Virus record (IMG/VR): IMGVR_UViG_3300009008_000147
Location: 1 to 33,475 of that record
Source: a virus
Strand: one strand, 5' to 3'
DNA length: 33,475 nucleotides
Of this stretch, positions 1 to 33,475 are shown in pieces. The position numbers and the translations under genes were made by a program. Under the pieces are notes generated by a model, which made no database searches, was not told the origin of the DNA, and was given only the letters and a program-made list of their open reading frames with translations. The first letter of the stretch is position 1; each line of letters opens with the position of its first letter.

Positions 1-119
1 CATTAAGCATATTATTTATGAAGTCAGCAATTCGGTTACAAAAAAGAAGTTGACCACTTCCCTAAAGGGAATGTATATAGAGACAATGGGAACCCGCTAT
101 GATGGGCCACCCACATAAA
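1..119. repeat. Left copy of 119-bp terminal overlap
   Basis: These 119 bases are identical to 33357-33475. An exact overlap at both ends of a contig is what a de Bruijn assembler leaves on a circular or circularly permuted molecule, so this is most likely an assembly overlap and not a biological repeat. The tail gene that ends at 33474 also ends here at 118. Confidence 0.95.
2..118 (+). CDS. C-terminal end of large tail protein (partial copy)
   Basis: These are the last 38 codons and the TAA stop of the large tail protein encoded at 31300-33474, seen a second time because of the 119-bp contig overlap. On the closed circle this is the same gene, followed 14 bases later by the gene at 133. 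It should not be counted as a separate gene or a pseudogene. Confidence 0.9.
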   Translation: MKHIIYEVSNSVTKKKLTTSLKGMYIETMGTRYDGPPT

Positions 120-132
120 ACAGGAGAGAATC

Positions 133-471
133 ATGTTGACACCAAGCCAACTACTGGCACTTTCACTCGGGCAGCACGGTCATGATATTATCCCCGCTAC
201 AGGTGTGAGCCCTGCGATAGCCGGGGCTGGTAATTACACCCATGTAACCGAGTGGGTTGCTATCGTAGCTATTGACGCTGACGCAGAGGTAGAAGCAGCT
301 GATGCTAACGGAACTGCAACTATCGGTAATCACACGCTCGATGGAACAGAACCAAATGATGACAAGTTCGTTACATTGTCTCACGATGCTGTGATTTTAG
401 GAAGGATTACAGAAATTCGGGTTGATACAGGTTCCATTGTTAAAGCCTATCGGAACCCAGTAGCCGAGTAA
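133..471 (+). CDS. Small putative structural protein after the tail hub
   Basis: A 112-residue protein with a clear SD (AGGAGAG) before its ATG. It begins directly downstream of the large tail protein and upstream of the lectin-like protein, so it is probably co-transcribed with the tail genes. The sequence is acidic, rich in Ala, Val and Thr, and looks like an all-beta protein (a segment near residues 39-55 of alternating Val/Ile/Ala and charged residues, then TATIGNHTL). No TM segment or catalytic motif is visible. By position it could be a small tail or virion decoration protein. Real gene likely, function inferred from location only. Confidence 0.7.
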   Translation: MLTPSQLLALSLGQHGHDIIPATGVSPAIAGAGNYTHVTEWVAIVAIDADAEVEAADANGTATIGNHTLDGTEPNDDKFVTLSHDAVILGRITEIRVDTGSIVKAYRNPVAE

Positions 472-480
472 GGGGGGGTC

Positions 481-1305
481 ATGTTGGGACTAGGGATCGG
501 ACTGAACCGGGGCGGTAATCGTAAATGGAACCCTACAATGCTCGGTGACTGTTTGGTATGGCTCGCTGCTGATTACGGTGTCACGAAAGATGGTAGTGAC
601 AATGTAGTCGAGTGGGAAAATCGGGGAAACAGTGGTGAGAATTTTCATCAGCTAACCGTTCCCGCAGACCGTCCGTTGTGGGAGGACAATGCTCAGAATG
701 GACTCCCCGGGATTAAGTTTGCTGCTGGCGAGTTCATGCGGCATGGCGAGAATGCTGGAGCTGGAGTCGGGTTCCCTAATGACGGGGGCGAGGCAACTAT
801 CCTTGCGGCGTTTATTCCACCGAAAGTAGTTGCCTCTGGAGCCGCTGGTATTTTCAGCAAGTGGCGAGTTGATAGTGCTTATCGTTCGGTTACATTAAAT
901 CTCTATAATACCTCAACGGCGGATTTCAGTGTCCGGGGAATGTTGTCTGACAATGGAACGAACTGGGTATTAGACGACAGCACAGACGAGTACGATGAGG
1001 ATTGCGGGGCCATGTGGGCTTTTATGCAAACCCGATGCAGCACACAGGAAATGCGTGCTGGTGTTGATGATGCCGAGGGCTACACGAGAAGTTCATATTA
1101 TGATACCGTTAATTATGATGCAGCTATCCCGGCATATCTGGGGGCTTATTATATGAGCAACAACACAACCCCGGTCGATCACATGGACAAGACTTTGCTG
1201 GAAGTGGTTTACATTAACAAGCGTCTGGAATGGGCCGACATTGCCAAGTTTGGCGCTTATGTGGAGGGGAAATGGGGCATTACTCAACCTGTAGCCGCAA
1301 AATAA
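481..1305 (+). CDS. LamG/concanavalin A-like lectin-fold tail protein, candidate receptor binder
   Basis: A 274-residue protein starting 9 bases after the preceding stop, with a GGGGG-type SD. Its pattern matches phage and bacterial ConA/LamG-like modules: an opening LVWLAADYGVT near residues 28-38, a VVEWENRGNSG strand with expected Trp and Gly, RPLW, then NGLPGIKF, and a final strand plus helix ending at EWADIAKFGAYVEGKWGI. The closing phrase about which residues pack a short helix is typical of this family. Known LamG-like domains bind carbohydrate or act as virion appendages. Sitting just after the tail hub, it is the best visible receptor-binding candidate. No long fibre gene is present, which is unusual for a phage this size. 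Confidence 0.7.
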   Translation: MLGLGIGLNRGGNRKWNPTMLGDCLVWLAADYGVTKDGSDNVVEWENRGNSGENFHQLTVPADRPLWEDNAQNGLPGIKFAAGEFMRHGENAGAGVGFPNDGGEATILAAFIPPKVVASGAAGIFSKWRVDSAYRSVTLNLYNTSTADFSVRGMLSDNGTNWVLDDSTDEYDEDCGAMWAFMQTRCSTQEMRAGVDDAEGYTRSSYYDTVNYDAAIPAYLGAYYMSNNTTPVDHMDKTLLEVVYINKRLEWADIAKFGAYVEGKWGITQPVAAK

Positions 1306-1550
1306 TCGTTTGCAATTCAAACGGTGAGGCGCAGTCAATACAGGCGTTAATTTATGCCGGACTGCGGCAGGACGACCCCGGATACCATAACGCCGGGGGT
1401 AGGTGGGCCGAACCAAGAGAACACCCGACAAACAGAACTTATGCAGTGTTTATAAAGCCAGAGGTTGAGCAATACCTTCCCCCGCCTATGCTGGCAAGGG
1501 TTGTTGACTTTGACCCTTTTGAATGGATGGCAACAGACGACACCAGATAA
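1272..1550 (+). CDS. Hypothetical 92-residue protein overlapping the lectin gene
   Basis: This frame stays open across the otherwise empty 1306-1550 stretch and ends 13 bases before the next start. I chose ATG 1272 because GGAGG lies at 1263-1267, 4 bases upstream. It overlaps the lectin gene by 34 bases in another frame. An upstream ATG at 1230 lacks an SD. The product has a Pro/Asp-rich middle (QDDPGYHNAGGRW) and a C-terminal VVDFDPFEW motif. I do not recognise the family. The start is uncertain, but the gap it fills argues that something is encoded here. Confidence 0.5.
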   Translation: MGHYSTCSRKIIVCNSNGEAQSIQALIYAGLRQDDPGYHNAGGRWAEPREHPTNRTYAVFIKPEVEQYLPPPMLARVVDFDPFEWMATDDTR

Positions 1551-1563
1551 TCAGGAGTACCAG

Positions 1564-1938
1564 ATGGCTCCAGCAATCGCAAGCAGGGAAGAGGACAACG
1601 GTAGCCAGAAGCTCGTCCACCGGAAAGAGCAGCAGCAGAAAGTTGTTATCAAATCCAAGTGGACTATTGGTAAAATAGCGAGCGTGCTAACACTGGCGGG
1701 AGCTTTACTGTTGAATGTGATACTCGCTACTGTTGCATGGACACGGGTAGCCGAAACCGGGGAAACCAATGCAGGTCACATTCAGGAGCATTCTGAAATG
1801 TTGGGGGCTTTTACTATTTATCTCGGTGCGCCTGCTGTCGGTGCAACCTTGAAGGACGATTACATGCAGCGGGAGGTACTGGAACCGAGATTGGATAGAA
1901 TCCTCAGAATACTTGACCCGGAAGGGGTACACCCATGA
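1564..1938 (+). CDS. Single-TM membrane protein, candidate holin or inner spanin
   Basis: A 124-residue protein. ATG 1564 was chosen because AGGAG lies at 1553-1557; an earlier in-frame ATG (1465) has no SD and runs through the preceding gene. Residues 1-34 are basic and polar. Residues 35-59 form one hydrophobic segment (WTIGKIASVLTLAGALLL and on). The remaining 65 residues are amphipathic, with ERL/DRIL-type helix at the end. The N-in, C-out layout and its place just before a secreted protease and an M15 peptidase suggest a lysis role, either holin or inner-spanin-like. The family is not recognised, so the role is inference from topology and context. Confidence 0.55.
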   Translation: MAPAIASREEDNGSQKLVHRKEQQQKVVIKSKWTIGKIASVLTLAGALLLNVILATVAWTRVAETGETNAGHIQEHSEMLGAFTIYLGAPAVGATLKDDYMQREVLEPRLDRILRILDPEGVHP

Positions 1939-2972
1939 AGCTGCTGATTGTATTATTTTCAATACTCGTTGTGTGGGGATCCAGTACAGCGACCAATAGT
2001 TTACTCTTTACAGATTCGGCTCCCACTGTGGAGCCGTTACTTACTGTAGAGTGGGGACAGAAAGCTCCGTACAACCAGTACTGTCCGGCTGATAGTGGTG
2101 GCTACGATGGTCATGTACCGACTGGCTGTGTTCCGGTTGCTGTCGCTATGGTCATGCACTACTACCATTCACCAAAGATCGGTTACGGTGTCGCAACCAA
2201 CCAGACCGCATACTACGGTGAGCTTGTTGCCGAGATTGGCAAAGCCCCTATTGATTGGGGTTCGAATGATGGTGTAGCGAGGGTAATTAACCATATCGGA
2301 ATTAGTATAGGTGCTAACTACGGTCAGCAGGGTTGGGGCGATCAGGCTGTTAAGAACCCCCGGAACACTGGAACGAATATCGGCTCGCTCCGCACCAATA
2401 TGTACACCTACTGGAATTACCCGGTCAGTGTTGGAACTATCAACCGGAAAGCGTATGACGATTACGAGTGGCACAAACTACTTCAGCACGAGCTTCTGTC
2501 CGGTCGTCCTGTAATCTACGGTGGTAGCGGTCACGCTTTCGTTATTGACGGTTACGATCAGGGAACAGGGTCAGCTCCAAAGTATCACTGTAATTGGGGA
2601 GCGGCTGGCCGTTGGAACGGTTGGTACAGGCTGGATGACCTGACCCCGGGAAGTTTCGACTTCACTGAAGGTCAGCACATGGTAGAGAATTTCTACCCCC
2701 GACCTGTATACTTACTGTACCCGCAGGATGGTAATGAGTGGGTTCCGCATGAACGGTCACTGTTCCTCTGGAGACTACTCGGTGATAGCTGCACATTTCT
2801 GGTCAACAATTACCCGTCCTTCAGGCAACCGATAATTCGTGAGCGGGGGATGACCGAACCTATATACTTTACTACCCTGCTCGAGCCGGACAGCATCTAC
2901 TATTGGGCTGTATATACTTTCGGTGGAGATGAAGGTTGGTCACGCATTCACAAATTCAAAACCCGGGAGTAG
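1935..2972 (+). CDS. Secreted C10 (streptopain-like) cysteine protease with C-terminal FN3-like domain
   Basis: A 345-residue protein coupled by an ATGA overlap to the gene before it. Residues 1-19 look like a Sec signal peptide (K2, then hydrophobic, cleavage near SSTA). The C10 core starts at once: WGQKAPYNQYCP (40-51), the nucleophile in PTGCVPVAVAMVMHYY (Cys65), GRPVIYGGSGHAFVIDGYD with His200, and YHCNWGAAGRWNGWYRL. These are hallmarks of the streptopain/SpeB family. Residues 258-345 resemble an FN3 module (LLYPQDGNEW, then YYWAVYTFGGDEGWSRIHKFKT). SpeB-type enzymes carry a long inhibitory propeptide, and none is present here. Neighbours suggest a function in lysis or envelope penetration, but cleaving host surface proteins is equally possible. 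Confidence 0.8.
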   Translation: MKLLIVLFSILVVWGSSTATNSLLFTDSAPTVEPLLTVEWGQKAPYNQYCPADSGGYDGHVPTGCVPVAVAMVMHYYHSPKIGYGVATNQTAYYGELVAEIGKAPIDWGSNDGVARVINHIGISIGANYGQQGWGDQAVKNPRNTGTNIGSLRTNMYTYWNYPVSVGTINRKAYDDYEWHKLLQHELLSGRPVIYGGSGHAFVIDGYDQGTGSAPKYHCNWGAAGRWNGWYRLDDLTPGSFDFTEGQHMVENFYPRPVYLLYPQDGNEWVPHERSLFLWRLLGDSCTFLVNNYPSFRQPIIRERGMTEPIYFTTLLEPDSIYYWAVYTFGGDEGWSRIHKFKTRE

Positions 2973-2985
2973 GGGAATATCTCAA

Positions 2986-3102
2986 ATGAACTATTCTTTA
3001 GGTGCTGTGATCGCAGGCTATTTTGACAAGTACTTCATTAACATGGATTTCAGTTTATCGGCACTGGTCGCTCTCCGGAGGATCCGGATAAGTATCTGTT
3101 GA
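2986..3102 (+). CDS. Possible 38-residue peptide
   Basis: A short open frame in the gap after the protease gene, with AGGGGA 9 bases before ATG. The peptide has a mildly hydrophobic N-terminal half (MNYSLGAVIAGYF), a central FSLSALVAL stretch and an arginine-rich end (RRIRISIC). Two short hydrophobic stretches in a lysis region could suggest a tiny membrane-active peptide, but the length and weak spacing make this tentative. Confidence 0.3.
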   Translation: MNYSLGAVIAGYFDKYFINMDFSLSALVALRRIRISIC

Positions 3103-3145
3103 AAAATAGTTTACAATCGCAAAACACCGGAGACACGGGGTAACT

Positions 3146-3733
3146 ATGAAAACGAGAACACTGTTCCAAGTCACTGACGAAATACAAGGCTGGAAGCTGT
3201 ACTACGGCCCAAAGGGGCTCGGTTGGGTTCTGTGGCCTTTCACCAAGAAGACCCACACTTCTGTTGCGCTCGATGCGTACACTCAGCTACACGCTTCCCA
3301 GAAGCACGGTAAAGCCGTGATCTCTGAAATTGAATGGGACAGGAAACCCCTTCTGGTTCCGCTCCAGTGGGAACTGGAAGTATTCTTGAAGGTGAAGGGT
3401 GAAATGCTCGGTGACCCGTACTCTGAAGCGCAAGTAATCAGTAAGGCCCTGTATGTTCCTACCGGATGGGAGTGGCTGGTCTACAAATCTGTACGTAAAG
3501 AGGGCCGTGACTGTAGTGAGCTCGGTGGCCGCTGGAGCTTCCTGCATTCATTCTTCCAAAAAGCTGTCGGTCAGGGCTGGATAAGTAAGGCTTTACAGGC
3601 TCTGGCAGCCTCCCCAGACCACCTGACACCTGACAAAGGATTGCGTCTGGACAAGAAACTGGCCCGGGTTTGGGGTAAAAAACCTATAAAGCGGTATATT
3701 CGGCCTCCACAGAGGCCCGTGACGCAACGATAA
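3146..3733 (+). CDS. Hypothetical basic protein in the lysis region
   Basis: A 195-residue protein with a GGGG-type SD just before the ATG. It is rich in Trp and aromatic residues (WKLYYGPKGLGWVLWPF near residues 16-32) and ends in a strongly basic tail (KKLARVWGKKPIKRYIRPPQRPVTQR). There is no signal peptide, TM segment or recognisable catalytic motif. A gap of 173 bases with only a doubtful small ORF precedes it, and the M15 endolysin follows. The basic tail could bind nucleic acid or an anionic envelope polymer. I do not recognise the family. Confidence 0.7.
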   Translation: MKTRTLFQVTDEIQGWKLYYGPKGLGWVLWPFTKKTHTSVALDAYTQLHASQKHGKAVISEIEWDRKPLLVPLQWELEVFLKVKGEMLGDPYSEAQVISKALYVPTGWEWLVYKSVRKEGRDCSELGGRWSFLHSFFQKAVGQGWISKALQALAASPDHLTPDKGLRLDKKLARVWGKKPIKRYIRPPQRPVTQR

Positions 3734-3830
3734 TTGCGACACCCTAGCCAACCCCCGGGGTGAATGGTTCCCGTTAAGCCTGCCCTGTGAGGAGCAGCAG
3801 CAGTAAGAAGCAATTAACACGGAGGACACC

Positions 3831-4208
3831 GTGCAATCGCAGTATTTTGAATTATCCGAATTTGACTGCCCGTGCGGATGCGGGGCCAACCATACAAAAC
3901 CCGAACACCTTAGACGCCTGACAATCGCTCGCAGAATTGCGGGCGTTCCTTTTGTTGTCAACTGCGGGACCCGGTGTAAACGGTTTAATACTTCTCTTCC
4001 TGGAGCTGGTAATGACAGTGAACACCTGACCGGGGAAGGTTCAGACATTAAGACTGCCGACAGCCCTACCCGCTACGCAGTCCTGCGGGGCCTGATCGGG
4101 GCCGGGTTCACTCGAATAGAATTTGGCCCGAACTATATCCATGCGGGCTCCGGGCCAACGAAACCACAGGGCGTTGCATGGTACAGCCCGTTACTCACGA
4201 AGGAATGA
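3831..4208 (+). CDS. M15-family zinc peptidase, endolysin
   Basis: A 125-residue protein starting at GTG 3831, with GGAGG 5 bases upstream. The expected zinc ligands of the compact phage M15 peptidases are visible: His65 in SEHLTGEGSDIK, Asp72 in the same motif, and His104 in NYIHAG. The N-terminal segment (YFELSEFDCPCGCGAN) is typical of this group. Such enzymes cleave peptide bonds in the peptidoglycan stem (L-Ala-D-Glu or D-Ala-D-Ala type) and serve as endolysins. There is no signal peptide, so release through a holin is expected. This is the clearest lysis enzyme in the genome. Confidence 0.88.
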   Translation: MQSQYFELSEFDCPCGCGANHTKPEHLRRLTIARRIAGVPFVVNCGTRCKRFNTSLPGAGNDSEHLTGEGSDIKTADSPTRYAVLRGLIGAGFTRIEFGPNYIHAGSGPTKPQGVAWYSPLLTKE

Positions 4209-4215
4209 TACCACT

Positions 4216-4285
4216 CCCGCCCTGTTGCTTCTTGGTGTCCTTCGGGCGACAGGCGGCCTCCAGCTCGGGGGCTGTCAGGGGCGGG
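4216..4285 (+). ncRNA. Foldable three-way-junction leader before the ParB-like gene
   Basis: The 98-base gap before the ParB-like gene can fold into a compact structure. P1 pairs CCCGCCCTG (4216-4224) with CAGGGGCGGG (4276-4285) with one bulge. P2 is TGTC/GACA (4236-4239 with 4248-4251) closed by a C(UUCG)G tetraloop and a two-base bulge. P3 pairs GCCTCC (4256-4261) with GGGGGC (4267-4272). The SD AAGGAG follows at 4295-4300. It could be an attenuator, a processing site or a regulatory leader of the modification cassette. No known RNA family is recognised. Confidence 0.4.
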
Positions 4286-4306
4286 ATTCTTAACAAGGAG
4301 AACAAA

Positions 4307-4906
4307 GTGGATAATGAACTGAATGTCGTCATGGTTCCTATCAAGGATTTGATAGCTGCTGAGTACAACCCCCGGAAGATGACAGAGAACCAGAGGAAGG
4401 CCCTGACCGACAGTATTAAACGCTTCGGTCTGATCGATCCCTGCATAGTGAACTGCCACGAGGACAGGAAGAACATTGTGATCGGTGGTCACCAGAGGCT
4501 TGTGATTGCAGCAGAACTGGAAATTGCAGAGGCCCCCTGTGTCATGGTGGAGCTGGACAGGGAGCGGGAACGGGAACTGAATATCCGGTTGAACCAGAAT
4601 ACAGGTGATTGGGATTGGGAAGCACTGGGTAAATACTTCGAGAGCGAAGAGCTGGTCGATTGGGGCTTCGACCAGAAGGAGCTGGAAGCGGAGCTGCTGG
4701 CTGCTGACCCGGGCAATATGCCTGACGATCTTGCTGATGTCGATTTACAGGGAGATACAGCGGGTACAAATGACTGGGTGGTTGTCCGGTTTGAACAGGA
4801 GGCCGACTACGAACACTTCTGTGACAGGCTGGAAATGAAACCCGGGGCCCGGACAGTGGACTACGCTGACCTGAAAAAAATTATGGTGAAAGATGGCGCA
4901 CCCTGA
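4307..4906 (+). CDS. ParB-like N-terminal (Srx/ParB fold) domain protein of the putative DNA-modification cassette
   Basis: A 199-residue protein. GTG 4307 is chosen because AAGGAG sits 6 bases upstream; the frame is open further up, but only across the structured leader. Residues 9-100 show the ParB/Srx pattern: VPIKDLIAAEYNPRKM, then SIKRFGLIDPCIV, then the nucleotide-binding loop IGGHQRLVIA (GGHQR at 60-64). In phages such domains often accompany DNA-modifying enzymes and may bind CTP/ATP or have nuclease activity. The C-terminal 65 residues are an acidic linker and a short alpha/beta region (WVVVRFEQEADYEHFCDRL). It overlaps the glycosyltransferase start by 14 bases, so the two are translationally coupled. 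There is no partner ParA and no partition signature. Confidence 0.82.
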   Translation: MDNELNVVMVPIKDLIAAEYNPRKMTENQRKALTDSIKRFGLIDPCIVNCHEDRKNIVIGGHQRLVIAAELEIAEAPCVMVELDRERERELNIRLNQNTGDWDWEALGKYFESEELVDWGFDQKELEAELLAADPGNMPDDLADVDLQGDTAGTNDWVVVRFEQEADYEHFCDRLEMKPGARTVDYADLKKIMVKDGAP

Positions 4907-5633
4907 ATACAGTATAGCTATACCGACCCTGAAGCGGTACGGTCAACTATCAACGGTTAAGTTCCTGAAGGGGCTACAGGAAGCCACTACCATCTTTGTG
5001 CATAGCAAGCAGGAGCTGGAACTGTACCGATCCTTTGATCCTGACCTGAACTACCATAACGCTGACACCCCTATCGGAATGCAGAATATCCGCAACTACA
5101 TGCTGGACTTTTACCCCCGGGGCCAGTGGGTGATATTCTTCGATGATGATGTGAAGGGGCTGCTGACCCTCTCCCCGGACGGTAAGAAGCTGGTCAGGAT
5201 AAGTGAAACTCTTGTGAAGGGCTTCATTGAAAAAGCTATCGAGTTCTGTGAAAAGGTAGGTGCGAGTATGTGGGGGGTGTACCCCATCCGCAATTCCTTC
5301 TTCATGTCACGCTCGGTCAGTCCGAATAACTTCATCATCGGCCAGCTCATGGGAATTAAGATCAGCGAGATTCGCTGTGACCCGGAGCTGTTCCTGAAGA
5401 GCGACTACGACCTGACCCTGAAACATATCATGCGTGACGGTAAAGCGGCCCGGTTCAATCATATCTGTTTGGATGCGAAACAGAGAACCAACCCGGGCGG
5501 TTGCGTATCGTACCGGGATGATGATAAAATGGAGAAGGCCACAACCCGGCTACTGGAGCTGCACGGCAACGCTGTACGGTTGAACCCGAAACGGAAGAAC
5601 GAAGTGTTAATGAATTTGAAGGTAAAGAAATGA
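4893..5633 (+). CDS. GT-A glycosyltransferase, TET-associated (TAGT)-like, putative DNA base glycosyltransferase
   Basis: A 246-residue protein whose ATG lies inside the end of the ParB-like gene. The first strand YSIAIPTLKR (6-15) fits the opening of GT-A nucleotide-sugar enzymes. FFDDDV (Asp84-86) is the metal-binding DxD equivalent. LKSDYDLTLKHIMRDGKAARF (from 169) matches the later acidic motif with Asp171 and Asp173, followed by NPGG. This arrangement resembles the phage TET-associated glycosyltransferase group, related to the base J glucosyltransferase, which transfers sugar to hydroxymethylated pyrimidines in DNA. No TET/JBP gene is present, so the hydroxyl acceptor would have to come from elsewhere; the coupled radical SAM gene is the obvious candidate. 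Family assignment is moderately confident, and DNA as substrate is inference. Confidence 0.7.
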   Translation: MAHPEYSIAIPTLKRYGQLSTVKFLKGLQEATTIFVHSKQELELYRSFDPDLNYHNADTPIGMQNIRNYMLDFYPRGQWVIFFDDDVKGLLTLSPDGKKLVRISETLVKGFIEKAIEFCEKVGASMWGVYPIRNSFFMSRSVSPNNFIIGQLMGIKISEIRCDPELFLKSDYDLTLKHIMRDGKAARFNHICLDAKQRTNPGGCVSYRDDDKMEKATTRLLELHGNAVRLNPKRKNEVLMNLKVKK

Positions 5634-6895
5634 AGTACTATATGTCCCCCCGGTGGTCTGGTGAAATTCTGGACTGCGCTATGCCGATGACTTTTGACAC
5701 TTACAGTCGATGCTCCTACAACTGTCGCTACTGCTTCGGTATCTTCCAGAAGGCCTCCCGGAAGTCTTCCGGGCGTGGCACATTCAAGGAACCGCTGACC
5801 TGTCAGCCTGTCCAGCATGTGAATGTAGACGCAATTCAAAAGCTGTTCACACTGCAAACCAACTCGCAATTCAACGGGTATATCCGGGCCGGGCTGACTA
5901 TGCAGTGGGGCGGGCTGACTGACCCGTTCTGTAACTTCGAGAAGAAGCACGGGATCACACTGAAACTGATGGAGTTCTTCAAGAGCATCAACTACCCCCT
6001 CCGATTCAGCACTAAAGCCACATGGTGGCTGGACGACCCCCGGTATACTGACCTGATCAGGGGCCAGAAGAACTGGGTGTTCATGTTTTCGATAATTAAT
6101 TTGGACCCAAAAGTAGCGGCGAAAGTGGAGGCTGGAGTGCCGAGCCCGCAGGAGCGGCTGGAAGCTATAAGGAAAATAGCGGAGCTCGATTGCGCCGGGG
6201 CGGTTCTCCGGTTGCGCCCGTTTATAATCGGTATGAGTGACACCAACGGGGATCACATTAAATTGATTGAGCAGGCTGCCGGGGCCGGGGCCTCTGCCGT
6301 CAGCACGGAGTTCTTCTGTCTGGAACAGCGGAGTAATGAAACGGTTAAAAAAAGCTACCAGATAATGGCTGACGCTCTGGGTTTTGATATTGTGGGGATG
6401 TACAAGAAGCTGTCAAAGGGTGGTGGCTACCTGCGGTTGAACCGGAATGTGAAAGCCCCCTTCATAGCTGATATGAAAGCGGCCTGTGACCGGGTCGGTT
6501 TGAAATTTCATGTAAGTGATGCACACCATAAAGAACAGGGTTGCACGGGGGCCTGCTGTGGCCTCCCTCCAGACATGCCCTACAACAAGGGTCAGTTCAC
6601 AGAGGCCCTGATGATCGCAAAGGAAAACGGGGTTGTGTACTGGTCAGACATCGCCCCTGATGCGGAATTATTTAAGCACTTCCTCTGGCGAAATGCAACC
6701 GGGTTCAACACGAACAATCAGGTGAACCGGGTGAAGCGTTCAACCCAGACCATGTACGAGTATGTCAGAGCCGCCTGGAACACGCCAAACAGCCTACACA
6801 GCCCTTACAAGTACTTCGGTGGAGTTTTGCGCCCTGAAGGAATTGACGATGAGGGGAATGTTATATACAAATATGACCGGGATTTGGCACTCTAA
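5630..6895 (+). CDS. Radical SAM enzyme of the modification cassette
   Basis: A 421-residue protein coupled by an ATGA overlap to the glycosyltransferase. Residues 28-35 (CSYNCRYC) are the radical SAM CxxxCxxC motif that holds the 4Fe-4S cluster. A Gly-rich SAM-binding strand (MQWGGLTDPF, 91-100) follows, as in spore-photoproduct-lyase-like members. Residues 305-310 (CTGACC) supply three more cysteines, which could hold an auxiliary cluster or act in catalysis. Radical SAM enzymes generate a 5-deoxyadenosyl radical from SAM. The SPL-like group acts on thymine in DNA, so a role in activating a DNA base for glycosylation is attractive, but the substrate is not shown by sequence. About 165 bases with a possible promoter separate it from the next gene. 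Confidence 0.82.
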   Translation: MKYYMSPRWSGEILDCAMPMTFDTYSRCSYNCRYCFGIFQKASRKSSGRGTFKEPLTCQPVQHVNVDAIQKLFTLQTNSQFNGYIRAGLTMQWGGLTDPFCNFEKKHGITLKLMEFFKSINYPLRFSTKATWWLDDPRYTDLIRGQKNWVFMFSIINLDPKVAAKVEAGVPSPQERLEAIRKIAELDCAGAVLRLRPFIIGMSDTNGDHIKLIEQAAGAGASAVSTEFFCLEQRSNETVKKSYQIMADALGFDIVGMYKKLSKGGGYLRLNRNVKAPFIADMKAACDRVGLKFHVSDAHHKEQGCTGACCGLPPDMPYNKGQFTEALMIAKENGVVYWSDIAPDAELFKHFLWRNATGFNTNNQVNRVKRSTQTMYEYVRAAWNTPNSLHSPYKYFGGVLRPEGIDDEGNVIYKYDRDLAL

Positions 6896-6984
6896 CAGGC
6901 TTTTTAGAAGATTTTTCTTCCCTCCCATCACTCTGTTTTTGTATGCCCTTGAAGCGGGCGTAATAAAACCCTTGCATAAACCCC

Positions 6985-7013
6985 TTTACATTGTCAGGAT
7001 TAAACCCGTTAAT
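6985..7013 (+). promoter_or_regulatory. Candidate sigma-70-like promoter for the early region
   Basis: TTTACA (6985-6990) and GTTAAT (7008-7013) are separated by 17 bases, giving 5/6 and 4/6 matches to consensus. They lie in a T-rich 165-base gap (6896-7060) between the radical SAM gene and the first small early gene. Apart from this the gap holds only T runs and a weak GCCC/GGGC hairpin. Confidence 0.35.
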
Positions 7014-7060
7014 AATGCGTTCTTTGAAGCCGCTTTTGTCATCACAAAAAGGAGTCGAAA

Positions 7061-7267
7061 ATGACGATCCAAAACACAAGCCGGGCCGCAGAAATTAAGG
7101 CCGAAATTTCTCAGCTCAAAAAATTTGCCGCTGAAGCCGAAAGGGATATGAAGCTGGCAACCGGGGCCGGGTACGATGAAGAGGCCTGCGAAAGTCACGA
7201 ATCACTGATGGCCTACCGTGAAGAAATCCGTGACCTGAAAATTGAACTGAAGAAGCTTCACTCATAA
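7061..7267 (+). CDS. Small coiled-coil protein
   Basis: A 68-residue protein, first of the genes preceded by the extended SD AAAGGAGTCGAAAATG. It is almost entirely helical in appearance, with heptad-like spacing in AAEIKAEISQLKKFAAEAERD and again in REEIRDLKIELKKLH. It is acidic/basic mixed with no Cys cluster or TM segment. It lies just upstream of the left inverted repeat and may be co-transcribed with the Lys-rich protein only if the left hairpin permits read-through. The family is unknown. Confidence 0.75.
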   Translation: MTIQNTSRAAEIKAEISQLKKFAAEAERDMKLATGAGYDEEACESHESLMAYREEIRDLKIELKKLHS

Positions 7268-7275
7268 CATTTTAC

Positions 7276-7325
7276 CAGGACAGTAACATACAAAAAAAAG
7301 CCCCCCTACCGGGGGGGGGGCTTGA
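7276..7325. repeat. Left arm of 50-bp inverted repeat flanking the Lys-rich gene
   Basis: This 50-base arm is the reverse complement of 8063-8114; the only difference is a homopolymer of 10 G here against 12 C there. It contains a GC-rich hairpin next to an eight-A run, so it reads as an intrinsic terminator for the - strand. Its inner end abuts the SD of the Lys-rich gene. Confidence 0.9.
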
Positions 7326-7337
7326 AAGGAGTCGAAA

Positions 7338-8051
7338 ATGAAGTCGAAAAAAAGTGCTACCAAGAAGACCGCTGTCAAGCACACCAAACCCAACCTGAAG
7401 GACGCTAAGGCAGCAGTACAAGCAGCAGTTGACTATGTTGACAGTAGTAAGAAGAAACCCGTTACCAATTCAAAGGAGTCGAAAATGAAGAACCTGAAAG
7501 CCGGAACAGTCGTCACAGAAGCCTTTAATCAGGACAAGCTGGAAGTCGAAGTTGGCCCCGCTACTCTGCTCAGGAGAGGCGACAAAACACGGGATACCGA
7601 TAGCGGTGAAAACTGGGTAGTTCATTTTGAAGTGGATTTCCCTGAACTGGAAGTTGAGCGTCTGGTAGGAAAGCCCGGGGCCTTTGACTTTCTGGTCGAA
7701 GATCGCCAGAAGAGCCGCAGGGGCAAGGAGCGGAGCCCGGTCACTGTCACCGAGCAGCCTGACGGAAATATGTTGGTTTCCTGCAAAGCCCCGAACCGGG
7801 CTGCCAAGCGCAGGTTCCCGAAAGCCTTTAAGTATGAGCGGGTGGAAGGTGGCGTTCTGTGTCACATGACAAAGGCCTCCGCTGACAAGGCTACCCCGGT
7901 CAAGAAGGCCGCAAAAAAGGCCCCGGCCAAGAAGACCACCAAGAAGGCCGTCACCGCCCCGAAGAAAGGGAAAGTAACCAAGGCCCCGAAGGGTAAATCC
8001 AAGCCCGTCAAGGCCGCAAAAGCCGACAAAAAAGCGAAGGCTAAGAAATAA
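7338..8051 (+). CDS. Lys/Ala-rich histone H1-like DNA-binding protein with two start sites
   Basis: A 237-residue protein. Residues 1-50 form a basic leader (MKSKKSATKKTAVKHTK). Residues 51-175 are a folded core of unknown family, with LEVEVGPATLLRRGDK and WVVHFEVDFPELEVERLV. From about residue 180 the chain is a Lys/Ala/Pro tail with KKAAKKAPAKKTTKKA-type repeats like those of histone H1 and bacterial H1-like proteins. A second perfect SD, AAAGGAGTCGAAAATG, lies inside the gene and leads to in-frame ATG 7485 (codon 50), so a 188-residue form lacking the basic leader is likely made too. The tail suggests non-specific DNA binding, for example genome compaction or nucleoid targeting. The gene sits between 50-bp inverted repeats. 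Confidence 0.85.
   Translation: MKSKKSATKKTAVKHTKPNLKDAKAAVQAAVDYVDSSKKKPVTNSKESKMKNLKAGTVVTEAFNQDKLEVEVGPATLLRRGDKTRDTDSGENWVVHFEVDFPELEVERLVGKPGAFDFLVEDRQKSRRGKERSPVTVTEQPDGNMLVSCKAPNRAAKRRFPKAFKYERVEGGVLCHMTKASADKATPVKKAAKKAPAKKTTKKAVTAPKKGKVTKAPKGKSKPVKAAKADKKAKAKK
7472..7487 (+). promoter_or_regulatory. Internal SD and start (ATG 7485) within the Lys-rich gene
   Basis: The sequence AAAGGAGTCGAAAATG here is identical over 16 bases to the ones that start the genes at 7061, 7338 and 14015. It is in frame with the long gene, so two products sharing a C-terminus are expected. The alternative is that the upstream 49 codons are a later addition to a gene that originally began here. Confidence 0.6.
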
Positions 8052-8062
8052 CCGAAACCCGG

Positions 8063-8114
8063 TCAAGCCCCCCCCCCCCGGTAGGGGGGCTTTTTTTTGT
8101 ATGTTACTGTCCTG
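8063..8114. repeat. Right arm of the inverted repeat flanking the Lys-rich gene
   Basis: This is the reverse complement of 7276-7325, with 12 C in place of 10 G. Identity ends sharply at 8062 and 8115. Outside the GC tract the arm has a stretch (GTATGTTACTGTCCTG) that is not needed for a terminator, so the duplication covers more than the hairpin alone. Confidence 0.9.
8066..8098 (+). terminator. Intrinsic terminator after the Lys-rich gene
   Basis: The C tract, a GGTA turn and GGGGGGC can form a strong GC hairpin, followed by eight T (8091-8098). It lies 15-50 bases past the stop codon at 8051 and should end + strand transcription. The mirror copy at 7292-7322 would act on the - strand. Confidence 0.8.
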
Positions 8115-8146
8115 AACTATATTTGTCATTCATAAAGGAGTCGGTC

Positions 8147-8323
8147 ATGGCGAAAACAATCTCCAGTTCACAGTACGGCCTCGTGGTAAACGGGGCGGTT
8201 GTATTTAAGGGCAGCCTGTATGCTGCAAAAAAGGTTCGGAAACAGAAGGGTGGAATCCTGATAAATTCCCCCCGGGCTCTGGTAGGTGACAAGTACCCCG
8301 GGCCCGCTGCTGCCAGAGTATAA
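8147..8323 (+). CDS. Small basic hypothetical protein
   Basis: A 58-residue protein. ATG 8147 is chosen because AAAGGAG ends 6 bases upstream; an earlier in-frame ATG (8123) has no SD. The sequence (QYGLVVNGAVVFKGSLYAAKKVRKQKGG) alternates beta strands with a basic patch, as in small phage proteins described as unknown. It follows the terminator at 8098, so it needs read-through or its own promoter, which I do not see. It is flanked downstream by a UUCG hairpin. Confidence 0.7.
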   Translation: MAKTISSSQYGLVVNGAVVFKGSLYAAKKVRKQKGGILINSPRALVGDKYPGPAAARV

Positions 8324-8329
8324 GTCGAA

Positions 8330-8347
8330 AAGCCCCTTCGGGGGCTT
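8330..8347 (+). terminator. UUCG-capped hairpin, possible weak terminator
   Basis: AAGCCCC and GGGGCTT form a perfect 7-bp stem around a TTCG loop, starting 7 bases after the stop at 8323. No T run follows, so it may stabilise or process mRNA and not terminate it. It lies in the 90-base gap before the DUF932 gene. Confidence 0.5.
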
Positions 8348-8413
8348 CCGGGCCGGGTTGGCCGCCCCCCGTTGATAAGACAGGCCGCATAACATTTCAC
8401 AAAGGAGTCCGAG

Positions 8414-9190
8414 ATGAGAACCAAACTGTATGACCCGTTCCTGCCAGTAAGAGTAGAGAAGCTGTTACTGCCCGGTGGGGTGGAGTCGAGCCGGAGCTGT
8501 GTCATTGTAGACACAGAAGACGGTAACCAACTGGAAGCTGGCTACATTACCAGCGGCTACGAACTGGTTCCGAACCATCAGGTAGTCGAAGTCGCCAAGC
8601 AGATTATGGAGTCAACTAATCTGGGGAACACGGAACCGCTCAGGTTAATGTTTGACGGCAAGAAGTTCAGGGCCTCCTACGCTCTGAACGAGGAGTACGG
8701 GATAACCGATGTCCCGGATGTAGGTGATATTATTCCCACTCTGGATTTGGTGAACTCCTATGACGGGAGTACCCGCTTCGGGTTCCAGATCAACGCTCAG
8801 GAGCTGGTCTGCTCTAACGGTATGATGGTTTCCCACTTCCTCGGTGACTACACCTTCCGGCATGACAACGGTAGCGGGTTCCTCCTGGACGAAGCTGGCG
8901 AACAGCTCCAGCGAATCCTTAACGGTGGGGCTTTTGATCGACTGGGTATGAAGCTGGTCAGAATGCTGGAACAGGAGTTCACAGCTTCACAGATAGCAGC
9001 TGTTCTGGTGAATATTGCTGATGTCTGCAAACTCGGTGACGCCACGATCGGGCGGGTAGTTAAGAAGCTGGAAGGGGAAACCAAGTGGGAGCTGTACCGG
9101 GCTTTCACAAATGTATTTTCACACGAACACGGGTTCGCACCAATCAGGGCGAACCGCAAGGTCAGTCGTTACTTTCTGGACGCAGCATAG
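8414..9190 (+). CDS. DUF932 phage/plasmid-like protein
   Basis: A 258-residue protein with SD AAAGGAGTCC before its ATG. The family pattern is visible: GYELVPNHQVVEVAKQIM near the N-terminus, a central LVNSYDGSTRFGFQINAQELVCSNGMMV (NSYDGS at about 117-122), and a helical C-terminal half ending in an HEHGF motif. DUF932 proteins are frequent in phages and plasmids, often near recombination genes, and their biochemical activity is not settled. The ERF-type annealing protein is three genes downstream, in keeping with such clustering. Confidence 0.82.
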   Translation: MRTKLYDPFLPVRVEKLLLPGGVESSRSCVIVDTEDGNQLEAGYITSGYELVPNHQVVEVAKQIMESTNLGNTEPLRLMFDGKKFRASYALNEEYGITDVPDVGDIIPTLDLVNSYDGSTRFGFQINAQELVCSNGMMVSHFLGDYTFRHDNGSGFLLDEAGEQLQRILNGGAFDRLGMKLVRMLEQEFTASQIAAVLVNIADVCKLGDATIGRVVKKLEGETKWELYRAFTNVFSHEHGFAPIRANRKVSRYFLDAA

Positions 9191-9198
9191 GAGGAACA

Positions 9199-9417
9199 AT
9201 GAAACGCAGAACTGTCACCAATAACCGTAACAAGGGCCGCTCACGAGGGCGGCCCGTCGTCAAGTCGGAGCCGGATCAGCAGCTCTACACGGGAATCCCC
9301 AAGAGCCTGTTCAAGAAGATGGAGAAGAACTGGAGGAAGGGCGGGTTCCCTGACCGCAGGGCCTACCTGATCACTCTGATTAAGAATGACGATTGCGCTC
9401 GTAGGCTCCGGGAATAA
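9199..9417 (+). CDS. Small basic protein, possible ribbon-helix-helix regulator
   Basis: A 72-residue protein. ATG 9199 follows a good SD (GGAGG at 9190-9194). The first 25 residues are very basic (MKRRTVTNNRNKGRSRGRP). Residues 29-65 look like a ribbon-helix-helix: a short strand (LYTGIP), a helix (KSLFKKMEKNWRKG), a turn (FPDR) and a second helix (RAYLITLIKND). RHH proteins are DNA-binding regulators, so this could be the one that binds the operator-like palindromes at 12352 and 18585, though nothing in the sequence proves it. A hairpin follows the stop at once. Confidence 0.65.
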   Translation: MKRRTVTNNRNKGRSRGRPVVKSEPDQQLYTGIPKSLFKKMEKNWRKGGFPDRRAYLITLIKNDDCARRLRE

Positions 9418-9420
9418 AAA

Positions 9421-9442
9421 ACCCCGGAGTCGAAGCCGGGGT
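9421..9442 (+). promoter_or_regulatory. Hairpin whose loop repeats the downstream SD core
   Basis: ACCCCGG (9421-9427) and CCGGGGT (9436-9442) form a 7-bp stem. The loop region reads GGAGTCGA (9426-9433), the same eight bases as the genuine SD of the next gene at 9446-9453. No T run follows, so this is not a standard terminator. It may stabilise mRNA or present a decoy ribosome site. Confidence 0.5.
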
Positions 9443-9455
9443 AAAGGAGTCGAGA

Positions 9456-9743
9456 ATGATAACCGAAGTTAATCGTTCCCAACGCACTCAATATCTTAAT
9501 CCTTCGCCCCTTGTCAAGTTAAAAATAGGAGAACTTAAAGTGGAACATTCGGAACGAGAGTACTACCTGAACAGGCTCTGCAAACTCGCTGAGCGTATGG
9601 GCCGAATCAAAGCGGTAGTATTCAGAATACAGGGCGAAAACAGCCTTAACAACAGGCAGGTGGACACTATAGAACACCACTGTAAATGCGCTCTGGAATT
9701 AATTGACGGAGCTTACAAAACGGAAGGAACAGAAAATGACTGA
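9456..9743 (+). CDS. Hypothetical helical protein
   Basis: A 95-residue protein with the extended SD AAAGGAGTCGAGAATG. It has a polar N-terminus and then helices (EREYYLNRLCKLAERMGRIKAVVF and QVDTIEHHCKCALELIDGAYK). A CKC plus two His near residues 78-83 could bind a metal, but the spacing is not a standard ribbon. Its end overlaps the start of the next gene by 8 bases (ATGACTGA), so expression is coupled. The family is not recognised. Confidence 0.7.
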   Translation: MITEVNRSQRTQYLNPSPLVKLKIGELKVEHSEREYYLNRLCKLAERMGRIKAVVFRIQGENSLNNRQVDTIEHHCKCALELIDGAYKTEGTEND

Positions 9744-10641
9744 CCATGCTACATCTGAACTCGTCCAGCAAGAACTTGAGAAGTACGAAGTTGGAGAAGT
9801 TGAGATCAACGAACTCCGGAAGCAAATGGAACCGCTACTGGAGCTGGACATTACGGAGGCCCCGGAATACAACCGTCTGGCTACAGGGCTCCGGGCTGTT
9901 GTAAAAGTCCGTACCGGGATTGATAAGCGCAGGAAGGAACTGAAAGCCCCTGTTCTGGAAGTGGGCCGGGCCATTGAAGCGGAAGGGAAACGCCTGACTG
10001 CTAAGGTGCTGGAGATCGAGGGGCCGCTGGCGAGGAAGAAGGCCCACTACGATGCGGAGATCGAGCGGGCAGCCCGGGAACTGGAAAACCGTCTGGAAGC
10101 TCTCCGGGGGCTCCCGGTGGCGGTACAGGGTGAAAACCTGTCAGACCTGCGGATCAGGAAGGGCCTTGTCGAAGCTGACGAGCTGGATAAGGATTACTTC
10201 GGTGATCGTTACGAAGAGGCCGTTAAGCTGAAGATCGCTGGCCTGAGTGCTATCCAGACAGCTATTGACGAAGCCGAGAAGGCTGAACAGGAGCGGTTGG
10301 ATTTCGAGTTCCAGAAAGAAGAGCAGGAAGCACAGGCCAAACGGCTCCGGGAAAAGCAGGCCGAACTTGACAGGCGTGAAGCCGAACAGAACCAGCGTGA
10401 AGAAACACTGAAGCTCGGGGAGGAGACTGTTGGGGTGGCGGCTGAGGCCCCGGCTCCGGAGACAGCTTCGGATAATACCACCTTTGTGCCGGAGGCCGGG
10501 CGGGTGGCAACCAACCCGGACTTCCTGAGCTGGGTAAGCCAGTATCTTATTCATAATTACCCGGATGTTTACGATGAAGTCACGGACGCTCACCTGCATT
10601 CCACAGGGCTTGACGCTCCCGAAGAATGGCAGGTGTTATAA
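9736..10641 (+). CDS. Long coiled-coil protein preceding the ERF annealing protein
   Basis: A 301-residue protein. ATG 9736 is chosen for its SD (GGAAGGAAC) and 8-base coupling to the gene before; an in-frame ATG at 9703 has none. Residues 30-130 form an extended charged helix (VVKVRTGIDKRRKELKAPVLEVGRAIEAEGKRL). A short globular part (AVQGENLSDLRIRKGLVEADELDKDYFG) and a second Glu/Gln/Arg-rich coiled coil follow at about 170-235. A Pro/Ala linker and a C-terminal alpha/beta piece end the chain. Proteins of this shape regularly sit directly upstream of ERF or RecT genes and are sometimes labelled DUF1351-like. A recombination accessory role is inferred from that context. Confidence 0.7.
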   Translation: MTDHATSELVQQELEKYEVGEVEINELRKQMEPLLELDITEAPEYNRLATGLRAVVKVRTGIDKRRKELKAPVLEVGRAIEAEGKRLTAKVLEIEGPLARKKAHYDAEIERAARELENRLEALRGLPVAVQGENLSDLRIRKGLVEADELDKDYFGDRYEEAVKLKIAGLSAIQTAIDEAEKAEQERLDFEFQKEEQEAQAKRLREKQAELDRREAEQNQREETLKLGEETVGVAAEAPAPETASDNTTFVPEAGRVATNPDFLSWVSQYLIHNYPDVYDEVTDAHLHSTGLDAPEEWQVL

Positions 10642-11966
10642 TGGCCGGGCAACGAAAGGCTAAGAAGCCCCCGACAAAAATCGTGAACAAACCACCGACT
10701 CACGCTGAACCACTGGAGGGCTTGCTCGCCAAGAAGCATCAGGTGTTATCCCGGCTGGTTGTCGAAAAGAACGGCTACAACGATCACTCCGGCTACTGGT
10801 TCGTTCAGGCAGATGACATTCTGGCGAGCCTGAAGGATCTACTTGCTGATCTTGGTCTGGTTGTGAAAACCGACTGCCTGACTATGGAGACTGAAACCAT
10901 TCAAACAACTTCCGGGAAGCCTGCGGCCCGGGTCACGGTTATGATGAAGTACACCCTGACAGATATTGAGTCTGGTGATTACGAGGAATCGACAGCCCCG
11001 GGTCAGGGGAACGATACTGGTGACAAGGCTCTATACAAAGCCCTGACCGGGGCGTACAAGTATTGGGCTATCCAAACTTTCCAAATTGCTGGTGATTCGA
11101 TGGACGCTGAAGGGGGGGCTCAGGTGGCAGTGGCCCGGCCCCTGACGGACGCTGACCGGGAAGTCGCTGTGAAGCGGGCGATTATGAACGCAGTCTATCT
11201 CGGTGGATGGCAGAAAGGAACACCCGAAGCGAAGGAAGAGATGGAAGGGGCTATGCACAGGCTCTGCGATAAGTTCAATATCGGTGACCTGAAAATGGCA
11301 GCCCCTGAGCAGCATGACGCTCTGATATTGGCAACAAGGGCCCCGGGCTTTATTCCGGCCCCGCCAGCGACCGATAAGGCGACAAAAGCGGCCCCCGGGG
11401 GTGAAGGGGTTGAAGTGCCAACTATGACGGTAGAGCAGGAGAAGGCTTTTCAAAAGTCCTACAGGAAGCAGATCGCAGAAACATTCAGCGACCTTACCCC
11501 TGCGGCCCGGAAGAAGAAAGCCGCTGAACTCGTGACCTACCTGATGGAAACCATGAACCTTTCAACCATTTCGGAAATCAGGCAGAACGAAATCACGGAC
11601 GCTGAAAACCATGTGTTGAAATGGATTCGTGATAACAAACCCGCTGAACCGGAACAGGCTGAAGAGGAAGCTGCCGAGGAGGTTCCCGGTGGACACCCGG
11701 ACGATAACGCAAAGCCCGCTCCACTTGAACCGATCACCGAAGAGTCGCTCGAGAAGTTGCGTAACATGAACCGGGCGGTTCTGGCTACCCTGTTACCTGA
11801 CGACCGCACCGAAGCGTTATTCAAAAAGAACGCAGGAGCTATCGCTCGCTACATCTGTCTGGGCCTGCACATTAAAACCATCCCGGACATGCAGGAAAGC
11901 GACCTGCCGGAAGCTCAACGGCTTGCAGCCGAGTGGGCCAAGAAGTTCCCGAAAGGTGTGAAATGA
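10641..11966 (+). CDS. erf: ERF-family single-strand annealing protein
   Basis: A 441-residue protein. Start at ATG 10641, which overlaps the preceding TAA (TAATG) and has AGGTG upstream; ATG 10626 is possible but with a poorer SD. Residues 25-160 carry the ERF pattern: YWFVQADDILASLKDLLADLGL, then GQGNDTGDKALYKALTGAYKYWAIQTFQI (G121 to I149). ERF proteins anneal complementary single strands in phage recombination and genome circularisation. The protein is about twice the usual ERF length: residues 240-441 add acidic, Ala/Pro-rich linkers and two helical blocks (around 255-340 and 375-441). No RecA or polymerase is near. Confidence 0.85.
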   Translation: MAGQRKAKKPPTKIVNKPPTHAEPLEGLLAKKHQVLSRLVVEKNGYNDHSGYWFVQADDILASLKDLLADLGLVVKTDCLTMETETIQTTSGKPAARVTVMMKYTLTDIESGDYEESTAPGQGNDTGDKALYKALTGAYKYWAIQTFQIAGDSMDAEGGAQVAVARPLTDADREVAVKRAIMNAVYLGGWQKGTPEAKEEMEGAMHRLCDKFNIGDLKMAAPEQHDALILATRAPGFIPAPPATDKATKAAPGGEGVEVPTMTVEQEKAFQKSYRKQIAETFSDLTPAARKKKAAELVTYLMETMNLSTISEIRQNEITDAENHVLKWIRDNKPAEPEQAEEEAAEEVPGGHPDDNAKPAPLEPITEESLEKLRNMNRAVLATLLPDDRTEALFKKNAGAIARYICLGLHIKTIPDMQESDLPEAQRLAAEWAKKFPKGVK

Positions 11967-12811
11967 ACTACCGAACCATAAAAGCAAGAGGGTTCTGGAG
12001 GGACCCTTGGCTGCTAGGTCAACCCTTTCTGGTGAAGGGGTTTTACAACTACCTGTTCACAGGGCCGCTGGCGAATAATGCTGGCTTGTTTGAATGGTCG
12101 CCTATGGAAATCCGCATGGACACAGCCTTGCCAGATAGCCAGATTGATAAGGCTATGGGTATACTCGAGGAGGCCCACAAGGTTGTTGTCAGCGGAGCTT
12201 GGGTGTGGGTTGTAAACTTCATAAAGCACCAGTCATCCACCAGCCCTATGATCCTGAAGTCATTAGGGAAGTCCCTGTCGGAATGTTCTGACGACTGGCT
12301 GATCGGGCAAGTGCTTGACCACTACAGTCACTTAGCTATACCCTATGAACACCCTATTGATAGGGCAGCTACACCCCCCGTTAAATATAAAAAGAAACTT
12401 AAAGTGAAAGGTAAACCTGAATTGAAAAAGAAGCTGCTCGCCCAGCGAGCGGACTATGTTGTCGATCAGTATTGTAAACTGCTACCTGATTTACCGCAAC
12501 CCCGCTCGATCGAAGGGAAGCGGAAAGATAAACTGTACACGATGCTTCAGAAACACCCGGACGAATGGTTTGTGGAGCTGTTCACTGAAGCCAGTAAGCA
12601 GGCGTTCCTGTTTGGTATCAACGATAGGGGCTGGAAAGCCACCTTCGACTTTTTCCTGCGGCCTGACAAGGCCCTGTTGGTGCTGGAAGGGAGTTACAAC
12701 AATCAGGTGAAGTCTGGCGACAGGCGAATTGATGAACCGATAACGGGGGCCCCTGAAACCCCGCCTGACCGTGAATCACAAGAAGAATTACAACAGAAGC
12801 GAAAGGATTAA
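11963..12811 (+). CDS. Replication initiator / helicase-loader-like protein (lambda O/DnaT-type layout)
   Basis: A 282-residue protein coupled by ATGA overlap to the ERF gene. The N-terminal 95 residues follow the phage replisome-organiser winged-helix pattern: RGFWRDPWLLG, FYNYLFTGPLANNAGLFEWSP, QIDKAMGILEEAHKVVV and WVWVVNFIKHQ. Residues 155-250 match the C-terminal primosome type: YCKLLPDLPQPRSIEGKRK, then SKQAFLFGINDRGWKATFDFFL, then KALLVLEGSY. Such proteins bind the origin through the N-terminus and recruit the host helicase. The linker at about 125-150 is encoded by an element repeated at a promoter 6 kb away, which suggests the origin lies inside the gene, as in lambda O. Confidence 0.8.
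   Translation: MNYRTIKARGFWRDPWLLGQPFLVKGFYNYLFTGPLANNAGLFEWSPMEIRMDTALPDSQIDKAMGILEEAHKVVVSGAWVWVVNFIKHQSSTSPMILKSLGKSLSECSDDWLIGQVLDHYSHLAIPYEHPIDRAATPPVKYKKKLKVKGKPELKKKLLAQRADYVVDQYCKLLPDLPQPRSIEGKRKDKLYTMLQKHPDEWFVELFTEASKQAFLFGINDRGWKATFDFFLRPDKALLVLEGSYNNQVKSGDRRIDEPITGAPETPPDRESQEELQQKRKD
12315..12342 (+). promoter_or_regulatory. Possible weak promoter inside the replication gene
   Basis: TTGACC (12315-12320) and TATACC (12337-12342) are 16 bases apart. The -10 overlaps a TATACCCTAT half-site. The second copy of this region, at 18577, has a better promoter in a different arrangement. It would drive the small genes from 12814, or supply transcription across the origin. It is inside a coding region and could be chance. 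Confidence 0.3.
12340..12386. other. Candidate replication origin or operator, copy A of a 35-bp element
   Basis: Copy A of the element covers 12352-12386: CCCTAT, two bases, ATAGGG, four bases, then TACACCCCCCGTTAAAT. An extra direct half-site ACCCTAT lies at 12340-12346. The copy at 18586-18620 matches at 29 of 35 positions with identical spacing. An A-rich run follows (12382-12412), as in an unwinding region. Position inside the initiator gene favours an origin with initiator sites; operator use is the alternative. Confidence 0.6.
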
Positions 12812-12813
12812 CC

Positions 12814-13179
12814 ATGAAAGGAATTGATGCGGAACGGAACCGCAATCAGAGAATCCGTTTACTGCCACCCAGTGAAGCGGGGCCGGAGGAGGTTATTGAC
12901 CTGTTGGCCCGTTATGACACCCAACTCGATTCACTCACAGCTATGTGCATGGCGTTAGAAGTGTCGGGAGCGCAAGTGGCTGTAAAAGCCCGTAACAACA
13001 CCCCGGACGGGGCCTTGTTCAGGAGTGAACTTAAAACCCCCACTGATTGGCTGGACAATAAAATCCTGTATTCCGCTGGCGACCTGGAATCAGGTGCTTA
13101 CCGTTACTCGTTGATTGTCGTCACGCCACAGAACCAACGGGTTGCGCTTGACCTGTTTACCAGCGACAGGAGGCTGTGA
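12814..13179 (+). CDS. Hypothetical protein
   Basis: A 121-residue protein with AAAGGA 6 bases before the ATG, 2 bases after the replication gene. It begins with a basic stretch, then a helix (EEVIDLLARYDTQLDSLTAMCMALEVSG) and a beta-rich end with a basic DNA-friendly tail (TSDRRL). It contains no Cys cluster, TM segment or nuclease motif. It is coupled to the next gene by a TGATG overlap. The family is not recognised; the operon position suggests a replication or early host-interaction role. Confidence 0.7.
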   Translation: MKGIDAERNRNQRIRLLPPSEAGPEEVIDLLARYDTQLDSLTAMCMALEVSGAQVAVKARNNTPDGALFRSELKTPTDWLDNKILYSAGDLESGAYRYSLIVVTPQNQRVALDLFTSDRRL

Positions 13180-13559
13180 TGCCAGCGAAAACCTACTCCG
13201 TGCCACTGGTTGACCAGATCGGGGAGCCCGGAGAAGTCGGATCGATAGTCGCATTCTGTCTGGATCACCCGTTGGCAGTATTCGCTATCCTGTACCGGAC
13301 AATGGTGTTGCAGAGTGAGCAGATGGTGGACGGCCTGACACCGACAACGGTAGCTGACAATTTCACGAACTACATTACCGTACTGAACGACTTTAAGAAG
13401 TACATACACAGGTCAACGAAAGGAGGTGAACACTGGAACCCCGCACTCATGCGGCAGATCGAAGATTTTATTTACCAGTACTACCGGGAACAAATCCCGG
13501 CCGAGTTAAGAGCGAAGCATCAGGGTATGCTGCTTCCAAATTCACTGTTGAAAAGTTGA
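13179..13559 (+). CDS. Hypothetical protein
   Basis: A 126-residue protein. ATG 13179 has GGAGG at 13169-13173; GTG 13176 in the same frame would add one residue. It is mostly helical (VGSIVAFCLDHPLAVFAILYRTMVLQSEQMVDGL, then ALMRQIEDFIYQYYREQI). The hydrophobic stretch around residues 22-42 is not long or clean enough to be a TM segment. Overlap with the gene before indicates coupled translation. The family is not recognised. Confidence 0.7.
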   Translation: MPAKTYSVPLVDQIGEPGEVGSIVAFCLDHPLAVFAILYRTMVLQSEQMVDGLTPTTVADNFTNYITVLNDFKKYIHRSTKGGEHWNPALMRQIEDFIYQYYREQIPAELRAKHQGMLLPNSLLKS

Positions 13560-13571
13560 AAGGAATCGAAC

Positions 13572-13961
13572 ATGACGAAGGACACTGACGAAAAGAAAAC
13601 GGCCCCGGCAAAAAAAGAGTTGCCGAAGAAGCAGGCGGGACAATGGCAGGATCTCGTTACCAAGCTGAAGGGCGCAGCCGCCATGACTACCACTACTGGC
13701 TGGCAGGACATGTACACCAATCTGGTAGGTATGCGTGACATGGCAAAGTCTGCTCTACTGTCAGACGAGAAGATGCCGGAAGTAATCGCTCACCAGACCG
13801 CTATACGGGTAATTGAGGGTGTTATTGAAAGCCTGACGGAACCCTACCGGGTCATGAAGGATTTGAAAATGACCGAACCGCTGTTCCATCAGCAGGCCCT
13901 CCCGAAGGTCGTCTTCAACTACGATACCGGGTTGCTGAAAGTGACAATCGGTAAAAAGTAA
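13572..13961 (+). CDS. Hypothetical protein with Lys-rich N-terminus
   Basis: A 129-residue protein with SD AAAGGAATCGAAC, a one-base variant of the extended motif. The first 22 residues are Lys/Pro/Glu-rich and probably disordered. The rest is helical (QDLVTKLKGAAAMTTTTGW, then PEVIAHQTAIRVIEGVIESLTEPY), ending in a beta hairpin (KVVFNYDTGLLKVTIGKK). No catalytic motif is visible. The gap after it (13962-14014) contains a CCCGG/CCGGG hairpin and the next extended SD. The family is not recognised. Confidence 0.7.
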   Translation: MTKDTDEKKTAPAKKELPKKQAGQWQDLVTKLKGAAAMTTTTGWQDMYTNLVGMRDMAKSALLSDEKMPEVIAHQTAIRVIEGVIESLTEPYRVMKDLKMTEPLFHQQALPKVVFNYDTGLLKVTIGKK

Positions 13962-14014
13962 ACCACACAGGGGTTCCCGGGTAGCACCGGGGCCCCGTTA
14001 CAAAGGAGTCGAAA

Positions 14015-14305
14015 ATGAAAAATTCTGTGAAAGCAGCCATAGCTCTTGTGTTGAAAACCGCACTGGAGTTGAACGGCCCGGGGTTCCATGTGTTCTTCAG
14101 TTACTCCGGCCATGTGGACAACTACGATATCCGGGTTTACCCTAACGGCTGGAGCGGGGTAGATGATCCGCCCCCGCTACGGGTTTACCTCTGGCAAAAT
14201 CAGAGCGTTACAAACGACAGCAACGGGATCAGGTTGTGCCAGAAAACTGTCAGGGGGTTGCGGGAGTTATACAGTAAACACCATGCGAAGGGGGCCGCAG
14301 AATGA
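14015..14305 (+). CDS. Hypothetical protein
   Basis: A 96-residue protein with the perfect extended SD AAAGGAGTCGAAAATG. An N-terminal helix (KNSVKAAIALVLKTALELNG) is followed by a beta-rich middle (FHVFFSYSGHVDNYDIRVYPNGW) and a helix with KTVRGLRELYSKHH. It is coupled by ATGA overlap to the nuclease-like gene at 14302. Possibly a partner of that protein, though nothing beyond adjacency supports this. The family is not recognised. Confidence 0.7.
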   Translation: MKNSVKAAIALVLKTALELNGPGFHVFFSYSGHVDNYDIRVYPNGWSGVDDPPPLRVYLWQNQSVTNDSNGIRLCQKTVRGLRELYSKHHAKGAAE

Positions 14306-14793
14306 CACCACGACATGAATCTGCTGCCGACCTGGAGCATGAAGCCCGGGTCAGGCTAAAAGTCGGGGAGGCCTACAACACTCAACTGATGGCCCTACCG
14401 ATTAGTTACAAGCTGGATTACCTGATGATCGAGAACAACGAGGCGGGCACACCCGCTGCATGGCTGGAGGTGAAGGCCCGAAAAATGGAATGGGGGCAAT
14501 ACCCCACTATCGTCTTGTCCCTGAGTAAGTGGCTCGCTGCTAAGGAGCTGTCGCTGGAGACAGGGCTCCCGTTCATATTTGCTATACTCGATGCCCGGGG
14601 GAAAATCTACCAGTTCAAGAGATCCTCTGACGACTTCTTCCGGGGCCCGGCTGCTAATCCTGTCACCGGGAAGCACGCCAGACTGGAGTTTGCATACGGG
14701 GGTCGCACCAGAAACACCCGTGACCGGAACGACATTGAACCTATCGTGTTCATCCCGGCCGAGTGGTTCACGGAATTGGAGGTAACGATATGA
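14302..14793 (+). CDS. PD-(D/E)XK nuclease-like protein
   Basis: A 163-residue protein starting with ATGA overlap. The catalytic layout of the PD-(D/E)XK fold is visible: Asp39 in YKLDYLMI, then LEVKAR with Glu56 and Lys58, followed by a helix (SLSKWLAAKELSLETG) and strand (LPFIFAILD). An early Glu in the first helix (LEHEARVRL) fits too. Such phage proteins trim, resolve or degrade DNA, but the fold also includes non-cutting members. The C-terminal half is basic and aromatic. Overlaps the next gene by 4 bases. Fold fairly likely, activity unknown. Confidence 0.6.
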   Translation: MTPRHESAADLEHEARVRLKVGEAYNTQLMALPISYKLDYLMIENNEAGTPAAWLEVKARKMEWGQYPTIVLSLSKWLAAKELSLETGLPFIFAILDARGKIYQFKRSSDDFFRGPAANPVTGKHARLEFAYGGRTRNTRDRNDIEPIVFIPAEWFTELEVTI

Positions 14794-14951
14794 AACCGAA
14801 AATGAATCGTAGTAAAACGAAGCAGTCAACCCGGGGCCGATGGGTGCAGGAGACTGCCAGAACCAACATGACCCGGGCGATAGCGTTTCCCACCCGGGGG
14901 AGCTTGTTCGAGAAAACTGTGGCACAATTCGGTGTCGGGAGGGAAGCGTGA
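14790..14951 (+). CDS. Small basic hypothetical protein
   Basis: A 53-residue protein whose ATG overlaps the stop of the nuclease-like gene, with GGAGG at 14779-14783. It is strongly basic (KPKMNRSKTKQSTRGRW) with a C-terminal FEKTVAQFGV helix. It is coupled at its end to the next gene by a GTGA overlap. Size and charge suggest nucleic acid or protein binding. The family is unknown. Confidence 0.6.
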   Translation: MKPKMNRSKTKQSTRGRWVQETARTNMTRAIAFPTRGSLFEKTVAQFGVGREA

Positions 14952-15283
14952 AGCCGCTACGCAAGACGAAGGTTACCCGGGTGGAGGTCGAGAACCAGAT
15001 CGCTAAGGAGCTCGGCTGGCGGTGGACCCCCACGATGCGGCACGGGTTCAAGGCCCAGCTCTGGGATAAACTGGTAGACGCCCGGGTTGCCCTGATTAAT
15101 GACAAGATCGACATACGCCGTGCGGTAGCCAACTATGTCCGGAGCGAAGGGTGCTCCTGCTGCGAGGGCCATAATCACGATAAGCACGGGAACACACTCG
15201 GTAAAGTGTTACAAGCTGAGAAGTACACGGACGGTTCCGGGTACGATTTATACCAATATGCAACGAAGCGGAAACCCCGCTGA
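14948..15283 (+). CDS. Small protein with Cys/His cluster
   Basis: A 111-residue protein starting at GTG 14948 (GGGAGGG at 14938-14944, GTGA overlap). A basic N-terminus and a helix-rich middle (VEVENQIAKELGWRWTP and LWDKLVDARVALINDKIDIRRAVANYV) lead to CSCCEGHNHDKH, with Cys69, Cys71, Cys72 and His75, 77 and 80 able to bind metal. The tail is basic (YATKRKPR). A compact metal site plus helices suggests nucleic acid binding. The family is not recognised. Confidence 0.65.
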   Translation: MKPLRKTKVTRVEVENQIAKELGWRWTPTMRHGFKAQLWDKLVDARVALINDKIDIRRAVANYVRSEGCSCCEGHNHDKHGNTLGKVLQAEKYTDGSGYDLYQYATKRKPR

Positions 15284-15302
15284 ACAACAAAGGAGTCGAA
15301 CA

Positions 15303-15680
15303 ATGAGATCAACCGATCCAACGAAAAGCCATGTAGGAATGATGACCTGTTTCTTCTGTGGTGAATCAAAAGGCATCCTGCTTCACAAAAGGCTGCGACA
15401 GGTACTTCCCCGGGAGGCCTGTTACGATCACGAGCCCTGTGATAAGTGCCGGGGGTACATGGAACAGGGGGTAATTATTGTCTCCACGAAAGACGGTGAA
15501 GAGGGCAGCGACAACCCGTACAGAACCGGGGGCTGGTGGGTTGTTACCGAAGAGGGTGTCCGGGGGTTTACAGGGCCCGGGGAGCTGCTGGATAGTATAC
15601 TGGAAAAGCGGTTCGCTTTCATGCCGGATTCAGTATGCGACCAGATTGGTTTACCGAGAGAGGCGGTGAACAATGGGTAA
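15303..15680 (+). CDS. Conserved phage-type zinc-ribbon protein
   Basis: A 125-residue protein; ATG 15303 follows AAAGGAGTCGAACA. The N-terminal half has CFFCGESKG (Cys16, Cys19) and CYDHEPCDKCRGYMEQG (Cys40, Cys46, Cys49), which together make a four-Cys zinc site. GVIIVST follows. The C-terminal part has WWVVTEEGVRGF and a short helix, ending in a polar tail. Proteins with this exact layout recur as unknown genes in unrelated phages. The function is not known; zinc binding is a safe inference. It overlaps the next gene by 8 bases. Confidence 0.75.
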   Translation: MRSTDPTKSHVGMMTCFFCGESKGILLHKRLRQVLPREACYDHEPCDKCRGYMEQGVIIVSTKDGEEGSDNPYRTGGWWVVTEEGVRGFTGPGELLDSILEKRFAFMPDSVCDQIGLPREAVNNG

Positions 15681-15981
15681 AGTAACGCTTACGCAGTTCG
15701 TACACCCGCACGGGCGTCAGAAGCTGGTTGAAACCGAGCTACCTGATGAAGTGTGCGAAATGGCAAAGACACAGGTTCTTTCCTGTGAACAGATGCCACA
15801 CGATGAAACCAGAGTCGTCCTGTATTCCCATCCGGTGGACTGGAACGAAGATGAGGACGAGGAGGAATTAATGTTCGCAGAGAATAACGCTGGCGACAAT
15901 TCGCCTGCTAATGTTCTGGAGAAGCTGATACGGCTGGTCGATAGTAAATGTGCCACAAAAGAAGGGGGCGATAATGTTTAA
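15673..15981 (+). CDS. Hypothetical acidic protein
   Basis: A 102-residue protein coupled to the zinc-ribbon gene by an 8-base overlap. The first 60 residues look like a small beta-rich fold (TLTQFVHPHGRQKLVETELPDEVCEMAKT, then VVLYSHP). An acidic run (NEDEDEEELM) and a C-terminal helix (ANVLEKLIRLVD) follow. No metal motif is clear although two isolated Cys are present. The pairing with the preceding gene could mean a shared role. The family is not recognised. Confidence 0.65.
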   Translation: MGKVTLTQFVHPHGRQKLVETELPDEVCEMAKTQVLSCEQMPHDETRVVLYSHPVDWNEDEDEEELMFAENNAGDNSPANVLEKLIRLVDSKCATKEGGDNV

Positions 15982-16141
15982 CCCGTACATGGAAACCTTA
16001 GAACAGGGGCCGCAGGGGCCGCAACCCTTTGTTCAGATCAAGAAATCGGTTCTTATCAACCGTAAAAGAGCCCGGGCCCGGAAGCGTAAAAAGTTCGGGG
16101 GCCGCACTTGGAAAGCCCGTCATGGCCGAAGGAGGTGGTAG
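15974..16141 (+). CDS. Small arginine-rich protein
   Basis: A 55-residue protein with an 8-base overlap with the gene before. The N-terminal 25 residues are polar with Gln/Gly/Pro repeats, and the rest is very basic (RKRARARKRKKFGGRTWKARHGRRRW). Nucleic acid binding is likely. The high charge could also reflect a weakly constrained short frame, but the overlap and the adjacency of the next start support it as a gene. Confidence 0.5.
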   Translation: MFNPYMETLEQGPQGPQPFVQIKKSVLINRKRARARKRKKFGGRTWKARHGRRRW

Positions 16142-16142
16142 C

Positions 16143-16511
16143 GTGAGCGTTACAGATCAACCAAAAGGTAACTGGAAAATGGTGTGGGGGGTTGTCCGTC
16201 CAGATGGAAGTGTTCACGAAGGTCTTTTTGGAGAAGACCCTGTTATAGTGTGGGGAATGTTTGTTCACTGGTGTACGAAGCGTGAAGCCGATGCATTAAA
16301 ATCTAAAGGTTACTCCTGTGAACCAGTGTGGCTCTATACAGAACCAGCAGGAGAAGCAAAACCGGACTTTGTGACACGAAATCAGGTTGAAGCTCTGAAG
16401 AAGCAACTCCTGGAATCCATCGACCAGTCGCTCTGCTACTTGGACACTGTGGCACGAATTGAGGAAGAGTTCTCGTTTCTGCTGGAGGTGAGAAATGAAA
16501 CACCCGAATAA
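16143..16511 (+). CDS. Hypothetical protein
   Basis: A 122-residue protein. GTG 16143 is chosen because AAGGAGGT lies 7 bases upstream, among the strongest SDs here; an in-frame ATG at 16122 has none. The sequence is Trp-rich near the start (WKMVWGVVRPDGSVHEGLFG, IVWGMFVHWCTK) and ends in helices (VEALKKQLLESIDQSLCYLDTVARIEEEF). No standard motif. It overlaps the next gene by 17 bases. The family is not recognised. Confidence 0.65.
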   Translation: MSVTDQPKGNWKMVWGVVRPDGSVHEGLFGEDPVIVWGMFVHWCTKREADALKSKGYSCEPVWLYTEPAGEAKPDFVTRNQVEALKKQLLESIDQSLCYLDTVARIEEEFSFLLEVRNETPE

Positions 16512-16785
16512 TATCAGCACAGCAACCTACCTACACAGGCTGGAGGTCGTGAAGTACAGCCGGACAGGAAAGCCGTACACTTTTGTCGGCTGGCTTGGAC
16601 GGGTGAATGTGAACGGTGTCCCCCGGTCTGTTGTGAGGAGTGCCCGGAAGTACGGGGAACCGGTTGCCTATCTGGACTGTCTGTTACAGGTGCTGGAGTG
16701 GTTGATGGAAGTGTACCCGGTGGAACTGGTTAAGAAAAAGGAGTGGGAGCTGCTGGTTGCCGCCCCGGAAGGAGTCGAATTATGA
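16495..16785 (+). CDS. Hypothetical protein
   Basis: A 96-residue protein with GGAGG-type SD and a 17-base overlap with the preceding gene. It is basic early (YSRTGKPYTFVGWLGRV) and then helical with many Val/Leu (VAYLDCLLQVLEWLMEVYPVELV), ending with KEWELLVAAPEG. No catalytic motif or TM segment. Its end overlaps the next start, whose extended SD is encoded in its last codons (PEGVEL). The family is not recognised. Confidence 0.65.
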   Translation: MKHPNNISTATYLHRLEVVKYSRTGKPYTFVGWLGRVNVNGVPRSVVRSARKYGEPVAYLDCLLQVLEWLMEVYPVELVKKKEWELLVAAPEGVEL

Positions 16786-17069
16786 AAGCTAAACAGGTTT
16801 CAGTAGCCGAGCGGTTACTGTTGCAGCGTGATAAACTGGAGGCCGGATTAAAGCGGGGGTTCATCTACGGGTTCTCACTTCAAAACCTACCCAGCGATCA
16901 GTCCGCTGCTGCTGGTATTGACGGTCACGAATATATGGACCAAGCCAGAGACAAGGTTTACTATAGAGCCTCAGCACAACTAAAGAACCACGCCCGGACA
17001 CTGATCGCCCGGATCGACCGGAAGCTGGAAGAGCTCGGGGTGGAACCACCGAAAGGAGTCGGAAAATGA
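16782..17069 (+). CDS. Hypothetical helical protein
   Basis: A 95-residue protein; ATG 16782 is preceded by GAAGGAGTCGAATT, a variant of the extended SD. It starts with a charged helix (VAERLLLQRDKLEAGLKRGF), has a short loop with DQSAAAGIDGHEYMDQ, and ends in another helix with two-fold charge pattern (LIARIDRKLEELGV). No metal or catalytic motif is visible. Coupled to the next gene by ATGA overlap. The family is not recognised. Confidence 0.65.
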   Translation: MKAKQVSVAERLLLQRDKLEAGLKRGFIYGFSLQNLPSDQSAAAGIDGHEYMDQARDKVYYRASAQLKNHARTLIARIDRKLEELGVEPPKGVGK

Positions 17070-17323
17070 AGTTGGTAATTAACAAAGGGGTGCGAGAGGA
17101 ATTAAAAGCTATGTTCGATGCTACCGAACGCTGGTGTGAACTGGGGCGGCGAATCAATAGTGCGCCGGACGTCGGCTCCGGTAGGGTAACTGTCGACTTA
17201 TTGGACGAATACCAAGAGGCCCGGAGGTTAATCAGCAATCACGCTTGCCGTATGATAGCTCACGCAACCAAGGGGGAGCGGTTCAGCCACATGGTCGGAG
17301 ATAGGTACGGAGGGGTATCATGA
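17066..17323 (+). CDS. Hypothetical protein
   Basis: An 85-residue protein with extended SD AAAGGAGTCGGAAA inside the end of the preceding gene. It has two helices (GVREELKAMFDATERWCELGRRI and VTVDLLDEYQEARRLISNHACRMIAHA) separated by a short turn. Basic overall with two Cys that do not form a ribbon. Joined to the next gene by ATGA overlap. The family is unknown. Confidence 0.6.
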   Translation: MKLVINKGVREELKAMFDATERWCELGRRINSAPDVGSGRVTVDLLDEYQEARRLISNHACRMIAHATKGERFSHMVGDRYGGVS

Positions 17324-17781
17324 ATTACTACATAACCTTTGGGCAGTCGCATGTCCACAAACTGAACGGCTGGACGCTGGACAAGGACATTGTTCTTGTG
17401 ATACAAGCTGCCACCTTCGATCAAGCAGCAGAGCTTGTCAACAACCTGTTCGACCTGCAATATTCCCGGCTGTACAGCGAAGACAAATGGAAAGAGGTTG
17501 ACCCTGACGAATGGCTACGGCTGTACCCCCGGGGCTACCACTATCTTCACGATCATAAAAGTTCGCTGGAAGTAAGGCCAGTTGTGAAAGGTGTGACCGT
17601 GTTCTCTAGTTCTGCTGAATTACCCCCCCCTCCGTGCGTGTGGAAGTTCAATAGTGCTGATATGTACTGGGTATCCGAATGCGGAATGGCTTTTGTTTTC
17701 GACAACGACACCAACCCGCTTGCAAACGGGTTCCGTTACTGCCCGTCCTGTGGTAAACGATTGGAGGAACACCATGTCTAA
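17320..17781 (+). CDS. Small protein with C-terminal zinc ribbon
   Basis: A 153-residue protein. The first 95 residues form an alpha/beta domain with aromatic and charged patches (IVLVIQAATFDQAAELVNNLF, then WLRLYPRGYHYLHDH). After a Pro run (LPPPPC) comes a four-Cys zinc ribbon: Cys106, Cys121, then CPSCGKRL with Cys141 and Cys144. Zinc ribbons of this kind bind nucleic acid or partner proteins. Overlaps the next gene by 8 bases. The N-terminal domain is not recognised. Confidence 0.65.
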   Translation: MNYYITFGQSHVHKLNGWTLDKDIVLVIQAATFDQAAELVNNLFDLQYSRLYSEDKWKEVDPDEWLRLYPRGYHYLHDHKSSLEVRPVVKGVTVFSSSAELPPPPCVWKFNSADMYWVSECGMAFVFDNDTNPLANGFRYCPSCGKRLEEHHV

Positions 17782-17956
17782 ATACCAGAAGTACCCGGCC
17801 CGAAGGGCTGTCAGTTTTCTCGGGGGCGGGTTCGCTCTCGGGGCCCTGTTCCTTGAACTGGTCACCACCCGGATCAGCCTGACACTCCCGGACGCTATCG
17901 TAATGGCTGGCGCTATGCTTGCGGCTGCCCTGCTGTTTGTGGGGGGGCGATCATGA
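17774..17956 (+). CDS. Two-TM small membrane protein
   Basis: A 60-residue protein; ATG 17774 has GGAGG at 17763-17767. A basic start (MSKYQKYPARRA) precedes a first hydrophobic segment (VSFLGGGFALGALFLELV) and a second one (AIVMAGAMLAAALLFVGG). Two TM helices with a basic N-terminus are a holin class II layout. However, the gene is far from the endolysin and in an early-type operon, so superinfection exclusion or host membrane functions are as likely. Coupled by ATGA to the zinc-ribbon gene after it. Confidence 0.6.
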   Translation: MSKYQKYPARRAVSFLGGGFALGALFLELVTTRISLTLPDAIVMAGAMLAAALLFVGGRS

Positions 17957-18138
17957 AACCCTGCCCGCTGTGCGGAAGTCAGTTCCCGGAGGAATACAGG
18001 AGCGCAACCTGCCCGAGATGTAACGGTGACGAGGACTATGTGAAAACTGTGTCTGACCTGGAGCTGGCAGCTACTCTGTCCAGCCTTGAACGGTCAGGCG
18101 AATGTGGGAACACCCAGAGAAAGGAGGGCAGCCGATGA
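17953..18138 (+). CDS. Small zinc-ribbon protein
   Basis: A 61-residue protein that begins with CPLCG and has CPRCNGD: Cys4, Cys7, Cys20 and Cys23 make a textbook four-Cys zinc ribbon. The C-terminal half is a helix with polar ends (VSDLELAATLSSLERSGE). Such minimal ribbons bind nucleic acid or RNA polymerase partners. The stop overlaps a further tiny frame at 18135. Confidence 0.65.
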   Translation: MKPCPLCGSQFPEEYRSATCPRCNGDEDYVKTVSDLELAATLSSLERSGECGNTQRKEGSR

Positions 18139-18182
18139 ACAACAGGTTCGGGAACGGTTCTGGTCAACCCCCCGGGTCTTGA
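18135..18182 (+). CDS. Possible 15-residue peptide
   Basis: ATGA-coupled start with AAGGAGGG 5 bases upstream, but only 15 codons (MNNRFGNGSGQPPGS) to TGA. The SD and coupling are good, the length is not. This may be a leader or a remnant of a shortened gene. The rest of the 18183-18259 gap holds a second tiny frame at 18198 that I do not accept. Confidence 0.2.
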   Translation: MNNRFGNGSGQPPGS

Positions 18183-18259
18183 CACTATTGGAAGGTGGTG
18201 AAGTGGCGGGTCGTCCTGTGGCGGCTCGCTGCTTCCCTGTAAATAAAGGAGAATAGCCA

Positions 18260-18565
18260 ATGGTCAAAAATAAAGACGATAACGGGCCGCTGGTGCTATC
18301 GGAAGTGCCACCCTACCCCGTGCCACCAAAACAGGTTCCAAAGCCTGTGACCGATGCGCCTGCCCGACCCAGCGGGCCGGAAGGGGAAACTTGCGGCAGC
18401 TGCGATTACTATACCCGGGTGCATTACCATAATAAAATCTGGCGAAAGTGTCACCTGATTCGTAAAAGATGGACGCACGGCAGGGGAACAGACATCCGAA
18501 AAAAGGATCCAGCGTGTTACAACTGGAAAAAGCGTGTTGGCGAGATCAGAACACTATATGCCTGA
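18260..18565 (+). CDS. Conserved phage-type four-Cys protein
   Basis: A 101-residue protein with AAGGAG before ATG 18260. The N-terminal 40 residues are Pro/Val rich and likely disordered. The C-terminal half holds CGSCDYY (Cys45, Cys48), KCHLIRKRW (Cys64) and RKKDPACYNW (Cys86), a four-Cys arrangement with GTDIRKKDPAC that recurs in phage genomes of unrelated hosts. A zinc or Fe-S site is likely. The function is unknown. It is the last gene before the operator-promoter at 18577. Confidence 0.7.
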   Translation: MVKNKDDNGPLVLSEVPPYPVPPKQVPKPVTDAPARPSGPEGETCGSCDYYTRVHYHNKIWRKCHLIRKRWTHGRGTDIRKKDPACYNWKKRVGEIRTLYA

Positions 18566-18576
18566 TAACAAACGAC

Positions 18577-18605
18577 TTGACTATACCCTATAGATAGGGT
18601 ATATA
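18577..18605 (+). promoter_or_regulatory. Sigma-70-like promoter with an operator palindrome in its spacer
   Basis: TTGACT (18577-18582) and TATATA (18600-18605) are exactly 17 bases apart. Most of the spacer is a palindrome: ACCCTAT and ATAGGGT (18585-18591 and 18594-18600), extended to 10-bp arms from 18582 to 18603. A protein bound here would block RNA polymerase. It would transcribe the nuclease-like gene at 18681. Confidence 0.75.
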
Positions 18606-18620
18606 TACCCCCCGTTGAAT
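18586..18620. other. Copy B of the 35-bp palindrome plus C-rich element
   Basis: This copy runs CCCTAT, two bases, ATAGGG, four bases, TATACCCCCCGTTGAAT. It matches copy A (12352-12386) at 29 of 35 positions at the same spacing, although A is coding and B is not. It is followed by a purine-rich, A-rich stretch to 18675. It could be a second initiator site, or an operator shared with the replication gene. Confidence 0.65.
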
Positions 18621-18680
18621 TAGAATAGAAAAAGGAATAGAAAGGTGAACTGGAATTAAAATAAAAAAAGAGGTCAACTC

Positions 18681-19001
18681 ATGCACCCACTCCTGCAAGA
18701 TCAGTACAAATCCACAACCGAACGCAAGTATGCAGAACGACTGGAAATCTTGAAACGGGCCGGGGAGATCGTGGACTACCGATACGAAGGTGTCAAGTTC
18801 AAACTCGGGAACGGGGCCGTGTACACACCCGACTTCCTTGTCGTGTTCGATGACCACTTTGAAATCCATGAAGTGAAAGGCCGATGGATGGAAGCTGCCC
18901 GGGTCAGGATCAAAGTAGCCGCTACTCAGTACCAGTGGTTCAAATTCATAGCAATCCAGTTGAAACGGGGAGAGTGGATCATTGAAACCTTTACACCCTG
19001 A
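18681..19001 (+). CDS. DUF1064-type PD-(D/E)XK nuclease, putative Holliday-junction or packaging nuclease
   Basis: A 106-residue protein. AGAGG lies before ATG 18681. The core motifs are clear: STTERKYAERLEILKRAGEI (first helix), YTPDFLVVFDD with Asp51, and EIHEVKGRWMEAARVRIK with Glu64 and Lys66. This is the DUF1064 layout of the PD-(D/E)XK superfamily, related in pattern to T7 endonuclease I. A role in resolving branched DNA before packaging fits its place between the controlled promoter and the terminase. The activity is inferred from motifs. Confidence 0.8.
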   Translation: MHPLLQDQYKSTTERKYAERLEILKRAGEIVDYRYEGVKFKLGNGAVYTPDFLVVFDDHFEIHEVKGRWMEAARVRIKVAATQYQWFKFIAIQLKRGEWIIETFTP

Positions 19002-19013
19002 TAAAGAAACCAC

Positions 19014-19043
19014 TTGACAATCTGGATTTCCTGCCACTATCAT
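19014..19043 (+). promoter_or_regulatory. Strong promoter for packaging and structural genes
   Basis: TTGACA (19014-19019) and TATCAT (19038-19043), 18 bases apart, match consensus at 6/6 and 5/6. They sit 38 bases before the start of the small terminase gene, in the 79-base gap that separates early from late genes. It needs no phage-specific factor by sequence, so timing may be set elsewhere. Confidence 0.75.
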
Positions 19044-19080
19044 TCTCCAGACGAGCATCAGTCATTAACGGCGTACAGAT

Positions 19081-19551
19081 GTGGCAAAGTCCAAATACAC
19101 CCCCAACCGAATTACAAAAATCCTTCACGCTATATCTGAATCCGGCAAGGATAAGGACGGAATTAAAGCCGGAGGGATACACGCAGACACCTTCTATGAG
19201 TGGCTCAAGATACACCCCGAATTTCCCGAAGCTGTCGCTCACGCGAAAGAGGTCTTTGCTGCAAAGGCTTACAGGACTGACCCGGAGCTACACCTTAAAG
19301 CTGTTGCAGGATTGCGGAAGCTGGTGGAAGGGTATGAAGAGACGCACAGCTCTATTACTGAAGTCACCGACCACAAGGGTAAACTTAAAACCAAGATCAA
19401 AAAGGCAGGCAAGTGGAGACGGCCCCCTAACCGTTCAGCAATCGAGTTCCTGCTGGCCCACCGCCCCGAGCTGGAAGACGCACTTCCAGAGACTGTTGAT
19501 TTTGAGTTTGATGTCATCCCTCCTGATGATAGCGGCCCCGATGAAAGTTAG
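19081..19551 (+). CDS. terS: Terminase small subunit
   Basis: A 156-residue protein. GTG 19081 is taken as start though no SD is visible; ATG 19079 belongs to another frame. Residues 8-60 carry the helix-turn-helix typical of small terminases (ITKILHAISESGKDKDGIKAGGIHADTFYEWLKIHPEFPEAVAHAKEVF). A long charged helix follows, with a conserved late-type PPNRSAIEFLLAHR and an acidic tail. It binds packaging sites on concatemer DNA and presents them to the large subunit, whose gene overlaps by 11 bases. Lack of an SD close to a strong promoter may limit its amount. Confidence 0.82.
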   Translation: MAKSKYTPNRITKILHAISESGKDKDGIKAGGIHADTFYEWLKIHPEFPEAVAHAKEVFAAKAYRTDPELHLKAVAGLRKLVEGYEETHSSITEVTDHKGKLKTKIKKAGKWRRPPNRSAIEFLLAHRPELEDALPETVDFEFDVIPPDDSGPDES

Positions 19552-20818
19552 AGCGCACATACCAGTGTTTGCAGATCAGCAGAAGTACCTGAGCAGTACA
19601 GCCCGCTACACTGGCATATTTGCAGGCTACGGGTTTGGAAAGACCGTCCTGCAGGTGATGAAAGCCGTGCAGCTGGCAAAGCGTTACCCCCGGCTCATGG
19701 GTGCTATCTACGAGCCCACCTACACGATTGTGGACGATACCCTGATCCCTGCGATAGAGGAGTTCTGCACAAAATACCGGGTGCGGTATATTATCCGGGG
19801 TGGTGGCAGTCCGTTCTGGTATCTACCTGAATGGGGTGTGAAGGTGCTGTTACGGACGATGAAGAACCCGGGCCAGATCGTAGGAGCGAACTTGGCGTGG
19901 GCCCTGATAGATGAGCTGGACATTCTGAAGTACAACGATGCGAAAACCGCTTTCCGTAATGTCTGTAATCGTGTCCGTAAGTCGAAGGAGTCACCAGTAG
20001 GTGTAGCGACAACCCCGGAAGGCTTCGGCTTCTGTTACAGCATGTGGGGAGATGGCCAGAACAAATCGGACGCTTACTACGCTATCCATGCTGACGCCCG
20101 GCAGAACATATACCTGCCACCGAACTACTTCACCGACCGCCTACACAATTATTCTAAGGCGATGATAGATGCTTATGTCCGGGGCATCTTTACAAACCTG
20201 ACCGGGGGCAGGCCGTACTACGCTTACGAGCGTAAGGTCAACTCGGCTGTGCCACAGTTGTACAACCCCCGGCTCCCGATAGAGTTCAGCTTTGACTTTA
20301 ATGTGAACCCGATGTCAGCCACCATATCGCAGTCCGAGGGCAATATCCTCCGGGGTATCGGTGAAGCTATTATCCCCGGCTCGAACACGGACGAGATGTG
20401 CGAGGAGCTGTGCAGGCGTTACAGCACCCATCAGCAGCTTGTCTACCTGTACGGTGACTCTTCCGGCCAGAACCTACACTCCAGCTCCCGGGGCTGGACA
20501 GATCACTTAATCATCCTGGAATGGATGGAGCGGGCCTTCCCGAATAAGGTGGTCAACTGCTTTGCGGCAGCGAACCCGTTCAGGCGTGACCGTTATCAGG
20601 CTGTCAACGGTAAGTGGTGTAACCACGAAGGGGAAGTGACAGCATACACTGACCCGAGCATGACGCAGCTGAATCATGAAATGGAGACACTCGGCTACAA
20701 GCCTGACACTGGAATAATAGACGATCTCGGGGGGAAGGTGGGTCATGTTAGTGACGCATGGGGCTATCGTGTGATGGCCGACTGGCCCGTTATCAAATCA
20801 ATAACAGCGAGTAATTGA
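19541..20818 (+). CDS. terL: Terminase large subunit
   Basis: A 425-residue protein. ATG 19541 is the most conservative start; ATG 19529 is also in frame, and the reading frame is open to 19079 only as a shadow of the small subunit. ATPase motifs: GYGFGKT (Walker A, 29-35) and ALIDELD (Walker B, 121-127). Nuclease motifs: FSFDFNV with the first Asp, YLYGDSSGQN with the second, and VSDAWGYRV. This is the packaging motor. The family resembles TerL of phages with varied packaging modes, so cos or pac cannot be decided here; the circular contig is neutral on this. Confidence 0.9.
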   Translation: MKVRAHIPVFADQQKYLSSTARYTGIFAGYGFGKTVLQVMKAVQLAKRYPRLMGAIYEPTYTIVDDTLIPAIEEFCTKYRVRYIIRGGGSPFWYLPEWGVKVLLRTMKNPGQIVGANLAWALIDELDILKYNDAKTAFRNVCNRVRKSKESPVGVATTPEGFGFCYSMWGDGQNKSDAYYAIHADARQNIYLPPNYFTDRLHNYSKAMIDAYVRGIFTNLTGGRPYYAYERKVNSAVPQLYNPRLPIEFSFDFNVNPMSATISQSEGNILRGIGEAIIPGSNTDEMCEELCRRYSTHQQLVYLYGDSSGQNLHSSSRGWTDHLIILEWMERAFPNKVVNCFAAANPFRRDRYQAVNGKWCNHEGEVTAYTDPSMTQLNHEMETLGYKPDTGIIDDLGGKVGHVSDAWGYRVMADWPVIKSITASN

Positions 20819-20819
20819 C

Positions 20820-22301
20820 ATGGATATTTACCCGAAGAATGCAGCGACTATGGTAAAGCTCCTAGCGATTGAAGCCCGGATGAAGTCTGAGCAGGAGCGC
20901 AAGGATATAGCAGCATGGCGGCAGAAGCACTACACGGCCAACAAGACACAGATTCTGGAAATCCTGAATGAAGCTCTGAAAGAGTTCAGTGTTAAAGACC
21001 GGGCGAAGATGCAGAAAATGTTTCTGACCCTGTTGCGCAAGATTATTCGCCGCTCTTCAATGGTGCTGAAGAAACCGCCTGAACGGAAGATCCTGAACAG
21101 TAAAGGTGAAGTGAATGAAGTCGCTACGGAAGAGTACAAAGCTATCACCCGGTTCAGCAACATGAACGCTGCCACGAAGAGCGCCCTGTATCTGGCGAAG
21201 CTTCATAACACAATACTGACCCGGCCCTTTGTCCGGGGGAAGCAGTTGAAGTACTTGAACCTGACACCGGATGTATGCGGGGTGGTCGAGAACGCTGAGG
21301 ACTACTTGGTAGCTGACGCTGTGTACTACGATGTAATGGCTTTCAACACTGAGGGTATACAGATATTGAAGCGGGTTGTCTGGACGGCTGAACAGCACTA
21401 TTCACTGATCGGAACAGACGGCAAAAAAGAAGAGAATGACCTGAACGATGCGAACCCGTATGGCGATTTAATCTTTGCCACGCTCCGGCTCTGCGAGGAC
21501 AGTAAGACCTTCTGGGGAACCGGGGCCGATGATCTGGTAATGTCTATCGAGAGCCTCATGGCAATGGTGGTCAACCTGATCGAAGTTATTCTCATGCAGG
21601 GTAACGACATCGGTTACGCTGTCAACATGCAGCTTACACAGCCGCACGGGGCCGACAAAGAGAAGAAGAAGCTGGTACTCGGTCTGCGCAGGTTCTTCTC
21701 CCGTGACGGTGTCGGTTCGCATGAAGCTGACCCAAAGATCGGTTACGCTTCACCGAGCCCGGAGATAGAAGAGATGCGGCTCACTATCGACTGGCTGATC
21801 GGTCTGGCTGCTGCAACGAAGGGACTACCCCGTGACTCTTTCGGTGATCAGGATGCAAAGGTTGAAAGCGGTATCGCAAAGGTGGTTGAGTCGTCAGAGA
21901 TGCTTGAAGACAGGGAAGACGATGAAGGGATTATCCGCATTTACGAACAGGAGCTGTACGAAAAGACCGCTCTGGTAGCTAACAAGGAGTTGGGAACACA
22001 CCTACCTCCTGACGGTATTATGTCGCTGGACTTCACCGAGCCGGAAGTGTACGAGAGCGCAACCGATCGTACAGTACGGTTGGCATTCGAGTTCGAGCAT
22101 AACCTGAGCAACCCGATTAAAGAAATAATGAACGGGAACCCGGACTTAACAGAGGGCGAGGCCCGGGAAGAGTACGAAAAGAACCGGGAGATGAACGATG
22201 AATTTCTGGCTGGAGTAGAACATGGAAAAGCTATATCATCAACATTACGAAAAGATGAACCGGGTACGCCAGCAGAGCCGGGAGTCGATACAGAAGCTTG
22301 A
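20820..22301 (+). CDS. Portal protein
   Basis: A 493-residue protein starting one base after the terminase stop. Position after TerL and before the minor head genes is that of the portal. It has the helical early part and a beta-rich middle of portals, with a long region (LYLAKLHNTILTRPFVRG, TFWGTGADDLVMSIESLMAMVVNLIEVILMQGND) and an acidic tail from 450 on. It forms the dodecameric gate through which DNA enters the head. The C-terminal tail is Glu/Asn-rich and probably disordered. Sequence match is modest, order is strong support. Confidence 0.75.
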   Translation: MDIYPKNAATMVKLLAIEARMKSEQERKDIAAWRQKHYTANKTQILEILNEALKEFSVKDRAKMQKMFLTLLRKIIRRSSMVLKKPPERKILNSKGEVNEVATEEYKAITRFSNMNAATKSALYLAKLHNTILTRPFVRGKQLKYLNLTPDVCGVVENAEDYLVADAVYYDVMAFNTEGIQILKRVVWTAEQHYSLIGTDGKKEENDLNDANPYGDLIFATLRLCEDSKTFWGTGADDLVMSIESLMAMVVNLIEVILMQGNDIGYAVNMQLTQPHGADKEKKKLVLGLRRFFSRDGVGSHEADPKIGYASPSPEIEEMRLTIDWLIGLAAATKGLPRDSFGDQDAKVESGIAKVVESSEMLEDREDDEGIIRIYEQELYEKTALVANKELGTHLPPDGIMSLDFTEPEVYESATDRTVRLAFEFEHNLSNPIKEIMNGNPDLTEGEAREEYEKNREMNDEFLAGVEHGKAISSTLRKDEPGTPAEPGVDTEA

Positions 22302-22467
22302 TCTACCTACCCCGCTCTCCCTGTTACGGGGTTCTAAGCGGGGCCAGAACCTGAAAGCCTTGAAGCTGACAGTTGACAGAGCGGCCCGGGCGCAAATGGC
22401 AAAAGCAACCGCCGAGGGAATCAGGTTCGCTGGTAAAGTGACTGAAGAGTACAACCGAGAGGGATAG
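22222..22467 (+). CDS. Small hypothetical head-region protein overlapping the portal gene
   Basis: An 81-residue protein whose ATG lies 80 bases inside the end of the portal gene, in a different frame, with CTGGAG 8 bases upstream. It is helical and basic (MEKLYHQHYEKMNRVRQQSRESIQKLDLP, then ALKLTVDRAARAQMAKATAEGIRFAGKV). The next gene starts two bases after its stop. Possible head assembly factor. A large overlap is unusual for this genome but the SD and neat joint to the next gene support it. Confidence 0.6.
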   Translation: MEKLYHQHYEKMNRVRQQSRESIQKLDLPTPLSLLRGSKRGQNLKALKLTVDRAARAQMAKATAEGIRFAGKVTEEYNREG

Positions 22468-22468
22468 T

Positions 22469-22933
22469 GTGGCACGAAGCCGGATCAAGATTAAATACCC
22501 TGATGTAGACCTTCGCAAGGAGATGCACGACTGCGGTGAGGCCCTGAAGGCCAAGATGAAGCAGCGTATGCGGCAAGGCATGGGTATGGATCAGGCCCCG
22601 GCAAAACCAAAAGCCAGCGGTAAAGGAACCCGAATGATACGCACCGGAGCATTCCTGGCGAACGCTATCAACTTCCGGGCTAGTAAGCTCGGCCTGCGGA
22701 TTTATGTGAAGAACACCAGACACCCGAGCAGCGAGTCGGCTACCTACGAAGATATAGGCGCATGGAACCAGAAAGGCCACGATGACCAGTCGAAACGCAT
22801 TCCGAATGCGAGTCGGCATTTTGGCATTACCAAGTTCGATGAAGACTACTGGTTAGAGAAGCTCCTGAAGTCTGGAATCAAACAGATCGACAAGAAATTA
22901 AGTTTCAGTGGACAAATACGGATTGACATGTGA
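22469..22933 (+). CDS. Virion morphogenesis / head-tail completion-like protein
   Basis: A 154-residue protein starting at GTG 22469 with GAGAGGG upstream. The body matches the gpG/HK97 gp10-like pattern: an early basic helix (RKEMHDCGEALKAKMKQRMRQG), then MIRTGAFLANAINFRASKLGLRIYV (R79 region) with the conserved RTG and strand, and a helical C-terminus. Such proteins close or finish the head-tail connection. It overlaps the minor head gene by a GTGA joint. The assignment rests on pattern only. Confidence 0.55.
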   Translation: MARSRIKIKYPDVDLRKEMHDCGEALKAKMKQRMRQGMGMDQAPAKPKASGKGTRMIRTGAFLANAINFRASKLGLRIYVKNTRHPSSESATYEDIGAWNQKGHDDQSKRIPNASRHFGITKFDEDYWLEKLLKSGIKQIDKKLSFSGQIRIDM

Positions 22934-23334
22934 GTAGGTTAGAGCAGCGAATTAAGTTGACACTGTCAGCTCTTGGGCACGATATTGACGAAGTTCTTTA
23001 CGCTCTTGAATATCAGATAGCAGAAATGCAAATGGGCGGGATGAGTGAAGCAGCCATAGCAGCGCACTTTGCAACACCCGAAGCCGTAGCGTCCTTCCGC
23101 AACAGGCTTGTCAACGACCTGAACAGGCGGTTGTCTACCACCCTGAACCAGCTCGCTACTAACGCCTACCTTGACGAGACTGACGGGCTCGCAGAGGATT
23201 GGGAGTGGGTGAAGGAGCCGACTGCTGTAAATTGTGATACATGCAAGGGTAATAACGGTAGGGTGCAGACGATGAAGGAATGGCAGCACGAAGGGCCCCC
23301 GGGAGCAGGTGCTACAATCTGTGACGGTGGTTGA
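22930..23334 (+). CDS. Minor head protein, Mu gpF-like C-terminal domain, ending at an unexpected UGA
   Basis: A 134-residue protein, GTG start coupled to the gene before. The N-terminal 90 residues are helical. The C-terminal part is the short head-morphogenesis domain: WEWVKEPTAVNCDTCKGNNG (Cys102, Cys105), MKEWQHEGPPGAGATICDGG (Cys131). Family members continue with a C-R-C-x-L-x-P motif. Here a UGA stop (23332-23334) takes the place of the first Cys and is followed in frame by RCFLKPVGS and TAA at 23362-23364. Only 134 residues is short for the family. See the separate entry and finding. The product may be truncated, read through or carry selenocysteine. Confidence 0.7.
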   Translation: MSRLEQRIKLTLSALGHDIDEVLYALEYQIAEMQMGGMSEAAIAAHFATPEAVASFRNRLVNDLNRRLSTTLNQLATNAYLDETDGLAEDWEWVKEPTAVNCDTCKGNNGRVQTMKEWQHEGPPGAGATICDGG

Positions 23335-23364
23335 CGCTGCTTTCTGAAGCCAGTTGGCTCATAA
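23332..23364 (+). other. In-frame UGA and read-through extension of the minor head gene
   Basis: UGA is followed by nine sense codons giving RCFLKPVGS, then TAA. With the UGA read as an amino acid the motif is CDGGxRCFLKP. The TAA lies directly before the SD of the next gene (AGGAGG at 23366-23371), the tight spacing seen elsewhere. A 4-bp hairpin AGCC/GGCT (23348-23359) lies after it; no clear SECIS loop is visible. UGA ends many other genes here, so a global recoding is unlikely. Confidence 0.6.
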
Positions 23365-23376
23365 CAGGAGGACGGA

Positions 23377-23574
23377 ATGCCGAAGACTTACACGGGGATC
23401 AATATTGAAGCTGTCGGTAAAGGTAAGACCGGGGGCTTTGTAGTTTACACCAACTACGAAGAGCAGAAGGACGGGCGGGATTACCCGAATCACGGACGGG
23501 ATGAAGCTATGTTCTCTGACCGGGAATCAATGCTGGAGCATGTCGAGAAGGAATCCAAAAGGATAGAGAAATAA
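23377..23574 (+). CDS. Small hypothetical protein
   Basis: A 65-residue protein with SD AGGAGGA 5 bases before ATG 23377. It has a beta-rich Gly start (YTGINIEAVGKGKTGGFVVYTNYEEQKDG) and a charged helical end (SMLEHVEKESKRIEK). It lies between the minor head and scaffold genes. Role unknown. Two short GC hairpins without a T run follow in the gap (23578-23592 and 23596-23606). Confidence 0.65.
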   Translation: MPKTYTGINIEAVGKGKTGGFVVYTNYEEQKDGRDYPNHGRDEAMFSDRESMLEHVEKESKRIEK

Positions 23575-23577
23575 AAA

Positions 23578-23606
23578 GCCGGAGCGCCCGGCCCGCCCCT
23601 GTGGGG
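23578..23606 (+). terminator. Tandem GC hairpins, weak or non-terminating
   Basis: GCCGG/CCGGC around AGCGC (23578-23592) and CCCC/GGGG around TGT (23596-23606) lie in the 94-base gap before the scaffold gene. Only TTGT follows, so termination is doubtful; transcript stabilisation or partial attenuation before the high-level capsid genes is possible. Confidence 0.3.
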
Positions 23607-23668
23607 GTTGTAAAGTTCCGCAGCCGTTTCGTAAACGATAAAACGCTGTTCTAAAAAGAGGGGTTATC

Positions 23669-24283
23669 ATGTTGAAATTCTGGCGCGAGCAAATGGTTCC
23701 GATGTATCACGAAGAAGACGGTGGTGGCACTGGTAGCGAAGCCGATCCCCCGGTAGTGGAGACACCCGAGGAAGAGGAAGAAACTCCCAAGAAGAAGTCA
23801 GCGGTACAAATTCGTATCGACAAACTGACCAAGACTATCACCGATCTCCGGACGCAGAACACCGACCTGTTGAAAGCTGACAAGGAGCGGGCCGACAAGA
23901 AGCTGGCCGATGAGAAGAACTTCAAGAAGCTGTACGAGCAGGGTGAGGATCGGATCAAGGTACTGGAGGCTGACCTTGCGAAAGCTACCGAGTACCAGAC
24001 CAAAGAGTTCGCGAAAAAGCAGGAACGCTGGACGAAGGTGAAAGCAGGAATCCCTGAAACTCACCACGAACTGTTTGACATGGAAACCGATGATGATGTC
24101 GCCGTCATAGCCAACCTGGACGAGTATGACAAGATGGTACGGCTTAAAGTGCTTACGGGTTCTGGTTCAGGCCCCGCTGGTGCTTCCACCGAGACCACTA
24201 CTACTGATGCGGCTGACGACGAAGTGGACGAACACAGCCCGCTCGTTAACCAGATCGAGCGGGAGGCAAAAGATTTAGAATAA
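23669..24283 (+). CDS. Scaffold-like coiled-coil protein
   Basis: A 204-residue protein, 11 bases before the capsid gene. The first 40 residues are acidic and disordered (EEDGGGTGSEADPPVVETPEEEEETPKKK). Residues 45-130 form a long charged coiled coil (IRIDKLTKTITDLRTQNTDLLKADKERADKKLADEKNFKKLYEQ). The end is Thr/Asp/Glu-rich. This composition and position are typical of internal scaffolds that guide capsid assembly. No protease gene is visible, so it is probably released whole or cut by an unseen activity. Confidence 0.72.
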   Translation: MLKFWREQMVPMYHEEDGGGTGSEADPPVVETPEEEEETPKKKSAVQIRIDKLTKTITDLRTQNTDLLKADKERADKKLADEKNFKKLYEQGEDRIKVLEADLAKATEYQTKEFAKKQERWTKVKAGIPETHHELFDMETDDDVAVIANLDEYDKMVRLKVLTGSGSGPAGASTETTTTDAADDEVDEHSPLVNQIEREAKDLE

Positions 24284-24294
24284 GGAGAACAATC

Positions 24295-25221
24295 GTGGCA
24301 CATGTCAATCTTACAGCCGCTCAGTGGGCAATCCGTGCGGAAGACACGGCCATTAAGGGGCTGGTATCGAATGTCGAGAAAGAAGTTCCGATCTTCAAGG
24401 ACTGCCTGTTCCGGGTTCTGAAGCGCAAGAACTACCTCGACTACAAGCGGGTCAATACCGCTCCCACCAGCACATTCCGTGCGCATGGTGACGGTGTGGC
24501 ACAGAGCTACTCTGTTGCTGCCAATGTGAAAACCTATGTCAAGATTCTGGAGTCCTACCCGGCTGTAGACTCGGCAGAGGAAGAGTGGGCTGAAACGCTC
24601 AGTGATGAGTGTCAGCTCCAGATCAACGCTCACTCTGCAAAGTTCGAGTCCGAATGCCTCTACGGGCCTTCCACTGAAGGTTTTGACGGTGTGGATACGC
24701 TGATCGCTGACGATGGTGAAGCGAACTTCTTTGACGGTGGCGAGGACACTGTCGGGGCCGACCATACCAATATCTTCTTCCTGAGCTGGGGCCCCAAAAA
24801 GGCACAGGGCCTCATCGGCCCCAACGGCCTCCTGAAGGCTGGCAAGCTGGCGAAGAGCCTGATCGCTGGCGCAACGGGCCCCTACGAGGCGTACTACAAA
24901 AAGGTCGGCATGTACCCCGGTCTGGCTGTATTCATCGACAAGGCGATGGCCCAGTACGGTAACCTGTGGGCAACTGGCAGCGACCACCGTCCGACTCTGG
25001 CTATGCTGGACGAGATCATCCTGTATCTGGCCCCCGGTAACAAGTGCGCCTACATGAGTGACGCAAGTCTGCTCTGGATCAAGGCCCTGCTCGTGACCGC
25101 TGGTTATGATACCGGAAAGGGCAGCAACAACGCTGGCGTCTGGGATCAGTCCTACAACAACTGCAAGCTGTACAACACTCCGCAGGTAGTCAATACCTCG
25201 GCTCTGAAGACAGCTGCTTAA
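24295..25221 (+). CDS. Major capsid protein
   Basis: A 308-residue protein starting at GTG 24295 with AAGGAG 8 bases upstream. Codon use is the most regular of the window, as expected of the most abundant protein. The N-terminal arm is helical (WAIRAEDTAIKGLVSNVEK), then a beta/loop region follows with FRAHGDGVAQSYSV, a helical backbone stretch and a late YLAPGNKCAYMSDASLLWIKALL. This fits an HK97-fold coat by position and size, although no individual motif is diagnostic. A strong terminator follows its stop, as is common after capsid genes. Confidence 0.82.
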   Translation: MAHVNLTAAQWAIRAEDTAIKGLVSNVEKEVPIFKDCLFRVLKRKNYLDYKRVNTAPTSTFRAHGDGVAQSYSVAANVKTYVKILESYPAVDSAEEEWAETLSDECQLQINAHSAKFESECLYGPSTEGFDGVDTLIADDGEANFFDGGEDTVGADHTNIFFLSWGPKKAQGLIGPNGLLKAGKLAKSLIAGATGPYEAYYKKVGMYPGLAVFIDKAMAQYGNLWATGSDHRPTLAMLDEIILYLAPGNKCAYMSDASLLWIKALLVTAGYDTGKGSNNAGVWDQSYNNCKLYNTPQVVNTSALKTAA

Positions 25222-25238
25222 CCCTGTATAACAGGAGT

Positions 25239-25273
25239 GGGGGTCCCTCGTACAACGCAGCCGGGGGGCTCCC
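25239..25273 (+). terminator. Intrinsic terminator or attenuator after the capsid gene
   Basis: GGGGGTCCCTCG (25239-25250) pairs with CGGGGGGCTCCC (25262-25273) at all 12 positions, three of them GU. The loop is 11 bases, and TTTATTGCTT follows. It starts 18 bases after the capsid stop and would lower downstream gene expression relative to the capsid. Confidence 0.7.
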
Positions 25274-25283
25274 TTTATTGCTT

Positions 25284-25445
25284 ATGTTGGGAAAGAATGG
25301 TGGAGTCCTGTATCACAATCCTAAGACGGGCCATATTGTAGAGGCTACCACTCCAGAGATGCTCCGTGATATGCGAACCCGGCACGGCTTTGTGAAAACC
25401 ACTCCACGCAATTTCAACAAACGGAAGGACAACCGAAATGAGTAA
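25284..25445 (+). CDS. Small 53-residue protein after the capsid gene
   Basis: ATG 25284 opens right after the terminator, with no SD visible. The basic product (MLGKNGGVLYHNPKTGHIVEATT, then RDMRTRHGFVKTTPRNFNKRKDNRNE) ends in TAA inside an 8-base overlap with the next gene (ATGAGTAA). That overlap, plus the next gene's SD being in its coding end, supports it. Weak initiation together with the terminator suggests low production. The family is not recognised. Confidence 0.5.
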   Translation: MLGKNGGVLYHNPKTGHIVEATTPEMLRDMRTRHGFVKTTPRNFNKRKDNRNE

Positions 25446-25833
25446 ACGCAAACCTGTGATCGAAGTCGCAGGCAAAACTGAAACTGCAACCGGGAAACCC
25501 GCAGTAGACGGCCCGGGCGTAGAGCTGACGGATGTGAATGTGGAAACACCCCCGGAAGTGGAAGCCGTTATAGAAGAAACCGCTCCTGACAAAAGGACGG
25601 AACAGCAGAAGATCATCGATGATCAGAAAGCGGCCAGCGACAAGCGAGTGAAAAAGGCTCAGCTTGTGCCACATATCCATCATGGAGTCGGTACGGTTCT
25701 TCAGAACCCGGACACAGGCCAGACACTGGAAACCGACTGGCAGAGTGAGATCAAGAGCCTCCTGGCTAACGGCTGGAAGGTTATCGAAGTCCACCCGCAG
25801 AAGAAACCCGAACCCGGGGCCCCTGTAGTGTAG
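25438..25833 (+). CDS. Hypothetical head-region protein
   Basis: A 131-residue protein with GGAAGGAC 8 bases before ATG. It is mostly disordered early, with acidic and Pro runs (VETPPEVEAVIEETAPDKRTEQQKI). A C-terminal folded part starts with KKAQLVPHIHHGVGTVLQNPDTGQTLETDW and ends with KSLLANGWKVIEVHPQKK. His-rich middle (HIHHG) could bind metal, but no standard site. Lies between the capsid and the connector genes, possibly a head fibre or capsid-stabilising protein. The family is not recognised. Confidence 0.6.
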   Translation: MSKRKPVIEVAGKTETATGKPAVDGPGVELTDVNVETPPEVEAVIEETAPDKRTEQQKIIDDQKAASDKRVKKAQLVPHIHHGVGTVLQNPDTGQTLETDWQSEIKSLLANGWKVIEVHPQKKPEPGAPVV

Positions 25834-25843
25834 CGAGGTAACT

Positions 25844-26236
25844 ATGGCGCTTATATCAATTATCCTGTTCGGCAATATCACAGTACTGTACCCCACTTAC
25901 GCCAGTGACGGGATTTCAACAGGTGATATTACCGCATTCATAGCAGCCGCTTTTACAACTATCCAGAACCGCCTACAGGAAAAAGGGCAAGACCCTGACC
26001 TGATCCTTGAGGACTCTTCCGTTAATTTCAAGCGGGCGCATATCGCTATGACCTTACACCTGATTTACACTTCCCTGATTGTATCACAAGGCGACCTGTG
26101 GGATGTGAAAGCGGGCGACCAGCGGGATATTTACGAGCAGGCAATTACCCGTGTTCAGTACCGCTTAGATGAAGATGAGGACGGTGTTGATGACGGGACC
26201 ACTGTCCAGACTGGAGTGATAGAGGTGACTCGATGA
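25844..26236 (+). CDS. Putative head-tail connector
   Basis: A 130-residue protein with GAGGT upstream of ATG 25844. It begins with hydrophobic residues (MALISIILFGNITVLYPTYA), which may be a packing strand and not a signal. The centre is helical (ITAFIAAAFTTIQNRLQEKG, HIAMTLHLIYTSLIVSQGDLW), and the end acidic (DEDEDGVDDGTT). The size and its place between capsid and tail terminator match DUF1320- or gp6-like connectors. Joined to the next by ATGA. Assigned by gene order. Confidence 0.5.
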   Translation: MALISIILFGNITVLYPTYASDGISTGDITAFIAAAFTTIQNRLQEKGQDPDLILEDSSVNFKRAHIAMTLHLIYTSLIVSQGDLWDVKAGDQRDIYEQAITRVQYRLDEDEDGVDDGTTVQTGVIEVTR

Positions 26237-26676
26237 GCGTGAACCCTCTCACTACTATCATAGCCCGGAATGTAACTGTCCTTGAGAATGCAGGGTTTAC
26301 CCGGCATTACAACCCTGTGTCGATGGACACTCGGGGTGCGATTAACCTTGACAAGTCTTTCAATATCTACATGGGAGAACTGTTCGGTGATCCTGACTCA
26401 CCTGCTGGCCCCGGTAATGTGCCACGCTACAAGTTTGTCGAATTAATCATTCCAGTAGTCATGGTCACTAAGCGGCTGAATACAGAGTTGGACTCTTTGG
26501 CTGTTGAATTGGACGAAGTACTGGACAACCTTTCCAATCACACTGTAGGAACCTTTCCTACGGAACACATGCAGATCGTAGCCCCTGTTTCAATCAGCGA
26601 AGGTGAGCCGATAGGAGCTAACGCTATGAAATACACAATCAAAATCCAACACCATTATCGAAGGGAGGACGCATGA
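26233..26676 (+). CDS. Putative tail terminator / minor tail protein U-like
   Basis: A 147-residue protein. A mixed alpha/beta pattern (TIIARNVTVLENAGFT, FVELIIPVVMVTKRLNTELDSLAVELDEVLDNL, MQIVAPVSISEGEPIGANAMKYTIKIQHHYRRE) is compatible with tail terminators, which cap the tube. It immediately precedes the tail tube gene and is coupled to it by ATGA. The final beta strand with EP and KIQHHY is similar in layout to gpU-type proteins. No diagnostic residue, so order carries most of the weight. Confidence 0.6.
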   Translation: MSVNPLTTIIARNVTVLENAGFTRHYNPVSMDTRGAINLDKSFNIYMGELFGDPDSPAGPGNVPRYKFVELIIPVVMVTKRLNTELDSLAVELDEVLDNLSNHTVGTFPTEHMQIVAPVSISEGEPIGANAMKYTIKIQHHYRREDA

Positions 26677-27719
26677 GTCCTTTATTCAAAAAGCGGGCTT
26701 ACATAGCAGCGCAACTGGAAGCCACCTACCAGACGGAAGCGGCATGGACGGACACTGATTTTATTCAGGTCACCGATCTAAGTATTGAGCCGCTCAGTAA
26801 GTCTGAACGGCTGGAAGTCAACCAGCAGAGTTACTCGCAGGGCGAAACCATTGTGACACAACTCAGCCATAAGGCAACCTTCAAGGTTCCGCTCTGGGCG
26901 CAAGACCAGACGGCCTCTGAACAGGCTGTGCCACGATACTTCAACCTGCTGAAAGCCTGTGCCACAGCACTTACAACCGGAGGGGTCGGGTCAGAGTATA
27001 CTTCTGCTGCCCCGAATACTCCCGTTGCTATGGCTGCTAACACGGCTGTCGGACTGAAGATCATGGAGTCTGAGCTGCTAATGTCTTACATGGCAGGCTG
27101 CTACGGAACATTCAAGATCGTCCTGGAGTACGGTAAAATTCCCATGATCGAGTTCGAGTTCTACGGCCTGTATGAAGCTCCCGAACTGTATTCCAACCCG
27201 GTCACTCCTGACCCTTGGGATATCGAAGTTCAGACCGTCCACCCGTGGAGGAATGTGTACTGTGCTATCAGGTTCGGCTCTGGTTCAGCAGTTCTGGACT
27301 ATGTGTTACACAAGGTCGAGATAGACCTCAAGACCAAGGTAGTAGAGCGGCCTGACGCTACAGCAGAGTACGCTCTGGCTGGTTACCTGATCGCAGGGCG
27401 TGAACCTACTGCTACACTCAGTTTCGAGAAGCGGTCACTGGCTGCAGAATCGGCTACCGAGTTCATGATCGGTAACGAGATGTGCGAGTTCCGTACTACA
27501 TTCGGTGACCCGTCCGAAGCAGCCACTTACGCTACCTCCCGGGGCCAGCTCGAGTTCCCGTCCGGGTACTCTGGTACTGGTTCCGAAGCGACCAGCGGGG
27601 GCAAGATCGTTTCCGTTAAGGACGGGGATGTGAACGGCATTGTTACCACTGACCTGACGCTCGATCTGGGCGGAAGTGACGACGAGTTCCTGCTGAAGGT
27701 ACTCAGGGAAGCATCTTAA
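26673..27719 (+). CDS. Major tail tube protein
   Basis: A 348-residue protein, longer than a basic tube protein (150-250). It opens with a beta-rich block (TDFIQVTDLSIEPLSKSERLEVNQQSYSQGETIVTQLSHKATFKVPLW) and contains immunoglobulin-like beta patterns, such as GTFKIVLEYGKIPMIEFEFYGLY. The last part is Gly/Ser rich before the final strand (TTDLTLDLGGSDDEFLLKVLREAS). It polymerises into the tail tube around the tape measure. The extra length may be an added surface domain. Assignment by sequence shape and gene order between tail terminator and chaperone. Confidence 0.72.
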   Translation: MSPLFKKRAYIAAQLEATYQTEAAWTDTDFIQVTDLSIEPLSKSERLEVNQQSYSQGETIVTQLSHKATFKVPLWAQDQTASEQAVPRYFNLLKACATALTTGGVGSEYTSAAPNTPVAMAANTAVGLKIMESELLMSYMAGCYGTFKIVLEYGKIPMIEFEFYGLYEAPELYSNPVTPDPWDIEVQTVHPWRNVYCAIRFGSGSAVLDYVLHKVEIDLKTKVVERPDATAEYALAGYLIAGREPTATLSFEKRSLAAESATEFMIGNEMCEFRTTFGDPSEAATYATSRGQLEFPSGYSGTGSEATSGGKIVSVKDGDVNGIVTTDLTLDLGGSDDEFLLKVLREAS

Positions 27720-27742
27720 CCAATAACCCACAGGAGGACACC

Positions 27743-28078
27743 GTGGAGTTAAAAAAAATCGTATCGGGTGGTGTGCCGTTTCATGTGAGACGGCTCAACC
27801 GCTTTGTTCACAGGAGCATTGTTTCAGAGTTTGCTAACGAGGACGGCAGCGTCAGCAACCCGGCAGAGCTGTGTATGGCAATATCGGCCTACGGCATCGT
27901 TCAGATGAACGGAAAGGACTGTACCGTGAAAACAGTTCGGGGAATGGTGGAATGCACAAGGATGTCACCGGAGGCGATTCTGGAGATGTCGGAGTGCGAT
28001 CCGCCTGTAGACACGAATGACCTTGCGGTCAAGATCGTCAAATTCTCTGGACTGACGGCCGACTCAAAAAAAGCATAG
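27743..28078 (+). CDS. Tail assembly chaperone, short form (gpG-like)
   Basis: A 111-residue protein starting at GTG 27743 with AGGAGG upstream. It is the unshifted product. Conserved helical parts (NRFVHRSIVSEFANEDGSVSN, CMAISAYGIVQMNGKDC) precede the end DSKKA. Chaperones of this kind bind the tape measure and tail tube during tail assembly and are absent from virions. A slippery heptamer before the stop allows a longer form. In family members the short form is made in large excess. Confidence 0.72.
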   Translation: MELKKIVSGGVPFHVRRLNRFVHRSIVSEFANEDGSVSNPAELCMAISAYGIVQMNGKDCTVKTVRGMVECTRMSPEAILEMSECDPPVDTNDLAVKIVKFSGLTADSKKA

Positions 28079-28410
28079 AGGTAGCGATTTGGCTACAGCT
28101 CCACCCTGACGAATTTAAATGCTCCGACTGTACCGACCGGGAGAAGTACCACAGGGGATGCACCAGCGACATAGACCATAAGCGTGACCCTTGGGCTTTG
28201 GATTTTGAACTGGACGGAGTGAAAGTGGACCGCTGCCCTGTCACACTTGTCAACGAAGACGATATGCCACTGGCCGTACTGTCGATTGATATTGCAGACG
28301 GCCTAATGGCCCTGTCGTTAGCAGATTACAACTCGCTATCAGAAGCCGAGCTCGCCGCACTCCGTATCGCCCGCAACGAACTTGCGAAACTTACGAGGCC
28401 AAAAAAATGA
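27743..28410 (+). CDS. Tail assembly chaperone, -1 frameshift form (gpGT-like)
   Basis: The reading frame moves by -1 at A AAA AAA (28066-28072) and continues SIEVAIWLQLHPDEFKCSDC and on, open to TGA 28408-28410; codons are 27743-28072 then 28072-28410. The extension has a CSDCTDREKYHRGC Cys cluster (around residues 130-143) and ends in an acidic helical part (SEAELAALRIARNELAKL). The two-product arrangement before a tape measure is the textbook tail chaperone. The fused form is inferred because the shifted frame has no start codon with an SD of its own near the joint. Confidence 0.75.
28066..28072 (+). other. -1 frameshift slippery heptamer of the tail chaperone
   Basis: A AAA AAA in the zero frame (TCA AAA AAA GCA TAG) is a perfect X XXY YYZ site, 4 bases from the stop. 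Slippage gives AGC ATA GAG and reads on for 113 codons. A strong pseudoknot after it is not obvious by eye. Confidence 0.75.
28401..28407 (+). other. Second A7 heptamer at the chaperone stop / tape measure start
   Basis: The sequence is CCA AAA AAA TGA in the extension frame, and ATGA starts the tape measure. A -1 slip on A AAA AAA puts the ribosome exactly on the tape measure ATG at 28407, which could fuse the two products. Chance is possible since Lys and Met codons meet here. Confidence 0.35.
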
Positions 28411-30938
28411 GCCGGAAGCTAGAAGGCATCCTCGGCCTATCCGACCAAACGAAATCCACCCTTAAAGGGTTCGAGAACAATGTCAACCGGATGGGCGACA
28501 AGGTCATTTCGGTAGGCAAGAAAGCCGGAGTCGCTCTGGCTGCCTTGGGTGTTACCGCTGTTGTTGTTGGTTCCAATTACGAACAGTCAATGGCTAATGT
28601 TCAGGCAGTCACTAACTCCACCGATAAGGAGATGGCTGCCCTTTCTGCTTCTGCCCGGGAGATGGGCCGCTCGACAAAATTCTCAGCCAGTGAGGCCGGA
28701 GACGCTTTTTATGCGCTTGGCTCTGCTGGCATGTCAGCACAGGAATCTATCGCAGCAATCCCGGGCGTCCTGGCATTAGCAGCAGCAGAAGGAGCCGGGC
28801 TATCAGAGTCTACCGAAGCTGTTGTAGCCGCTATGTCCATGTTCCAGATGGATGCCGAAGAGTCGGCTCGGGTTGCCAACCTGTTCGCCGCTGGAGTGTC
28901 GGCAGGCCTCCAGAAGCTGCCTGACCTCCAAGAGGCCATGAAGAACACTGGTAAAGCTGCCAACCAAGTAAACATCCCCATTGAAATGACGGTTGCCCTG
29001 ATAACCGAGTTTGCTAATCTTGGCGAGAAGGGTGGTATCGCTGGAACCCACATCCAGCAGGCCCTTTTAAAGCTGATTAAGCCGACAGGTATACTGGCAG
29101 AGACCCTCGGTGACGCTAACCTTGCGAACACAGAATTTATCGACCTGCTGGAGATGCTGGAAGAGAGGGGCTACACGGCCCAGACAGCCATGCAAGACCT
29201 CGGGGCCCGGGGTATGGGGCTGTCTACTATCCTTCAGATCGGCTCGAAGTCAATCCGGGAAATGACAGAGGATTTAACCGGAACCGAGACCGCTTCACGG
29301 AAAGCCTCTACGGAGATGGACACCCTCCGGGGTGACCTGCTGGAAGCGAAAGCGGCTGCCGAAGATGTCGGGATCGCATTCTTTGAAGCTATCGGGCCAG
29401 ACCTGCGACAGTTGGTTGACGATATAACTGAGGACATTGGGGAGTTCGGCAGTTACATAATCGACAACAAGGACGATATCGCAGCAGCTGCTAAAGCCTC
29501 CTACGGGGCCCTGAAGGAAGGGGCGGAATGGCTAATCGACCACAAGGGGGCTATAGCTGCTGTAATTACAGTAATGTTCGGGGCTGCTACGGTCACTAAG
29601 ATGTGGAGCATGGTGACGGCACTCAAGGCAATGGGGGCTTCAAGCGCATTCAAATTCCTTGCAACGCTCGGACCGACAGGCTGGCTGGCAGCCGCTGGAA
29701 TAGGGGCTTCCGCTCTGGCAGTCAAAGAGTTCAATGACAGGTACAAGGAGTTGCTGGACACCGGGAAGGGAACAACATTTGATGAGATTGTTGGCCCGAT
29801 GCTGCCAGAAGGGGAAACCGATATTGTCATTACGATCACCCCGGAATTGAATCCTGACTTCGACTGGGAAAAAATATATGCTGACCAAGCCGCAGCAGCG
29901 GAAGCGTCCGGCCAGACTGATCGGCAAGTATTTGAAAGGCGTCTATTAACAGAGGCTGACTACCTCGGTCAACGGTCAGAGCTGGTACAGCAAGCAGATT
30001 ACGCGCTTACGGCCATGATGGAAGAGCAGCAAGCAGAGCGAACCCGGACGGAGGTGGAGGCCCGGGTGGCTTCTATGGACTCCACTGTTCAGTACTACGC
30101 AGCCCTTGAGGTAATCAGGGCAGAAGCACAACAGGCTACTTTAGATCAGACTTACATGTTCTGGGATGCCATGAACGCAGCTACCTCCACAGGTTCAAGC
30201 GTGGTCTTGAACACCCAGATAACGGGCGATAAGAAGTGGCTGAAAGTCCGTGACGCATTCCTTGGGAGTGCCCTGCAGAGTGTTACAAAGTTCGTAATGA
30301 ACACTGTCAAACAGCTGGTCTTGGAGTCTGTCGGGGCACAAGCTGTCGCTGCTGCTGTAGTGGCAACGGAAACCACGAAGCAGACGGGCCAGACAGCCGC
30401 TAAAGCTGTTGGGGTGTCCTCTCGGGTTGCCCTAGACGCTACTGAAAGCGCATCTGCTGTCGGTGCTGCCAGCATACAATCCGTTTCAATGGCTGCCAAG
30501 GTTGCGAACTTCTACGCAGGCCTCGGCCCCTTCGGAATCCCCTTGGCGATAGCTACGATAGCGGGCTTTGTGGCACTGATTAAAGGGGTAGTCGGCAACT
30601 TCGCATACGCAGGCGAAGTCACGGGCGGGTACGGTGACCGGAAGGACAATGTACCAGCCATGCTGTCCCGGGGGGAGCATGTAATCTCCGCTCCTGCTGC
30701 CCGAGCAATAGGTCACGGGCGGCTGGATGATATGGACAGAACTGGTAGTATTGATAGCGGTAGTGCAGGCGGGGCGATGATGGTTAAGCCTGAAATAAAT
30801 ATCTACCCTCCCATGAGTGTTACAGAGCAATTCGCTGTTATGATGCAAGAGTACTTTGAATCCGGGCTCGGGCAGGATGCTATCGAAGACCTGTTCCGGC
30901 ACATGGTTTTACAGGGTAAATTTCAAGGGGTGTTCTAA
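28407..30938 (+). CDS. Tail tape measure protein
   Basis: An 843-residue protein, the longest of the genome, GAGG upstream, ATGA joined to the chaperone. The N-terminal half has the phage tape measure pattern: NYEQSMANVQAVTNSTDKEMAALSASAREMGRSTKFSASEAGDAFYALGSAGMS and IPIEMTVALITEFANLGEKGGIAGTHIQQALLKL. Hydrophobic helices lie near 380-435 and 680-705. The end has the PAMLSRGEHVISAPAARAIGHGRLD motif usual for this family. The length sets the tail at roughly 120-130 nm if 1.5 Angstrom per residue holds. It is a core tail gene. Confidence 0.9.
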   Translation: MSRKLEGILGLSDQTKSTLKGFENNVNRMGDKVISVGKKAGVALAALGVTAVVVGSNYEQSMANVQAVTNSTDKEMAALSASAREMGRSTKFSASEAGDAFYALGSAGMSAQESIAAIPGVLALAAAEGAGLSESTEAVVAAMSMFQMDAEESARVANLFAAGVSAGLQKLPDLQEAMKNTGKAANQVNIPIEMTVALITEFANLGEKGGIAGTHIQQALLKLIKPTGILAETLGDANLANTEFIDLLEMLEERGYTAQTAMQDLGARGMGLSTILQIGSKSIREMTEDLTGTETASRKASTEMDTLRGDLLEAKAAAEDVGIAFFEAIGPDLRQLVDDITEDIGEFGSYIIDNKDDIAAAAKASYGALKEGAEWLIDHKGAIAAVITVMFGAATVTKMWSMVTALKAMGASSAFKFLATLGPTGWLAAAGIGASALAVKEFNDRYKELLDTGKGTTFDEIVGPMLPEGETDIVITITPELNPDFDWEKIYADQAAAAEASGQTDRQVFERRLLTEADYLGQRSELVQQADYALTAMMEEQQAERTRTEVEARVASMDSTVQYYAALEVIRAEAQQATLDQTYMFWDAMNAATSTGSSVVLNTQITGDKKWLKVRDAFLGSALQSVTKFVMNTVKQLVLESVGAQAVAAAVVATETTKQTGQTAAKAVGVSSRVALDATESASAVGAASIQSVSMAAKVANFYAGLGPFGIPLAIATIAGFVALIKGVVGNFAYAGEVTGGYGDRKDNVPAMLSRGEHVISAPAARAIGHGRLDDMDRTGSIDSGSAGGAMMVKPEINIYPPMSVTEQFAVMMQEYFESGLGQDAIEDLFRHMVLQGKFQGVF

Positions 30939-31303
30939 TGGCGTGTCGTCTATATAGCTCAGTCGGGCCGACACAGGTTGATTTCAGTATCCACAAAGAA
31001 ATCGGCGGTGACCGGGATAACAACCAGATCAACTCCGAGTCGGAAGCTGGCGATATTGAAAGTTTGGAATTTGGTCATGCTTCTGAATGGATTATGATAA
31101 GGGGGATCAATATAACCGCTTCGTTACTGGCTGATGTGAAGAGCTTTCTGACCGATTTCAAAGGTAGTACCTTCTCGTACTACGAGATACAGGGTGTATC
31201 ATCCGCTGTGACTGTACGCTGGTTGGAGACGAAATTCCGTTGGATGAAACACCATCATGACAACTACACTTTCAGGTTAAAGTTGCGGGTTGAAAAAACA
31301 TGA
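30938..31303 (+). CDS. Distal tail-region protein
   Basis: A 121-residue protein with TAATG overlap to the tape measure. It is a beta-rich mix (CRLYSSVGPTQVDFSIHKEIGGDRDN, then FGHASEWIMIRGINITASLLADVKSFLTDFKGSTFSYYEIQGVSSAVTVRWLETKFRW), resembling the small distal tail proteins that follow the tape measure in siphoviruses. Position and shape suggest the tail tip, such as a Dit-like or adaptor protein. No clear domain match. Coupled by ATGA to the last gene. Confidence 0.6.
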   Translation: MACRLYSSVGPTQVDFSIHKEIGGDRDNNQINSESEAGDIESLEFGHASEWIMIRGINITASLLADVKSFLTDFKGSTFSYYEIQGVSSAVTVRWLETKFRWMKHHHDNYTFRLKLRVEKT

Positions 31304-33474
31304 GCAGGACGATACCCTCCAATATTACTACAGGGCTGGCAAACGGGGACGAGCCTGTTTTACTGGTCGATCTACTAACGAAGTCCGGCACTCACTACCG
31401 CTGGTCAACACTACCCACAAGTGACTTCACCTCATGGGCTGGCAATACTTATATCAGTAAGGTTGTGAAGTCATCTCCCATGAAAATAGTCAACGATATA
31501 ACTAAAGAGGCGGGCTGCGGGCGGTTGGGTAGCTTTACTTTTGAAGTACAGAATGCTAATTATAATTCCACTACCTCGCTCTGGGATTACATGAAGAGCG
31601 AAGAGGACTACCCCTCTGGTGCTATCGTTACTGCCTACCTGATCACTAATACTGGAACCGGGCTGGACGAAGATGACGCTTTAGAAGTATTCAAGGGGGC
31701 TGTCACAAAGCCAACCCAGAACCTGAAGACAGTTAAATTCATGTGTGCCGACATTTCTGACGATGCGCATTTGCCAATCCCGCAGACGGGCATTACTGAA
31801 GAGAATTACCCTAATGCTTATGACCACCCCGCAAAGAACATAGATAATGCATTCGTACCCATCTCACTTGGGGCTGCTGGTGACGGGTATTTCCTTGCAT
31901 TCATGACCGACTCTCGCCCCGGGACCGACAGGCTGTTCAGGATTGATACCGACAGATGCCTCGGCGGAGGGAGTGTCTACCTGTACGACAGGAACGGCTT
32001 CCGTGAGCTCGATCACACTTGGGGTAGCAACGAAGCAACCGGAGATATAGATTCTGACGCACTCTCTGAAACATTCCTAATTACAATCACACCGACAGAT
32101 GTAACGGTCGATGGAACCCTCTGGACGGAGAACTCTGGATCTGACGAAGAGGAAACTATTGACGGTTCGGAATCAACCTACTGTCAGGAAACTGTTGACT
32201 GGATTACGCTGGATGAAGCGTTCATTTACTGGACAGGGTTCGACGAGGACGAGTCGTGGTTCAAACTGGTAAAGTCGTTCCTGAAAGCCAAAATCATTTT
32301 GGCGTACAACAAGCACTACGGGCAGCAGCTTGAGTTCCTTGACGCTGACGGGGAGCCTATCTCCATCGACCTTATAGCTGACGGGGAAACCGACCTTACC
32401 TCTTCTGAAGAGGTTTTGCTTACGCTCGGGGGTGGCGAAACAGGTTCTCCGATTACACCGGAGTCGCTGTTCCAAAAGCTGACATTCCGGGCGGAAATGC
32501 CCGGTATTGGTATTAGTTTAGTGGTGAAATTCTACGAGCTGGTAGAGTTGTCGTTCCTGTACGAGATATTCTATGGCGAAACAGACTTCCTGTGTGATGC
32601 TGGCGGTAGGGAGTTCTATACAACATGGAACAGCCGCAAAACAGCTACCAACGGGATCGTATCATTTGCTGAAGCTGTGGAGGGCATCCTGCGCCACGAG
32701 TTAGGGCTGGCGACAGCCGACATTGACGATGCCACTTTTGACGCTGCCAACACTGCCCTGAACAGCTGGACGGGCAAGGCTTACAATGACTCAACCTTCA
32801 AGGTGTTTGGGCAGCAGCAGGCGCAGGAGAACAGTAGGGATGTGATCAAGAAACTGTGTGAGGAGTCCGGGCTGACCTACGGGGCAGACTATGCGGGTAG
32901 TCACACGCTCCACATGATCGAGAACGAATCCACAGCCGATTACACTATCACTGAAAGCGAAATTAAGAAGGGTTCGTTTAAGACTTGGGCTTCAGGCACA
33001 CGGGAAATTTATAACGACTTCGTTCTGAACTTCGACAAGAACCAATTAACGGGGGCTTACCAGCAGACAATCACAATAAGCAAGGATTCCGGGATCGCCA
33101 GCGGAAGTAACCGCTGGTACTTGCAGAAACGGTGTACGGACTCTTTTGATAGATACGGGATTATCCGGCAGAAAACTATTAACTGCGATTGGATAACCAG
33201 TGAGGGAACAGCGTGGAAGGTGATCGACTGGTACTGTTACTTTTACTGCTTCATCCGGGAGTTCTGCTCTTTTGATGCTACCCTGCTCGGGCTACTGAAA
33301 GCCGAGACTATGGATATAGTGAATATAAAACACACGCTGACCGAACTGACCACTGGCATTAAGCATATTATTTATGAAGTCAGCAATTCGGTTACAAAAA
33401 AGAAGTTGACCACTTCCCTAAAGGGAATGTATATAGAGACAATGGGAACCCGCTATGATGGGCCACCCACATAA
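31300..33474 (+). CDS. Large tail hub / baseplate protein
   Basis: A 724-residue protein, ending 1 base before the contig end and joined across the circle to position 118. The N-terminal portion (MSRTIPSNITTGLANGDEPVLLVDLLTKSGTHYRWSTL) has the beta-rich opening of hub proteins. Long central regions are acidic and rich in Thr/Ser/Asp, with repeats such as LDEDDALEVFKG. The C-terminal part (from about 560) has AYNDSTFKVFGQQQAQENSRDVIKKLCEESGLTYG and AYQQTITISKDSGI, suggesting a fibre-hub. It probably forms the tail tip. Which of the domains binds the host is unknown. Confidence 0.65.
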   Translation: MSRTIPSNITTGLANGDEPVLLVDLLTKSGTHYRWSTLPTSDFTSWAGNTYISKVVKSSPMKIVNDITKEAGCGRLGSFTFEVQNANYNSTTSLWDYMKSEEDYPSGAIVTAYLITNTGTGLDEDDALEVFKGAVTKPTQNLKTVKFMCADISDDAHLPIPQTGITEENYPNAYDHPAKNIDNAFVPISLGAAGDGYFLAFMTDSRPGTDRLFRIDTDRCLGGGSVYLYDRNGFRELDHTWGSNEATGDIDSDALSETFLITITPTDVTVDGTLWTENSGSDEEETIDGSESTYCQETVDWITLDEAFIYWTGFDEDESWFKLVKSFLKAKIILAYNKHYGQQLEFLDADGEPISIDLIADGETDLTSSEEVLLTLGGGETGSPITPESLFQKLTFRAEMPGIGISLVVKFYELVELSFLYEIFYGETDFLCDAGGREFYTTWNSRKTATNGIVSFAEAVEGILRHELGLATADIDDATFDAANTALNSWTGKAYNDSTFKVFGQQQAQENSRDVIKKLCEESGLTYGADYAGSHTLHMIENESTADYTITESEIKKGSFKTWASGTREIYNDFVLNFDKNQLTGAYQQTITISKDSGIASGSNRWYLQKRCTDSFDRYGIIRQKTINCDWITSEGTAWKVIDWYCYFYCFIREFCSFDATLLGLLKAETMDIVNIKHTLTELTTGIKHIIYEVSNSVTKKKLTTSLKGMYIETMGTRYDGPPT

Positions 33475-33475
33475 A
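33357..33475. repeat. Right copy of 119-bp terminal overlap
   Basis: Identical to 1-119. One copy should be removed when closing the circle (unique length 33,356 bp). The overlap falls in the last 40 codons of the tail hub gene, so no gene is disrupted. Confidence 0.95.

What the first reader, a model, noticed from the sequence alone, without database searches (positions are those of the whole stretch)
1935..2972. Secreted C10 protease without a propeptide, fused to FN3, in a phage lysis region
The protein has a signal peptide, the complete Cys65/His200 C10 core and an FN3-like C-terminal domain, but no SpeB-like inhibitory propeptide between signal and core. C10 proteases are best known as bacterial secreted enzymes, and one beside a membrane protein and an endolysin in a small phage is unusual. 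It could clear surface protein (S-layer, lipoproteins) at lysis, block superinfection, or be carried as a cargo gene affecting host ecology.
Basis: partly seen in the sequence, partly recalled or inferred. Interest (0 to 1): 0.65.

Follow-up and report, generated by a model that had tools for sequence, protein, structure and literature searches.

The report
Phage-borne secreted C10 cysteine protease
A small bacterial virus carries a gene for an exported protein-cutting enzyme of the streptopain/interpain family that lacks the usual built-in "safety catch" and sits among its tail and lysis genes; a close cousin occurs in an unrelated large virus, so the enzyme is a shared phage tool, though a phage-borne enzyme of this family had been reported before.

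Summary
Window 1935-2972 encodes a 345-aa family C10 peptidase: Pfam E=1.4e-36, a confident core model whose best structural matches are interpain A and SpeB, and conserved Q42, C65, H200 and N220. It has a Sec-type signal peptide and only about 10-15 residues between the predicted cleavage site and the core, so no I69/SpeB-type propeptide. A single FN3-family domain follows. The window is a complete phage genome (119-bp identical ends). The C10 start overlaps the stop of a one-TM ORF (ATGA) in the tail-to-lysis gene block, upstream of an M15 endolysin; no integrase was found.

The nearest relative (59% identity, same layout) lies near tail-fibre, amidase and portal-like genes of a 189-kb myovirus-like phage that otherwise shares essentially nothing with this one. 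Other IMG/VR phages carry C10s of at least two further lineages. Cys/His is conserved in all.

"C10 in a phage" is not new: bfp3 in B. fragilis prophage Bfgi2 was published in 2010. Propeptide-free secreted C10s also occur in bacteria (L051). The propeptide-free C10+FN3 subfamily shared by unrelated phages looks new. Most likely it is a late, exported, constitutively active protease acting on envelope or surface proteins around lysis; that role is inferred, not shown.

The parts
1935..2972 (+). C10 cysteine peptidase gene, 345 aa (signal peptide + C10 core + FN3-like domain)
   Evidence: PF01640 E=1.4e-36; interpain A/SpeB by sequence and by fold
1935..1994 (+). predicted Sec (SPI-type) signal peptide, residues 1 to about 20
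   Evidence: hydrophobic core LLIVLFSILVVW, KD 3.16 over 12 residues; cleavage GSSTA|TN inferred
2022..2705 (+). C10 catalytic core, residues 30-257; Q42, C65, H200, N220, W221
   Evidence: AlphaFold2 model confident over most of the core; Foldseek best hit 3bba interpain A E=1e-13; residue table
2706..2969 (+). FN3-superfamily domain, residues 258-345
   Evidence: alignment A6 with bacterial tandem FN3 repeats; fn3 matched by 9 of 12 members; PDB FN3 hits
1564..1938 (+). 124-aa one-TM protein, candidate holin or inner-membrane spanin-like protein; overlaps the C10 start by 4 nt (ATGA)
   Evidence: KD 2.17 over 19 aa at residue 38; overlap; no confident family match
3831..4208 (+). M15-type endolysin
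   Evidence: PF08291 E=5e-8; phrog_894 endolysin E=2e-13
481..1305 (+). 274-aa putative virion structural protein upstream in the same block
   Evidence: phrog_10356 virion structural protein E=2e-7
31300..33474 (+). 724-aa tail-tip protein (weak J match); joins the left end of the window through the terminal repeat
   Evidence: phrog_31 central tail fiber J E=0.001; 119-bp terminal repeat

Best explanation
The gene encodes a probably functional family C10 (papain-fold) cysteine peptidase of a small phage. Shown by sequence: C10 membership, catalytic residues, N-terminal hydrophobic signal, no room for a propeptide, FN3 domain, ATGA overlap with a one-TM ORF, position between tail and endolysin genes. 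Inferred: it is made late, exported through Sec of a diderm host, folds without a prodomain, and is active as soon as it is folded. Export, rather than a zymogen, keeps the protease away from the cytoplasm. The FN3 module acts as a spacer or binding module towards envelope or surface material. In the envelope, and after burst in the medium, it cleaves envelope or surface proteins around lysis, which would help egress or strip receptors so that progeny do not re-adsorb to debris.
For: C10 by profile and fold. Cys/His/Gln conserved in all phage and bacterial relatives compared. Signal peptide. No I69 match, whereas relatives do match it. 4-nt overlap with the TM ORF, endolysin downstream, complete genome by a 119-bp repeat. 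No integrase among ORFs over 250 aa. Same architecture at 59% identity in the 189-kb phage G003, close to tail-fibre, amidase and portal-like genes, although the phages otherwise share only one weak match. Between the two genes pN 0.30 against pS 0.80 (synonymous sites saturated) over the whole protein, with the FN3 domain as constrained as the core, which fits purifying selection on the full-length protein.
Against: Transcription timing, export, activity and target are untested. The TM neighbour has no family match, so 'lysis cassette' rests on the endolysin and gene order. The host is unknown. The partner L056 has Val in place of the active-site Asn220, which could reduce its activity. No closely related phage covering this region was found, so conservation of the gene within this phage lineage could not be tested. 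A few small ORFs were not scanned and could include a repressor.
Confidence: 0.5

Rival explanations
1. Receptor clearance or superinfection exclusion: the exported protease removes outer-membrane or surface proteins of the infected cell during infection, not mainly at lysis.
For: Signal peptide and FN3 module point to an envelope or surface target. Recurrent placement of phage C10 genes beside tail or tail-fibre genes in several phages.
Against: Gene position in the late block (tail to endolysin) suggests late expression; superinfection genes are usually early or lysogenic (general knowledge). No match in the PADLOC library, which covers bacterial defence and is not built for exclusion proteins.
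Confidence: 0.2
2. Cargo (moron) that benefits the host or alters host ecology, as proposed for bfp3 on the Bacteroides prophage Bfgi2.
For: Published precedent: bfp3 C10 gene at one end of an excisable prophage (PMC2873492). C10s are known secreted enzymes of Bacteroidota.
Against: The genome is complete and no integrase is found among its large ORFs. The gene is inside the tail-lysis block with an ATGA overlap rather than at an attachment end. It is compositionally close to its genome (GC 50.4 against 52.2%).
Confidence: 0.15
3. Virion-associated (tail) protease that digests surface protein during entry.
For: A separate clade of gut-phage C10s lacks signal peptides and sits directly after 950-1200-aa tail-like proteins in five contigs, so other phage C10s may be virion parts. 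In the window the gene lies in the same block as a putative structural protein.
Against: The window protein has a strong signal peptide, which is unexpected for a tail part assembled in the cytoplasm; it belongs to a different C10 lineage.
Confidence: 0.1
4. Decayed or inactive remnant captured from a bacterium, or assembly chimera.
For: L056 has lost Asn220.
Against: Intact ORF, all catalytic residues kept in the window, constraint between the two phage copies, gene overlap, identical ends closing the genome, phage genes on both sides.
Confidence: 0.05

Closest known systems
Interpain A (Prevotella intermedia) and streptopain/SpeB, peptidase family C10
   Same: Catalytic core by sequence and fold; Cys/His with Gln and Asn-Trp; exported
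   Different: No propeptide in the window; FN3 domain at the C-terminus; phage-encoded; about 25-30% identity
Bfp3 of Bacteroides fragilis 638R on prophage Bfgi2 (PMC2873492)
   Same: C10 protease gene carried by a tailed-phage genome
   Different: 431-aa protein encoded at the end of a temperate prophage (ORF 34), away from the lysis genes (ORFs 4-5); discussed as a transmissible virulence-type gene; here 345 aa, no propeptide, inside the tail-lysis block, no integrase
C10 of 189-kb phage IMGVR_UViG_3300007511_000001 (L056)
   Same: 59% identity over nearly full length, signal peptide, no propeptide, FN3 domain, late region near an amidase
   Different: Large myovirus-like phage with 39% GC and tRNAs; Asn220 replaced by Val
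Muribaculaceae C10 (L051)
   Same: Signal peptide followed directly by the core, no propeptide
   Different: Bacterial, longer unrelated C-terminal region, about 29% identity; sister position in the tree only 93/88 with long branches

Membership tests
Peptidase family C10 (PF01640) | Full-length C10 domain above the curated cut-off | tested here: met
   127 bits against 26, profile 1-194/194
Peptidase family C10 (PF01640) | Catalytic Cys and His, with Gln and Asn/Trp | tested here: met
   Q42, C65, H200, N220, W221
Peptidase family C10 (PF01640) | C10 fold | tested here: met
   Foldseek interpain A E=1e-13, TMt 0.74
Peptidase family C10 (PF01640) | Proteolytic activity | not testable with these tools
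   needs an assay
Zymogen-type C10 (SpeB, interpain A, Bfp) | Inhibitory N-terminal propeptide (I69/Spi-like) | tested here: not met
   no I69 match; only about 10-15 residues between signal and core; relatives L058, L065, L069 do match I69
FN3 superfamily (C-terminal domain) | Profile or structural match to FN3 | tested here: met
   by relatives: fn3 in 9 of 12, PDB FN3 hits with the profile; the model of this region is low confidence
Phage lysis protein | Required for or contributing to lysis | not testable with these tools
   only gene order and overlap
Lysogenic-conversion cargo (as bfp3) | Carried by a temperate phage with integrase | tested here: not met
   complete genome, no integrase among ORFs over 250 aa; plasmid-like lysogeny not excluded

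The most novel reading that the evidence does not exclude
A propeptide-free, Sec-exported C10+FN3 protease is a dedicated phage lysis/egress effector, acting on envelope or surface proteins beside the endolysin, and is exchanged between unrelated small and large phages of one habitat.
Probability: 0.3. Interest if true: 0.65.

Novelty: new variant of a known kind. Interest (0 to 1): 0.42.

Why it matters
Phage lysis is described as holin, endolysin and spanin or disruptin; a secreted general protease as a lysis or egress component would add an enzyme class. The wider survey also suggests that C10 proteases entered phages more than once (about three lineages in the tree), with two designs: exported (window, L056) and signal-less beside tail genes (gut phages). 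No PHROG model matched the window protein, so such phage proteases are easily missed in annotation.

Tried and rejected
INPHARED hits MT836904 and MT836089: rejected as phage, since the flanks are SusC/SusD-type, RecB-like and other Bacteroidales chromosomal genes. Close-relative scan of IMG/VR with the single protein found nothing; alignment scans were needed. Sibling phages covering the lysis region: scans with the tail protein and with the 195-aa ORF gave only a partial contig in which no C10 was found. L002 is the same virus (99.995% identity over 19 kb) but does not reach the gene. Dataset numbers in the literature: no hits. A separate inhibitor beside the gene (Spi or staphostatin type): no match among neighbours to I69 or any other family. 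A structural non-coding feature in the 173-nt gap after the gene: fold z only -1.2. A defence-library match: none. The C-terminal part of the AlphaFold model is too poor to use.

Full report
What is there. ORF 1935-2972 (+) encodes 345 aa. Pfam Peptidase_C10 matches end to end (E=1.4e-36); interpain A and streptopain are the closest solved structures by sequence and by fold (Foldseek E about 1e-13). The AlphaFold2 model is good in the core only. Gln42, Cys65, His200 and Asp205 are invariant across 23 phage and bacterial C10s; Asn220 is kept in 22 and is Val in L056. The N-terminus is a strong signal-peptide-like stretch. Residue 29 of the window protein aligns with residue 10 of mature interpain A but with residue 83 of the prointerpain construct, and the Pfam propeptide model I69 does not match, whereas it matches C10s of phages L058, L065 and, more weakly, L069. 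So the propeptide is truly missing. The last 88 residues are an FN3-superfamily domain: alone the match is weak, but aligned with bacterial tandem repeats the family is clear.

Setting. The window is an IMG/VR virus record. Its first and last 119 bases are identical, so I read it as a complete genome of about 33.36 kb; the repeat may be an assembler overlap of a circular map, which would mean the same thing. A second assembly of the same virus exists (L002, 99.995% over 19 kb). It carries a terminase, a major capsid protein (phrog_212/GP7), a tape measure protein, an ERF recombinase and replication initiation genes. No integrase was found among ORFs over 250 aa. Joining the ends gives the order tail tip (31300-33474), 112 aa, 274-aa structural protein, about 92-aa ORF, 124-aa one-TM protein, C10, 195 aa, M15 endolysin. 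The C10 ATG overlaps the stop of the TM ORF (ATGA).

Relatives. Scans of IMG/VR with alignments found about a dozen C10-bearing viral contigs. The nearest, L056 (identical over 21 kb in two contigs, L055/L056), is 59% identical with the same signal-core-FN3 layout. It lies in a 189-kb myovirus-like genome (sheath-like protein by my reading of the sequence, 17 tRNAs plus a tmRNA, GC 39%) after tail-fibre, Amidase_2 and portal-like genes. The window shares only the C10 gene and one weak 74-aa match with that genome. The 189-kb contig and L002 come from the same dataset number (3300007511), so both phages occur in one habitat. Between the two genes non-synonymous change is much lower than synonymous (pN 0.30, pS 0.80, saturated), equally in the core and in FN3. 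Each gene's composition is near that of its own genome (GC 50.4 against 52.2%, and 41.9 against 39.0%), although the L056 gene has a somewhat higher GC3 (0.39) than its neighbours (0.26-0.33). This suggests fairly long residence in phages.

Tree (23 rows, many open forks). Window+L056 is firm (100/99). A gut-phage clade of eight is supported (95/89). L058, from a phage distantly related to the 189-kb one, groups with a bacterial C10 (86/96) and keeps a lipoprotein-like signal and an I69 propeptide. Three label changes are the fewest needed, though the tool notes that one origin is not strictly ruled out by starred branches. Bacterial C10s mostly have about 110-140 residues between signal and core; L051 (Muribaculaceae) does not.

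Function. Shown: family, intact active site, signal-like N-terminus, no propeptide, FN3, gene context. Inferred: late expression, Sec export, activity without maturation, action on envelope or surface proteins around lysis. I put about 0.5 on this. Rivals are receptor clearance, host-benefit cargo, a virion protease and decay. The signal peptide speaks against a virion part; the missing integrase and the position inside the late block speak against cargo. The Shine-Dalgarno-like fraction (0.61 in the window, 0.55 in the 189-kb phage, against 0-0.38 in the other phage loci) hints that these two hosts may not be Bacteroidota, but no host was identified.

Novelty. A C10 gene on a phage was published for bfp3 in prophage Bfgi2 (PMC2873492). 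Among 50,697 INPHARED records I found no convincing C10 phage (a 34-kb unverified record, MT835698, gave weak hits that I did not follow up). No PHROG model matched the window protein. What seems new is the propeptide-free C10+FN3 subfamily shared by unrelated phages and placed in the tail-lysis block, hence "new variant of a known kind".

Noticed in passing
L059, L061, L069, L071, L074 (C10 ORFs): A supported clade of gut-phage C10 proteases without signal peptide, most ending in a dockerin-like domain (checked by Pfam in L059, L060, L061, L065, L069), starts directly after a 950-1200-aa tail-like protein in five contigs; these may be virion-associated proteases.
   Followed up: partly
L065 5958-8351, L066, L082 6504-8909: Large gut phages encode about 800-aa C10 proteins (I69 found in L065) with two repeats resembling FISUMP (my reading), a C10 core and a dockerin, a few genes from terminase-like ORFs (my reading).
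   Followed up: partly
window 4178-6895: ParB-like protein, TET-associated glycosyltransferase (PF20691, E=5e-11) and a radical-SAM-like protein in a row: resembles a DNA base hypermodification cassette.
   Followed up: no
window 7338-8051: 237-aa protein with a very Lys/Ala-rich, histone H1-like C-terminal tail; no PHROG match.
   Followed up: no
window 1-119 and 33357-33475: 119-bp identical ends: the record is probably a complete genome.
   Followed up: yes
L049 (MT836904), L050 (MT836089): Records filed as 'Bacteriophage sp.' are Bacteroidales chromosomal fragments by their genes.
   Followed up: yes
L056 about 10600 (C10 gene): The otherwise close phage C10 in L056 has Val in place of the active-site Asn (HVVWG instead of HCNWG), unique among 23 compared.
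   Followed up: partly
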